A stretch of 64,000 bases of DNA from Prochlorococcus sp. AH-736-L23 (GTDB taxonomy: Bacteria; Cyanobacteriota; Cyanobacteriia; PCC-6307; Cyanobiaceae), in contig JAOIPS010000004.1 of the NCBI GenBank assembly GCA_028141225.1, positions 1 through 64,000 on the forward strand. The letters are read 5' to 3'. The position numbers and the translations under genes are program-made. Positions 1-64,000 of this stretch are shown here, in pieces. Under the pieces are notes generated by a model, which searched no databases, was not told the DNA's origin, and worked only from the letters and a program-made list of their open reading frames with translations. The number at the start of each line of letters is the position of its first letter. The stretch's first letter is position 1.

Positions 1-2016
1 ATAGGTGCTAGTTCATCTGTTATTGCTGCAGGCCTTTTACATGATGTAGTTGAAGATACTGGCATTGATTTATCTGAAATAGAAACAAATTTTGGATTAG
101 AAGTAAAAATACTTGTTGAGGGTGTAACAAAATTAGGCGGCATTCACTTTAACAACAGGACTGAAGCACAAGCTGAAAATCTTAGGAAAATGTTTTTGGC
201 TATGGCCAGCGATATCAGAGTTGTCTTAGTTAAACTTGCAGATCGACTCCATAACATGAGAACAATTGAATGGCTAAATGATGAGAAAAAACTAAGAATA
301 GCGAGAGAAACAAGAGAGATTTATGCACCATTAGCTAATCGACTAGGAATAAACAGATTTAAATGGGAATTAGAAGATTTAGCTTTTAAATTCCTAGAGC
401 CTAAAGAATATCTAGATCTTAAAGATCAAATCGCCGTTAAAAGAAGTGATAGAGAAAAAAGATTAAAAGTAACTTTGAATCTTATGAAGGAAAACTTGAA
501 TTCAGCGGGTTTGAAAAATTTTGAAATAACAGGAAGGCCAAAACATCTTTATGGCATCTGGAGCAAAATGGAAAGACAGCAAAAGCATTTTCACGAGATT
601 TATGATGTTGCTGCCCTAAGAATTATTGTGGACAATTCAGATAGTTGTTATCGAGCTTTAGCAGTTGTTCATGATACTTTCAAACCAATTCCAGGTAGAT
701 TTAAAGACTATATAGGATTACCAAAACCAAATGGATATCAGTCCTTACACACTTCTGTGATTGGAAGACATCGACCTATTGAAGTTCAAATTAGAACTAC
801 TTCGATGCATCAAATTGCTGAATATGGTATTGCCGCTCATTGGCAATATAAAGAGGGTGGTTCTCCCGCCAAAAGTAATGCCGAGAGATTTAATTGGCTA
901 AGACAATTAGTAGAATGGCAACAAGAAGGTAATGAAAGGGATCATAATGATTATTTAGCTTCAATTAAAGAAGATTTATTTGATGAAGAAGTATTTGTAA
1001 TCACTCCAAAAGGAGATGTTGTTGGTTTAAGGAAAGGATCTACCGCGATAGATTTCGCCTACAGAATCCATTCTGAAGTTGGAAATCACTGTAATGGAAT
1101 AAGAATTAATGAAAAGCTTTCTCCATTATCTACAGCACTTCAAAATGGTGACTTCATAGAAATTTTGACAAGTAATAATGCTACTCCAAGCTTGGATTGG
1201 CTGAACTTTGTAGTTACGCCAACTGCTAAAAATAGAATTCGCCAATGGTATAAGAAAAGCCATCGTGATGAAACGATTAAAAGAGGTAGAGATTTACTTG
1301 AAAAAGAAGTAGGTCGAAACGGTTTTGAAGCATTACTTTCTAGTGAAGCCATGAAAAAAGTTGCAAATCGATGCAATTTAAAAACTACTGAAGACCTTCT
1401 TGCATCTCTTGGTTTTGGTGGTTTAACTTTGCATCAAGTATTAAACAGACTAAGAGAAGAAATAAAATTACAGACAGAAGATGTAAAAAATGATTCTGAC
1501 TCTGAAATAGCAAAATCTCTTAAAGGTAATAATAATTTATCCACTAATCAATCTAATACAGCAGCTAAATCACCAATTTCCGGGATAGAAGGTCTTGATT
1601 ACAGAATAGGTAAATGCTGTTCCCCACTCCCAGGCGAGGATATTATCGGAACTGTGTCGCTCGGCAACCATGGGATAACTATACATAGGGAAGATTGTGA
1701 AAATGTAATACCAATTCCAATAGAGAGAAGATTACCTGTCGGTTGGAATCAAGATAATAAAACTGGCGATAATAAGTTTCCAATTCAGCTACGAATAGAA
1801 GTAATTGATCGAGTTGGAGTTCTTAAAGATATTCTTATGCGGTTATCTGATAAAGGTATAAACGTTAGTGATGCCAATGTTAAAACTGCTTATGGTAAAC
1901 CAGCTGTTATAAATCTTTGTGTAGGTCTTGAAAGTTATAATCAACTTCACAAAACAATTGAACAAATTAAATCAATGGCAGATGTTTTAGATATTGCCAG
2001 AGTTGGACAAAGTTAA
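1..2016 (+). CDS. spoT: RelA/SpoT-family (p)ppGpp synthetase/hydrolase, 5'-truncated by the window edge
   Basis: Reading frame is open from base 1 (IGASSSVIAAGLLHDVVEDTGIDL...) with an HD-domain HDVVEDT motif, then RelA synthetase, TGS and ACT-like regions. The listed ORF start at 190 is internal. Confidence 0.93.
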   Translation: MGASSSVIAAGLLHDVVEDTGIDLSEIETNFGLEVKILVEGVTKLGGIHFNNRTEAQAENLRKMFLAMASDIRVVLVKLADRLHNMRTIEWLNDEKKLRIARETREIYAPLANRLGINRFKWELEDLAFKFLEPKEYLDLKDQIAVKRSDREKRLKVTLNLMKENLNSAGLKNFEITGRPKHLYGIWSKMERQQKHFHEIYDVAALRIIVDNSDSCYRALAVVHDTFKPIPGRFKDYIGLPKPNGYQSLHTSVIGRHRPIEVQIRTTSMHQIAEYGIAAHWQYKEGGSPAKSNAERFNWLRQLVEWQQEGNERDHNDYLASIKEDLFDEEVFVITPKGDVVGLRKGSTAIDFAYRIHSEVGNHCNGIRINEKLSPLSTALQNGDFIEILTSNNATPSLDWLNFVVTPTAKNRIRQWYKKSHRDETIKRGRDLLEKEVGRNGFEALLSSEAMKKVANRCNLKTTEDLLASLGFGGLTLHQVLNRLREEIKLQTEDVKNDSDSEIAKSLKGNNNLSTNQSNTAAKSPISGIEGLDYRIGKCCSPLPGEDIIGTVSLGNHGITIHREDCENVIPIPIERRLPVGWNQDNKTGDNKFPIQLRIEVIDRVGVLKDILMRLSDKGINVSDANVKTAYGKPAVINLCVGLESYNQLHKTIEQIKSMADVLDIARVGQS

Positions 2017-2034
2017 TTTTAAAATCAGATCAAT

Positions 2035-2478
2035 CTATCTTTTACTTTTTATCTTGTAGATAAAGAAAACAATACTGCCGCAAATCAAAGCTAATAAAAT
2101 ACCTACACAAGATGAACCTAAGAGTAATTTTAAGGAAAAAATTCTACCTTGTTTCCATAAGTCATCAATAACTAAACTTTTTTCAAGAATTTTATTAGAA
2201 GGATTATTTAAAAAAATCGAACCAACTTTATAGTTAAAATAATAAAGTGGAATATAAGTAAAAGGGTTGCTGATCCAGGTACCAATTGCAGCTAGAACAA
2301 TATTTCCCTTAGCTATTTTCGCAAAAAAAACTCCCATTAAAGTCTGAAAACCAAAAAATGGAAAGCAACCACTAAATACCCCTATAGCTAAACCTTTAGC
2401 ATTAAAGAAAGGACTTCCATGCTGACTCCTAAATAATGATAGAATTTTCTTATAGGTAATATCTCTTTTAAATCTCAT
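2035..2478 (-). CDS. DUF2062 membrane protein
   Basis: GLAIGVFSGCFPFFGFQTLMGVFFA and TWISNPFTYIPLYYFNYKVG match the DUF2062 pattern as I know it. Confidence 0.8.
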   Translation of the reverse strand: MRFKRDITYKKILSLFRSQHGSPFFNAKGLAIGVFSGCFPFFGFQTLMGVFFAKIAKGNIVLAAIGTWISNPFTYIPLYYFNYKVGSIFLNNPSNKILEKSLVIDDLWKQGRIFSLKLLLGSSCVGILLALICGSIVFFIYKIKSKR

Positions 2479-2544
2479 TCAGAAAGAAAATTTCAAAATT
2501 AAATTCTTGATAATCTTACTTAATTATCCATAACAAAGCGAGAG

Positions 2545-3927
2545 ATGGATTCGATAGTTACTACAGAAGATACGATAGCCGCAATTGCTTCAGCTATAAG
2601 TATTGGGAAGGGAGGAGTTGCGATAATAAGAGTATCAGGGAAAGACGCAATAAATTCTTGCAAAAAGATTGTCCAAACTAAATCTAAATATGCATGGAAA
2701 TCACATAGAGTTTTTCGTGGTTTTATTCAGGAAAATAAACAAAATAAATTTATAGATGAGGTTTTAATTTTAGTGATGAAATCCCCAAATAGCTTCACAG
2801 GAGAGGATGTAGTTGAACTTCATTGCCATGGCGGAATTATCATAGTAAATAAAGTTTTAAAGATATTATTATCTAGTAATTCTAGAGTTAGACTTGCAAA
2901 CCCAGGAGAATTTAGTCAAAGAGCTTTTCTTAATGGGAAAATAGACCTTACTCAAGCCGAGTCGATTAATCAATTAATTAATGCAAGCAATACCAGATCA
3001 GCCGAGTTAGCCTTTAGCGGGGTTCAAGGAGAAATAAAGAAAAAAATTGATGATATTAAAAATGACCTTATAAATCAACTTTGCGAAATAGAAGCGAGAG
3101 TTGATTTTGAAGAGGAATTCACAGATTTTGATTACACCAAATATCTAAAAAACATTAAAAAAGTCAAAGAAAAAATAGAATTACTAATAGAAAATGCAAA
3201 AAGAAATTCATATATTCACAATGGAATATCCATTGCGCTTATAGGTAAAACAAATGTTGGCAAAAGCTCTTTATTAAATTTGCTTGCAAAAAAAGAAAAA
3301 GCAATCGTAACTAATATTCCTGGAACAACTAGAGATGTTATTGAAGTTAATTTAACTATTAATGATATTCCAATGAAAATAATTGATACTGCTGGCATAA
3401 GAGAAACTCATGAACAAATTGAAAGTATTGGAATTAAAAAAAGTTTTGGGAAAATAAAAGAGTCAGATTTTATAATTTATATTTATAGTCTTGAAGAAGG
3501 ATTTAATGAAGAAGACAAAAAAATAATACAAGAAATTCCCAAAGAAAAATTAATTACTATTTTGGGCAATAAAAAAGATTTAATTGATTGCAAAAATATT
3601 AATTCAAATGAGTTAAAAAACACAATTCTTATGAGTATTAGGAATAATGATGGTGAAAGATTATTGATAGACACGATTATAAAAAAATGCGGATTAAAAC
3701 AAGTAGAAAATATAAATATATTTTTAAACGAAAGACATCTAGCAAATTTGTCTGCTTGCTTATCTAATTTAAATGATACTGATGAAATAATTAAAAATAA
3801 ATTGCCATTTGATTTGTTATCAATTGAGCTGAGAGATGGAATTCAAAACTTATCTAAAATAACTGGTCAAGAATTAACAGAGGAACTTCTAGATAATATT
3901 TTTTCTAAGTTTTGTATTGGTAAATAA
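2545..3927 (+). CDS. mnmE: tRNA modification GTPase MnmE/TrmE
   Basis: GTPase motifs [25 protein letters not shown]-terminal FSKFCIGK. Confidence 0.95.
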
Positions 3928-4009
3928 ATTTGAGTTAAATTACATAGTGATATATAGTTGATTCTCTAACTTCAGTTTAATTTTTATTAATTAATTATTT
4001 CTTAGTTTA

Positions 4010-4876
4010 GTGGATTTAAATACTCCAATAATAAGTAAAATCATTGATAATTGGATCGATGAAGATATAGGTAGGGGAGATCTTACAAGTTCCTCTATTA
4101 CAGAAGAGAATGGTAATGCATATTGGATTGCAAAAGAAGAGGGTATATTCTGCGGGGTTGAAATTATAAAAGAAATTTTTAGAAAAATTGATTTAAAAAT
4201 CAGTCCAAAATTTAATATCTCTGATGGAGATCAATTTGTTAAAGATCAAAAACTTTTAGAAATATATGGGCCTTCAAAAAGTTTGCTAGCTAGTGAAAGA
4301 ATAAGCTTAAATATAGCAATGCATTTATGTGGAATATCAACATACACAAAGAATCTTGTAAATAAGTTAGAAGGTACAAATATAAAATTAGCAGATACTA
4401 GAAAAACGACTCCTGGCTTAAGAATATTTGAAAAATATGCATTCAAATGCGGAGGTGGAGTCAATCATAGAATGGGATTATACGATGCAGCTATGATAAA
4501 AGAAAATCACATTGCATGGACAGATAATCTTAATAATGCAGTAAAAAAAATTCGACTAAATTCGCCTTTTACAACTCATATCATAATTGAAGCTGAGAAT
4601 ATCGAACAGGCAAAAGAAGCAGTATTAGCAGGAGCAGATAGTGTCTTATTGGATGAACTTAGCCCTGAAATAATCAAAAAAAACGTTCAAGAATTAAGAG
4701 ATTTATCAATGAATAGCTTAAAAAAAGAAGTAAATAAAAATTTGATAATAGAAGTTTCTGGAATTAACCCTGAAGAAATTAGTAAATATCTAATAAAAGG
4801 TATTGATTTGATTTCAACAAGTTCTTCAATCACCAAAAGTAATTGGATTGATTTGAGTATGCGTTATATTAATTAA
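4010..4876 (+). CDS. nadC: Nicotinate-nucleotide pyrophosphorylase (carboxylating)
   Basis: ADTRKTTPGLR, KCGGGVNHRMGLYDAAMIKENH; GTG start. Confidence 0.95.
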   Translation: MDLNTPIISKIIDNWIDEDIGRGDLTSSSITEENGNAYWIAKEEGIFCGVEIIKEIFRKIDLKISPKFNISDGDQFVKDQKLLEIYGPSKSLLASERISLNIAMHLCGISTYTKNLVNKLEGTNIKLADTRKTTPGLRIFEKYAFKCGGGVNHRMGLYDAAMIKENHIAWTDNLNNAVKKIRLNSPFTTHIIIEAENIEQAKEAVLAGADSVLLDELSPEIIKKNVQELRDLSMNSLKKEVNKNLIIEVSGINPEEISKYLIKGIDLISTSSSITKSNWIDLSMRYIN

Positions 4877-4903
4877 CTATATAGATAAATAATTGAATAA
4901 TTA

Positions 4904-6718
4904 ATGCTAATCATTTTTAAAGAATTAACAAAACAATTTGAACAATCTCTTTTAGATAGTCTTGAAAAAAATGATAAAAAAGGAGAATTCGAAATTCTTC
5001 GAAAAAATTTAATTACACAATCATCAAAAGAGGAATTTGGTGATTATCAATGTAATGTTTGTTTAAGTTTATCTAAAATATATAAAAAGAACCCAAGAGA
5101 TATTTCTAATGATTTTATTAACCTTTTAAATAAAAATATAAGCATATCAAAATTATGTAAGAGTCTAGAAATAGCTGGACCTGGATTTATAAATATAAAA
5201 TTAAAAGATGAGGTTCTAATAAATGAAATTAAGTCAAATATTCAATGCAATAGGGCTGGCATACCTCTAATTAGAAAAGATTTAGATAGTGGTTTATCCA
5301 ATAAAGTTATTGTAGATTTTTCTAGCCCTAATATTGCTAAAGAAATGCATGTAGGGCATTTAAGATCAACAATAATAGGTGACTCAATATCTAGAATTTT
5401 CGAGTTAAGAGGTTATGAAGTATTAAGACTCAATCATGTTGGTGATTGGGGAACACAATTTGGCATGCTTATTACTCAGCTCAAAGATTTATATTCAAAT
5501 GATCTAGAAGAAATAGGAAAGATCAAAATAAGTGATTTAGTTGAATTTTATAAAGAATCAAAAAAAAGATTTGATAACGAATCTGAATTCCAAAAAAGAT
5601 CTAGAGAGGAAGTAGTTAAGTTACAAAGTGGAGATATTAAATCGATTAACGCTTGGAAATTATTATGTGATCAATCAAGAAAAGAATTTGATGAAATCTA
5701 TAAAAATTTAAAAATAAAAATAGAAGAAAGAGGTGAATCTTTTTATAATCCCTTCTTAAAATCAGTTATTGATGATTTGAATTTAGAAAAAATATTAGTA
5801 GAAGATCAAGGAGCAAAATGTGTATTTTTAGATGGGATGACTAATAAAGAAGGCAAACCTTTACCGCTAATTATTCAAAAAAAAGATGGGGGTTTTAATT
5901 ATGCCACTACAGATCTTGCTGCTATAAGATACAGATTCAATAAACCTCCTAATGGCGATGATGCTTCAAGAATTATTTATGTAACTGATCATGGGCAAGC
6001 AAATCATTTTGCTGGAGTTTTTCAAGTTGCAAAAAAAGCAAAATGGATCCCAGAAAATTGTCAAGTAGACCATGTCCCTTTTGGGTTAGTTCAAGGAATT
6101 GATGGCAAAAAACTAAAGACAAGAGAAGGTGAAACAATACGCCTAAAAGATTTATTAAATGAAGCAGTTAGAAGAGCAAAAGAAGATTTGTTGAAAAGAT
6201 TAGAAGATGAAGATCGTTATGAGACCGAAGAGTTTATAGCAAATACTTCAAGAATTATTGGATTAGGAGCTGTTAAGTATGCAGATTTAAGTCAAAATAG
6301 GATTACCAATTATCAATTTAGTTTTGATAAAATGCTTTCCCTAAATGGTAATACTGCTCCTTATTTGTTATATACACTTGTAAGAATTTTAGGAATTAAA
6401 AGAAAAAATAATTTTGTTTATGACTCTAAAGATTTTCAGTACGTAAATTATGAACATAAATCTGAGTGGAAACTTATCAGAAAATTACTTAAGTTCGATG
6501 AAGTCATAATTTCTATTGAAAAAGACTTAATGCCAAATAGATTATGCAATTATCTGTTCGAGCTATGTCAGACTTTTAATAGATTCTATGATCAAGTTCC
6601 AATCCTCAAAGAAGAACAAAATATAAAAATTTCTAGGCTTAATTTATGTGACCTAACTGCAAAAACACTAAAATTAAGCTTAGAGCTTTTAGGAATTGAA
6701 ACTTTAGAAAGAATGTAA
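4904..6718 (+). CDS. argS: Arginyl-tRNA synthetase
   Basis: [38 protein letters not shown]. Confidence 0.97.
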
Positions 6719-7827
6719 TGAATGATTTTGATCCATTAAATAATCTTTTCCCAAAACCAAGAGAAGAAATAATAAATATGCAGTCTTACTCTGCACCTTT
6801 AGAAAATAGAAGAAATTTACTCCGCTTAGACTTTAATGAAAATACTTTAGGTCCAAGTCCTAAGGTTCTAGAGGCATTACAAGCTATAAAATTAGATGAG
6901 ATTTCAATTTATCCAGAATATAATTTTTTAAAAAAATTTTTATGTGATAAATATCTTGATTCAAGAAAATTTGGTAATGATGAAATCGGAATTTTCAATG
7001 GAGCAGATGCAGCAATAAATGCAATTTTCAATTGCTTTGGAGAAAAAGATCAAATATTTCTAACAACAAATCCAACTTTTGGTTACTATTCTCCTTGTGC
7101 AGAAATCCGAGGAATGAAAAAAATAAGTTGTTCTTACATTGGAGAAAATTTTCTATTCCCCATCGAAGAATTTAGGGAAAAAATAATAAAGCATAATCCA
7201 AAGTTAATATTTATTTGCAATCCAAATAATCCAACAGGAACTGTTCTAAGCTCTCATGAAATAATTAATTTAGCCAATATCAATAAAGATTCATTAATAG
7301 TTGTTGATGAACTATATGAAAAATTTAATGGAGATAGTCTTCTTGAATCGATAGATTTTGAAAAGAATAAAAATATACTAATAATCCAATCTCTTTCAAA
7401 AACTGCAGGTCTAGCTGGTTTAAGAGTAGGTTTTACTTTTGGCAATAAAAGTTTAATTCAGTACATTAATAAAGTTATAGGACCATATGATGTAAACAGC
7501 TTTGCCATAACAGCTGCATTAGCAGCACTTAAAGACAAATCATATATTGATAATTATGTTTTAGAAGTAAAAAAGGCGAGGGAATGGATTTTAAATAAAT
7601 TTAAATCAACAAAAATTAGAACTCACTTTAGTGGAGGTAATTATTTCTTAATGTGGCCAAAAAAAGATCCTAAAATCTTAATACAACAGATGAGAGAAAA
7701 AGGTATTCTTATTAGAAGTATGGAAAACAAAAAAGATATCGGTAATTCTATAAGGGTTAGTATTGGAACTAAAGAACAAATGATTTTTTTCTGGGACAAT
7801 TACAAGATATTAGATTTAAAAAATTAA
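6718..7827 (+). CDS. hisC: Histidinol-phosphate aminotransferase-like PLP aminotransferase
   Basis: Class I/II aminotransferase fold: NPNNPTGT, QSLSKTAGLAGLRVGF; 1-nt overlap with argS (TAATG). Confidence 0.82.
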   Translation: MNDFDPLNNLFPKPREEIINMQSYSAPLENRRNLLRLDFNENTLGPSPKVLEALQAIKLDEISIYPEYNFLKKFLCDKYLDSRKFGNDEIGIFNGADAAINAIFNCFGEKDQIFLTTNPTFGYYSPCAEIRGMKKISCSYIGENFLFPIEEFREKIIKHNPKLIFICNPNNPTGTVLSSHEIINLANINKDSLIVVDELYEKFNGDSLLESIDFEKNKNILIIQSLSKTAGLAGLRVGFTFGNKSLIQYINKVIGPYDVNSFAITAALAALKDKSYIDNYVLEVKKAREWILNKFKSTKIRTHFSGGNYFLMWPKKDPKILIQQMREKGILIRSMENKKDIGNSIRVSIGTKEQMIFFWDNYKILDLKN

Positions 7828-8549
7828 TTACTGAAAATATAAATTGTATTTTGATCGATTCTTTTAGGTTTTATTTGAAAATCTTTTCCAACATATTTTA
7901 CTTTAAAATCTTTCATATTTTCGATAAATAAATCAGCATTTGAGAAATCACATTCTTTATTAATTTTTTTGCCGCGTTCAAAGTGAACAGGAATAACTAC
8001 ATTAGGTTTTAGAAGCTTAACTATTTTTGAGGCTTCTTTACCATTGTAAGATTTTATTCCTCCTCCAATTGAAATAAACAATATATCTGGAGCAGACAAA
8101 ATAATTTGACTGTTTATATCAATATCACCAGCAGCTCCTCCCATGTGAACAATTTTAAGGTCATTCTGCTTCCAACTCCAAACAGTTGCCATCCCAAATC
8201 TTCTTCCATCTACTCTGTCATGTGGTACAGAAATTCCATTTAATAAAATATCCTCAAATTGATAGATTCCTGGCTCTACGAACATTAATTGATCATTAGG
8301 ATTATATCCTTCATCTAGAAGCCTAGAACTAGCCAAAATAAAATCTACGTTGACTTCTTTTGGCTCCTTTAAATTACTTGCACAACCTATTGCTTTAAAG
8401 GGATTTATAAGAATAGATTTATCTGCACTAGTAATTAAAAAACTACTATGTCCCAAACTTTTTATTCCTAAGTTCCTTGCCAATAATGAGGTAGGTAAAA
8501 AAGTGCTAATTAATATCAAAAATAAAAAGTTTTTAATTTGAGAAATCAT
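7824..8549 (-). CDS. Exported metallo-beta-lactamase-fold (UlaG-like) protein with degenerate metal motif
   Basis: N-terminal signal-like hydrophobic segment; LGHSSFLI, ILINPF, SVPHDRVDGRRFGMATVW, HMGGAAGD, VVIPVHFE. Confidence 0.7.
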   Translation of the reverse strand: MISQIKNFLFLILISTFLPTSLLARNLGIKSLGHSSFLITSADKSILINPFKAIGCASNLKEPKEVNVDFILASSRLLDEGYNPNDQLMFVEPGIYQFEDILLNGISVPHDRVDGRRFGMATVWSWKQNDLKIVHMGGAAGDIDINSQIILSAPDILFISIGGGIKSYNGKEASKIVKLLKPNVVIPVHFERGKKINKECDFSNADLFIENMKDFKVKYVGKDFQIKPKRIDQNTIYIFSN

Positions 8550-8568
8550 AATATTATTTTTTTTTATT

Positions 8569-9165
8569 TTACTTTTGTTCAGCCATTTTTAGAAAATTAC
8601 TAATTAATTTATGACCAAATTGCGTCAACACACTTTCAGGATGGAACTGTACCCCATGTAAATGTTTATATTCTTTATGAGAGATAGCCATAATTGTTGA
8701 GTCTTCTAGAGTCGCAGTTATGTCGAAACAAGATGGTAAAGAACTTGAATCAACTATAAGACTATGATATCTAGTAGCCACAAATGGAGTCTCGATATCT
8801 TTAAACAATCCTTTTTGATTATGAAATATTTTGGATGTCTTACCATGCATAAGTTCTTTCCCAACTATAACCTTACCTCCAAAAGCTTGGGCCAAAGCTT
8901 GATGACCTAAACAAACTCCCAAGGTCGGAATATTTTTAGATAATTTTTTTAGAATTGGCAAACAAATTCCAGATTGATCTGGATTACCTGGACCTGGAGA
9001 TAAGAGAATTCCACCAGGATTTAGTTTGATAATTTCTTCTAAAGTAATTTCATCATTTCTTTTAACTATTAATTCTTTAGTTATTTCATGCTCAACTGAA
9101 AGTTCTCCTAAATATTGAACAAGGTTATAAGTAAAACTATCGTAATTATCAATAACAAGAAACAT
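8569..9165 (-). CDS. trpG: Anthranilate / para-aminobenzoate synthase glutamine amidotransferase component
   Basis: DNYDSFTYNLVQYLGE, LSPGPGNP, LGVCLGHQALAQAFGG, GVQFHPES. Confidence 0.9.
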   Translation of the reverse strand: MFLVIDNYDSFTYNLVQYLGELSVEHEITKELIVKRNDEITLEEIIKLNPGGILLSPGPGNPDQSGICLPILKKLSKNIPTLGVCLGHQALAQAFGGKVIVGKELMHGKTSKIFHNQKGLFKDIETPFVATRYHSLIVDSSSLPSCFDITATLEDSTIMAISHKEYKHLHGVQFHPESVLTQFGHKLISNFLKMAEQK

Positions 9166-9177
9166 ATTTATATGGAT

Positions 9178-9588
9178 TTAAAATAACAACTTTATTTTAG
9201 GAACAAAGATATATACAGCAATAATAACAGAATTAATGGAAGCTAATAATACTGCTCCTGCAGAAGTATCTTTTGAAATTTTAGCCAAAATACTAAATTC
9301 TTTTTTCACTACTAAATCAACGATTGATTCAATAGATGTGTTCAATATTTCTAATACTAAAACAGACATTATTGTTGCAATCAAAATAACATAATTACTT
9401 AGACTAATTTTTAGTAAAAAACCAATTATTAAACTTGCAACTGCAAAAATTAATTGAATTTTAAAATTTCTTGAAGTTTTAAATACATAACTAATACCAC
9501 TGAAAGCATACTTAAAACTTATAAATACATTACTAGAAGTTTTGTATGATTCTTTTCTATTTTCTAAATTGTTTATTTTTTTTTCCAT
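9178..9588 (-). CDS. dgkA: Diacylglycerol/undecaprenol kinase (DgkA-like)
   Basis: Three TM segments; VLVLEILNTSIESIVDLV and KDTSAGAVLLASI motifs. Confidence 0.85.
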   Translation of the reverse strand: MEKKINNLENRKESYKTSSNVFISFKYAFSGISYVFKTSRNFKIQLIFAVASLIIGFLLKISLSNYVILIATIMSVLVLEILNTSIESIVDLVVKKEFSILAKISKDTSAGAVLLASINSVIIAVYIFVPKIKLLF

Positions 9589-9594
9589 TTATTT

Positions 9595-10134
9595 TTAATC
9601 TAATCGAGTAATTAAATATTCTTGGAAATTTAACATATTTTCTAAATCATGCTCATCATTATGTTCCCATCCCAAAAGATGTAAAAATCCATGACTAGCC
9701 AACCAGATCATCTCTCTATAGATTGAATGTTTATATTCATAAGATTGCTCAAGTGCCATCTCTAATGATATAAAAATATCTCCCAACTCTATATGATCTA
9801 AATTATTTAGAGATTCATCAGAAATAATTGGAAAAGATAGAACATCAGTTGGACCATTTTTTTGCATCCATTTCTTATTCAAAGAAGCAATTTCTTGATT
9901 AGATATTATCTGTAAGCCTAATGAAAAAGATTTTTTTTCAAAAATATAATTTGGTAATTCATAATCCTCTTTTTTTAATATAGTATTTATCCAAGATAAA
10001 AAAACTTTCTCCCAAAAAATAGATTCAAAAATAAGATGAGTTTTAGTATCTTTTAACTTATTTGAAAATTGAGAGAAATCATTACATTGAAAAACCAAAT
10101 CTAAATTTATTTCAGAAATAATTTTTTCTTTCAT
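9595..10134 (-). CDS. ybeY: Endoribonuclease YbeY (16S rRNA maturation)
   Basis: [32 protein letters not shown]. Confidence 0.92.
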
Positions 10135-10140
10135 ACATTC

Positions 10141-10323
10141 TTAAACTGGAATATTGGGCTTACCTATTGTGGCCACAAGTATTAATATCCCAATTAAAAC
10201 TAGAAAGGTTATTGAAAAATGAGAAATACTTTTTGAGCCCTTCCTTACCATATTTCTCATAGCAAGCTTTATAAAACTTGGAGGAGAAACTTTTTTTTCT
10301 AAAATTTCGTTTTTATTTTCCAT
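10141..10323 (-). CDS. DUF3285 small membrane protein
   Basis: 60 aa: PSFIKLAMRNMVRKGSKSISHFSITFLVLIGILILVATIGKP. Confidence 0.75.
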   Translation of the reverse strand: MENKNEILEKKVSPPSFIKLAMRNMVRKGSKSISHFSITFLVLIGILILVATIGKPNIPV

Positions 10324-10326
10324 TAG

Positions 10327-11449
10327 TTATTCAATAGATTCATTAGAAGAAATATTCATACGTAATAATTCATGAATAAATGGGTCAAGTCCACCATCTA
10401 AAACACTATCTAACTCATTAGTCTCCTGCATAGTCCTAAGATCTTTTACCATTTGATAGGGATGGAAAACATAATTTCTTATTTGATTGCCCCATGCAGC
10501 TTCCACAATATCACCTTTAATATCAGCGACTTCAGCAGCTCGTTGTTCTTTAGCAATCACTAATAGTTTAGACTTTAAAAGTAACATAGCTTTTTCTTTA
10601 TTTTGTAATTGAGATCTTTCTTGAGTACATCTTACTGAAATCCCTGAAGGCAAATGAACAATTCTCACTGCTGTTTCTACTTTATTAACATTTTGTCCTC
10701 CAGCTCCACCGGATCTACTCGTTGTAATTTCTAAATCTTTTTCAGGTATATCAAGTGAAATATTATCATCTAATTTTGGCATAACCTCTACCCCAGCAAA
10801 GCTGGTTTGTCTTTTGCCATTGGCATTAAAAGGAGAAATTCTTACTAATCTATGAGTTCCTTTTTCATGTTGCAGATAGCCATATGCATATTTTCCATCA
10901 ATTTCAAACGTTACACTTTTAATACCTGCTTCTTCTCCTTGAGATAATTCATTAATGACAAGGCTCATTTGATTATTATCGGCCCATCTAGAGTACATTC
11001 TTAATAATATCTCTACCCAATCCTGCGCATCTGTTCCCCCCGCACCTGCGTTAATAGAAACTACTGCTCCTTCCTTATCGTATTCACCACATAACAATCT
11101 TTCAAATTCCCATTTATCCAAATTCTCTCTTAATTTCTTTAATCCCAGCTGAGATTCTAAAATCATTTCCTCTTCGGGTTCTAGAGAATAAAGCTCAAGA
11201 GAGGCATTAGCATCAGAAATAAAAGTTTTCCATTTATCTAACAATTCGAGTTGTGCTTTGACATCATCAAGGATTAACATTTGCTTTTTAGCTTCTTCTT
11301 GATTATCCCAAAATTCAGGCTGAGCAGAAATTTGCTCTAACTCTTTCCTTTTCGCTTTTAATCTTGGAACGTCAAAGACAATCCTGAGCATTACCCAGGC
11401 GCTCTGTTAGTTCCGAAAGATCTTTTTTGAAATCTGTAATATCTATCAA
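10327..11449 (-). CDS. prfB: Peptide chain release factor 2, programmed +1 frameshift at CTT-TGA-C
   Basis: Upstream zero frame on the minus strand from a TTG at 11449 reads [25 protein letters not shown] then TGA (11374..11372). A +1 shift at CTTTGAC (11377..11371) enters the listed ORF at [17 protein letters not shown] motif [17 protein letters not shown]. Confidence 0.95.
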
Positions 11450-11525
11450 AATAGAATTTAATCGTTATTTATAATCTAACAAGCACTTTTGTTTAATAGT
11501 ATAAACTAAGTATTATTTTAAAAAA

Positions 11526-11780
11526 ATGTCCAAAGTTGAAATTTATACTTGGCAATATTGCCCATTCTGTATTCGAGCAAAATCACTACTCAAGAAAAAA
11601 AATGTAAATTTTACAGAATATAAAATAGATGGCGACGAAGATGCCAGAGCATTGATGATTGAAAGAGCTGATGGTAGAAGAACTTTACCACAAATATTTA
11701 TAGATAATGAGGGTATCGGAGGCTGCGATGATCTCTACGCATTAGAAAATGAAAATAAATTAGAAGCATTATTAAACTAG
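11526..11780 (+). CDS. grxC: Glutaredoxin 3
   Basis: [32 protein letters not shown]. Confidence 0.95.
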
Positions 11781-11785
11781 ATCTT

Positions 11786-12709
11786 ATGAAATTTCTATTC
11801 GTAATAGATCCAATTAAAAATATAAATCCCTTAAAAGATTCAACTGCTGCTTTAATGCAAGCATCATCAAAAAAAAATATTGAAATCTGGAGTTGTACTC
11901 CTCAAGACCTGGAAGCTAGAGGTGATGAAGTATGGGCATCTTCCGTAAAGGTTGAAGTAATTCCATGGATTTCTTTCAAAGAGAATGATTGCATACCTCT
12001 CGCCGAATTTAATTGCATTTGGATGAGAAAAGATCCTCCTGTAAATGAGGCTTATTTATATGCAACCCATCTTTTAGAAGTTGCCGAAAGAAAAGGAGTA
12101 AAAGTAATAAACAAACCCTCATCGTTAAGAGCATGGAATGAAAAGCTAGGTGCTTTAAGATACAGCCACTTAATGGCACCTACAATAGTTGCGAGTAAGG
12201 TAAAAGATCTTATTAATTTTGCAAATATAAATAATGAAGTAGTTATAAAACCTCTAGGAGGAAAAGGTGGTCAAGGTGTTATAAGGATAAATAAAAATTC
12301 TCCAGGAATTAAATCAATCATTGAATTAATCACTTCTCAAGAAGAATTACCCGTTATGATGCAAAAATTTATTCCTGAAGTCATAGAGGGTGATAAAAGA
12401 ATAATTATCGTAAACGGAGAAGCAATTGGATCAATAAATAGGATTCCTCAAGGAGGCGATTTTAGGAGTAATTTAGCGATGGGAGGCAAGGCTGAACCCA
12501 CATTATTAACAGAAAAAGAAAAAAGTATCTGCTCAGAATTATCTCAACACTTCAAAAATGAGGGTTTATTTTTTGTAGGTATTGATGTAATAAATGGAAT
12601 GCTTAGCGAGATTAATGTAACCAGTCCAACAGGTTTAAGAGAAATAGAAAATTTATCCAATAAAAATGTTTCAGAGGAAGTTATTGAAAAATTAGTAGAA
12701 ATTATCTAG
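11786..12709 (+). CDS. gshB: Glutathione synthetase
   Basis: [46 protein letters not shown]. Confidence 0.95.
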
Positions 12710-14114
12710 GGTTTTTAGCGCAAAATATCTGTTTTACTATAGATTCAAATTTTAATTTAATCTCATCTATTTCTTTCTCTAAAACGGAGCCAGAAACTAT
12801 ACCTGAACCTGCAGTAAATTCAATATTTTCTTCAATACATCTTGCGCCTCTTATTGCCAAAAGAAATGAAGCATTACCTGATGAATCAACCCAACCCATT
12901 GGAGAAGCATAATTTCCTCTAGGAAAAGACTCAAGAGTGTTTATCCAATCCAATGCTGCATTTTTTGGGTATCCACAAACAGCTGGAGATGGATGTAAGT
13001 TTTTAAGCAATTCAAAAGGACAAATATTTTCAACTTTAGAGAAAATGAGTGTTTGCAAATGAGAAATATCTCCAAATGAATTTACCTTGATATCACTTTT
13101 TTTAAAGTTTGTTATTTTTGAAACTTCTAAAGATTTAATCAAATGTTGTATTACATAATTATGTTCCTTTAAGTCTTTAGTACTTTTTAGGAGTTTCTTA
13201 AAATTTGAATTAGTAGAGATAGTTCCAGCAAGAGCCTCTAAAGTTAAATTAGGTTTAGAGAAAGAAAATAATTTTTCTGGAGATGCTCCAAACAAAATAT
13301 CCTTACTATTTCTTTTCCAAACGTATCTACATGTATTTGGTTGCTTCTTTTTAAATCTTTTTAAAATTTCTACTAAATCTAATTTATTTTTAAGTTTTAT
13401 TTTAATCCTATTCGCTAAAACTATCTTTTCGAGAATATCTTTCTCTACTAATTGAATTCCTCTATTTACTACTTTTTTCATGTTTGTTTTAGAAGTTTCT
13501 AAGGAGCGTGAGAAATCATCAATAAAAGGGGAATCAAAACTAGTTTTTAAGCCAGATGATTTTATTAATTCTGAGCCAGAATTAATAACTTGATTTCTAA
13601 TTGTCCATATTTCTTCAATTAATCTTCTTAATGATGATTTACCTTCAACATGACCATTGATTCTTAACCAGCAATTCTTGCCACTTTTAGTAATTATTAT
13701 TTTTGGCAAAATTGCTTCCAAACTAGGGATATCTGAAGATAAATTCTTATTATTCAAATTTTCAGAGAAAGAAAATAAATAAATTATTTTTGAAAGTGCA
13801 GAATTATGCGATTCATTAGTTAAGTTAATTAAATTTTTAAAATTCTCAGAATTAAACTCTTTTGCTACCTCAAATCTTTTTGGGCCATCCAAAGTAACAT
13901 ATTTACACTTCTCGAAAGCTATATATGAAATGCCATCAGATTCCTCCCAAAATGAAGAAAACGGATATTGATTTATTAACAATTCATAAACTTGAAATAA
14001 ATCAATACAAGGAATCTCAACACAAATACTTACTAATCCAGAATTTTCAACTTTCTTATCGAAAGAGGAAAATACATCTTTTAAAAAATCTGTTAAGTTT
14101 AAATCATTTTTCAT
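12702..14114 (-). CDS. menF: Isochorismate synthase
   Basis: Chorismate-binding C-terminal domain: [38 protein letters not shown]. Confidence 0.9.
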
Positions 14115-14215
14115 TACTTATTGAAAATAACTAAAAATGATGCAATAAAGTAAAAAATGTAACTCAATTTATAAACTACATCCAATAATTATCTAATTTT
14201 GCGTGTTAATTAAAA

Positions 14216-15133
14216 ATGGACGAAGATAAAAAAAAATTATGGAAAAAAGCAATAAAATGGCCTCTTTATTCTGTGGCCATACTTCCAGTTTTAATAACAG
14301 GGGCTTACTTGCTCAATCAATATGAAGAGGTAAAAATTTATAATTTGATTTCATTTACTTTAGCTGCAATTTTGATATTACTTTGGGAAAATCTAACTAA
14401 TGATTTATACGACGCAGAAACAGGAATCGATGAATTTAAATTCCATTCAATTGTAAATCTTGTAAAAAATAAAAAAATAATTTCATTTATTGCATATACA
14501 TCTTTAGTTATTGGTTTATTAATAATTTTAATTATTTCAGTATCAACAAGTATAAACATTTTTATTTTGGTGGCAGCTTGCTGCTTCTTAGGATACTTAT
14601 ATCAAGGTCCTCCTTTTAGATTAGGCTATCAAGGTTTAGGAGAACCATTATGCTGGCTTGCATTTGGACCTTTTGCGTACTCTTCAGTCTTAATTGCGTT
14701 AAATCCGTCTAATATTTACTTCGAAGATATTCCATGGAAAGTTTCTTTATTACTTGGTTCGGGACCTTCCTTGGCAACAACTCTTGTGTTATTTTGTTCC
14801 CATTTTCATCAAATTTCTGAAGATAAAAAGCATGGGAAAAATTCACCTTTAGTTCGCTTAGGGGCAAAAAAAGGTTCTCAATTTGTGCCTTGGATAATTT
14901 TTACAATATATATTTTTCAACTTTTCACAATAGTTTATGGATTTATTCCAGTTTTTTGTATCCTTTATTTGCTTAGTTTCCCTCAAGCAACAAGACTTAT
15001 AAATTTATTAAAATCTTCGTATGCAAAACCTTCTGCAATAAAAAATTGCAAATTCATCGCAATAAAATTTCAAACTCTTAATGGAATTGGTTTAATCACA
15101 GGATTAATATTTAATTACTTGCTAAATAAATGA
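14216..15133 (+). CDS. menA: 1,4-dihydroxy-2-naphthoate phytyltransferase
   Basis: UbiA-type polytopic prenyltransferase, LWENLTNDLYDAETGID; linked to menF/menC/menE. Confidence 0.88.
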   Translation: MDEDKKKLWKKAIKWPLYSVAILPVLITGAYLLNQYEEVKIYNLISFTLAAILILLWENLTNDLYDAETGIDEFKFHSIVNLVKNKKIISFIAYTSLVIGLLIILIISVSTSINIFILVAACCFLGYLYQGPPFRLGYQGLGEPLCWLAFGPFAYSSVLIALNPSNIYFEDIPWKVSLLLGSGPSLATTLVLFCSHFHQISEDKKHGKNSPLVRLGAKKGSQFVPWIIFTIYIFQLFTIVYGFIPVFCILYLLSFPQATRLINLLKSSYAKPSAIKNCKFIAIKFQTLNGIGLITGLIFNYLLNK

Positions 15134-16095
15134 ACTTAATATTTCAAAAAAAATCTTATAGCTTTAAGTTATCGGCCAAAGTAGAAAATTCTAAAACCAA
15201 TTACCATACAAAATCCGGTTGGATAATTAAATTAATAGGTAATGATAAAAAAATAGGGTTTGGAGAAGTTTCACCGCTACATAAAAAAGACTTAAAAAAG
15301 TGTGCGAAACAACTAGATATGATCCCTGAGTATATAGAGGAATTTAATTTATCTGAGCAAATAAATATTTTTCACCCATGCATTCAATCTGCAATAAATT
15401 CTGCATTAGCTGAGATTAATGGAAAAATAATTTTTAAAGAAAACTACTACTTTGATGAAATTGGTAAAACAGCCATATTGTTAAATCATGAAAATGTAGT
15501 TTCAGATCTAAATGATATTAAAAAAAGACATTGTGATATTGGAAAATCATTAACCTTAAAATGGAAAGTAGCACTAAAAAATAACCATGAGGAAGAAGCA
15601 AAATTAGAAGAAATTTTAAGCAAAATAGGTAATAATATTAAGTTAAGAATAGATGCTAATGGTTCTTGGGGGAGAGAGATAGCTAATAGATGGGCTGATA
15701 TTTTGAAAGATAATAAAAATATAGATTGGTTAGAACAACCTCTCTGTGTTGATGATATTGATGGACTGACAGAACTAAACAAAAAAATTCCAATAGCTTT
15801 AGACGAATCACTTTTAAAATTTCCAACTTTGATTGATGAGTGGAAGGGTTGGCAAATTAGAAGGCCTTCTCAAGAAAATAATCCAGTTAAGCTTTTAAGA
15901 GAATTAGAAAATAAAAAAGCTTTAATATCTATAAGTACCTCATTTGAAACTGGAATAGGAAAGAGATGGCTCCATCATTTATCTTCTCTACAATTACAAG
16001 GACCAACACCAAAAGTTCCTGGTTTAGCAATGAATAAATTCCCTAATTCATTTCTATTTTTAAATGAAGCAAAAACGATATGGGATCAACTATGA
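15130..16095 (+). CDS. menC: o-Succinylbenzoate synthase
   Basis: Enolase-superfamily: LKWKVAL, LRIDANGSW, WLEQPL, ALDESL; between menA and menE. Confidence 0.88.
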   Translation: MNLIFQKKSYSFKLSAKVENSKTNYHTKSGWIIKLIGNDKKIGFGEVSPLHKKDLKKCAKQLDMIPEYIEEFNLSEQINIFHPCIQSAINSALAEINGKIIFKENYYFDEIGKTAILLNHENVVSDLNDIKKRHCDIGKSLTLKWKVALKNNHEEEAKLEEILSKIGNNIKLRIDANGSWGREIANRWADILKDNKNIDWLEQPLCVDDIDGLTELNKKIPIALDESLLKFPTLIDEWKGWQIRRPSQENNPVKLLRELENKKALISISTSFETGIGKRWLHHLSSLQLQGPTPKVPGLAMNKFPNSFLFLNEAKTIWDQL

Positions 16096-17294
16096 AAAAT
16101 AAAATTCATACTATTGAAGTTGAAAATAACGAAACTCAATCTGTAGAAAAAATTATTGAAAAAATTAGAGATAATAAAATTATTTATGTAAAAAACAAAT
16201 TTTATGAAGACAAAGATGTATTAGATTCAATTACTGAAAATGGGCCAGCAATTATCTTAAACAGTAGTGGGAGTTCTGGAAAACCGAGACAATGTTTTCA
16301 CCATTTAAATAATCTTAAATTATCTGCAACTACATCAGGTCAATGGCTAATAGAGCAAGGATTTGAATTACAAAACTGCTTAATTTTAAATACTTTACCC
16401 CTGAACCATATAAGTGGATTAATGCCAATTTTTAGAAGTCAAACTTGGGGATGTGATTGTATTAATATTTCTCCGAATTTGATAAAAAAAACTCGAGAAC
16501 TTTTACTTTTCACAATTAAATTTAAAAAAAACAAAAAACACTTGATTACATCATTAGTACCTACCCAATTACAAAGACTTTTAGCTCAAAAAGATGGAAT
16601 TAGTTGGCTAAAAATTTTTGATCTAATTTGGGTAGGTGGAGCTTCAATTTCAGACGAAACTGCAGAACAATGTATAAAAGAAAAAATAAAATTAGCACCT
16701 TGCTACGGCGCAACTGAAACAGCAGCAATGGTTACGAGTTTAAAACCAAAAGAATTCTTAATGGGTTTTAAAAATGTTGGAGAAATACTACCTGATACAA
16801 AAATAAGAATTAACGCACAAGGATTAATCGAAATAAAATCAGCCAGAATTGGAATCGAAATAATAGACTCTTTAAAAACTGAAAATTTCAAAAATAAAAA
16901 TGGGTGGTGGCAAACAAGTGATTTAGGTGAAATTAAGCAAATCAATAATTCTTACTATTTAGAATTTGTTGGAAGAAGTGATAATGCCTTTAATTCAGGA
17001 GGAGAAGTTGTTTTCCCTGAAGTAATTGAATCTAGATTAAATGATTTCATTATGAAAGAAAATATCCCAATTAATAAATTTAATATTGCGAAAGTATCTA
17101 ACAAATTATGGGGAAATAAAATTAAAGTAATAGTTGAATTTAGAGAACTTACAAATGATAAAAATATTGAAATTTATTTAAATTTATTAAAAAATTTTTC
17201 TCAAAGTTGGCCTAAACATGAAAAGCCTGAAAAGTGGATTGTTAAAAACAAAAATAGCATTACAGAAAAAATAAACTATAAATTTAAAAAATAA
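16080..17294 (+). CDS. menE: o-Succinylbenzoate-CoA ligase
   Basis: AMP-binding: LNSSGSSGKPRQ, CYGATETAAMVT; overlaps menC by 16 nt if the first ATG is used (alternative ATG at 16092). Confidence 0.88.
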   Translation: MGSTMKNKIHTIEVENNETQSVEKIIEKIRDNKIIYVKNKFYEDKDVLDSITENGPAIILNSSGSSGKPRQCFHHLNNLKLSATTSGQWLIEQGFELQNCLILNTLPLNHISGLMPIFRSQTWGCDCINISPNLIKKTRELLLFTIKFKKNKKHLITSLVPTQLQRLLAQKDGISWLKIFDLIWVGGASISDETAEQCIKEKIKLAPCYGATETAAMVTSLKPKEFLMGFKNVGEILPDTKIRINAQGLIEIKSARIGIEIIDSLKTENFKNKNGWWQTSDLGEIKQINNSYYLEFVGRSDNAFNSGGEVVFPEVIESRLNDFIMKENIPINKFNIAKVSNKLWGNKIKVIVEFRELTNDKNIEIYLNLLKNFSQSWPKHEKPEKWIVKNKNSITEKINYKFKK

Positions 17295-17297
17295 TAA

Positions 17298-17759
<462 letters not shown>

Positions 17760-18947
17760 TTATCTATCAACAGATCCCATAATGACATCTATTGAACCAA
17801 GGATTGCCATAATATCGGCGATTTTGGCACCTTTAAGAATATGAGGCAATATTTGCAGATTATTTAAATCAGCTGCTCTGATTTTAAATCTCCATGGGGT
17901 AACTTCATTATTTCCTTGAATAAATACACCTATTTCTCCTTTGCCGGACTCTAATCTTGTATATAATTCTCCGTTAGGAATTTTAAAAGTTGGAGCAACC
18001 TTCTTAGCTACATATTGGTAGTCAATACCAAATATTTCACTTTTCTTATCTTCAGTCGACATTCTTTGAGCTTCTAAATTTTCTGTTGGACCTCCTGGAA
18101 TCATTTTGCAGGCTTGGCGAATGATGCTTAGTGATTGTCTCATCTCTTCAACTCTTACTCGATATCTCGCATAACAATCTCCTTCTTTTTCCGAAGCAAT
18201 CTGCCAATCAAAATCGTCATAACATTCATAACTATCGACTTTCCTTAAATCCCAGGAAACTCCAGAAGCTCTAAGCATTGGACCAGACAAAGACCAATTA
18301 ATTGCCTGGTCTCTTTGTATTGTTCCTAGACCTTCAATTCTTTTTCTGAAAATTGGATTATTTGTAATTAATTTTTCGTATTCATCTATCTTAGGACCAA
18401 ACCAATCGCAAAAGTCTATACATTTTTCTAACCATCCGTATGGGAGATCACATGCGACACCGCCTATCCTAAAGAAATTATTATTTATTAGCCTTTGTCC
18501 AGTAGCAGCTTCCCATAGATCATAGATCATCTCTCTTTCTCTAAAAATATAGAAAAATGGAGTTTGAGCTCCTACGTCTGCTAAAAAGGGACCAAGCCAT
18601 AAAAGATGATTAGCAATACGATTAAGTTCGAGCATAAGAACTCTGATGTAACTAGCTCTTTTGGGAACTGGAATATTAGCTAATCTTTCAGGAGCATTTA
18701 CTACAATAGCTTCATAAAACATTCCTGCTGCATAATCCATTCTGCTTACATAAGGGACATACATTACATTTGTTCTATTTTCAGCTATCTTTTCCATTCC
18801 TCTATGTAAATATCCAATTACTGGCTCACAATCAATGACATTCTCACCATCAAGAGTTACAACTAACCTTAAAACCCCATGCATTGAGGGATGGTGAGGG
18901 CCAAAATTGACCACCATTGGTTCTGTTCTAGTCTCTAGCTGAGCCAT
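17760..18947 (-). CDS. ndhH: NAD(P)H-quinone oxidoreductase subunit H
   Basis: [35 protein letters not shown]. Confidence 0.97.
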
Positions 18948-18985
18948 TCGAAATTTAACTTCTAAATAAATCTTAGTCGAAAGTT

Positions 18986-19888
18986 ATGCAAACTGACCTA
19001 TCTGATTCATCTTTTTTCAATCATCAATCAGTTATGACAGATGAAATTATGGCCTCATTAGAGCATTACCCACTTATACATAACAATCAACTTAAGGGAA
19101 TAGACGCAACTTTAGGCGGAGGCGGTCACTCTTATCATTTATTGAGAAAATATTCAGATTTAAATATAATTGGACTTGATCAAGATCCATTCGCAAGAAA
19201 ATCAGCATCAAAAAAACTTGATGAGTTTAAAAGTAGGATTGATATAAAGGCTTCAAATTTTGCGGATTTTGTACCAAAAGAAAAAGTTTCTTTTGTGATT
19301 GCAGATCTTGGAGTAAATAGTAACCAAATTGATAACCCTAAAAGAGGATTTAGTTTCCAAAAAGATGGTCCGCTTGATATGCGTATGAATCCTTTTCTTG
19401 ATATAGATGCAGAGAAATTAATTGAGACTTTAAATGAAAAAGATCTAGCTAACTTAATCTATAAATATGGAGATGAGAGATTATCAAGAAAGATTGCTAG
19501 AAAAATAAAATTGGATTTGAAGGAAAATGGGAAGTATTCTGGGACAAAAGAGTTAGCTTACTCTATTGCAGGCTGTTTCCCACCAAAACAAAGATATAAA
19601 AAAATACATCCAGCAACAAGAACATTTCAAGCACTAAGAATTGCTGTTAATAAAGAAATTGAAGTATTAGAAAAATTTTTGCAAGTTGTACCTGAATGGC
19701 TTCTGCCAGGGGGTATTATTTCTATTATTAGTTTTCATTCCCTTGAGGATAGGTTAGTTAAAAGTTGTTTTAAGAATGATCAAAGACTAAAAAACCTTAC
19801 AAAAAAGCCAATAACTCCCTCCAAACAAGAAGTCGAACTAAATAAAAGAGCTAGAAGTGGAAAATTAAGAATTGCTCAATTAAATTAA
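18986..19888 (+). CDS. rsmH: 16S rRNA (cytosine1402-N4)-methyltransferase RsmH
   Basis: DATLGGGGHSYHLL, DLGVNSNQIDNPKRGFSFQKDGPLDMRM, ISFHSLEDRLVK. Confidence 0.96.
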   Translation: MQTDLSDSSFFNHQSVMTDEIMASLEHYPLIHNNQLKGIDATLGGGGHSYHLLRKYSDLNIIGLDQDPFARKSASKKLDEFKSRIDIKASNFADFVPKEKVSFVIADLGVNSNQIDNPKRGFSFQKDGPLDMRMNPFLDIDAEKLIETLNEKDLANLIYKYGDERLSRKIARKIKLDLKENGKYSGTKELAYSIAGCFPPKQRYKKIHPATRTFQALRIAVNKEIEVLEKFLQVVPEWLLPGGIISIISFHSLEDRLVKSCFKNDQRLKNLTKKPITPSKQEVELNKRARSGKLRIAQLN

Positions 19889-19901
19889 AAGTCAATAATT
19901 G

Positions 19902-21047
19902 TTATCGTAATAATCTGATCGTATCTGTAAGAATATGAATTGCTTGTTTTATATCTTTTGAATTAGTATTTAATCCAATACTTAACCTTATTGAAGATTC
20001 TGCTTCTTTAATAGATCTTCCTAAGGCTAGTAAAACATGAGATGGTTCACCATTACTACATGCAGATCCAGTAGAGCAAATTATTTTAGATTTTAAAAGT
20101 TTATGAAACTTTGCTCCGTTTAAATCCAATACAGTCAAATTTAAATTGTGAGGTAATCTTTTTTCTATGGAGCCATTAATTAATAAACCAGAATTATTTT
20201 TTAACAACCCTTCTAAAAGGGTATTTCTATGAAAAAGTAATTTCTCAGCATTATTTTTTTGATTAAAAACTGCTATCTCTATTGCTTTAGCAAAGCCAAC
20301 TACTAAAGGCAGCGGTAATGTGCCAGACCTGAGACCATACTCCTGACCTCCTCCAACAATTAAAGGCTCAAGATTAATTTCTTCATCAAGCAAAAGAAGT
20401 CCTATCCCTTTAGGACCATATATTTTATGAGAACTCATCGTTATCATGTTTACATCTGATAAAAGATTGTCTAACGCCATATAACCTAAACATTGTGCAA
20501 AATCAGAGTGAAATATTATTTCTCTCGATTTACATATTTTTGCAATATTTTCTATTGGCTGAATAACTCCTATTTCGTTATTTGCCAACATGACACTAAC
20601 TAGAAATGTATCATCTCTTATATTTTTTTTGAATAGTTCTTCTGAAATTAAGCCATCTTTCTCAGGATTAATTTCTGTAACCATAAATCCCTCTTTTTTT
20701 AGTTGGTTTAAGGGCTCCAAAACAGCTTTATGCTCAGTTTTTAAGGTAATAATATGTCCATAATTTCCTGTTTTTTTATAGAAATTTCTAGCAAAACCTA
20801 ATAAGGCTAGGTTATTAGATTCAGTTGCTCCACTTGTAAAAATAATTTTTTTATTCTTAAGAAATAAACTTTGTTCTATTTTTTCTCTTGAGGCTTCCAA
20901 TATAGCGCTTGCGTTAATCCCAGCCAAATTAGATTTGCTTGCAGGGTTAGAAAATATCTCACTCCAAAAAGGTTTCATAGAATCAACGACATCTTTAGAG
21001 CAAGGAGTCGAAGATTGATAGTCTAGTAGTATGGGAGTTGATAGCAT
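19902..21047 (-). CDS. Cysteine desulfurase (NifS/IscS family)
   Basis: FTSGATESNNLALLG, SSHKIYGPKGIGLL, CSTGSACSNGEPSHVLLALG. Confidence 0.92.
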   Translation of the reverse strand: MLSTPILLDYQSSTPCSKDVVDSMKPFWSEIFSNPASKSNLAGINASAILEASREKIEQSLFLKNKKIIFTSGATESNNLALLGFARNFYKKTGNYGHIITLKTEHKAVLEPLNQLKKEGFMVTEINPEKDGLISEELFKKNIRDDTFLVSVMLANNEIGVIQPIENIAKICKSREIIFHSDFAQCLGYMALDNLLSDVNMITMSSHKIYGPKGIGLLLLDEEINLEPLIVGGGQEYGLRSGTLPLPLVVGFAKAIEIAVFNQKNNAEKLLFHRNTLLEGLLKNNSGLLINGSIEKRLPHNLNLTVLDLNGAKFHKLLKSKIICSTGSACSNGEPSHVLLALGRSIKEAESSIRLSIGLNTNSKDIKQAIHILTDTIRLLR

Positions 21048-21105
21048 TATGTTTAGTATATAAAATTCTATTTATTACTAGAAAATCAAATTAAAGAATT
21101 AAAAA

Positions 21106-21834
21106 ATGAATGAAATTAATCAAATAAATAATGAACCAGTAAGAAAATCAAGAATTTTATTAGTTGATGATGAGCCTGGTTTAAGAACAGCTGTAAAAAC
21201 ATTTCTAGAAGATGAAGGCTTTGAAATATTTATTGCAGTTGATGGAGAGGATGGTTGGGAAAAAGCTCAAACAATTTTCCCCGATTTGATTATTAGCGAT
21301 ATTATGATGCCACGAGCCAACGGTTATGCTTTATTAGAAAAAATTAGAGAGGATGAAAAATTAGGAGGAACTCCAGTTATTTTTTTAACTGCAAAAGGAA
21401 TGACTCTAGACAGAACAGAAGGTTATCTGGCAGGAGTTGATGATTATATTTCCAAACCTTTCGATCCCGATGAATTAGCTGCAAGAGTTAAAAATGTTAT
21501 CAACAGACAAGAACGATTATTAAAAGAAGCGGCACGATTCGCAGATATTGACGTAAGCAAAATGGCAAAGCAAATTACTGAAATAAAATCTATGCTCACA
21601 GACCAAAACCAGACTAATCCAGAAAATAAAATTAATCTTCCTAGTTTTACTCCTAGAGAAGCAAGTGTGCTTCAATTAGTAGCAGAGGGACTGATGAATA
21701 AAGAAATTGCAAGACAGCTTGAAACATCTATTAGAAATGTTGAGAAATATGTGAGTAGACTTTTTATTAAGACAGGTACATCTAGCCGAACAGAATTAGT
21801 TCGTTATGCACTTGAAAATCATTTAGTAAAGTAA
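21106..21834 (+). CDS. REC + LuxR-type HTH response regulator, Rre1/Ycf29-like
   Basis: LLVDDEPGLRTAVKTFLEDEGFE, DIMMPRANGYALLE, FTPREASVLQLVAEGLMNKEIARQLETSIRNVEKYVSRLF. Confidence 0.85.
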   Translation: MNEINQINNEPVRKSRILLVDDEPGLRTAVKTFLEDEGFEIFIAVDGEDGWEKAQTIFPDLIISDIMMPRANGYALLEKIREDEKLGGTPVIFLTAKGMTLDRTEGYLAGVDDYISKPFDPDELAARVKNVINRQERLLKEAARFADIDVSKMAKQITEIKSMLTDQNQTNPENKINLPSFTPREASVLQLVAEGLMNKEIARQLETSIRNVEKYVSRLFIKTGTSSRTELVRYALENHLVK

Positions 21835-21835
21835 A

Positions 21836-22537
21836 TTATTTAATTTTTTCGAATTCAATTAGTTTTGAAAAATAAAAAGGAGCTTGATTTAATTTCTTTT
21901 TAACAACTTTAAATCCTCTTTCTTTAGCAGCATTAATAATACCCTTTTCTTTCAATGTATATGCTCTTGTAGTTTTACTTGGCCCAGGAAATAATTTTCC
22001 AATATTTTTTAGAACAGCAAGAACTGGAGTATAGGGAGCAAAGCTTACGATTAGTTTTTCTTTGCTTAAATCGCATAGATGTTGAACCATTTCTTCTGCG
22101 ACCGGTTGCGGATAATGAATAAATACATCCAAACAAACTACAACATCAAATAATCCTTTTAATTTTTCCAGATCACAAACTTCATATTTTATTTTACCTT
22201 GATTCAAACCTAATTCATTAATTCGTTTTTTTGTTTCTTTAATCATTTCAGAAGAAATATCGCTCATCTGCAGTTCTTTTATACCTAGTCTTAGTAAAGG
22301 TATGGAAAGACTTCCTACACCACAGCCTGCATCACAATAACTTTTTTTTGTTAGTTCAGGATAATTTTTGATGTATGTGACCACATCATCTACAGTTTTT
22401 TGATGTCCTTTCCTAATATTTTTCTGAACTGTATTAATTTCATCAGATTTGCTATAAATTTTATTCCATCTTTCAAAGCCAGTACCATTAAAATACTCCC
22501 TGACTTCACTTTTTTCGAAAGTCTTATTTGACGTCAT
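21836..22537 (-). CDS. chlM: Mg-protoporphyrin IX methyltransferase
   Basis: VREYFNGTGFERWNKIYS, YCDAGCGVGSLSIPL, CLDVFIHYPQ. Confidence 0.93.
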   Translation of the reverse strand: MTSNKTFEKSEVREYFNGTGFERWNKIYSKSDEINTVQKNIRKGHQKTVDDVVTYIKNYPELTKKSYCDAGCGVGSLSIPLLRLGIKELQMSDISSEMIKETKKRINELGLNQGKIKYEVCDLEKLKGLFDVVVCLDVFIHYPQPVAEEMVQHLCDLSKEKLIVSFAPYTPVLAVLKNIGKLFPGPSKTTRAYTLKEKGIINAAKERGFKVVKKKLNQAPFYFSKLIEFEKIK

Positions 22538-22576
22538 AATATTCCATGAAAATTTATTCTTTTCATACTAACTAAC

Positions 22577-22600
22577 TGGCGCCAAATTAATTGCGCGCCA
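22577..22600. promoter_or_regulatory. 24-bp near-perfect palindrome in the chlM/purE divergent intergenic region (operator-like)
   Basis: TGGCGC CA AATTAATT GC GCGCCA-type dyad: TGGCGCCAAATTAATTGCGCGCCA matches its own reverse complement at 20 of 24 positions. Confidence 0.5.
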
Positions 22601-22626
22601 TTATAGGAAAGAATTGATTTGTTATT

Positions 22627-23163
22627 TTGTCAGAATTGAATTCCAAAGATATTTATAAAATTGCTGTCGTAATGGGTAGTGATTCAGATCTAAATACATT
22701 AAAACCAGCCATTGATATTTTAAAAGAATTTGGAATAAAAACTGAAGTTTGCATACTTTCTGCTCATCGAACACCTATTGAAATGATGGAATATGCAAAA
22801 AATGCAGAATCAGAAAACATAAAAGTAATAATTGCCGGTGCTGGGGGTGCTGCTCATCTTCCAGGAATGCTGGCATCCATAACTTGCATTCCTGTAATTG
22901 GGGTACCAGTAGAGAGTAAGACACTGAAGGGAATTGACTCTCTTTTATCCATCGTTCAAATGCCCTCTGGAATTCCAGTTGCAACAGTTGCAATTAATGG
23001 AGGACAGAATGCTGGATTATTGGCAATAGAGATGATCAGTTTATTTGATGAATCCATAAAGAAAAATTTAAAAGAATTCAGAGAAAATCTACATACACAG
23101 GTAAGAACTAAAAATAATAAGTTATCAAATATTGGACCTGACAATTATCTTCAAAATAAATGA
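22627..23163 (+). CDS. purE: N5-carboxyaminoimidazole ribonucleotide mutase
   Basis: VVMGSDSDLNTLKPA, SAHRTPIEMMEYAK, GAGGAAHLPGM; TTG start. Confidence 0.95.
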   Translation: MSELNSKDIYKIAVVMGSDSDLNTLKPAIDILKEFGIKTEVCILSAHRTPIEMMEYAKNAESENIKVIIAGAGGAAHLPGMLASITCIPVIGVPVESKTLKGIDSLLSIVQMPSGIPVATVAINGGQNAGLLAIEMISLFDESIKKNLKEFRENLHTQVRTKNNKLSNIGPDNYLQNK

Positions 23164-23178
23164 TCTAATATTTTTCTA

Positions 23179-23817
23179 TTAGGCCTTGTTAAGAAAGTTT
23201 TCTTTTTTAAGGTAGTTAATAACTTTTTCAACGGAATCATTTAAGTCTAACGAACCTGTATCAACAACAATTTCGGGATTATGAGGTGCTTCATATGGAC
23301 TAGAAATCCCGGTAAATTCCTTAATTTCACCCAAACGAGCTTTCTTATAGAGACCTTTAGTATCTCTATTTTCGCAAACTTTGATATCAGCAGAACAATA
23401 AACTTCAATAAAATCCTTTGATCCAATAATTTTTCTCACCTTATCTCTATCACTAATAAATGGTGAAACGAATGCTGTAATAGTTATTATCCCAGCATTC
23501 ATAAATAAATTCGCAACTTCGCCAATTCTTCTTATATTTTCTTCTCTATCTTCATCCGAAAAACCAAGATCTTTACATAAACCGTGTCTAATATTATCTC
23601 CATCCAACACATAAGTCGAAAAACCATCTAAGTGTAAAACTTCATTTAAAGCGTTGGCCAAAGTACTTTTACCAGAACCAGATAAACCTGTAAACCAGAT
23701 AACCATACCTTTATGACCTCTCATTTTCTCTAACTTTTCTCTGTCAATAGTTAAGTTGTGCCACTTTATATTGGTTGACTTTGTTTGATCTTGTTCTTTC
23801 ATTTTTTGCACCATCAA
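23179..23817 (-). CDS. cysC: Adenylylsulfate kinase
   Basis: WFTGLSGSGKSTLANAL, LDGDNIRHGLCKDLGFS. Confidence 0.95.
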   Translation of the reverse strand: MMVQKMKEQDQTKSTNIKWHNLTIDREKLEKMRGHKGMVIWFTGLSGSGKSTLANALNEVLHLDGFSTYVLDGDNIRHGLCKDLGFSDEDREENIRRIGEVANLFMNAGIITITAFVSPFISDRDKVRKIIGSKDFIEVYCSADIKVCENRDTKGLYKKARLGEIKEFTGISSPYEAPHNPEIVVDTGSLDLNDSVEKVINYLKKENFLNKA

Positions 23818-23844
23818 AATTAAAAACCTATCCTAACCCTTGCT

Positions 23845-24156
23845 TCATAAATTATGAAATCCCTCTTTACGAAGAAACTCAACTGATTTCGATACCATAT
23901 CACCCTGTAACTGGATAGTTCTATCAATCAATGTTCCTCCAGTCCCACAAAAAACTTTAATCTTTTTTAGTAATTCTTTTAATAGGATTTCATCCTCATT
24001 GCCTAAACCTCTAATTAAAGTTACAGTCTTTCCCTTTTTACCTTTTTTTTGTTTTGAAATATTTATTTTTGATCTTTTATTAACAGTATCTACCTTAGCT
24101 ACTTCTTCAGATTTTTTTTCTTGATTATCAAATTCGATCCAATTCTTTTTTCCCAT
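23845..24156 (-). CDS. SUI1/eIF1-like translation initiation factor
   Basis: KTVTLIRGLGNEDEILLKELLKKIKVFCGTGGTLIDRTIQLQGD. Confidence 0.88.
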   Translation of the reverse strand: MGKKNWIEFDNQEKKSEEVAKVDTVNKRSKINISKQKKGKKGKTVTLIRGLGNEDEILLKELLKKIKVFCGTGGTLIDRTIQLQGDMVSKSVEFLRKEGFHNL

Positions 24157-24204
24157 TATTTTAAATATAATCTATAGTTAGTTAATACTTATTCTATAGA
24201 AAAA

Positions 24205-25449
24205 GTGGTAAGTACATTTTCTCGCAAAGATCAAAACTATAAAAATGACGATTTAAATCAACCCTCCAAAGAGGGAAGATTTGGAAAATATGGTGGTCAA
24301 TATGTTCCTGAAACGCTAATGCCTGCTCTTTTTGAGCTTGAAACAGCTGCATCTAATGCATGGAAAGATAAACTTTTTGTAGAAGAATTAAATCATTTAC
24401 TCAAGACTTATGTAGGAAGAGAAACACCACTTTATGAAGCCAAAAGACTTACTGAACATTACAAAACTAAACAAGCAACTCCTAAAATATGGCTTAAAAG
24501 AGAAGATTTAAATCATACTGGAGCTCACAAAATTAATAATGCCCTTGGACAAGCTTTACTGGCAATAAGAATGGGCAAAAAAAGAATAATTGCAGAAACT
24601 GGAGCTGGTCAACATGGAGTTGCTACTGCTACTGTTTGTGCAAGATTTGGCTTGAAATGTATTATCTACATGGGTGCTGAAGACATAAAAAGGCAATCCC
24701 TTAACGTTTTCAGAATGAAACTTCTAGGAGCTGAAGTTAAAGTTGTAAATTCTGGAACTGCAACACTTAAAGATGCCACTAGTGAAGCCATTAGAGATTG
24801 GGTTTCTAATGTCGAAACCACACACTACATTTTAGGATCTGTTGCGGGTCCACACCCTTTCCCAAAGATTGTGCGAGATTTTCATGCAGTTATAGGTGAA
24901 GAAACTAAAAAACAATGTTTGGAATCATTTGGATCTTTTCCTGATATCTTGCTTGCTTGTGTAGGTGGGGGATCAAATGCAATGGGACTTTTCCATCCTT
25001 TTGTTAAAGAAACTTCTGTGCGGCTTATTGGAGTTGAGGCCGCAGGAAGCGGAGTTGATACTGACAAACATGCTGCCACTATCACTAAAGGATCAGTTGG
25101 AATTTTGCATGGATCAATGAGTCTTCTCCTGCAAGATGATAATGGTCAGGTACAAGAAGCTCACTCAATAAGTGCAGGTTTAGATTACCCTGGAGTAGGA
25201 CCTGAACATAGCCATTTAAAAGATATAGGTAGAGCAGAATATGGATCAGTTACAGATCAAGAAGCTTTAGCCGCTTTGAAACTTGTAAGTGAGCTAGAAG
25301 GAATTATACCTGCACTTGAAACTTCCCACGCCTTTGCTTGGTTAGATAAATTATGCCCTACTCTTGAAAAAGATACTCATATAGTTATCAATTGCTCTGG
25401 AAGAGGAGACAAAGATGTTAATACTGTTGCATCTTCATTAGATATTTAA
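24205..25449 (+). CDS. trpB: Tryptophan synthase beta chain
   Basis: [48 protein letters not shown] start. Confidence 0.97.
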
Positions 25450-25800
25450 TCAATACCTTGGTATTGATGGGTCAATATATCTACTCCATCCATCAATACC
25501 CTCCTCCAAATTCCATATTTCGCTCACAATATTATTATCCAAGCACCATTGAGAAAAGTTATAACTTCTTATTCCTGCATGACAGATAACTACAATTTCT
25601 CTATCTAATAAACCAGCAAATATTTCTTCAACATATTGAGATGTAACTTTACTAATTGGTATATGTAAAAATTCTTTTGAGAAACGAGCCAGTTCAAGCT
25701 CTGACTGCTCTCTTACATCAATCAAGACTGGATCTTCTTTCTCAGAATTAAACCAATCATTGAGACTAGAAGCATTTATAGATTTTGGATAACTTCCCAA
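25450..25800 (-). CDS. Rhodanese-like domain protein
   Basis: VLIDVREQSELELA, VVICHAGIRSYNFSQW, NLEEGIDGWS. Confidence 0.85.
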   Translation of the reverse strand: MGSYPKSINASSLNDWFNSEKEDPVLIDVREQSELELARFSKEFLHIPISKVTSQYVEEIFAGLLDREIVVICHAGIRSYNFSQWCLDNNIVSEIWNLEEGIDGWSRYIDPSIPRY

Positions 25801-25883
25801 TTTATAGAATTACTTAAGTGTTATTTACAATTTAATAAATTAAGTTGCAGTAGGAAGTTTATTGTTAAAAATAAAAATAAACA

Positions 25884-27350
25884 TTGATAATGAAACTTAG
25901 AGTATTTGCAATAATAATAATATTATCTTTATTACTTTTTTTTGGTTTTAAAAAAGTATCTCCCCATAAAAATAAGGAGCAAAGTACAAATATTGAGCAA
26001 CTAAGTATCATAAAATATATACCTGAAAACAATAAATTATTATTTATTTCAAATTTAGATAGTTTTAATATTATTAATAATAATGAAAAAGATAAAAATC
26101 GAACAGATAAAGATAACTTTGTTTTAATAAAAGACTCTATATTAGATTACTTAGGAATAGATTTAGGCAACAATAAATTAGAAGATATCTATAATAATGA
26201 ACTTATAATCTCTACTTTTGAAAATAATAAAAAGCTTAAGGATAATATTTTAATTGTTTTTAAAATTAAGCCAGAAAAAACAATAGATGATTTATTAAAT
26301 TTGCCTACTAAAATAGATCAGATTGATGAGATAATTCCTATTAATAGAGAAAACAAACTAAATTTCCTTAACTATATATACCGAACCGACGATAATTATA
26401 TAATTGCTTCATCAAATAAAAAATTAATCAAAAATAGTATTAACTCTAGTAAACATTTTCAGAAAAAAAAATTTCAATATAAGAGAGAACTTGTTGGACT
26501 GAAAAATGAAAAAAATATATTATTTACAAATAAATTTTTGGAAAGTAAATTTTTTAATAATGAAATTTTTACTGAGAATAATGGGGATAATATTGCTACA
26601 ACTTTTGACTTTAAAAATAAGCATTTAATTTTAAAATCATATTTACTAAATAATAAAAAAAATATTGATTTTCTTACTTACGAAAAGTTAATGAATAAAG
26701 AGAATAGTAATGAAGAAAATCCTGAAAATTTAATTTTTTGTGATATAAAAAATTTTGACGAACACCTTAATCCATTAATAAATGATTTTCAACTCAGTTT
26801 TTTTGAAGAGTTTAATCAAAATAATAATCAAAACATTTTAATTCTCAATTCAAAAAAAGATTGGCTTATTACGTTTGAAAAAAATAATGAAGATCAATTT
26901 GATTTAAGTGCTTTGAAAAAGCTAAAAGATTTCAACAAATATACTTTGAAACAAAATGAAGATATTTATTCGATATATTCCAAAGATATTCTTGAAGAAA
27001 AAGACGATGTTATAAAAGAATTATCTTTTGAAAATATCTATTCGATAGAAGCAGGAGGGTTACAAATGATAAGTAATTATTTAATTGATGATAAAAAACT
27101 AGAAACAATCTCAAAAAAATTTTTTAACCTAAAAAGTAATAAAGATAAATCCGCTTTTCTTTATGCGAAAGTCTATATCAAAGATGAAACTTCAAACAAA
27201 ATTGAAAATTTTTCTGATTTGCAAGATCTTAATTTACTAATTAGAAATATTTTAAAAATATCTAGTGAAGAAACTCTAGAGATCATAAGACAATCTATTC
27301 CTGAAGAAAATCCAATTCTTTATAGAGAAAAAATATTAAAGATACTTTAA
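25884..27350 (+). CDS. DUF3352-like protein with N-terminal membrane anchor
   Basis: 488 aa, Asn/Lys-rich; N-terminal hydrophobic segment VFAIIIILSLLLFFGF; family assignment from general layout only. Confidence 0.5.
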   Translation: MIMKLRVFAIIIILSLLLFFGFKKVSPHKNKEQSTNIEQLSIIKYIPENNKLLFISNLDSFNIINNNEKDKNRTDKDNFVLIKDSILDYLGIDLGNNKLEDIYNNELIISTFENNKKLKDNILIVFKIKPEKTIDDLLNLPTKIDQIDEIIPINRENKLNFLNYIYRTDDNYIIASSNKKLIKNSINSSKHFQKKKFQYKRELVGLKNEKNILFTNKFLESKFFNNEIFTENNGDNIATTFDFKNKHLILKSYLLNNKKNIDFLTYEKLMNKENSNEENPENLIFCDIKNFDEHLNPLINDFQLSFFEEFNQNNNQNILILNSKKDWLITFEKNNEDQFDLSALKKLKDFNKYTLKQNEDIYSIYSKDILEEKDDVIKELSFENIYSIEAGGLQMISNYLIDDKKLETISKKFFNLKSNKDKSAFLYAKVYIKDETSNKIENFSDLQDLNLLIRNILKISSEETLEIIRQSIPEENPILYREKILKIL

Positions 27351-27475
27351 AAAAACTCATTCAAAAAAGCTTCAAAAAGAATAAATACAAATTTTCGTGA
27401 GGTTAATAACTTGTGGTTAATTAAAAATTATTTGACTATCTTTAATCTATAAGTATTTTGTATTGAATTAAGAAA

Positions 27476-28621
27476 TTGGACAGCAACAAGCTAATTTTAA
27501 AACCAGGATTAGAGGGTGTCCCAGTTACTAATTCATCTATCTGCGATATTGACGGCAACAAAGGCAAATTATTATACAGAGGCTACTCCATTGAGGAAAT
27601 ATCCAAAAAAAGCAGTTTTTTAGAAACTGCTTATCTATTGATTTGGGGTGAATTGCCTACAGCTATTCAACTTAGAGATTTTGAACAAGAAGTTCAGATG
27701 CATCGAAGGTTAAGTTTTAGAGTCAGAGATATGATGAAATGTTTCCCTGCAACAGGTCATCCTATGGACGCTCTTCAATCCAGTGCAGCTTCTTTGGGGC
27801 TTTTCTATTCACGTAGAGCAATAGATGATCCTAATTACATCTACAACGCAGTGATAAGACTTATAGCAAAAATACCTACCATGATTGCTGCGTTTCAACT
27901 TATAAGAAAAGGACAAGATCCTATTCAGCCTCGTGATGATTTAACTTACTCATCAAATTTTCTGTACATGCTGACCGAAAAAGAACAAGATCCCATAGCT
28001 GCAAAAGTTTTTGATAGGTGCTTAATTCTACATGCCGAACATAGTTTAAACGCAAGTACATTCAGCGCTAGAGTTACTGCCAGTACTCTTACAGACCCAT
28101 ACGCTGTCATCGCCTCTGCAGTAGGAACCCTGGCTGGTCCACTGCATGGAGGAGCAAATGAAGATGTAATTGCAATGTTAGAAGAGATCAAAACTCCAGA
28201 AAATGCTGGTTCTTTTTTGGATAACGCGATAAAAAATAAAAGTAAGATCATGGGCTTCGGTCACAGAGAATATAAAGTCAAAGATCCAAGAGCAATAATT
28301 CTTCAAAAACTGGCAGAAGAGCTTTTTATTAGATTTGGAGCAGATGAAATGTATGAAGTTGCAAAATCACTTGAAGCAGAGGCAATACCAAGACTTGGAC
28401 CTAAGGGTATATTCCCTAACGTGGATTTTTATTCTGGTCTTGTTTATAGAAAACTTGGTATTCCTCGTGATTTATTTACTCCAATTTTTGCTATATCAAG
28501 AGTTGCAGGCTGGTTAGCTCATTGGAGAGAGCAACTTGGAGCAAATAGAATTTTTAGACCATCGCAAATCTATACTGGTTCATCACCAAGAGATTGGATC
28601 AGCTTAGAAAATAGAGAATAA
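27476..28621 (+). CDS. gltA: Citrate synthase
   Basis: LYRGYSIEEISKKSSFLETAYLLIWGELP, GPLHGGANEDV, MGFGHREYKVKDPRA; TTG start. Confidence 0.95.
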   Translation: MDSNKLILKPGLEGVPVTNSSICDIDGNKGKLLYRGYSIEEISKKSSFLETAYLLIWGELPTAIQLRDFEQEVQMHRRLSFRVRDMMKCFPATGHPMDALQSSAASLGLFYSRRAIDDPNYIYNAVIRLIAKIPTMIAAFQLIRKGQDPIQPRDDLTYSSNFLYMLTEKEQDPIAAKVFDRCLILHAEHSLNASTFSARVTASTLTDPYAVIASAVGTLAGPLHGGANEDVIAMLEEIKTPENAGSFLDNAIKNKSKIMGFGHREYKVKDPRAIILQKLAEELFIRFGADEMYEVAKSLEAEAIPRLGPKGIFPNVDFYSGLVYRKLGIPRDLFTPIFAISRVAGWLAHWREQLGANRIFRPSQIYTGSSPRDWISLENRE

Positions 28622-28696
28622 TATTTGCAGCTTTTCATAAAAAACGCACATATTGTTTGTGAAGAGTTAATCTATTAAGTAAATAACATAAAAATT

Positions 28697-29815
28697 TTGG
28701 AATACGGATTAGATCTCGAATATAGTTTTAATGAATTCTTAAAGGGTTTTGGCCTTTCCAGCGAAATCGCTCATATAATTTGGCTCCCTCTACCTATGCT
28801 TTTGGTTTTGGTAGCCGCAGTTGTTGGCGTTTTAGTAACAGTTTGGCTTGAAAGAAAAATATCTGCAGCTGCCCAACAAAGAGTAGGTCCCGAATATGCA
28901 GGAGCGCTCGGCGTTCTTCAACCAATTGCAGATGGTCTTAAGTTACTTGTCAAAGAGGATATTATTCCTGCTAAAGCGGATGGAATTCTCTTCACTGCAG
29001 GACCTATTTTAGTTCTTGTCCCAGTGATTCTGTCATGGTTGATTGTTCCTTTCGGACAAAACCTTTTAATAAGTAACGTTGGTATTGGAATTTTCCTATG
29101 GATTGCTTTAAGCAGTATCCAGCCAATTGGACTTCTTATGAGCGGATATGCTTCAAATAATAAGTATTCTTTATTAGGAGGTTTAAGAGCAGCAGCTCAA
29201 TCAATAAGTTATGAAATCCCACTAGCTTTATCTGTACTGGCTATCGTACTAATGACAAACTCTCTAAGTACTATTGACATTGTCAACCAACAAAGTGGTG
29301 CTGGAATCCTAAGTTGGAATATATGGAGACAACCAGTCGGTTTTATAGTCTTTTGGATCTGTGCTCTTGCAGAATGTGAAAGACTCCCATTTGATTTACC
29401 CGAAGCGGAAGAAGAATTAGTTGCAGGATATCAAACTGAATATGCAGGAATGAAATTCGCATTGTTCTACCTTGGTAGTTACATTAATTTAATCCTTTCA
29501 GCTTTATTGGTATCAATACTTTATTTAGGAGGATGGGGTTTTCCTATTCCAGTTGAATTAATAGCTAAGTTTCTAAATTTGCCAATTAATTCACCCTTTA
29601 TACAAGTTTTCACTGCATCAATAGGAATTGTAATGACTGTATTGAAAGCATATCTTTTAGTTTTCATTGCAATATTATTGCGATGGACAACTCCTAGAGT
29701 AAGAATAGATCAACTATTAGATCTAGGATGGAAGTTTCTCCTTCCAATTTCTCTTGCTAATCTTTTGATAACTGCAGGATTAAAACTTGCTTTTCCGCAA
29801 TTCTTTGGTGGTTAA
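28697..29815 (+). CDS. ndhA: NAD(P)H-quinone oxidoreductase subunit 1
   Basis: [65 protein letters not shown]. Confidence 0.97.
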
Positions 29816-29883
29816 ACTTAAGTAAAAATACTTAAATTAAAAATTAATCCACTAAAATAAAATAACTAAGTGAATTCTTCAAA

Positions 29884-30510
29884 ATGGAAAATTTTCTTCA
29901 ACAAATAAATAGCTATATCAAAGAAGCATTTAATGCTGGCAAATATTTATACAATGGCTTATCAGTTACTTTTGATCATCTTCGAAGAAGACCTGTTACT
30001 GTCCAATATCCATATGAAAAATTAATACCTTCTGAAAGATATAGGGGTAGGATTCATTATGAATTTGATAAATGTATTGCTTGTGAAGTTTGCGTGAGAG
30101 TATGCCCCATAAATTTACCAGTCGTGGATTGGGTAATGAATAAAGAAACCAAAAAAAAGGAACTAAGAAATTATTCTATAGATTTTGGAGTTTGTATATT
30201 TTGTGGAAATTGTGTTGAATATTGTCCAACTAATTGTCTTTCAATGACCGAAGAATATGAATTAGCTACTTTTGACAGACACAATCTAAATTTTGATAAT
30301 GTTGCACTTGGTAGGTTACCTACAAACGTCACAACAGATCCTTCAGTAAAACCTTTAAGAGAACTTGCCTATCTTCCTAAAGGTGTCATGGACCCTCATG
30401 AAATACCAGCTTCAGATACTAGAGTTGGTAAATTACCGGAAGAAGTCTATGATTGGATGAGGCCAGAATCCAATGAAAATAAAGATAGAGTTTCTACTCC
30501 AAACAATTAA
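29884..30510 (+). CDS. ndhI: NAD(P)H-quinone oxidoreductase subunit I
   Basis: Two 4Fe-4S motifs: [16 protein letters not shown] and [16 protein letters not shown]. Confidence 0.97.
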
Positions 30511-30523
30511 TTTCAATTAATTT

Positions 30524-31123
30524 ATGTCCATTGCAATAACAACTCAAATAATTTGTTTTACAATTTTATCTTTAGTTATCCTTATCGGAGCACTTGGCGT
30601 TGTATTACTTGAAAGTATTGTTTATTCAGCTTTTCTTCTAGGAGGAGTTTTCATGAGTGTGGCAGGATTATATCTTCTTTTAAATGCAAGTTTTGTTGCT
30701 GCAGCACAAGTTTTAGTTTATGTGGGTGCAGTTAATGTATTAATAATCTTTGCAATAATGTTAGTCAATAAAAAAGAAGATTTAAAGCCCATCAATGACA
30801 TTAAATCAAGAAGAATCATATCAACATCAATATGTTTAACTCTGCTAAGCCTCTTAATAAGAGTTGACTTGACTAATGTATGGAGCCTATCAAGTCCTGA
30901 AAACTCTATTGGAGAAGAATCAACTATCAGAATTGGTGAACATCTATTTAGTGATTATTTACTCCCATTTGAAGTAGCATCAGTTTTACTTTTAATGGCA
31001 ATGATTGGAGCTATTGTTTTAGCCAGAAGAGATGTAATGAGCAAGGATATTTCTACTGGATTGCCTGTTGATCAAGAGTTAATTGAAAAATCATCAGAAC
31101 CATTACTTACAAATAAAAATTAA
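30524..31123 (+). CDS. ndhG: NAD(P)H-quinone oxidoreductase subunit 6
   Basis: NuoJ-like: NASFVAAAQVLVYVGAVNVLIIFAIML; in ndhAIGE order. Confidence 0.95.
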   Translation: MSIAITTQIICFTILSLVILIGALGVVLLESIVYSAFLLGGVFMSVAGLYLLLNASFVAAAQVLVYVGAVNVLIIFAIMLVNKKEDLKPINDIKSRRIISTSICLTLLSLLIRVDLTNVWSLSSPENSIGEESTIRIGEHLFSDYLLPFEVASVLLLMAMIGAIVLARRDVMSKDISTGLPVDQELIEKSSEPLLTNKN

Positions 31124-31138
31124 CGTTTCACCTTTCTT

Positions 31139-31462
31139 ATGATGAGTTTAGAATCAATTCCTATACAAGCATTTTTAATAGTATCTTCAGCACTATTTTG
31201 TATTGGGATTTGGGGATTATTAAATAGCAGAAATGCAGTAAGAGTTCTTATGAGCATTGAATTAATGCTCAATGCAGTAAATATAAACTTAATGGCGTTT
31301 TCTTCTTATATTGATAATAATTTAATTCAAGGACAAGTTTTTACAATTTTTGTGATTACTGTTGCTGCCGCAGAAGCAGCCGTTGGATTAGCTATCTTAT
31401 TATCTCTTTATAGGAATAGGGTGACTGTAGATATGGAAAGTTTTAATTTATTAAAATGGTAA
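31139..31462 (+). CDS. ndhE: NAD(P)H-quinone oxidoreductase subunit 4L
   Basis: NuoK-like: GLLNSRNAVRVLMSIELMLNAVNINLMAFS, VITVAAAEAAVGLAIL. Confidence 0.96.
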   Translation: MMSLESIPIQAFLIVSSALFCIGIWGLLNSRNAVRVLMSIELMLNAVNINLMAFSSYIDNNLIQGQVFTIFVITVAAAEAAVGLAILLSLYRNRVTVDMESFNLLKW

Positions 31463-31471
31463 AACCACTAA

Positions 31472-32383
31472 ATGAAACTTTCATTAGTGCTCATTATATA
31501 TCGTTCAGATAGTTCTATAGCTCAAGAGGCTTCTAAATTCTGTGAAGAAGTCCTCAAAGCTAAAAATATAAACTCAAAAAGAATTGAAAGTGATTTTTAT
31601 AAAGATGAAATTGAAAAATATTTTTGCAATCTAGAATTACAACCAAATATAGGCATAGTTCTTGGCGGAGACGGAACCTTCCTAAAATGTGCAAATGCTT
31701 TAGCTAATTATGATATTCCTTTGTTGAGCATTAATATTGGTGGTAATCTGGGTTTCCTTACGCAAGAAAAAGATTTTTTGTTTGACAAATCTTTTATTGA
31801 AATCCTTGAAAACGAAGAATATAAAATTGACTTTCGTAATAGATTAAATTGTAATGTTTGTATTAATGAGACAAGTTCTGAGAAAAAGATTATAAAAAGC
31901 TACAATGCCTTAAATGATTTTTATTTTAAATCTGTTGAAGAAGACATTTCTCCCACCAACAAAATACAAATTGAAATAGATAACGAGAAGGTTAATGAAT
32001 ACAAAGGTGATGGATTAATCATATCTACATCTACCGGTTCAACCGCCTACTCATTGGCCGCAGGGGGGCCAATAATACACCCTAGTATTGATGCAATGAT
32101 AATAAACCCTATATGCCCGATGAGTTTGGCTAGCAGACCAATAGTTATACCGAATACAAGCAAGGTAATCGTAAAACCTGTAAAAAAAAATAAAGGGGAA
32201 ATTAAATTATGGAGAGACGGTTCAAAATGTATGACCATTAAGGAAAATTACTATTGTGAGATCAAAAAAGGGAAATCACCTTGCAAGATAATAAAGTTTA
32301 AAAAAAGCTCAAGCTACTATAATACCCTAATAAAAAAACTAGATTGGAAAGGTGATTTATCTCAAAAAAATTTAAAAAATTAA
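31472..32383 (+). CDS. nadK: NAD kinase
   Basis: [48 protein letters not shown]. Confidence 0.93.
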
Positions 32384-32857
32384 ATGGCCTTAGAGATAGA
32401 AAGAAGATTTCTTATAAAAAATGATAATTGGAAAGAATTCATAAATAAAAAAATTTATATTGAACAAGGATATTTTTCCAAAAGTATAGATGATTGGATT
32501 ATTAGGGTAAGGCTTATAGGCAAAAACTCTAAAATTACACTTAAAAAACATATTAAAGGCTTTACCAACTTTGAATTTGAATACTCCATTCCACGAACCG
32601 ATGCTGAAATAATAATGTCAAATCTTTCAAAAAAAATTAAAAAAGATAGATTTTTTCTAGAAATTGAAAAAAAATCTTGGATTATAGATTGCTTTAAAGA
32701 AAATAATTATCCACTTGAAATTGCAGAAGTTGAACTTTCTAATGAAAAGGAAGATTTAGTTCTTCCATCTTTCATTTCAAAAGAAATTACTGGGCTGACC
32801 CATTACTCCAATTTCAGTCTCGCTAACAATCCTTTTTCACAGAGGAAAGAAGACTAG
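32384..32857 (+). CDS. CYTH-domain protein (triphosphate tunnel metalloenzyme)
   Basis: N-terminal EIERRFLIKND motif; starts immediately after the nadK stop. Confidence 0.88.
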   Translation: MALEIERRFLIKNDNWKEFINKKIYIEQGYFSKSIDDWIIRVRLIGKNSKITLKKHIKGFTNFEFEYSIPRTDAEIIMSNLSKKIKKDRFFLEIEKKSWIIDCFKENNYPLEIAEVELSNEKEDLVLPSFISKEITGLTHYSNFSLANNPFSQRKED

Positions 32858-32947
32858 TTAAAAACTTTCAAAAGTAACTAGCCAAAGGAACCACTTATCC
32901 TTTATATTTTCTTTATATTTAAGCAAAATAATTTTAATTTTATTCAG

Positions 32948-33136
32948 ATGTATGGTCTTTACGACAAAGAAGGAATATTGAGATTTGTGGATTCAGACAA
33001 GGATGCTTGTATAGCATATGCTGAACTCTTCGAATTAGGATCTACAAATTATTGTCTAATGGATTTGGCTAATGATACAAAAAAAGTAAAAAGTAATACT
33101 AATCTTGATCAGAGTCTGGAAGTGTACAACAATTAA
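32948..33136 (+). CDS. Small hypothetical protein
   Basis: 62 aa complete ORF between two well-defined genes; overlaps the downstream convergent ORF by 38 nt. Confidence 0.6.
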   Translation: MYGLYDKEGILRFVDSDKDACIAYAELFELGSTNYCLMDLANDTKKVKSNTNLDQSLEVYNN

Positions 33137-33377
33137 ATCCATCTCTGCAAATCTTGCCGTTGTCCATTGCCCAATTTAAAAGAGCTACTCTGTTTTTAGA
33201 ACCAGTTTTTGTAAACATATTACTTACATGATTATCAACAGTTCTTTTACTAATAGTTAGTTTTACCGCAATTTCTTGATTTGTAAGCCCATCAGCTACG
33301 AGATCAATGATTTCCATCTCTCTTGCTGAGAGACCCATCATATCAATGTTGTTTACTTCTTCTTCAACCATTTGCAT
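33099..33377 (-). CDS. Stand-alone LuxR-type HTH regulator, PedR-like
   Basis: LSAREMEIIDLVADGLTNQEIAVKLTISKRTVDNHVSNMFTKTGSKNRVALLNWA; no receiver domain; C-terminal cysteines CRDGFNCC. Confidence 0.82.
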   Translation of the reverse strand: MQMVEEEVNNIDMMGLSAREMEIIDLVADGLTNQEIAVKLTISKRTVDNHVSNMFTKTGSKNRVALLNWAMDNGKICRDGFNCCTLPDSDQD

Positions 33378-33454
33378 TTAAACAGTTCCTTTTTTATATT
33401 AATTAAGTTTAGCAATCTCAGTAGACTTGTTAACCAAATAGGAAACAAAAGCAA

Positions 33455-34345
33455 TTGAAATCAAAACTTCAGAAGACTTTAGAAAAAAGATCTAAGGTAA
33501 TAACGGCAGAGTTAATGCCGCCAAGAGGGGGAAGCCCCATAAGATCTCTTAAGATAGCACAACTTTTGAAAGATAAGGTACATGCTGTTAACATTACCGA
33601 TGGAAGCAGAGCTGTGATGAGAATGTGCAGCTTGGCAATGTCCAAACTATTACTGGAAAATGGGATAGAACCAGTAATGCAAATTTCTTGCAGAGATCGT
33701 AATAAAATTGCTTTACAATCAGACATTCTTGGAGCGAATGCTTTAGGAATTAGAAACATCTTATGCATTACCGGTGATTCAGTAAAAGCTGGGGATCAAC
33801 AAGATGCAAAGGCAGTACATGAGTTTGAGTCTGTTAGATTGCTTAAACAAATTCAGGCTTTTAATAAAGGAATTGATCCTACTCTAGGAGAACTTTCCGA
33901 TAAAAAAACATTTATTTTTGCAGGTGCTGCAGCTGATCCAAATTGCAAAAATAAAAGAAGTCTTGAAAATAGAATGATAAAGAAAAAAGAGGCAGGAGCT
34001 GGATTTATACAAACTCAAATGGTTATGGAAAAAGAAAATTTAATAGAGTTTTGTGAAAAAATTAGCAAGCCTCTTGAAATTCCTATAATTGCAGGTGTAT
34101 TTCTATTAAAGTCTTACAAAAATGCTCTCTTTATAAATAAATACGTTCCTGGTGCAAATATTCCTGAAAACATCTTAAATCGTCTTAAAAATGCCAAAGA
34201 GCCATTACAAGAAGGCATTAAAATTGCAGCTGAACAAGCTCATGATTTTATGAATATCGCAGATGGTGTTCATCTAATGGCCGTAAAAGCAGAGCATTTA
34301 ATTCCTGAGATTATTGAAAAAGCTAATCTTAGTCTGGAATATTAA
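33455..34345 (+). CDS. metF: Methylenetetrahydrofolate reductase
   Basis: VITAELMPPRGG, VNITDGSRAVMRM, ILCITGDSVKAGDQ, GAGFIQTQMVME. Confidence 0.9.
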   Translation: MKSKLQKTLEKRSKVITAELMPPRGGSPIRSLKIAQLLKDKVHAVNITDGSRAVMRMCSLAMSKLLLENGIEPVMQISCRDRNKIALQSDILGANALGIRNILCITGDSVKAGDQQDAKAVHEFESVRLLKQIQAFNKGIDPTLGELSDKKTFIFAGAAADPNCKNKRSLENRMIKKKEAGAGFIQTQMVMEKENLIEFCEKISKPLEIPIIAGVFLLKSYKNALFINKYVPGANIPENILNRLKNAKEPLQEGIKIAAEQAHDFMNIADGVHLMAVKAEHLIPEIIEKANLSLEY

Positions 34346-35507
34346 TCAAATCAGTACCTAATAATTCTGCCATAGCTTTCTGCTGAGGAGATGGCTCAGT
34401 CAAATCAGATCTTCTTGAATCTGCTATTAACCAATCTAAAGATGCATCTTGCAAATCAAAATGATCTCCATTTTTACCAACACAATATTTACCAAACACT
34501 AACTTATCCATAAGTCTTACACCTTTACCAATTTTAGAATAATCAAAGATAATTGAGTTATCTATAGTTGCGCCCTCGCAAATGCAACAACTTGGTCCAA
34601 TCATGGAAGGGCCAATAATAGTTGCTCCATCCTCGATCCTAGTCATACCTCCTATATAAACCGGCCCGGTAATATTAACCTTTTCCCAGTTGGCCGCTAC
34701 ATTCAAGCCGGTAAAAACTCCGGGTTTTATTTCCTTACCTGGTATTTGCACTTGTCTTACCTTACCTTGTAATACATTTCTAATAGCACTCCAATAATCA
34801 GGAACTTTTCCAATATCTACCCATTCAAAATCCATCGGTAATGCAAAAAATGGTAAATCCATTTCAACAAGTTTTGGAAAAAGATCAGCTCCAATATCAA
34901 ATTTCTCTGCTGAAGGTATGTAATTAAAAATTTCGGGTTCGAAAAGATAAATTCCTGTATTTATAGAGTCACTTAAAGCTTGATCAACTGTTGGCTTTTC
35001 CTGAAAAGCCTTTATTCTCCCATTTTCATCAGAAACTACAACACCGTAACTTGATACTTGATCTTTAGTTACCTTCTTTGTTATTAAGCTCGCAATAGCT
35101 CCTTTCTGCTTATGTTTTTTAACAGCTTGAGTTAAATCTAAATCAACTAAAGCATCACCACATAAAACAACAAAAGTTTCATCAAAGAAATTTTGAAAAT
35201 CCTGAATTTTTTTTAATCCTCCTGCAGATCCCAACGCATCACCTATTAATTCTCCATCTTCAATTCTTCCCTCAAAACTATAAGCAATTTCTACTCCAAA
35301 TCTTTGCCCATCTCTAAAATAATTTTCAATTTCTTCAGCAAGATGAGAAACATTTACCATTATTTCCTTAAAGTTATGTTCTCTCAAAAGTTCCAAGAGA
35401 AACTCCATAACAGGTTTTTGCAAAATCGGAATCATCGGTTTTGGAATAACATGAGTAATAGGCTGAACACGTGTACCTTTACCTGCTGCAAGTATCATTG
35501 CCTTCAT
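34329..35507 (-). CDS. NDP-sugar pyrophosphorylase / mannose-1-phosphate guanylyltransferase-like
   Basis: MILAAGKGTRVQPITHVIPKPMIPI, VLCGDALVDLDLT, left-handed beta-helix-like C-terminus. Confidence 0.9.
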   Translation of the reverse strand: MKAMILAAGKGTRVQPITHVIPKPMIPILQKPVMEFLLELLREHNFKEIMVNVSHLAEEIENYFRDGQRFGVEIAYSFEGRIEDGELIGDALGSAGGLKKIQDFQNFFDETFVVLCGDALVDLDLTQAVKKHKQKGAIASLITKKVTKDQVSSYGVVVSDENGRIKAFQEKPTVDQALSDSINTGIYLFEPEIFNYIPSAEKFDIGADLFPKLVEMDLPFFALPMDFEWVDIGKVPDYWSAIRNVLQGKVRQVQIPGKEIKPGVFTGLNVAANWEKVNITGPVYIGGMTRIEDGATIIGPSMIGPSCCICEGATIDNSIIFDYSKIGKGVRLMDKLVFGKYCVGKNGDHFDLQDASLDWLIADSRRSDLTEPSPQQKAMAELLGTDLINIPD

Positions 35508-35554
35508 AAATTCAAAACCATTTTTTAAAATTATACGTTATTACTATTAAGCCT

Positions 35555-36376
35555 CTAAGCAGCCGAAGAAGAGACATTACTTACCTCAAGATTTTCTATA
35601 GGCAGCTGTGCTGAGCCACCACCAGGTATTATTCTTTTAATTTGAATTGGACCATATAAGGAATTAATTTGTTTAATTTCAATTTTGTTTTCAGATAATA
35701 AAAATAACAAAGCCCAAAAAACTCCCAAACGATCTTTATCTAAATCATTTTTTACAACTGTTTGCCATTTTTTGACTAAATATTCAAAATCTGTCCATTG
35801 TAATGCTTTTTCCCATCCGTCAATAAATTTCCCTAAAGCTTTAGTTGTTTCTGGAAGTTTCTCACGATGTGCTAAAGATTTTACTTGAGAAATTAAAGCC
35901 TTATCAGAATATTTCTTATTTCTTTTTCTCTTCATAAGCAGAAGATCTTGGGTTTCTATAACTTCTGCTATGGACTCTAACTGACTTACAAGTTCTCCCA
36001 AGGTTGTTGTACGTTGTAGGATTGGCTGGGCAATTGATCTTCTCCTTAGATATTTTTCAGGATATTTTGGGATATCAAATTCTTTATCAATCCAATCTTG
36101 ATCATCCAATTCAAATTCATCTTCAAAATCAGAAGAATTTTCTTTGAAGACATCAGATTCCAAAACCTGGGCCTTAAGATTAACTAGTACGGAAGCCGCA
36201 AAAAACGCTTCGCTGGTCTCAGCTAAATCCTTCTGATATGAGATTTGACTATTTGAAGATTGATTAAAAGTATGTGAGTATTCCTCTAAAAAACTATCAA
36301 TTACACTTATTACATCAATATCCCATGGGTCAAGCTCACCTTTACCTGCGGCGTCTTGGAGAAACTTAATCAGCAA
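35555..36376 (-). CDS. scpA: Segregation and condensation protein A
   Basis: LDPWDIDVISVIDSFLEEY, AAEFFVAASVLVNLKAQVL-like region (EAFFAASVLVNLKAQVLES). Confidence 0.83.
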   Translation of the reverse strand: MLIKFLQDAAGKGELDPWDIDVISVIDSFLEEYSHTFNQSSNSQISYQKDLAETSEAFFAASVLVNLKAQVLESDVFKENSSDFEDEFELDDQDWIDKEFDIPKYPEKYLRRRSIAQPILQRTTTLGELVSQLESIAEVIETQDLLLMKRKRNKKYSDKALISQVKSLAHREKLPETTKALGKFIDGWEKALQWTDFEYLVKKWQTVVKNDLDKDRLGVFWALLFLLSENKIEIKQINSLYGPIQIKRIIPGGGSAQLPIENLEVSNVSSSAA

Positions 36377-36499
36377 TCTAGGGCCTAATTGTTGCCTATC
36401 GTTAGGATTGAAATAAGATATTTTGAGATAGAGAAAATCTACTCACAAGATATCTTTTAATTTATTTAATGCCAAATAATATTGCGTTAATTTTAAAAA

Positions 36500-38140
36500 T
36501 TATATTTTTGGAGCTTTTATTATGTCATTTGTTTTAGTTCCTGAAAAAATATTTGTTTTGACAGTACCTTTAACTGCAGTTAAATCTCGATCGACCAAAT
36601 TATTAATAGATGCAATATAACTTTCAGTAATTAATCTTGGGTATAAACCTATTCCAATAATCGGTAAAAGTAAACAGGCAATAATATAAATTTCCCTCGG
36701 CTCAGCATCTATAAGTTTTCGTTCTTCGATTAATTTAGGATTTTCTTTACCAAAGAAAATTTCTCTTAACATTGAAAGTAAATAAATAGGAGTAAGTATT
36801 ACACCAATAGCTGCTAAAGAGGCCATCACTACCCTAAACGGAAGTGTATACACTTCATCAGTAACAAATCCTGTAAATACCATCAATTCGGAAACAAATC
36901 CACTCATACCAGGTAAAGCTAGAGAAGCCAGGGAGCAAGCAGTCCATAGGGCAAACATGATTCTCATTTTTTGTCCTACACCACTCATTTCATCAAGTTT
37001 AAGAGTCTTTGTTCTGTCATAGGTAGCACCAACAAGAAAAAATAAACTCGCACCGATTAATCCATGACTAACCATTTGCAGCATAGCTCCGCTTGTTCCA
37101 AGGCTACTAAAACTCCCTATTCCAATAAGAACAAAACCCATATGACTTATCGAACTGTATGCAATTTTTCTTTTAAGATTTCTTTGAGCAAAAGAAGTTA
37201 ATGCAGCATAAATTATATTAACTACCCCTAGAACTATTAATAATGGGGCAAATTGAGCATGAGCAATGGGTAATAATTGTGCATTAAATCTTAAAAGAGC
37301 ATATCCTCCCATCTTTAATAAAATCCCTGCTAGAAGCATATGAACTGGAGCTGTAGCCTCGCCATGAGCATCTGGAAGCCAAGTATGAAGGGGGACTATT
37401 GGGAGTTTAACTCCAAATGCAATTAAAAGACCTATGTAACATAATATTTGGAATTTTTGACTAAAATCTTGTGCTGCCAAGTGAGAAAACTCAAAGTTAG
37501 GAATTTCTGTACCATAGAAACCCATTGCTAACGCTGCAAGAAGAATGAAGATAGAACTGCCAGCTGTATAAATAATGAATTTTGTTGCTGCATATTGTCG
37601 ATTTTTGCCACCCCATATAGCCAGTAATAAATAAACGGGAATTAACTCAAGTTCCCAAGTTAGAAAGAATAAAAGCATATCTTGTACGGCAAACACAGCG
37701 ATTTGCCCTCCATCCATAACCAATATCAAAAAGAAAAATAACTTTGGTTTGAACTTGACTGGCCATGCAGCAAGAACTGCTAAAGCAGTTATAAAACTAG
37801 TCAATAATATTAACGGCATAGAAATGCCATCAGCGCCAACAGACCAAGTAAGACCTAAATCAGGGAGCCAACTAATCTTTTCTTTAAGTTGAACATTTTC
37901 ATTACTAATATCAAAGCCATTTATATATGAACCTACAGTTATTAAAAAAGTAATTAATGCAATAGATAATGCAAACCATCTAACCTCTTTGCCATCGCCT
38001 TTATCTGGGATAAAAGGTATCACAAATGCACTACCAATTGGGAATAAAATTGAAGCAGATAACCAAGGAAAATTAGACAATCCAGCTCCCAAAGTTCCCA
38101 ACATTTGTGTTGCAAAATGTGTATAAAAATAAGTACTCAA
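36500..38140 (-). CDS. ndhD: NAD(P)H-quinone oxidoreductase chain 4
   Basis: NuoM-like: [50 protein letters not shown]. Confidence 0.95.
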
Positions 38141-38225
38141 ATTAATAAGAAATTTATCTTAAATAAAGTCTAGAAATTTTCTGTATTTTTTCACCCCAAT
38201 GAACAGTGAAGACACACAATTGTAA

Positions 38226-40247
38226 TTAAGATACTTGAGGAGATTGAAAACCAAATATAGCAACTAGTAAAATAACGCCTCCAAAAACAATAAGCGCATA
38301 AAATTGAGCCCTACCAGTCTCAAAATATTTTAAACCTTCTCCACTGCCTAAAGTTACAAGTCCAGTAAGATTCACGACACCATCAACAACCTTGGAATCA
38401 ACCTCTAAAACTTCTTTGGCAAGTTTTCTACTACCCTTAACAAAAAGTTTTTCATTAATATCATCCAGATACCATTTATTGGATAAAAATCGGTTGATGC
38501 TAGGAAACTTTTCAGCAAATAAAACTGATAAATTAATTTTTTTCACAAAATACGCCTGATAAGCAATGATGATTCCAGCTGATGCAATAAGTACTGAAGC
38601 AAGTGCTAAAGGCAAAAATTCTTTTATTTCGAAAGCTTTTGCAGCAGTCTCTGCTTCTTCAGGATCTAGTAAATTTGCAATTTTGCTATCCCATGGAAGT
38701 CCCATAAAACCAATTATTACAGACGGTACAGCTAGAAATACCAAGGGAAATGTCATTGACCAGGGTGACTCATGAATAGAGCCATGTTCTTCATGCTCTT
38801 CTTCATTTTCTTCATCGAGGTTTGTTTGGGAGGCTGTAAGAAGCTCTTTTTGCAATTCTTTATTCTCCCCTCTGAAATCTCCTTCAAATGTCAAGAAATA
38901 AAGCCTAAACATATAAAAAGCAGTCATACCAGCTGTTAGAAGTCCTATGAACCAAAAAGCTGGAAATGATATAAAAGCATTTCCGAGTATCTCATCTTTA
39001 CTCCAAAAACCTGCCAATGGTGGAATTCCACTAATTGCTACACAACCTATGAAAAATGTTGTTGATGTATAAGGCATTTTTTTTCGTAAACCGCCCATCA
39101 ATCTCATATCTTGAGCTAATACAGGCTTATGGCCAACTACTTCTTCCATAGCATGTATTACTGAACCAGATCCCAAAAATAGCATTGCTTTAAAGCAAGC
39201 ATGAGTCACTAAATGAAAAATTCCTGCTATTGGTGCTCCACAACCCATTGCGAGCATCATATACCCAAGCTGAGAAACTGTGCTATAAGCTAAACCTTTT
39301 TTTAAATCCATTTGGGTCAAAGCTATAGAGGCTCCTAAAAAACAAGTAATGGTACCAACTAAAGCAATTATGAACTGAATAGAGGGGAATATTGAGTATA
39401 AAGGTTGTAGTCTTGCTACAAGAAATATTCCTGCTGCAACCATTGTTGCAGCATGGATAAGTGCAGAAATAGGTGTAGGGCCTTCCATCGCATCAGGTAA
39501 CCACACATGAAGAGGAAACTGAGCAGATTTAGCCATTGGCCCTAAAAAAACTAAAAAACAAAGTAATAAAGCAGCCCAAATGGGAATCGAATTATCAGAT
39601 ATTGATTGAGAAATTCCAGTAGCTATTTCATTAAAATCAAAACTATTCGTTGCCCAAAATAGGCCAAGAATTCCAAGTAATAACCCAAAATCTCCTACTC
39701 TATTAACAACAAAAGCTTTTTGTGCAGCGTGTGCAGCGCCATCCCTGTCATACCAAAAACCAACTAATAAATAAGAACACATCCCAACTAATTCCCAAAA
39801 AACATAAATTTCTAGTAGGTTCGGACTAACTATTAATCCCATCATTGAACTACTAAATAATGCTAAATATGTAAAAAATCTGACATAACCTTTATCATGT
39901 GTCATGTAACCATGAGAATAAATCATTACCAGCAAAGTTATTGTAGTTACTAAAGCAAGCATTACACTCCCCAAAGGATCAAGGACAAATCCCATAGGAA
40001 TAGTGAAATCCCCAGCATTAGCCCATACAAATAATTTTTCTACTGATTGATAACCATTAATTTGTTCAATTAAAGCTTTATAACTAATTACCGCAGAAAT
40101 CCCAACGAAAGAAATCAGTCCTACAGAAACAATTTCTCTTGAATTATTAATTTTCTCATTGATGCTTATTAGTCCTAAGCCAGAAAGCACTGCTCCAATA
40201 AGTGGGAAAACAGGAATCAACCAGGCAATTTCTGAAGCTTGTGGCAT
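38226..40247 (-). CDS. ndhF: NAD(P)H-quinone oxidoreductase chain 5
   Basis: NuoL-like: LPDAMEGPTPISALIHAATMVAAGIFLVARLQPLY, FFIGCVAISGIPPLAGFWSKDEIL. Confidence 0.97.
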   Translation of the reverse strand: MPQASEIAWLIPVFPLIGAVLSGLGLISINEKINNSREIVSVGLISFVGISAVISYKALIEQINGYQSVEKLFVWANAGDFTIPMGFVLDPLGSVMLALVTTITLLVMIYSHGYMTHDKGYVRFFTYLALFSSSMMGLIVSPNLLEIYVFWELVGMCSYLLVGFWYDRDGAAHAAQKAFVVNRVGDFGLLLGILGLFWATNSFDFNEIATGISQSISDNSIPIWAALLLCFLVFLGPMAKSAQFPLHVWLPDAMEGPTPISALIHAATMVAAGIFLVARLQPLYSIFPSIQFIIALVGTITCFLGASIALTQMDLKKGLAYSTVSQLGYMMLAMGCGAPIAGIFHLVTHACFKAMLFLGSGSVIHAMEEVVGHKPVLAQDMRLMGGLRKKMPYTSTTFFIGCVAISGIPPLAGFWSKDEILGNAFISFPAFWFIGLLTAGMTAFYMFRLYFLTFEGDFRGENKELQKELLTASQTNLDEENEEEHEEHGSIHESPWSMTFPLVFLAVPSVIIGFMGLPWDSKIANLLDPEEAETAAKAFEIKEFLPLALASVLIASAGIIIAYQAYFVKKINLSVLFAEKFPSINRFLSNKWYLDDINEKLFVKGSRKLAKEVLEVDSKVVDGVVNLTGLVTLGSGEGLKYFETGRAQFYALIVFGGVILLVAIFGFQSPQVS

Positions 40248-40280
40248 TTTTTAAAGTACTTATGTTTTGATTTTAAACTG

Positions 40281-41009
40281 TCAATTGAAAAATTCAGACA
40301 AAAATGATGAATTAAATGTTTTAACAGCAATATTTATATATTGATGAGACCACCAAAGTACGCTTATTGCAATTAATATACCAAATTGAGATAACCTAAA
40401 AAATTCCTTAATCTTAAATTCTTGCCTACCCTCAAGAATTGCCATGAAAGGAATTATGGAAGTATTTTTTTTAAAATTTTCAAATTCTTCTCCAAATCTA
40501 TTTGCTAATCTCTTGTCACCATGCCAAATTGCAAAAAGATGATGCAAAACTAAGCCAATAGAAGTTACTAGTGTGAATGATGTACCAATCCATAAAGTAT
40601 GCGCAAAACACCAAATTATCTGTCCAAATGCTTGTGGATGTCTTGTGATTCGCATTATCCCAGTTCCATAGATTCGTACTTTAGGTTTTAAAACCGAAGG
40701 AATTTCTAGCAAATTGTAAGTAGCGGGATATAAAAATAAAAAACTTATTGCAGTTAATATCCATACGACCATAAAAACAAAATTATTGCCCTGTAAATTC
40801 CATAATCTGATTCCATCGTATCTATGAGCCAAAAAATAGCTAATCAAGATAATTGCAGATGGCAAACTTAAAAAAACAAAACATAACCGCCATAATCTTG
40901 GACCCATAATAGATTCTGCTTTGATTCTTAAAGCAGCTCCCCCACTATGAATTACCGCAAAAATCAAAATCAAAAGTAAGATAATTAGGGAAGTTTTATG
41001 AGTCTCCAT
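40281..41009 (-). CDS. NnrU-family membrane protein
   Basis: IHSGGAALR, RITRHPQAFGQIIWCFAHTLWIG, GDKRLANRFGEEFENFKKNTS. Confidence 0.8.
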   Translation of the reverse strand: METHKTSLIILLLILIFAVIHSGGAALRIKAESIMGPRLWRLCFVFLSLPSAIILISYFLAHRYDGIRLWNLQGNNFVFMVVWILTAISFLFLYPATYNLLEIPSVLKPKVRIYGTGIMRITRHPQAFGQIIWCFAHTLWIGTSFTLVTSIGLVLHHLFAIWHGDKRLANRFGEEFENFKKNTSIIPFMAILEGRQEFKIKEFFRLSQFGILIAISVLWWSHQYINIAVKTFNSSFLSEFFN

Positions 41010-41092
41010 ATATTTAAAATGTTCAAATAATTTTTGTTCTTAACAAGAGTGCTTCTAAGCATTAGAATTATAAGAAATTGTAGGCATAATAG

Positions 41093-42037
41093 ATGCCAGA
41101 ATTACCATTTACACTCGATCAATTAAGAATATTAAAAGCTATAGCAGCTCAAGGAAGTTTTAAAAAAGCTGCAGATCTCCTATATGTAACCCAACCTGCC
41201 GTGAGTTTACAAATACAAAATTTAGAAAAACAACTTGAAATCACAATTTTCGACAGAGGTGGTAGGAAGGCTTTATTGACTGAAGCAGGGAGACTATTAC
41301 TTGAATATTGTGAACGAATTTTGAATCAATGCGACGAAGCATGCAAAGCTATTGAAGATTTAAATAGCTTAAAAGGTGGAACTCTTGTAATTGGAGCGAG
41401 CCAAACAACCGGTACCTATTTAATGCCTAGAATGATAGGACTTTTTAGACAAAAATACCCTGATGTATCTGTTCAACTTCAAGTTCATAGCACGAGAAGA
41501 ACTGGTTGGAGTGTGGCCAATGGACAAATTGATTTAGCCATTATTGGCGGACAATTATCTGGAGATTTGGAAAATTTGCTACAAGTAATTCCATATGCCA
41601 CTGATGAGTTGGCATTAGTCTTACCATCTAAACATCCACTTTCGTCCAAAAAAGAGCTTCTAAAAGAAGACTTATACAAATTAAATTTTGTAACATTAGA
41701 CTCACAATCTACAACAAGAAAAGTTGTTGACAAACTTCTGCAAGATTCTGGGCTTGATATTCAAAGATTAAAAATTGAGATGGAACTTAACTCTCTTGAA
41801 GCAATCAAGAATGCAGTTCAATCAGGTTTAGGGGCTTCCTTTTTGCCTGTTGTTTCTATTGAAAGAGAATTATCGGCTGGAACAATTCACAAAGCATTCA
41901 TTGCTGATTTAGAGGTAAAAAGAGAACTTAAATTAATTACTAATCCGTCAAGATATACATCAAGAGCATCAGAAGTATTTAAGAAAAACATTCTCCCACA
42001 ATTTGCTAGTTTAGAAAGCCCTTTGAGGCATATATAA
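41093..42037 (+). CDS. rbcR: LysR-type transcriptional regulator, RbcR/Ycf30-like
   Basis: [59 protein letters not shown]. Confidence 0.88.
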
Positions 42038-42043
42038 TTTGGA

Positions 42044-42667
42044 TCAAAACTGAATTGCTTCTCTATTAATACCTATCCCGCCGTCTTCAGCTTGTCCATC
42101 ACCTTTTATTATAAATTTATTTTCATTTACATCAGTCTGATAAACGCACTTAACTATTGGCTTATCTCTTATAGAACCAATATAAGCAAAAGTATTCATC
42201 CTTTGCTTACATTCTCTTACATCTTCATTACTAATTGCGCCCTCTTTTTGTAGCACTGTCCAATTCTCTCTTCTAATAACACACCCTGGTTGAAGAGCTG
42301 GTTGCGTTACAAAACTCGTAGATGGATTCAGAGTCGTATACATTTCAACATCAATCACAAAAGCACTAGCTCCCCATTGTCTGCAAAATTCAGGATCTGG
42401 AACAGCCATATCTAATTGTTGTTGACTTGCTATATTGCCCTGCCCGCCATCAGTTGTACTGGTAATAGCGCTCCCAATACCAACTCCTAAAATTAATACT
42501 CCAGCAAGTACAGCAATGGTTCCTGTACTAAAGTTGATCTTTTGTTCAGAAGAAGCAGGCAATCTATTGCTTCTTTTACCATACGGATCCCTGTCATTTG
42601 GATTTGGTGGATAATAACTTCTATCTGAGCCTCTTCTTGGCCTTCTATTTGAAGATGATCTATTCAT
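42044..42667 (-). CDS. DUF3172 membrane-anchored protein
   Basis: Basic disordered N-terminus, one TM segment, then [28 protein letters not shown]. Confidence 0.7.
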
Positions 42668-43011
42668 AGCACTTCATTTGTCTTTGGTAAGCCCATTGAA
42701 TAATTCATTACTCTACAATCAGGGTTATAGCTAAGCTGACCATTTTGAAGCAAAAACTTAATCAAACCTTCAATTTCTGATCCTATTTTTCGAAGTTCAT
42801 AATCATCTAAATCTTTTCCTGCTCTTTCTTTTATTAATTCATTGAATTTTTCATTTATTTTGTTTAGAGAATCTTCGTTCCAAATAAATTCGTTATCAGG
42901 ATCTAAATCAAGAGTTAGTTTATTGGGATGAAACTTTAATTCCTCATCTACCACTTCGGCAGTAAAAATTCTTACATGCCTAGTAGTCGATTTTAAAAGC
43001 ATTTTTTCCAT
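42664..43011 (-). CDS. ndhM: NAD(P)H-quinone oxidoreductase subunit M
   Basis: [40 protein letters not shown]; 4-nt overlap with the downstream gene. Confidence 0.92.
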
Positions 43012-43059
43012 AATTTTACGAAATAATCAACGAAAAAAACTATTATGTTCTAACTTTAA

Positions 43060-44502
<1,443 letters not shown>

Positions 44503-44542
44503 GATTTACATTCCAGTAATTTAAAAATTCATCTAAAACTTT

Positions 44543-45451
44543 TTGAAAAATTCAATTTCTCAACTAGATCAAGCATACGAGATATGCCGAAAAGAAACCC
44601 AAAAATGGGCTAAAACTTTTTACTTGGGAACCCTTCTGCTACCTGTAGAAAAAAGAAAAGCTATTTGGGCTATTTATGTTTGGTGTAGAAGAACAGATGA
44701 AATAATGGATAGCTTAGAAGCTTCAACTAAATCGCAAGATGAACTTGAAGAAAATTTAAATACATGGGAAGAAAATACAAAGAATGTTTTTAAAGGCAAC
44801 ATTAAATCGGAATTAGATGCCGTTTTACTAGACACCATCGAAAAATATCCACAAAGTATTCAACCTTATCTAGACATGATAGATGGCCAGAGAATGGATC
44901 TTAATAAATTTAGATACAAAGATTTTGATGAATTACAACTCTATTGTTATAGAGTCGCAGGGACAGTTGGTTTGATGACTCAGAATGTCATGGGGATTGA
45001 TAGTGCTTACACATCCGCTCCATGGAGTGCCAAACCTGACCCCTCAGAAGCCGCTATAGCTTTAGGTATAGCTAATCAATTAACAAATATATTAAGAGAT
45101 GTCGGCGAAGATAGGCAAAGAGGTAGGATTTATCTTCCTCAAGAAGATATTGAAAAATTTAATTATTCTGAAGAAAAACTTTTAAAAGGTGAAATAAACA
45201 AACAATGGAAAGCACTAATGAAATTTCAATTAACCAGGGCTCGCGATTGGTTCCAGAAATCTGAAGATGGAATCAAATGGTTATCTTCTGACGCAAGATG
45301 GCCTGTATGGACATCCTTACGTCTTTACAGAGGAATATTAGATTCTATAGAAAGATTAGACTATGATGTCTTTAACAATAGAGCTTTTGTAAAAAATTCA
45401 GTAAAAGCTTTTGAAATTCCTATATCTTTTTTAATTTCTCGAATTAAATGA
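44543..45451 (+). CDS. crtB: Phytoene synthase
   Basis: AIWAIYVWCRRTDEIMD, YCYRVAGTVGLM, ANQLTNILRDVGEDRQRGRIYLPQED. Confidence 0.96.
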   Translation: MKNSISQLDQAYEICRKETQKWAKTFYLGTLLLPVEKRKAIWAIYVWCRRTDEIMDSLEASTKSQDELEENLNTWEENTKNVFKGNIKSELDAVLLDTIEKYPQSIQPYLDMIDGQRMDLNKFRYKDFDELQLYCYRVAGTVGLMTQNVMGIDSAYTSAPWSAKPDPSEAAIALGIANQLTNILRDVGEDRQRGRIYLPQEDIEKFNYSEEKLLKGEINKQWKALMKFQLTRARDWFQKSEDGIKWLSSDARWPVWTSLRLYRGILDSIERLDYDVFNNRAFVKNSVKAFEIPISFLISRIK

Positions 45452-45871
45452 CTAAGCAGGAGTCTTCTGATTAGCCAATAAATCTTTTAATTTAGATAGT
45501 TCTCCTGCCCATCTTGGATCAGGAGCTTCTAAATTAGGAGCATCACTGTGAACAATTTTCTTAAAGTCTTTCCTCTTCTTATTCTTATTTGATTTTCCAC
45601 TATTTCTTTTATTTGAAGCAGAATCTTTCTTTTCTGATAGCTCTACTCTTAATTTAGAACCATTAAATTCAAAACCATTTAATTTTTGAATTAATAAATT
45701 AGCATTATCTTCATTATTAGAAGTCGCAAAACCAAACCCCCTGCATTCCTTAGTTTCCTTATCTAAAACTGCTTTAAACCTAATCGAGTCAGAAACTGAC
45801 TTTAAAAGTGTATCAAATTCTTTTGGATTAAATCCTTGTGGTAAGTTGCCAATGTAAATGCGAATACTCAT
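45452..45871 (-). CDS. RRM-type RNA-binding protein
   Basis: IRIYIGNLPQGF (RNP2) and KECRGFGFATS (RNP1); basic Lys/Asn linker. Confidence 0.93.
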   Translation of the reverse strand: MSIRIYIGNLPQGFNPKEFDTLLKSVSDSIRFKAVLDKETKECRGFGFATSNNEDNANLLIQKLNGFEFNGSKLRVELSEKKDSASNKRNSGKSNKNKKRKDFKKIVHSDAPNLEAPDPRWAGELSKLKDLLANQKTPA

Positions 45872-45929
45872 AAATTTTTAAAAATGATTTTTAAGTCTGA
45901 ACTTTTAAACAAAACTAAGCTATGTGTAT

Positions 45930-47147
45930 TTAATCACATTTTGGCGCATTTTGTTCAATCCATAGCTTTGCTTTATAAATAGCTTCATCAAAATTATTTA
46001 ATCTGTTATATGCAAGTTCTTTAGAAAGATACTGTAAAAGCTCTCCCAAGATAGGTCCATCCTTGATTTCCAAATTTTTTTTAATTACATCACCATTAAC
46101 TAAGTTTGAGGGATGAAATAATTTATCATCGTTGTCACGCCATCTATTAAGCCAATCTAATTGTAAGTTTTGAGGTAAATAAAAAATAAAAGATGGCAGA
46201 AACATTTCTAATTCTTGATGTAATTTAAATCTGTCAAATTCATCTAACTGAGAGATATTTTTGTTTTTCAAGAAAAGGTGCCATTTTCGCAATAACTTAG
46301 TTTTTGCAATATCAGCTTTACTAAATTTCAGTTTCTCTAAAGTTACAACATCTAAGATTTGAGCAATAAAAAATGATGGCAAATATTTATCTTTTTCTTC
46401 CTGATCAAGTTCTCCATAATTAATTTTCTCTAAATCCAAAAAAAAAGAATCTTCAAATAAATTTTCAGTATCAAATATATTTAATTTCTTTATCAACAAT
46501 ACTGCATCAATAGCATTTGTTCCATTTACTATTTTTTGTATTTCATAAGTAATTCTCTCTTTTGCGACAAGATATAAGTTCCCTTTATTTTTTTTTATAA
46601 AATCAACTAATCTTAAATCAATTTTAAAATTCAATTCTGAAACAAATCGAAAACATCTTAAAATTCGTAATGGATCATTTAATAAATTGTTTTCAGAATG
46701 AGTTCTAAGCAAAGAAATCTCAAGATCTTTAAGACCATTTAATGGATCAAACAAACTCTTCTTATCAAATAAAAAAGCAATTGAATTGATCGAAAAGTCT
46801 CTAGAACATAAATCTCCTTCTATGGAAGATGAAACTTGATTAGCAATATCAATATAAATATTATTAAGAATAATTCTTACTACTTCTCTTTTTTTATCTA
46901 AAATTATAAATTTTGATCCAATATTATCTGCAATCTTTTTACCAATTTCAATTGCATTTAAAGGTACCACAATATCAATATCTAACTTTTCAGTTTTTCT
47001 TCCCAAAATAATATCTCTTATATAACCACCCACCAAATATGATCCTTTAGGTAAAAAACCTAAGATTAAATCCAAATTATGAAATTTTATACTTGTTTCT
47101 AATTCATCAATTATTAGTGTATGATCTGTGTGAAAGCTATTTTTCAT
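45930..47147 (-). CDS. cca: CCA tRNA nucleotidyltransferase / polyA polymerase family
   Basis: LPKGSYLVGGYIRDIILGRKTEKLDIDIVV, RDFSINSIAF, DPLRILRCFRFVSEL. Start placed at the ATG of MKNSFHTDHT because the longer ORF start would run into ycf34. Confidence 0.88.
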   Translation of the reverse strand: MKNSFHTDHTLIIDELETSIKFHNLDLILGFLPKGSYLVGGYIRDIILGRKTEKLDIDIVVPLNAIEIGKKIADNIGSKFIILDKKREVVRIILNNIYIDIANQVSSSIEGDLCSRDFSINSIAFLFDKKSLFDPLNGLKDLEISLLRTHSENNLLNDPLRILRCFRFVSELNFKIDLRLVDFIKKNKGNLYLVAKERITYEIQKIVNGTNAIDAVLLIKKLNIFDTENLFEDSFFLDLEKINYGELDQEEKDKYLPSFFIAQILDVVTLEKLKFSKADIAKTKLLRKWHLFLKNKNISQLDEFDRFKLHQELEMFLPSFIFYLPQNLQLDWLNRWRDNDDKLFHPSNLVNGDVIKKNLEIKDGPILGELLQYLSKELAYNRLNNFDEAIYKAKLWIEQNAPKCD

Positions 47148-47157
47148 ATTATTTATT

Positions 47158-47409
47158 ATGTGCATTTGCATCAACTGTAAATGGGTTGATAGATGTATCA
47201 CATATCATGATGTTGAGAATAATCATGGTGTTGATCATATTTGTGATCTACCTGATTTTAAAGCAAAAAAACCATTCATTCATGTCAATATAGTTAAAGA
47301 TAATAATGGTGATTATAAAACTGATTGGGATGTTCAATCTTGTGAAAGTTTTGAAAATGAATTTGGTAAATGGTCCAAGTGTAATCCAGGCATGGAATTA
47401 CCTGTTTAA
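47158..47409 (+). CDS. ycf34: Ycf34 iron-sulfur protein
   Basis: MCICINCKWVDRCITYHDVE, cysteine pattern characteristic of Ycf34. Confidence 0.9.
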   Translation: MCICINCKWVDRCITYHDVENNHGVDHICDLPDFKAKKPFIHVNIVKDNNGDYKTDWDVQSCESFENEFGKWSKCNPGMELPV

Positions 47410-47418
47410 AGGTAATAG

Positions 47419-48072
47419 ATGACAAATAAACTCAATCACGGAGAAAATAACTCTACATTAGTGATTCATAGCACAGACAACTCTTTTGGCTTTGGGTTTA
47501 GAAAAAACAATACCCTTGAATCTGATGAATTATTTATCAAAAAATTTGATAATGACCTTTGCAACAACTTAATTAATGATCTTAACAAATTCATTTCTAA
47601 AGAAAATTTAAAAAAAATAAATAAGTTATCTGTCAGCATAGGGCCAGCAAACTTTAATGCTTCACGACTGATTGTGGTTTTAGCAAGAACCATCTCACAA
47701 CAAGTAAATTGTCCTCTAGACAGTTTTAGTTCATTTGAAATAATGGCAAAAAGAATTGCTTTAAAAAATAATATCTTTACAAACAAAAATACATTCTGGA
47801 TTTACAAAAAATTAAAACGCAAGGGTTTTATTGCAGGTAAATATGAAATTTGTCATAACGAAAAAACCCCTTCAGATCTAGTCATTAGAGAAACAGTTTT
47901 ACCAAAAGTTTTTAAAGAACTTGAGAATAAAGAAATTTTGTTTGAAGCTATTTATGATGATAAAGAAGATTTAAAAGAACTATTAAATTTATCAAATAAA
48001 AATTTATTAAATTCAAATGTAGATTCCTGGGAAAAAGTTTTGCCTCTTTACCCTATTTCTCCAATTAACTAA
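47419..48072 (+). CDS. tsaB: TsaB-like tRNA threonylcarbamoyladenosine biosynthesis protein (divergent)
   Basis: LVIHSTDNSFGFGF and LSVSIGPANFNASRLIVVLARTISQQVNCPL align with the TsaB GPGSFTGLR region. Confidence 0.72.
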   Translation: MTNKLNHGENNSTLVIHSTDNSFGFGFRKNNTLESDELFIKKFDNDLCNNLINDLNKFISKENLKKINKLSVSIGPANFNASRLIVVLARTISQQVNCPLDSFSSFEIMAKRIALKNNIFTNKNTFWIYKKLKRKGFIAGKYEICHNEKTPSDLVIRETVLPKVFKELENKEILFEAIYDDKEDLKELLNLSNKNLLNSNVDSWEKVLPLYPISPIN

Positions 48073-48076
48073 ATAT

Positions 48077-48697
48077 TCATCCAATCAAATTATTAATTTT
48101 ATCTTGAAGCTGCATTGTTACAGAATTCAGATCGTCTCTTGATGAACTTTGTGGAGGTTGAACAGGTTTTCCCACTTTAATAACTATTTTTGAAAACATT
48201 GGAATAAAGAATTTAAGTCTTATTAGTCTATGGGAATTAACTATTGCAACAGGCAATAATAATTTTTGATTTTTAAAGGCTAATAATGCTGCACCCTGTT
48301 TGGGCTTATTCACTCGGCCATTTTTTTGACGAGTGCCATCAATAAAAATTCCAATACAATTATCATTTGATAATTTTTTACATGCTGTTTTAATTGTATT
48401 TTTATCCACAATTCCTCTTTTTACAGGATAGGCCCCACAAGCCTTGATAATAAAGCCCAGAAAAGGAATTTTAAAAAGCTCTGCCTTGGCCATAAAAGAT
48501 ATATTACGTCCAAGGGCATGGCCTAACAAAGGAGGGTCAAGTAAAGAACCATGATTAGAAACCATGATAAAGGAACCTTTTTGCGGAATATTATCTCTAC
48601 CTATTAAATGACCTTTAAATACTAATTTATAAATAGGAAATACAAAAAGCTTGCTAACTAATTCATAGATTAATTTTTGAATAGTATGATTTTTCAT
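48077..48697 (-). CDS. plsC: 1-acyl-sn-glycerol-3-phosphate acyltransferase
   Basis: VSNHGSLLDPPLLG (HX4D-like), FIDGTRQKNG. Confidence 0.92.
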   Translation of the reverse strand: MKNHTIQKLIYELVSKLFVFPIYKLVFKGHLIGRDNIPQKGSFIMVSNHGSLLDPPLLGHALGRNISFMAKAELFKIPFLGFIIKACGAYPVKRGIVDKNTIKTACKKLSNDNCIGIFIDGTRQKNGRVNKPKQGAALLAFKNQKLLLPVAIVNSHRLIRLKFFIPMFSKIVIKVGKPVQPPQSSSRDDLNSVTMQLQDKINNLIG

Positions 48698-48702
48698 ACA
48701 AA

Positions 48703-49599
48703 TTAATAAGATATTTGATCAGAAGATGAAACTTGAGAAATTTTTACATCTTTAAGATGTCTTTTCCCTAAACCGCTTAGTACATTAGAAGGGCCAATTT
48801 CAACAATATGAAGATCACTATCTTTTGCCATTAAATCCATAGTTTCTCGCCACCTCACTCCATTACACATTTGCTTTTCTAATCTAATTTTAAGCTCGTT
48901 TGGATCACTGCAAAGTGTAGGTTTATAATTACTTATGACTGGGAAAGAGGGATTGTTAAAATTAATTTGTTTTAAATATTCCGAAAATTTTGATGAAGGT
49001 TCGTTCATAAATGGCGAATGAAATGCACCTGAAACATTTAGTTTCAAGAATCTTTTACAAGAAATTTCTTTCGAAAAATTATCTAATGCTTCAGTAGATC
49101 CTGATAAGACAACTTGGGAAGAGCTATTATCATTTGCAATTACAATATCATCAATTTTTTGTACGAATAAATCAAGTTGATTTCTATCAAAACCAATTAC
49201 TGCTGCCATAGATCCTTTCCCAGCATTTTCCATTAATTGAGACCTTTCTTTTATTAGTGAAACACAATCTTCGAATGAAAATACATCCGCACAATACAGT
49301 GCAGTGATTTCTCCTAGACTGTGCCCAGCAACATAAGTAGGTTTAAATCCATTTTCCTTTAATGCATCTAATAAAATTGATTCAACTAAAAAAAGACAAA
49401 TTTGTGTATTTCTTGTGTTATTTAGATCAATAAGAGGATTTGTTTGTTCACAATCTAACTCACAAATTTCAAATAAATTCCGCTCAAATATTTCAGATGC
49501 ATAACTAAACCTCTCTTTTGTGTTGGGCAAAGTTTCAATTTGTTTTGCCATTCCAATTTTTTGAGAACCCTGTCCAGGGAATACCCATGCAACTGTCAT
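48703..49599 (-). CDS. fabD: Malonyl-CoA:ACP transacylase
   Basis: WVFPGQGSQKIGMAKQ, VAGHSLGEITALYCA, GAFHSPFM. Confidence 0.96.
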   Translation of the reverse strand: MTVAWVFPGQGSQKIGMAKQIETLPNTKERFSYASEIFERNLFEICELDCEQTNPLIDLNNTRNTQICLFLVESILLDALKENGFKPTYVAGHSLGEITALYCADVFSFEDCVSLIKERSQLMENAGKGSMAAVIGFDRNQLDLFVQKIDDIVIANDNSSSQVVLSGSTEALDNFSKEISCKRFLKLNVSGAFHSPFMNEPSSKFSEYLKQINFNNPSFPVISNYKPTLCSDPNELKIRLEKQMCNGVRWRETMDLMAKDSDLHIVEIGPSNVLSGLGKRHLKDVKISQVSSSDQISY

Positions 49600-49614
49600 A
49601 ATGCTCCTTTTTGT

Positions 49615-50622
49615 TTAACCCCATTTAATTAGGGCTGCACCCCAACTTAACCCAGCGCCAAAACCACTTGTGGCAATAATATCATTTTGTTTAATTCTAT
49701 TATTTCTAATTGCCTCATCCATCACTAGTGGAATTGTTGCTGCTGAAGTATTACCATATTTTTCTAAATTGCTAAGAATTTTTTCTCCAGGAATTTTTAA
49801 TCTATCTCCTACAGAATCTAATATCCTTTGATTAGCTTGATGTAATACAAGCCAATCAACTTCATTAGAGGTATAGTTCATTTTTTTAAACAACTTTTCA
49901 AGAATTAATGGGACTTCTCTAACTGCAAATTTATACACTTCCTGACCATTCATCTGAATTGGAGAAAAAGCTCCACTTAAAAAATCAATATTATCAATTA
50001 TTGAATCTTTATTATTTTTTGATGAGAGATTAAGAAAAGAACCCCTTTCTCCATCAGTTCTCATATCAAAACCAATTAAATTATCACATTCATTATTTGC
50101 TTCAATTGCTAATGCACCTGCACCATCTCCAAAGAGAATGCAACTTCTTCTATCATTCCAGTCAACAAAGCTTGATAGTTGATCTGCTCCTATTACAATA
50201 GCCCTTTTGAAACTACCCCCTTTCAAAAATTGTGAGGCTGTAATTAAGGCAAATAAGAACCCACTACATGCTGCAGTTAAATCGAAAGCTACAGCATTAG
50301 CTGCCCCTAATTTACCTTGAATGGATGGGGCAGATCCAAATAAATCATGCGGAGTAGAAGTAGCTAAAACAATCAAATCAATCGTTTTAATATCCCAATT
50401 AGCCATTTCTATAGCGTTTAGAGCAGCCTTATAACCCATCTCATTAACATTATCTTCTACGCTAGAGATTCTTCTCTCAGAAATGCCCGTTCTAGATTTT
50501 ATCCATTCATTGCTTGTATCAACCTTTTGACTAATTTTTTGATTGGTTAGGATTTGATCAGGTACATAACTTCCGCTTCCCTTAAATGACACTCCAATCT
50601 GATTAAAATTAATTACTTCCAA
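49615..50622 (-). CDS. fabH: 3-oxoacyl-ACP synthase III
   Basis: DLTAACSGFLFAL, VLHQANQRILDSVGDRL, GFGAGLSWGAALIKW. Confidence 0.96.
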   Translation of the reverse strand: MEVINFNQIGVSFKGSGSYVPDQILTNQKISQKVDTSNEWIKSRTGISERRISSVEDNVNEMGYKAALNAIEMANWDIKTIDLIVLATSTPHDLFGSAPSIQGKLGAANAVAFDLTAACSGFLFALITASQFLKGGSFKRAIVIGADQLSSFVDWNDRRSCILFGDGAGALAIEANNECDNLIGFDMRTDGERGSFLNLSSKNNKDSIIDNIDFLSGAFSPIQMNGQEVYKFAVREVPLILEKLFKKMNYTSNEVDWLVLHQANQRILDSVGDRLKIPGEKILSNLEKYGNTSAATIPLVMDEAIRNNRIKQNDIIATSGFGAGLSWGAALIKWG

Positions 50623-50676
50623 AAGAGTTTTTTTATTTACTTATATTAGTCAAACATAAATTTGACTCAATATGTT

Positions 50677-52083
50677 TTATGAATTTAAAACTTGAAGCTT
50701 TTGCAGTTGATTTAAATTGTCCATAACACCATGATTCACAGCAGAGTGAGCCAAGCGAAGAGCACTAACTACTGATAAAGATTTGCTACTTCCATGACCA
50801 ATAACGCAAATACCATTCACCCCAAGTAATAAAGCTCCTCCATGTTCGGCATGATCTAACCTTTTCTTAATTCTAAGTAGATTACTTCTTAAAAAAGCTG
50901 AACCAACTTTCCCCCGCCTTCCACGTGGCAGCTCAGATCTCAAAATATCTAATAAAACTCCTCCCACAGATTCAAGAAATTTCAACAATATATTTCCAGT
51001 AAATCCATCACAGACTACTACGTCGAAACTACCTGATAGTACATCTCTCCCTTCACAATTACCTCCAAAATCAAAACTTTTTTCAGAAGATAATAATTCA
51101 AACGTTTTTAAGGATAAATCATTACCTTTACATTCTTCTTCTCCAATATTTAAGAGGCCAATTCTTGGTTTTTGTACTTGTAGGACATCTTTTGCATAAA
51201 TATTACCTAGAAGAGCAAATTGATGCAGATAAGATGGCTTGCAATCAGTATTTGCACCGACATCTAAAACTAATACCGGACGAGTTTGATCCCTTGTTGG
51301 AAACAATGCTCCTATAGCTGGTCTCTCAATCCCTTTCAATCTCCCTATTCTAAATATGGCAGAAGCCATCATGGCACCTGAATTACCCGCTGAGTAGACA
51401 GCTTCAGCTTTATTATTTCTCACTAAATCCATTGCAACGTTTATACTTGCATTTTTCCTTTTTCTAACTGCGGTAGCTTCTTCATTCATCCCAATAGGCT
51501 CTCCACTATCAATTAATTCAAGACGATTATTATCTATTTCATTTTCTAATAATTCTGCTAATCCAATTTTTTCTGCTGCATCTTTAACTTTTTCAATTTT
51601 GCCGACAAACTTTATATTTATTGGAAATCTACTTATTGCTTCTAGACAACCCTCAAGAATTGGACCAGGAGCATAATCACCACCCATCCCATCAACTGCG
51701 ATCCAAATTCTTTTAGATTGAGATTGCTCCACCCTATCTAAAATATTATCGTTATTTTGTAATCTTTTTAATGGGTCAAAAACTAATGGCTGTAATGTAT
51801 TTTTAGCTATTGAACTAGCATTTGAAACTACACTACTAGCAGTATTAACAACAGATTCAGCACTTGAAACTACATTACCTGCAACATTACCTGCAACATT
51901 ACTAGCTGTGCTCACAACAGAACCAGCACCAGAAACCATATTACCCGCAACATTACTAGCAGTTGCTGCAGAACTTGCAGCAGTATCTACTATTGAAGTG
52001 ACAGCCGAATTTCTTTTGTACCAAATAACTAATCTTCTAATGGCTCTAGGCTTGTTAATTTTTTGCGCTGTTTCTTTCCCCAT
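50677..52083 (-). CDS. plsX: Phosphate acyltransferase PlsX with long repetitive N-terminal extension
   Basis: Core begins at RIWIAVDGMGGDYAPGPILEG; DVGANTDCKP, LNIGEEECKGND; ~124-residue Ala/Ser/Val/Asn-rich extension. Confidence 0.93.
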   Translation of the reverse strand: MGKETAQKINKPRAIRRLVIWYKRNSAVTSIVDTAASSAATASNVAGNMVSGAGSVVSTASNVAGNVAGNVVSSAESVVNTASSVVSNASSIAKNTLQPLVFDPLKRLQNNDNILDRVEQSQSKRIWIAVDGMGGDYAPGPILEGCLEAISRFPINIKFVGKIEKVKDAAEKIGLAELLENEIDNNRLELIDSGEPIGMNEEATAVRKRKNASINVAMDLVRNNKAEAVYSAGNSGAMMASAIFRIGRLKGIERPAIGALFPTRDQTRPVLVLDVGANTDCKPSYLHQFALLGNIYAKDVLQVQKPRIGLLNIGEEECKGNDLSLKTFELLSSEKSFDFGGNCEGRDVLSGSFDVVVCDGFTGNILLKFLESVGGVLLDILRSELPRGRRGKVGSAFLRSNLLRIKKRLDHAEHGGALLLGVNGICVIGHGSSKSLSVVSALRLAHSAVNHGVMDNLNQLQKLQVLNS

Positions 52084-52830
52084 TTATTTACCATCAAAAG
52101 GAGCAATATCAACAATCCTTTGAAAAAGATATCCTGTACCCCTTGCTGTCAAAATTAATTCAGGATTTGCTGGATCAGCCTCAAGTTTTGATCTTAATCT
52201 TGATATATGAACATCTACGACTCTCGTGTCTACATGTCTCTCGGGGGTATATCCCCAAACTTCTTTCAAGATCTCTCCTCTACTAAATGGCTCTCCTGAC
52301 CTACTTACCAAAAGCTCTAAGAGACTAAATTCCATTCCAGTTAATCTTATTCTCTCATCGCTTTTAAAAACTTGTCTTCGGTTTGTATCAATTTTTATAT
52401 CCGTAACCAAAATTAATCCTGAATTAGGCATTCCAGGAATTTGTTCTTTATCAATTCTTCTAAGAACACACCTAATTCTAGCTTCTAATTCCTTTGGGCT
52501 GAATGGTTTTACTACATAATCATCAGCCCCTAATTCTAAACCTGTTATCCTATCTGCGACATCTCCTAATGCAGTTAACATAACAATTGGGACATCAGAA
52601 TCTTTCCTTAATTCTTGACAAACTCCATAACCATCTAGCTTTGGCATCATGACATCAAGCACTACTAAATCAGGTTCATAATCCTTAAATAACTTTAGTG
52701 CTTCTTTACCATCACATGCAGTTACAACTTTGTAGCCAATCATGGAGAGACGTGTCTCCAGAATTCTTCTAATACTTGCCTCGTCATCTGCGACAAGTAT
52801 AGTTTCTTTAGTTTGACTAGATAGAGCCAT
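52084..52830 (-). CDS. rpaB: OmpR-type response regulator RpaB (Ycf27)
   Basis: ILVADDEASIRRILETRLSMIGYKVVTACDGKEAL, LDVMMPKLDGYGVCQELR, PERHVDTRVVDVHISRLRSKLE. Confidence 0.92.
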   Translation of the reverse strand: MALSSQTKETILVADDEASIRRILETRLSMIGYKVVTACDGKEALKLFKDYEPDLVVLDVMMPKLDGYGVCQELRKDSDVPIVMLTALGDVADRITGLELGADDYVVKPFSPKELEARIRCVLRRIDKEQIPGMPNSGLILVTDIKIDTNRRQVFKSDERIRLTGMEFSLLELLVSRSGEPFSRGEILKEVWGYTPERHVDTRVVDVHISRLRSKLEADPANPELILTARGTGYLFQRIVDIAPFDGK

Positions 52831-52937
52831 TTGTTTCTATTAGCTAATCAGTAAGAGAATTTATTATTAACCTAATCTAACTTGTAGAGGGGCAATATCC
52901 CAAACATTCTAGTTCCATTACTTCATTCAGAAACTTA

Positions 52938-54290
52938 ATGTCTAGCAAATTATCAACTTTTATTTGTCAGAATTGTGGATCTGAAACTTCTCAATACTTT
53001 GGAAAATGCCTTAATTGCAACTCATGGAATTCCATTGTTGAAGAAATAAAAAGTAAGAGCTCTAAATATCAAGAAATCAAAAATAGTAAAAAATCTATAC
53101 CATTTAATGAGATCTCATCAAAAAAAATATCCAGATTCACGAGTGGTTTTAGTGAATTTGATAGAGTTCTTGGAGGTGGAATAGTACCAGGATCTGTTGT
53201 TTTACTTGGAGGAGAACCAGGGATAGGTAAAAGCACAATAGTTCTTCAATCAGCAGGAAAAATATCTCTTAAAGAGAAAGTTTTATACATAACTGCAGAA
53301 GAATCTTTAGAACAAGTAAAAATTAGATGGGAAAGATTAAATCAAAACAGTATTGATTTAAAAATTTTTGCAGAAACTAATTTATCCCTAATTATTGAAG
53401 AGATCAAACGTGTCAATCCAAGTTTCGCAATTATTGATAGTATTCAAGCCATCCATAATCATGAAATGCAAAGTTCTCCAGGATCGGTTTCTCAAGTGAG
53501 AGCATGTTCATCTGAATTGCAAAATCTTGCCAAAGACAATAATATTGCGCTTCTAATAATTGGTCATGTAACCAAAGATGGTGCTTTAGCTGGCCCTAAA
53601 ACTTTAGAGCATTTAGTTGATACAGTAATAAACTTTGAAGGAGATAATATTTCCTCACATAGATTACTAAGAAGTATAAAAAATCGATTTGGATCGACCT
53701 TTGAGATTGGAATCTTTGAAATGCTTGAAGAGGGTTTACGAGAGATAAAAAACCCAAGTTCAATTTTTACAAATAAAGAAAACATATCAGGTGTAACAAC
53801 TACGATTACCAATGAAGGAACTCGACCATTAGCAGTTGATATACAAGCACTGGTAAATAAAACTTTCTACAGCAACCCAAGACGGACTACAACTGGAATT
53901 AGCATAAATAGATTGCATCAAATCCTAGCTGTTATTGAAAAACACGTAGGGATAAAATTATCTGAATTTGATTGTTATGTAGCTACTGGTGGGGGTTTTG
54001 AGATTAATGATCCTTCATCTGACTTAGGGGTTGCAATATCAATTTTATCAAGTTTGAAAAATATTCCTCCTTTGGCCAGTAGCTCATTTATTGGCGAATT
54101 GGGTTTAAGTGGTCAGGTTAGAAAATCGAATAACCTTCGAACAAAAATAGAAGAAGCTGTAAGACTAGGGATCAAAAATATCGTAGTGCCAAAACTAGAG
54201 GAGGAACTAAATAATAATTTTCAAAATTTAATAAATATCAAAGAGATATCAAATATAAAAGAAGCAGTTGACTATTCTTTATCAGTTTAA
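52938..54290 (+). CDS. radA: DNA repair protein RadA
   Basis: CQNCGSETSQYFGKCLNCNSWN zinc motif, GGEPGIGKSTI Walker A, KNRFGSTFEIGIFEM. Confidence 0.96.
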   Translation: MSSKLSTFICQNCGSETSQYFGKCLNCNSWNSIVEEIKSKSSKYQEIKNSKKSIPFNEISSKKISRFTSGFSEFDRVLGGGIVPGSVVLLGGEPGIGKSTIVLQSAGKISLKEKVLYITAEESLEQVKIRWERLNQNSIDLKIFAETNLSLIIEEIKRVNPSFAIIDSIQAIHNHEMQSSPGSVSQVRACSSELQNLAKDNNIALLIIGHVTKDGALAGPKTLEHLVDTVINFEGDNISSHRLLRSIKNRFGSTFEIGIFEMLEEGLREIKNPSSIFTNKENISGVTTTITNEGTRPLAVDIQALVNKTFYSNPRRTTTGISINRLHQILAVIEKHVGIKLSEFDCYVATGGGFEINDPSSDLGVAISILSSLKNIPPLASSSFIGELGLSGQVRKSNNLRTKIEEAVRLGIKNIVVPKLEEELNNNFQNLINIKEISNIKEAVDYSLSV

Positions 54291-54295
54291 AAAAA

Positions 54296-54817
54296 TTAGA
54301 GATACATATCGATTGAACTTCTTCCTGAGTTTTTCAACCAATTTTCAATATCTAGATAACCACCTGGATATAATCTAACTGCTTTAGACCAGACTTCTGC
54401 AGCTTTATCGAACCAAATATCTCTCTGATCTAAATCACCATTTTGCTCAGCATATCTTCCCCTTTTTTCATAAATCAAACCTATATTTTTAAGGCATGAT
54501 GGCTGTTTGGGATTTTCTACTAATGCTTTTTCATAAGTTTCTATAGACAGATCCTCTTCACCATTACTCATATATATTATTGCCATATTTTTTAAAGTCT
54601 CACCCCTATCAATTTTATTTTCTTCAAGTAGTAAACTCTCTTTGTAATACTCTAATGCTTCCGAATAATCTCCATTATTTTGTGCAGCTAGGCCATCTCT
54701 ATAATAGATATATGCTTTTTTTTCTTTCTCTGCAATAGGCATTATTTTTACTATTGATTCAGCAATTACAGTAAAAGCTTTATCGATAAAGTTGTCTCTG
54801 TTTTGATTACTAGGCAC
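54296..54817 (-). CDS. ycf3: Photosystem I assembly protein Ycf3 (TPR)
   Basis: [53 protein letters not shown] repeats. Confidence 0.95.
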
Positions 54818-54927
54818 TGCTCAAAATCTAATAAAATTAATATAGTAATTTTAAAAAATAATTATTTAAAAAGTCTATTACATTTATTATAGTTAAATAT
54901 AAAGTCAAGCATTAATTTGCTTCTATC

Positions 54928-57231
54928 GTGAAAAATATGAAGAGCATTCAATTAAGCATTACAGGAATGAAGTGCGGAGGTTGTGTTAGTACTGTTGAAA
55001 AGATATTGAATAATTCTGATGGGATTGAAAATGTTTCTGTTAACTTACTTACTGAAAGTGCTTATTTTGAAATTACACAGAAACATATAGAAATAGAATC
55101 AGTTCTCGAAAATCTAAAAGAGAATGGTTTCCCATCAAAGATTTACATAAATGATTTTTCAAAAAAAATAAATAAAACAGAATTAGAAAAAAAAAAGAAG
55201 TGGAATAATCAATGGAAAAAACTAACTTTTGCCCTATTACTTTTATTATTTTCAGGATTAGGTCATCTGGCAGAAGGAAGATATATAAATTTTCCAATAT
55301 TAGGTAACATATTTTTTCACGCTTCATTAGCAACTTTATCTCTACTATTTCCTGGAAGAGGAATAATTATTAATGGATTTAAATCATTTATTAAGAACCA
55401 TCCTGATATGGATTCTTTAGTAGCTCTTGGAGTAATAAGCGCATATACAACAAGTCTTCTATCCTTAATATTTCCTGCCACTGGTTTTCCTTGTTTTTTT
55501 AATGAGCCAGTCATGCTGTTAGGCTTCATACTGATTGGGCGTTACTTAGAAGAAAGAGCAAGATATCAAACTGGTTCATCCATTGGAGAATTACTAGATC
55601 TTCAACCTGAAATGGCGAATATCTACACTGAAGACAATCAAATAAAGTCAATAAGAGTGAACACTTTAAGACCTGATCAAGAGATTCAAGTTTTAGCAGG
55701 AGACAGAGTACCTGCTGACTGCATTGTTACCCGAGGTAATTCATATGTTGATGTTTCGCATATTACTGGAGAATCCAAACCTATAGAAGTCAAAGAAGGC
55801 GAACATCTATCTAGTGGGTCTTTAAACCTTAATTCAACTCTTAGACTTAAAGTACAAAAGGTCGGAGGAGATTCTTCTCTTGCAAAACTGGTAAATCTTA
55901 TTGAGTCTGTAAACTCTAGAAAACCACGAATTCAAGGAATTGCTGATGAAATTGCAGGAAAATTTACTTACTTTGTACTTATTTTTGCTACTTTAACCTT
56001 CTGCTTTTGGTGGAAGGGGGCAAAAAACATATGGCCTGATTTATTAAGTCACAATCATGAATTAATCACTCACTCAAGCCATACACTTCATAGTTCTCTT
56101 GGTAGTAATGCTGAGAATTTCCTGAGTTTAGCAATTCAATTATCAATTGCCGTTTTAGTGATAGCTTGTCCTTGTGCATTAGGTTTAGCTACCCCAACTG
56201 TAATCACTGTCGCTTCAGGTAAAGCAGCAAAAAAAGGGGTTTTATTTAAAGGCGGGGATAAAATAGAGATGGCTTCAAAAATTAATCTCATTATTTTTGA
56301 TAAGACAGGAACCCTAACAAAGGGTAAGCCTTTCATTGTTGATTACAAAAATAATGACGATAATTTATTTTTATTAAAAATAGCTGCCAGTTTAGAAAAA
56401 GAAAGCAGACATCCAATTGCAGATGCCTTAACTCAAGAAGCAAAAAAGCAAAATTTAAGTTTATTTCCAATAAAAAAAATTTTTACTCATTCAGGGAGAG
56501 GTATTTCTGGAGAACTTGAGTCAATTGATGGACTTATTAATATTGGAAATATTGAATGGCTACTAAGCAAAGAAATTATTATTGATAGTGATGCAAAAAA
56601 AGTCATTGAAAATGAAGAAACAATAACGAACACCATCATTGGAGTTAGCATCAAAGATAAGTTATTAGGCTTTATTTTGCTCGGAGATTTACTCAGAGAT
56701 GATTCAATTAAAACAGTTAAAAATTTGAGAGAAAACAAATTTAAAATTAACATTTTAAGTGGAGATAGGAAACAAACAGTTTTAGCTTTAGCAAAAAAAA
56801 TCGGTTGCAAAGAAACAGAAGTAAAATGGGATCTTCTTCCTGAAATGAAGCTAAAGACTATAGAAAATTTAAAAATTAATAATAAAGTGGCAATGGTTGG
56901 TGATGGTATTAATGATGTCCCAGCCTTAGCATCCTCAGACTTAGGAATTGCGGTAGGATCAGGGACTCAAATAGCCAAGGCAAATGCAGATGTAGTATTA
57001 ATGGGAGATCAACTAAATGGATTACCCTATGCATTGAATCTTGCAAAAAAAACTATTAGAAAAATAAAGCAAAATCTAACATGGGCTTTTGGTTACAACT
57101 TACTAGCTATACCTTTAGCAGCCGGCATTTTATTCCCTAAATACGGTATTCTTCTTACTCCCTCAATAGCAGCATTATTGATGGCTATTAGCTCTATTAC
57201 GGTTGTAATTAATGCTTTATCTTTGGATTAA
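54928..57231 (+). CDS. Copper-translocating P1B-type ATPase
   Basis: HMA domain GMKCGGCVSTVE, ACPCALGLATP, DKTGTLTKG, MVGDGINDVPALA; GTG start. Confidence 0.94.
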   Translation: MKNMKSIQLSITGMKCGGCVSTVEKILNNSDGIENVSVNLLTESAYFEITQKHIEIESVLENLKENGFPSKIYINDFSKKINKTELEKKKKWNNQWKKLTFALLLLLFSGLGHLAEGRYINFPILGNIFFHASLATLSLLFPGRGIIINGFKSFIKNHPDMDSLVALGVISAYTTSLLSLIFPATGFPCFFNEPVMLLGFILIGRYLEERARYQTGSSIGELLDLQPEMANIYTEDNQIKSIRVNTLRPDQEIQVLAGDRVPADCIVTRGNSYVDVSHITGESKPIEVKEGEHLSSGSLNLNSTLRLKVQKVGGDSSLAKLVNLIESVNSRKPRIQGIADEIAGKFTYFVLIFATLTFCFWWKGAKNIWPDLLSHNHELITHSSHTLHSSLGSNAENFLSLAIQLSIAVLVIACPCALGLATPTVITVASGKAAKKGVLFKGGDKIEMASKINLIIFDKTGTLTKGKPFIVDYKNNDDNLFLLKIAASLEKESRHPIADALTQEAKKQNLSLFPIKKIFTHSGRGISGELESIDGLINIGNIEWLLSKEIIIDSDAKKVIENEETITNTIIGVSIKDKLLGFILLGDLLRDDSIKTVKNLRENKFKINILSGDRKQTVLALAKKIGCKETEVKWDLLPEMKLKTIENLKINNKVAMVGDGINDVPALASSDLGIAVGSGTQIAKANADVVLMGDQLNGLPYALNLAKKTIRKIKQNLTWAFGYNLLAIPLAAGILFPKYGILLTPSIAALLMAISSITVVINALSLD

Positions 57232-57870
57232 ATGAAAGGAAAATTTATCGTTATTGAGGGTATTGATGGATGTGGTAAAACTACCCAAATAGATGAATTA
57301 TCTAAATGGCTTCCTAATAGTGGTCTAATAAAGAAAGGGTCTCAATTAATCACAACTAGAGAGCCTGGAGGCAGTCTTTTAGGAAAAAAACTTAGAGGAC
57401 TGATTCTTGATAATAATGAAAATAATAAGCCTTCATCTCTTGCAGAATTATTACTTTATTCAGCGGATAGAGCTGAACACGTTTCCAAAATTATTTCACC
57501 TGCTTTAAATAACAATGATTGGGTAATAAGTGATAGATTTTCCGATTCCACACTGGCTTATCAAGGTTATGGAAGAAATATAAATTTAGAAATAATTAAA
57601 AATATTGAATCTATTGTTTGTCAAGGAGAATCTCCAGATCTCACTTTCTTCTTAGAAATTTCACCAGAAGAGAGCATATTCCGAAGAAAAAATGAAATTC
57701 CCGACAGAATAGAATCAGAAGGTATTAGATTTTTAGAAAAAGTAAATGAAGGCTTCAAACTAATTGCCAAACAAAAAAACTGGAAAGTGATATCTGCTTC
57801 ACAAAATATTAAAACTATTTCTAATCAAATTAAAGAGACTTTGCTAAACAATTTTTCTAATAACAAATGA
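57232..57870 (+). CDS. tmk: Thymidylate kinase
   Basis: [44 protein letters not shown]. Confidence 0.96.
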
Positions 57871-58829
57871 TTGATGTTAAAAAAAATAATTTTTTCTTGA
57901 ATGAAGAAGTCAATACCTTTCTTAAGAACATAATTGAAAACAAATCGTTGGCTAATGGTTATATATTTTATGGTGCTGAAGGATTAGGCAAGAAGCAAAC
58001 TGCTCTTCAATTTATAAAAGAGATTTTCAAACAATCTTCACCAAACGAAAATATTGAAGAGAGAATTACAAACAATAACCATCCTGATTTTTTAATTATT
58101 GAACCTGATTCTCTTTTGGCAACACAAAGTTCAGGAAGTTTCGATCTTGAAAAAACAATAAAAAGTGGATCTGAGATTATTAAAATCGCTCAAATACGTA
58201 ATATCAAAACTTTTCTTAGTCAAAAATCAATAAACTCAGAAAAAAAAATTGTTTTGATTATAGATGCACACCTCTTAAACGAAGCAGCCTCAAATTGCCT
58301 TTTAAAAACCTTAGAAGAACCTAGTAACGGCATTTTTATTTTATTAACATCTAAATTAAATCTTCTCTTAGATACAATAATTTCAAGATGTCAAATCGTC
58401 AGATTTCGATCTTTTTCTAGTAAACAAATAAAGTCAATTTTAAAAGAATATTTAGATACTTCTAAATTAAATATAAATACAAATTTAAAATTTGAAGATT
58501 TAATAAACTCTGCAAACGGATCTCCAAATCAATTATTGAAAAATATTGAAATTTGGAATGATTTTTCAGATGAAATTATACGAAAAGTGGATTCTCCAAT
58601 TAAAAATAGTCTGGAAATATTCGAAATATCTAAATCAATATCTGAGAAATTGGAAATTTCTCAACAGATTTGTTTAGTAAATTTAATTCAAATAATTTGG
58701 TGGAGAAAAACAAAAAATATCGATTTAGTTAAAAAACTTGAAAATTTAAAATACCTTTTAAGAAAAAATATTCAACCAAAGTTGGTATGGGAAATAGCTT
58801 TTTTAAAAATTTTAATGGAAGATTTATGA
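57867..58829 (+). CDS. holB: DNA polymerase III delta' subunit-like
   Basis: [59 protein letters not shown]. Confidence 0.88.
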
Positions 58830-58831
58830 GA

Positions 58832-59614
58832 TTAATCTACTGCAGAATTTATCAAGTCAGGATTTCTTGCTTGAATGAACTCTTGCCTAGCAGTTTCCAC
58901 TTGAGAACCGATAGGTAACTCAAGACAATATCCAGCACCGTATACAGTTTTTATATATATAGGTTTGCGTGGATCGGGTTCTAGTTTAGTGCGTAAGTGT
59001 CTAATATGAACTCTTATTGTCTCAATATCATCATCAGGTTCATATCCCCATACTTCTTTAAGAATTAATGCTGGCGATACAGTTTGACCATGTCTCTGCA
59101 AAAGACAATGAAGAAGTTCAAATTCAAGATGCGTTAACCTAACAGGAGATTCGAACCATATAGCTTCAAATCTTTCCGGAACAAGAGTTAAAGGGCCATA
59201 ATTTAATATTTCTTGCTGGTTACTAGAATTTAATTGTGCTCTGTTAGTTCTTCTTAATAAAGCTTTTATGCGTACATATAATTCTTCTAAATCAAATGGT
59301 TTAGTAATGTAATCATCTGCTCCAGAATTAAACCCGGTAACTTTATCTTTAAGGCCGCCTAACGCAGTTATCATCAAGATTGGTATATTTGATGTTCTTT
59401 CATCTCTTCTTAGACGCTGGCATAAAGTTAAACCATCTACACTAGGTAGCATTAAATCCAAAAGTATTAAATCTGGGGAATATTGAAGAGCTAATGCTTG
59501 TCCTTTTATTCCATCTTCAGCTTTTTGGACATCAAACCCAGAATGTTCTAAATGCCTAGCCACCAAATCACGCATATCACGATCGTCTTCAATTAAAAGG
59601 ATTGAAATTTTCAT
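58832..59614 (-). CDS. rpaA: OmpR-type response regulator RpaA
   Basis: [112 protein letters not shown]. Confidence 0.93.
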
Positions 59615-60017
59615 ATTTATGAACTATTAAATTAAAATTAAGTTTTAGTATTATGATTCTCTCAAGAATTTATAAAGATTGCTGAATTAGTGTAAACAAT
59701 TTTATCAATTCAATTTATCAAATAACTCATTGATAGCAATGGATTATCTAAAAATTGTAATTTTTAATAAAGTTGAAATTTTAGAATTTCTTTCGATTCT
59801 ATTTACTTTTTCTTAATAATCAAAGGATTTTTCGAAACAAATAATGTTTCAATTAGAAAGATTATCTAGTTGAGATTGCCATTATTAAGGTTTGAAAAAT
59901 TGAATTAAATGGAGATTTTCAGTTTTCAAATAGAAATTAACTAAGTTAAAAATTTTTAATTTCTCCAGAATGTTTAAATTAATAATTTTGTCTATATTAA
60001 AAAAAATTTAAGTATTT

Positions 60018-60377
60018 ATGAAAAAGAATTCTATTATCTATTCTGATTTATCAAAAAAACAACTAGAAACTCTTAAAGAACTTTACATTCAAAAAAAAGT
60101 TGAATCGATGAGTCATCAAGAACTTAGACAATATGTATTAGAAATTATTTCTCATCAGATAAACGATACTATTGGCAAAGAAGAGGAAATGGAAGCATGG
60201 AAAGAAATGTCAGATTTTTTTGGGGAACAATTTGAAATAAATATTTTAGAAATACAAACAAAATATATTGACGATAAAAACGTAATTGAAACAGAAATAG
60301 ATTCTCAGAAGCAAAGAATAGAATTACTTGAAAGGAATAATTTAGATCAAGAGAAAAAGGATATGTGGGATGACTAA
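60018..60377 (+). CDS. Small hypothetical protein, charged, probably alpha-helical/coiled-coil C-terminus
   Basis: 119 aa complete ORF in an otherwise gene-poor interval. Confidence 0.65.
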   Translation: MKKNSIIYSDLSKKQLETLKELYIQKKVESMSHQELRQYVLEIISHQINDTIGKEEEMEAWKEMSDFFGEQFEINILEIQTKYIDDKNVIETEIDSQKQRIELLERNNLDQEKKDMWDD

Positions 60378-60657
60378 AATTTCCTGAATGGTGCAGTAAT
60401 TCATAGTATATAAAAGAAAATATGTCTAAATTTTAAAAAATGAAAATAAATCAAGGAGCTTATTTTTCACTTTATATAGAATTTTATATACGTTCTAATT
60501 ACTGTTATTAAAAAACGTTTTTTAAATTTTAAAATAATTATAAACAAATATAATCTAATTATTTTAAATGTTCTATATACTGTTCTAAAAAGTTCATCAA
60601 ATATACTTATTTACATCTTCGGCTAAACACTATTTGACAAAAGAAGGTCAAAGAAAT

Positions 60658-60685
60658 AAAAAAGTCATCCTGTTAGGATGACTTT
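60658..60685 (-). terminator. Intrinsic terminator on the minus strand
   Basis: Perfect 11-bp inverted repeat AAAGTCATCCT-GTT-AGGATGACTTT; the minus-strand reading ends in a T-run (ACTTTTTTATTTC). Confidence 0.8.
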
Positions 60686-60780
60686 GGATAACTTTTTGGA
60701 ATGTATAAACACCCCTGGCGAAAGTCGGGGAGACCTCACCTGATAGTGCCTGACTGAACCTGATATAAGAAATCGAAGAA
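60686..60780 (-). ncRNA. Candidate small structured RNA between two minus-strand terminators
   Basis: GC-rich stretch in AT-rich surroundings; minus strand reads GGTTCAGTCAGGCACTATCAGGTGAGGTCTCCCCGACTTTCGCCAGGGGTG, can form hairpins, followed by a strong terminator. 5' boundary is a guess. Confidence 0.4.
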
Positions 60781-60788
60781 AAGATATA

Positions 60789-60810
60789 TTTCACGACCAT
60801 TTCACGACCA
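60789..60810. repeat. Perfect tandem duplication of an 11-bp unit
   Basis: TTTCACGACCA at 60789-60799 repeated at 60800-60810. Confidence 0.85.
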
Positions 60811-60840
60811 TCACAATTAATTTGATTCCAATAGGGCATT

Positions 60841-60874
60841 AAAAAAGACCTCAAGTAAATTAACTTGAAGTCTT
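60841..60874 (-). terminator. Intrinsic terminator of the tRNA-Asn transcript
   Basis: AAGACCTCAAGT-AAATTA-ACTTGAAGTCTT (one G-U wobble on the minus strand), followed on the minus strand by TTTTTT; lies just 3' of the tRNA. Confidence 0.78.
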
Positions 60875-60891
60875 AAGAACCCGTTATTGAA

Positions 60892-60963
<72 letters not shown>

Positions 60964-61012
60964 ATATAAAATGAATTTAGCTCTTTAAAGTACCTTATGA
61001 CAAGTACAAGGG

Positions 61013-61699
61013 TTAATTATATTGAAATTTTGATGGTTCTTGCCAACTGGATAAATAACCATTTTTCAACTCTGCTACTGCATCAGCATAAGTTAATTCT
61101 TCATAACGATGAGTAATCCACAAAGCTGATAAAGGTTTTTTACAGTCACTTGTAAGATCTTTAATAGTTTTTAAAACTTTTAATTGGCTGGTTTGATCAA
61201 GTAACGCTGTAGGCTCGTCTAAAAGAATAAAATTTCTATTACTAATCAGAGCGCATGCAATAGTTAAGCGTTGTTTTTGTCCACCGCTCAAAGTATGAAC
61301 TGGCCTTTTTTCAAAACCAGTCATTCCAACCTTATCAAGCACATATTCAATTTTTTTATTAATTTCATTTTGACTTATATTCTGATTAATATTAATCAGA
61401 AGTTCACTCCTACAATTTGGCATTAATATTTGATGATCAGGGTTTTGGAACACCATGCCAATATTTGCATTAGAGTCAATGACGCCATTTTTGGGTTTGA
61501 TTATTCCATTGATTAATTTTAAAAGAGTACTTTTTCCACTCCCGTTTTTACCTACAACCATCCAAAATCCAGGTTTTTTTATTGAGAAGTTACATTTAAA
61601 AATTAAATTTTCTTTTTCTCTAAGATATGAAAAAGAAACATCTTTGAATTGAATATGAGGTATTTCATTTTCAAGTGAATCTCGCATTAATTCTATCAA
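61013..61699 (-). CDS. ABC transporter ATP-binding protein (ECF/CbiO-like)
   Basis: VGKNGSGKSTLLKLI Walker A, FQNPDHQI, LSGGQKQRLTIACAL signature, LLDEPTALLD Walker B. Confidence 0.92.
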   Translation of the reverse strand: MIELMRDSLENEIPHIQFKDVSFSYLREKENLIFKCNFSIKKPGFWMVVGKNGSGKSTLLKLINGIIKPKNGVIDSNANIGMVFQNPDHQILMPNCRSELLININQNISQNEINKKIEYVLDKVGMTGFEKRPVHTLSGGQKQRLTIACALISNRNFILLDEPTALLDQTSQLKVLKTIKDLTSDCKKPLSALWITHRYEELTYADAVAELKNGYLSSWQEPSKFQYN

Positions 61700-61974
61700 T
61701 CTATGTTGAGAGAAAATCCAGGCCTTTTAGCTCCTCCTGCTACAGATGATTTTTCATATATCTGAACAGAAATGATTTCTTTAGCTCTTACCGAAATTAA
61801 TTTATCTTGCACTTTGTCACACCTTAATTCGATCAAGTTTGAGGATTCTAAAGTTTCATTCATAGAACTTTTTATTTCATCATAAATTCTTTTAACATCA
61901 TCAAATTCTTTCTTCTGAATTGAAAGTGGAAAAGGTGAATATCTCAGACTTAGTTCTAACGAATACATAATCAT
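61696..61974 (-). CDS. UPF0367-family protein
   Basis: SLELSLRYSPFPLSIQKKEFDDVKRIYDEI and C-terminal SVQIYEKSSVAGGAKRPGFSLN. Confidence 0.78.
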   Translation of the reverse strand: MIMYSLELSLRYSPFPLSIQKKEFDDVKRIYDEIKSSMNETLESSNLIELRCDKVQDKLISVRAKEIISVQIYEKSSVAGGAKRPGFSLNID

Positions 61975-62120
61975 AATAAAAACTTCCTTTTATATTACTA
62001 AATATTTTTTCTCAGGAAGTTATTTAAATTAAATTCTTTTGAGAAAATTATATAAAAGATCTTTAAATACAATTATTATTAATATTAGGAGAAATTAATT
62101 TGCATTTTAAAAATAACTGC

Positions 62121-63089
62121 ATGGAAATAGCAAATGATATAACTTCACTGGTTGGCAATACCCCATTAGTTAAATTAAATCGAATCAAAAAGTATTTTGA
62201 TTGTTATCCAGAAATAATAGCCAAACTAGAAAGTTTCAATCCATCAGCGTCCGTTAAAGATCGGATCGCTTATTCAATGTTATGTAAAGCTGAAGAAGAA
62301 GGATTGATAACGCCAGATAAAACAACGTTAATTGAAGCAACTAGTGGGAATACTGGCATCGCATTAGCAATGGTTGCTGCAGCAAAAGGCTATAAATTGA
62401 TATTAACTATGCCGGATACGATGAGTATCGAGAGAAGGGCAATGTTGAGGGCATATGGAGCTGAATTACAGCTAACACCAGGAAAAGACGGAATGAAAGG
62501 AGCTTTAGATTTAGCTAATGAGTTGTCTTCAACCATTACAAATAGCTATCAATTTAATCAGTTTGAAAACTTTGCTAATCCAGATATTCATGAAAGAACG
62601 ACGGCTCAAGAAATATGGTCCCAATCCAATAACAATTTAGATGGACTAGTTACAGGAGTAGGCACAGGAGGAACAATTACTGGTTGTGCACGTTTTTTGA
62701 AAAAAGTTAATCCAAATTGCAAAATTTATGCCGTAGAGCCCAAAAAAAGTGCTGTGATTTCCGGAGAAAAAGCAGGATCTCATTCGATTCAAGGAATTGG
62801 AGCGGGTTTCGTACCGAAAGTTCTTAATACTAAATTAATTGATGAAATTATAAAAATAGATGACGATGAAGCATTTTATTATGGGCGTTTATTAGCTAGA
62901 TTAGAAGGCCTTTTATCTGGCATCAGCAGCGGTGCAGCTTTAGCAGCAACTATAAAAATCGGCAAAAGGAAAGAACTAATGAATAAAAGATTGATAGTTA
63001 TTCTTCCAAGTTTTGGAGAAAGATATTTATCAACAGCAATGTTTGAATCTAATACTTCAATTCAGGCCAGAAAAGATGGTTATCTTTAA
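62121..63089 (+). CDS. cysK: Cysteine synthase A (O-acetylserine (thiol)-lyase)
   Basis: LVGNTPLVKLNRI, NPSASVKDRIAYSM, EATSGNTGIALAMVAAAKGY; ATG at 62121 preferred over the TTG ORF start at 62100. Confidence 0.94.
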   Translation: MEIANDITSLVGNTPLVKLNRIKKYFDCYPEIIAKLESFNPSASVKDRIAYSMLCKAEEEGLITPDKTTLIEATSGNTGIALAMVAAAKGYKLILTMPDTMSIERRAMLRAYGAELQLTPGKDGMKGALDLANELSSTITNSYQFNQFENFANPDIHERTTAQEIWSQSNNNLDGLVTGVGTGGTITGCARFLKKVNPNCKIYAVEPKKSAVISGEKAGSHSIQGIGAGFVPKVLNTKLIDEIIKIDDDEAFYYGRLLARLEGLLSGISSGAALAATIKIGKRKELMNKRLIVILPSFGERYLSTAMFESNTSIQARKDGYL

Positions 63090-63105
63090 TGCATAATTTA
63101 TAAAA

Positions 63106-63783
63106 ATGGAAAAAAATTTATATGAAGAATTAGGTCTCAAACAAAATGCAACCAGAAGTGAAATTAAATCTTCATATCGCTCTTTAGTTAAGCAACATCA
63201 TCCAGATGCAGGCGGCAAGAAAGAACGATTTCTTGCAATACAAAATGCCTGGGAAACTCTTAATGACCCTATCAAAAAGAAACAATATGATAGCAGTTTT
63301 TCCTTTTCCAGCTCATCATTTGATTCATTAAATGAAAATTGGGAGGAGAAATTTAATTCAAAAAAACATAATTCTTCAATTAAGGACAAAGAAGTTGAAA
63401 CATGGATTAAAGAAATTTATAGTCCGATAAATAGATTAATTAGTCAAATCATTAAACCTTTGAATAACGAAATAAAAGAACTATCTGCGGATCCATATGA
63501 TGACGAACTAATGGAAAATTTTTGCAGTTATATTATTCTTTCACAAAAGAAAATAGAAAAGGTTGAAAAAATTTATAACAAAAAAATAGTTCCAAAGTCT
63601 ATTTCAGCTTTAGGCCTCGATCTTTATCATTGTTTTTCACAAGTTAAAGATGCACTATCAGAATTTGATAGATATACGCAAGGATACGTAGATAATTACT
63701 TATTTGATGGCAAAGAAATGATCAAAGAAGCAAAAAGAATACAATCAAAGATGTCAATAGAGAAAAAAAATAAAAACTTTTAG
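63106..63783 (+). CDS. DnaJ-domain protein lacking the zinc-finger region
   Basis: NLYEELGLKQNATRSEIKSSYRSLVKQHHPDAGG (HPD motif) then an unrelated C-terminal region. Confidence 0.9.
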   Translation: MEKNLYEELGLKQNATRSEIKSSYRSLVKQHHPDAGGKKERFLAIQNAWETLNDPIKKKQYDSSFSFSSSSFDSLNENWEEKFNSKKHNSSIKDKEVETWIKEIYSPINRLISQIIKPLNNEIKELSADPYDDELMENFCSYIILSQKKIEKVEKIYNKKIVPKSISALGLDLYHCFSQVKDALSEFDRYTQGYVDNYLFDGKEMIKEAKRIQSKMSIEKKNKNF

Positions 63784-63794
63784 ATATAAAAATT

Positions 63795-64000
63795 TTATTG
63801 AGTATATTCTTTAAGTTGATCTAATTTCAACCAAACATCTGGAACAGGTCTGCGCCATCGAACCTGAGCATATTCGTCTTTGACTGAAAGAATCTCTCCA
63901 GGACCTTCAAAGACATAATTAGGTAGATCATCATCACTGGCTAGCGCTTCGGTACTTTTTATATAATTTTCTCTATCGATAAAAACTAAGCTTCCTTTCT
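63795..64000 (-). CDS. ndhO: NAD(P)H-quinone oxidoreductase subunit O, 5' end beyond the window
   Basis: Minus strand reads KGSLVFIDRENYIKSTEALASDDDLPNYVFEGPGEILSVKDEYAQVRWRRPVPDVWLKLDQLKEYTQ*; not present in the supplied ORF track. Confidence 0.92.
   Translation of the reverse strand, partial: KGSLVFIDRENYIKSTEALASDDDLPNYVFEGPGEILSVKDEYAQVRWRRPVPDVWLKLDQLKEYTQ

Follow-up and report, generated by a model that had tools for sequence, protein, structure and literature searches.

What is the GC-rich segment that lies between two minus-strand terminators downstream of tRNA-Asn in Prochlorococcus sp. AH-736-L23? We analysed it within a stretch of 64,000 nucleotides (the window). The original prediction offered two identities for this segment, either an uncharacterised small RNA or the remnant of an element that had used the tRNA 3' end as its attachment site. 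The features of the region on which the discussion relies are the following.

60891-60964, minus strand: tRNA-Asn(GTT), found by ARAGORN and Rfam.
3' end of tRNA-Asn, minus strand: attB/attL half, GCCCGGGGAG followed by TT.
60890-60901, minus strand: left core GCCCGGGGAGTT, common to the tRNA 3' end; in relatives this core is present at both ends of the elements.
60709-60890, minus strand: gene-less mini-element insert of 182 bp, delimited by flank alignment and by the junction match to locus L054.
60841-60874, minus strand: element-borne replacement terminator for tRNA-Asn, detected by a terminator scan (stem 60845-60874, 12 pairs).
60790-60811, minus strand: two tandem direct repeats of 11 bp, ATGGTCGTGAA, putatively arm-type recombinase-binding sites and the deletion junction.
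60710-60789, minus strand: right arm, which corresponds to the GC-rich structured segment of the original prediction, kept in the right ends of 17 other elements.
60708-60719, minus strand: right core GCCAGGGGTGTT, the attR copy of the tRNA 3' end, with 2 mismatches to GCCCGGGGAGTT.
60661-60685, minus strand: native terminator of tRNA-Asn, now 182 bp further off (11-pair stem); it adjoins tRNA-Asn in the genomes with an empty site.

When positions 60709-60890, whose boundaries have an ambiguity due to a shared TT, are removed from the window, the joined sequence is colinear with the empty site of L054 (95.3% identity over 383 bp, with a gap-free junction). These 182 bp were therefore inserted in the window. 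A contiguous alignment across the joined site was obtained in 46 loci. Moreover, when a 241-nt region was compared with the genus, many matches covered query positions 171-241 alone, and in the matched genomes these start at the tRNA-Asn 3' end; the order at empty sites is CCCGCCCGGGGAG, then directly TTTATAxATTCC and the terminator. The state of the site was classed with a BLAST anchor in 76 named loci: 39 are empty, 5 contain an insert of at most 300 bp and 9 an insert of 0.8-2.4 kb (for L062, in this last class, the distance comes from a partial flank match). For the remaining loci, the tRNA lies outside the available DNA (14), the site is at a contig edge (3) or the flank is unrecognisable (6). 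Inspection by eye of the unrecognised loci revealed more inserts, including a stacked mini-element in L052. Among the 67 named sites that are clearly either empty or occupied, 28 are occupied. At least 80 Prochlorococcus loci contain the 119-aa ORF beside the site (60018-60377, plus strand) at 87-97% identity, and it was used as an anchor.

The two T-tailed minus-strand terminators had been correctly recognised: the scan returned exactly 2 sites 3' of tRNA-Asn, against 0.5 +/- 0.8 in shuffled sequences. The deduction that the second one implies a separate transcript does not hold, because the tRNA-Asn 3' end abuts the same terminator in many Prochlorococcus genomes. Judged from these alignments, the second terminator is that of tRNA-Asn itself, displaced by the insert. 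The first terminator ends about 43 nt beyond tRNA-Asn. Occupied sites yielded 29 distinct left arms, and a terminator-like site, with the end of its stem 42-46 nt after the tRNA, is present in 21 of them (1.7% in shuffles); this fixed distance indicates that the elements at tRNA-Asn bring a replacement terminator with them. At this position, it should restore the termination of tRNA-Asn. The remaining effect of the 182-bp unit would be a new terminator for tRNA-Asn, with the old one shifted away.

The elements found at tRNA-Asn in relatives measure 0.6-14.6 kb, have the same cores at both ends and are sometimes stacked. Among the cargo checked were a type I restriction system, a type II restriction enzyme with its methyltransferase, a type IIG-like restriction protein, an MrcB_N/NOV_C protein and a PDC-S02-like nuclease. 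In five loci (L038 at G035:C170:30000-49900, L036, L037, L033 and L032), the cargo is mostly related to restriction or defence, and these elements often consist of a single system or gene each, without a recombinase gene. Recombinase-free elements of 0.6-3.8 kb are common at this site. The gene for a recombinase of 436-448 aa is present in some larger elements, about 500 bp inward of the right core; the protein shows an HxxR...GH...Y pattern and matches Pfam integrase N-terminal domains weakly. The recombinases of the site were missed by PF00589 and found with a protein query. Their position and motif suggest that a tyrosine recombinase belongs to these element ends. No homologue was detected in the host assembly (G000), which is 75% complete, so that the gene could be missing from it. 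Two loci illustrate how these elements are arranged and how they decay. In L048 (4482-6603, genome G050), a recombinase-bearing element is followed by a 623-bp unit, whose 11-bp repeats match in both arms, and then by a 1.5-kb unit. In L050 (G022:C1), a recombinase remnant of about 57 codons (9572-9742, minus strand), whose frame ends at TAA, sits in a 3.8-kb element and marks an intermediate step in the decay of full elements into gene-less ones.

In full elements, 11-bp repeats match in both arms. They vary from element to element, and the left and right repeats of the same element are closer to each other than permuted pairs (mean distance 0.71 vs. 3.02; p=0.0002, n=7). These repeats resemble arm-type binding sites, and their role would be to bind an element-specific recombinase. 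The ATGGTCGTGAA pair is the only tandem repeat with an 11-bp period in the whole window. In addition, TCAGG occurs in the right arm at a 10-bp spacing (60739, 60749 and 60759), and CTCCCCG (60726-60732), also in the right arm, is the inverted complement of CGGGGAG in the core. There is no gene within the insert.

The window matches a 1.26-kb element of another genome (G030) in two pieces: one is the left arm, which extends through the repeats (97%), the other the right arm, which starts with them (88%). These two pieces overlap only at the 11-bp repeat. Nine other mini-elements, of 182-247 bp, are built on the same plan; their arms differ, as do most of their repeats. A single repeat array was found in 8 of the 10 mini-elements, beginning 102-107 bp from the end of the right core in 7 of these 8. 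The other two (L125 and L131) lack a clear array; repeat-mediated deletion is thus not the account for all mini-elements, and these two may have another origin. A genus-wide pattern search, strict enough to miss the window itself, added one new mini-element (in G207). A second family of mini-elements (L105, L052 and L028/L109) has another right arm, TTCAGGTGACTGCAGTTTGATTCAAAACGA, and repeats around TGCTGGTGATG; its members lie directly at the tRNA or are stacked with other elements.

Sequence comparison thus establishes the insertion, the tRNA-end cores on both sides, the homology of the arms with those of larger elements and the fixed position of the terminator. We conclude, with a probability of about 0.88, that the segment is a 182-bp gene-less remnant of a site-specific integrative element that uses the tRNA-Asn 3' end as its attachment site. 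On this point the original prediction was right, as the empty sites, the cores at both ends and the arms common to full elements all indicate. Since the window corresponds to the left and right arms of the G030 element joined at the repeat, the best reading of the unit is a gene-less "solo-arm" deletion derivative. Its ancestor would have been integrated by a tyrosine recombinase of the kind found in the larger elements, with the cores and the 11-bp repeats in the arms as its sites. The recombinase and the cargo would then have been lost when left-arm and right-arm repeats recombined or when replication slipped from one to the other. The simplest account of the product is a solo-arm scar composed of the left arm, one repeat array and the right arm. 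No donor carrying the exact arms of the window plus cargo was found. The unit is probably immobile now, given that it contains no recombinase, that none of this family was detected in the host assembly and that its right core is mutated, this last argument being the weak point. The right core is mutated in 6 of 10 mini-elements and in 9 of 22 larger elements (hand count), i.e. with no clear enrichment in mini-elements, so that such a mutation is by itself no proof of fossilisation.

Instead of a scar left by deletion in place, the unit might be a mini-element that is still mobile, non-autonomous (MITE-like) and moved in trans by the recombinases of its full relatives. We regard this as unlikely, although several observations speak for it. 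Mini-elements of comparable size and organisation are found again and again in diverse genomes, and also stacked by other elements (L052, L028/L109); 4 out of 10 have an intact right core; and the frequency of recombinase-free elements of 0.6-3.8 kb makes movement in trans plausible. However, the right core of the window carries two mismatches, the host assembly contains no second copy of the insert and 150 other genomes contain no contiguous one. Furthermore, the ends of the mini-elements match different families of full elements, the mini-elements are not near-identical copies, and the viral contigs searched contain neither an attP-like junction nor an exact attP-like or repeat sequence. It is still less likely that the units of 180-250 bp are functional minimal elements, made of recombinase sites and a replacement tRNA terminator, and moved or refilled with cargo by the recombinases of relatives. 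If this were true, these gene-less units would offer defence genes a landing pad that can be reused.

It is highly improbable that the segment yields a minus-strand small RNA of its own that stops at the second terminator. The observations that had suggested it are real: in addition to the strong terminator, 51 nt of the segment reach 60.8% GC, against 31.2% for the window (a richness reached by only 0.02% of 51-nt windows), and the two hairpins that had been drawn are both able to form (-10.3 and -6.3 kcal/mol). However, the second terminator is native to tRNA-Asn. With Rfam, at both gathering and relaxed thresholds, the tRNA alone was above threshold, and the sole strong sub-threshold match over the segment was Phe_leader (25.6 bits vs. 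a gathering threshold of 55). The consensus fold built from 18 right arms retains 4 pairs with zero compensatory changes, and the proposed hairpin pairs in 55.6% of cells vs. 54.3% in shuffles, with no covariation. The whole 241 nt give a folding z of -6.6, and the conserved arm of 107 nt, once the terminators are excluded, is no more stable than its shuffled versions (z of -0.2 with mononucleotide shuffling); the former value therefore most likely comes from the two terminators. No promoter-like site was found by the scan inside the insert, and the segment is absent wherever the tRNA-Asn site is empty. Since neither an additional Rfam family nor covariation nor a promoter-like site in the insert was detected, the proposal of an uncharacterised small RNA is not supported, and a separate transcript from the segment appears to have no support either.

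Finally, the tail of a decayed protein gene (a 68-aa minus-strand ORF, 60648-60854) can practically be discounted, even though short reading frames of a similar kind cross the right arms of other elements, because this frame runs through the right core and stops in the native terminator, which means that a shared peptide follows from conserved att-region DNA, and because the elements diverge at the repeats.

What had been a possible small RNA thus becomes a dissected integration site. In Prochlorococcus, tRNA-Asn is a hotspot for small elements whose cargo consists of restriction and defence genes. Their layout is readable: a core, a terminator at a fixed distance, and element-specific 11-bp repeats matched across the arms. 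It gives testable predictions about the pairing of recombinases with element ends and about how streamlined genomes shed islands. Caution is also needed with orphan terminators beside tRNA genes, each of which can be a displaced native terminator instead of the end of a small RNA.

Several known systems resemble the unit of the window. Solo LTRs and MITEs derive from their parents by internal deletion, only the ends and one repeat copy being left. By analogy, the unit consists of ends with a single repeat array and has lost its interior, although it comes from an element with a site-specific recombinase, inserted in a tRNA gene, and not from a retroelement or a DDE transposon. The tycheposons of Prochlorococcus, as reportedly described by Hackl et al. 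(Cell, 2023), use the 3' end of tRNA genes as their attachment site. According to PMC10872708, which cites that study, these are cargo-carrying elements of 4-200 kb, located at tRNA genes (seven in Prochlorococcus) and encoding a tyrosine recombinase. The unit of the window shares with them the genus, the location at a tRNA 3' end and the partial tRNA copy at the far end; its full relatives at tRNA-Asn share the tyrosine recombinase and are cargo-carrying islands. In contrast, the unit has 182 bp, no recombinase and no cargo, vs. the 4-200 kb given for tycheposons (PMC10872708), and some of the full relatives are single-gene elements of less than 2 kb. CIMEs have lost the genes for integration and transfer but kept attL and attR, and undergo accretion with new arrivals (PMC5704250). 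Here, no conjugative relative was seen, and the unit contains only arms, with a mutated right core and an apparent deletion at matching arm repeats. Like CIMEs, however, it is decayed, recombinase-less and att-flanked, with an intact attL core, an attR core bearing two mismatches and no genes, and such units are stacked with others at one site. CIME is its closest functional description. From its sequence, the unit of the window is a decayed, CIME-like relative of tycheposon-type elements.
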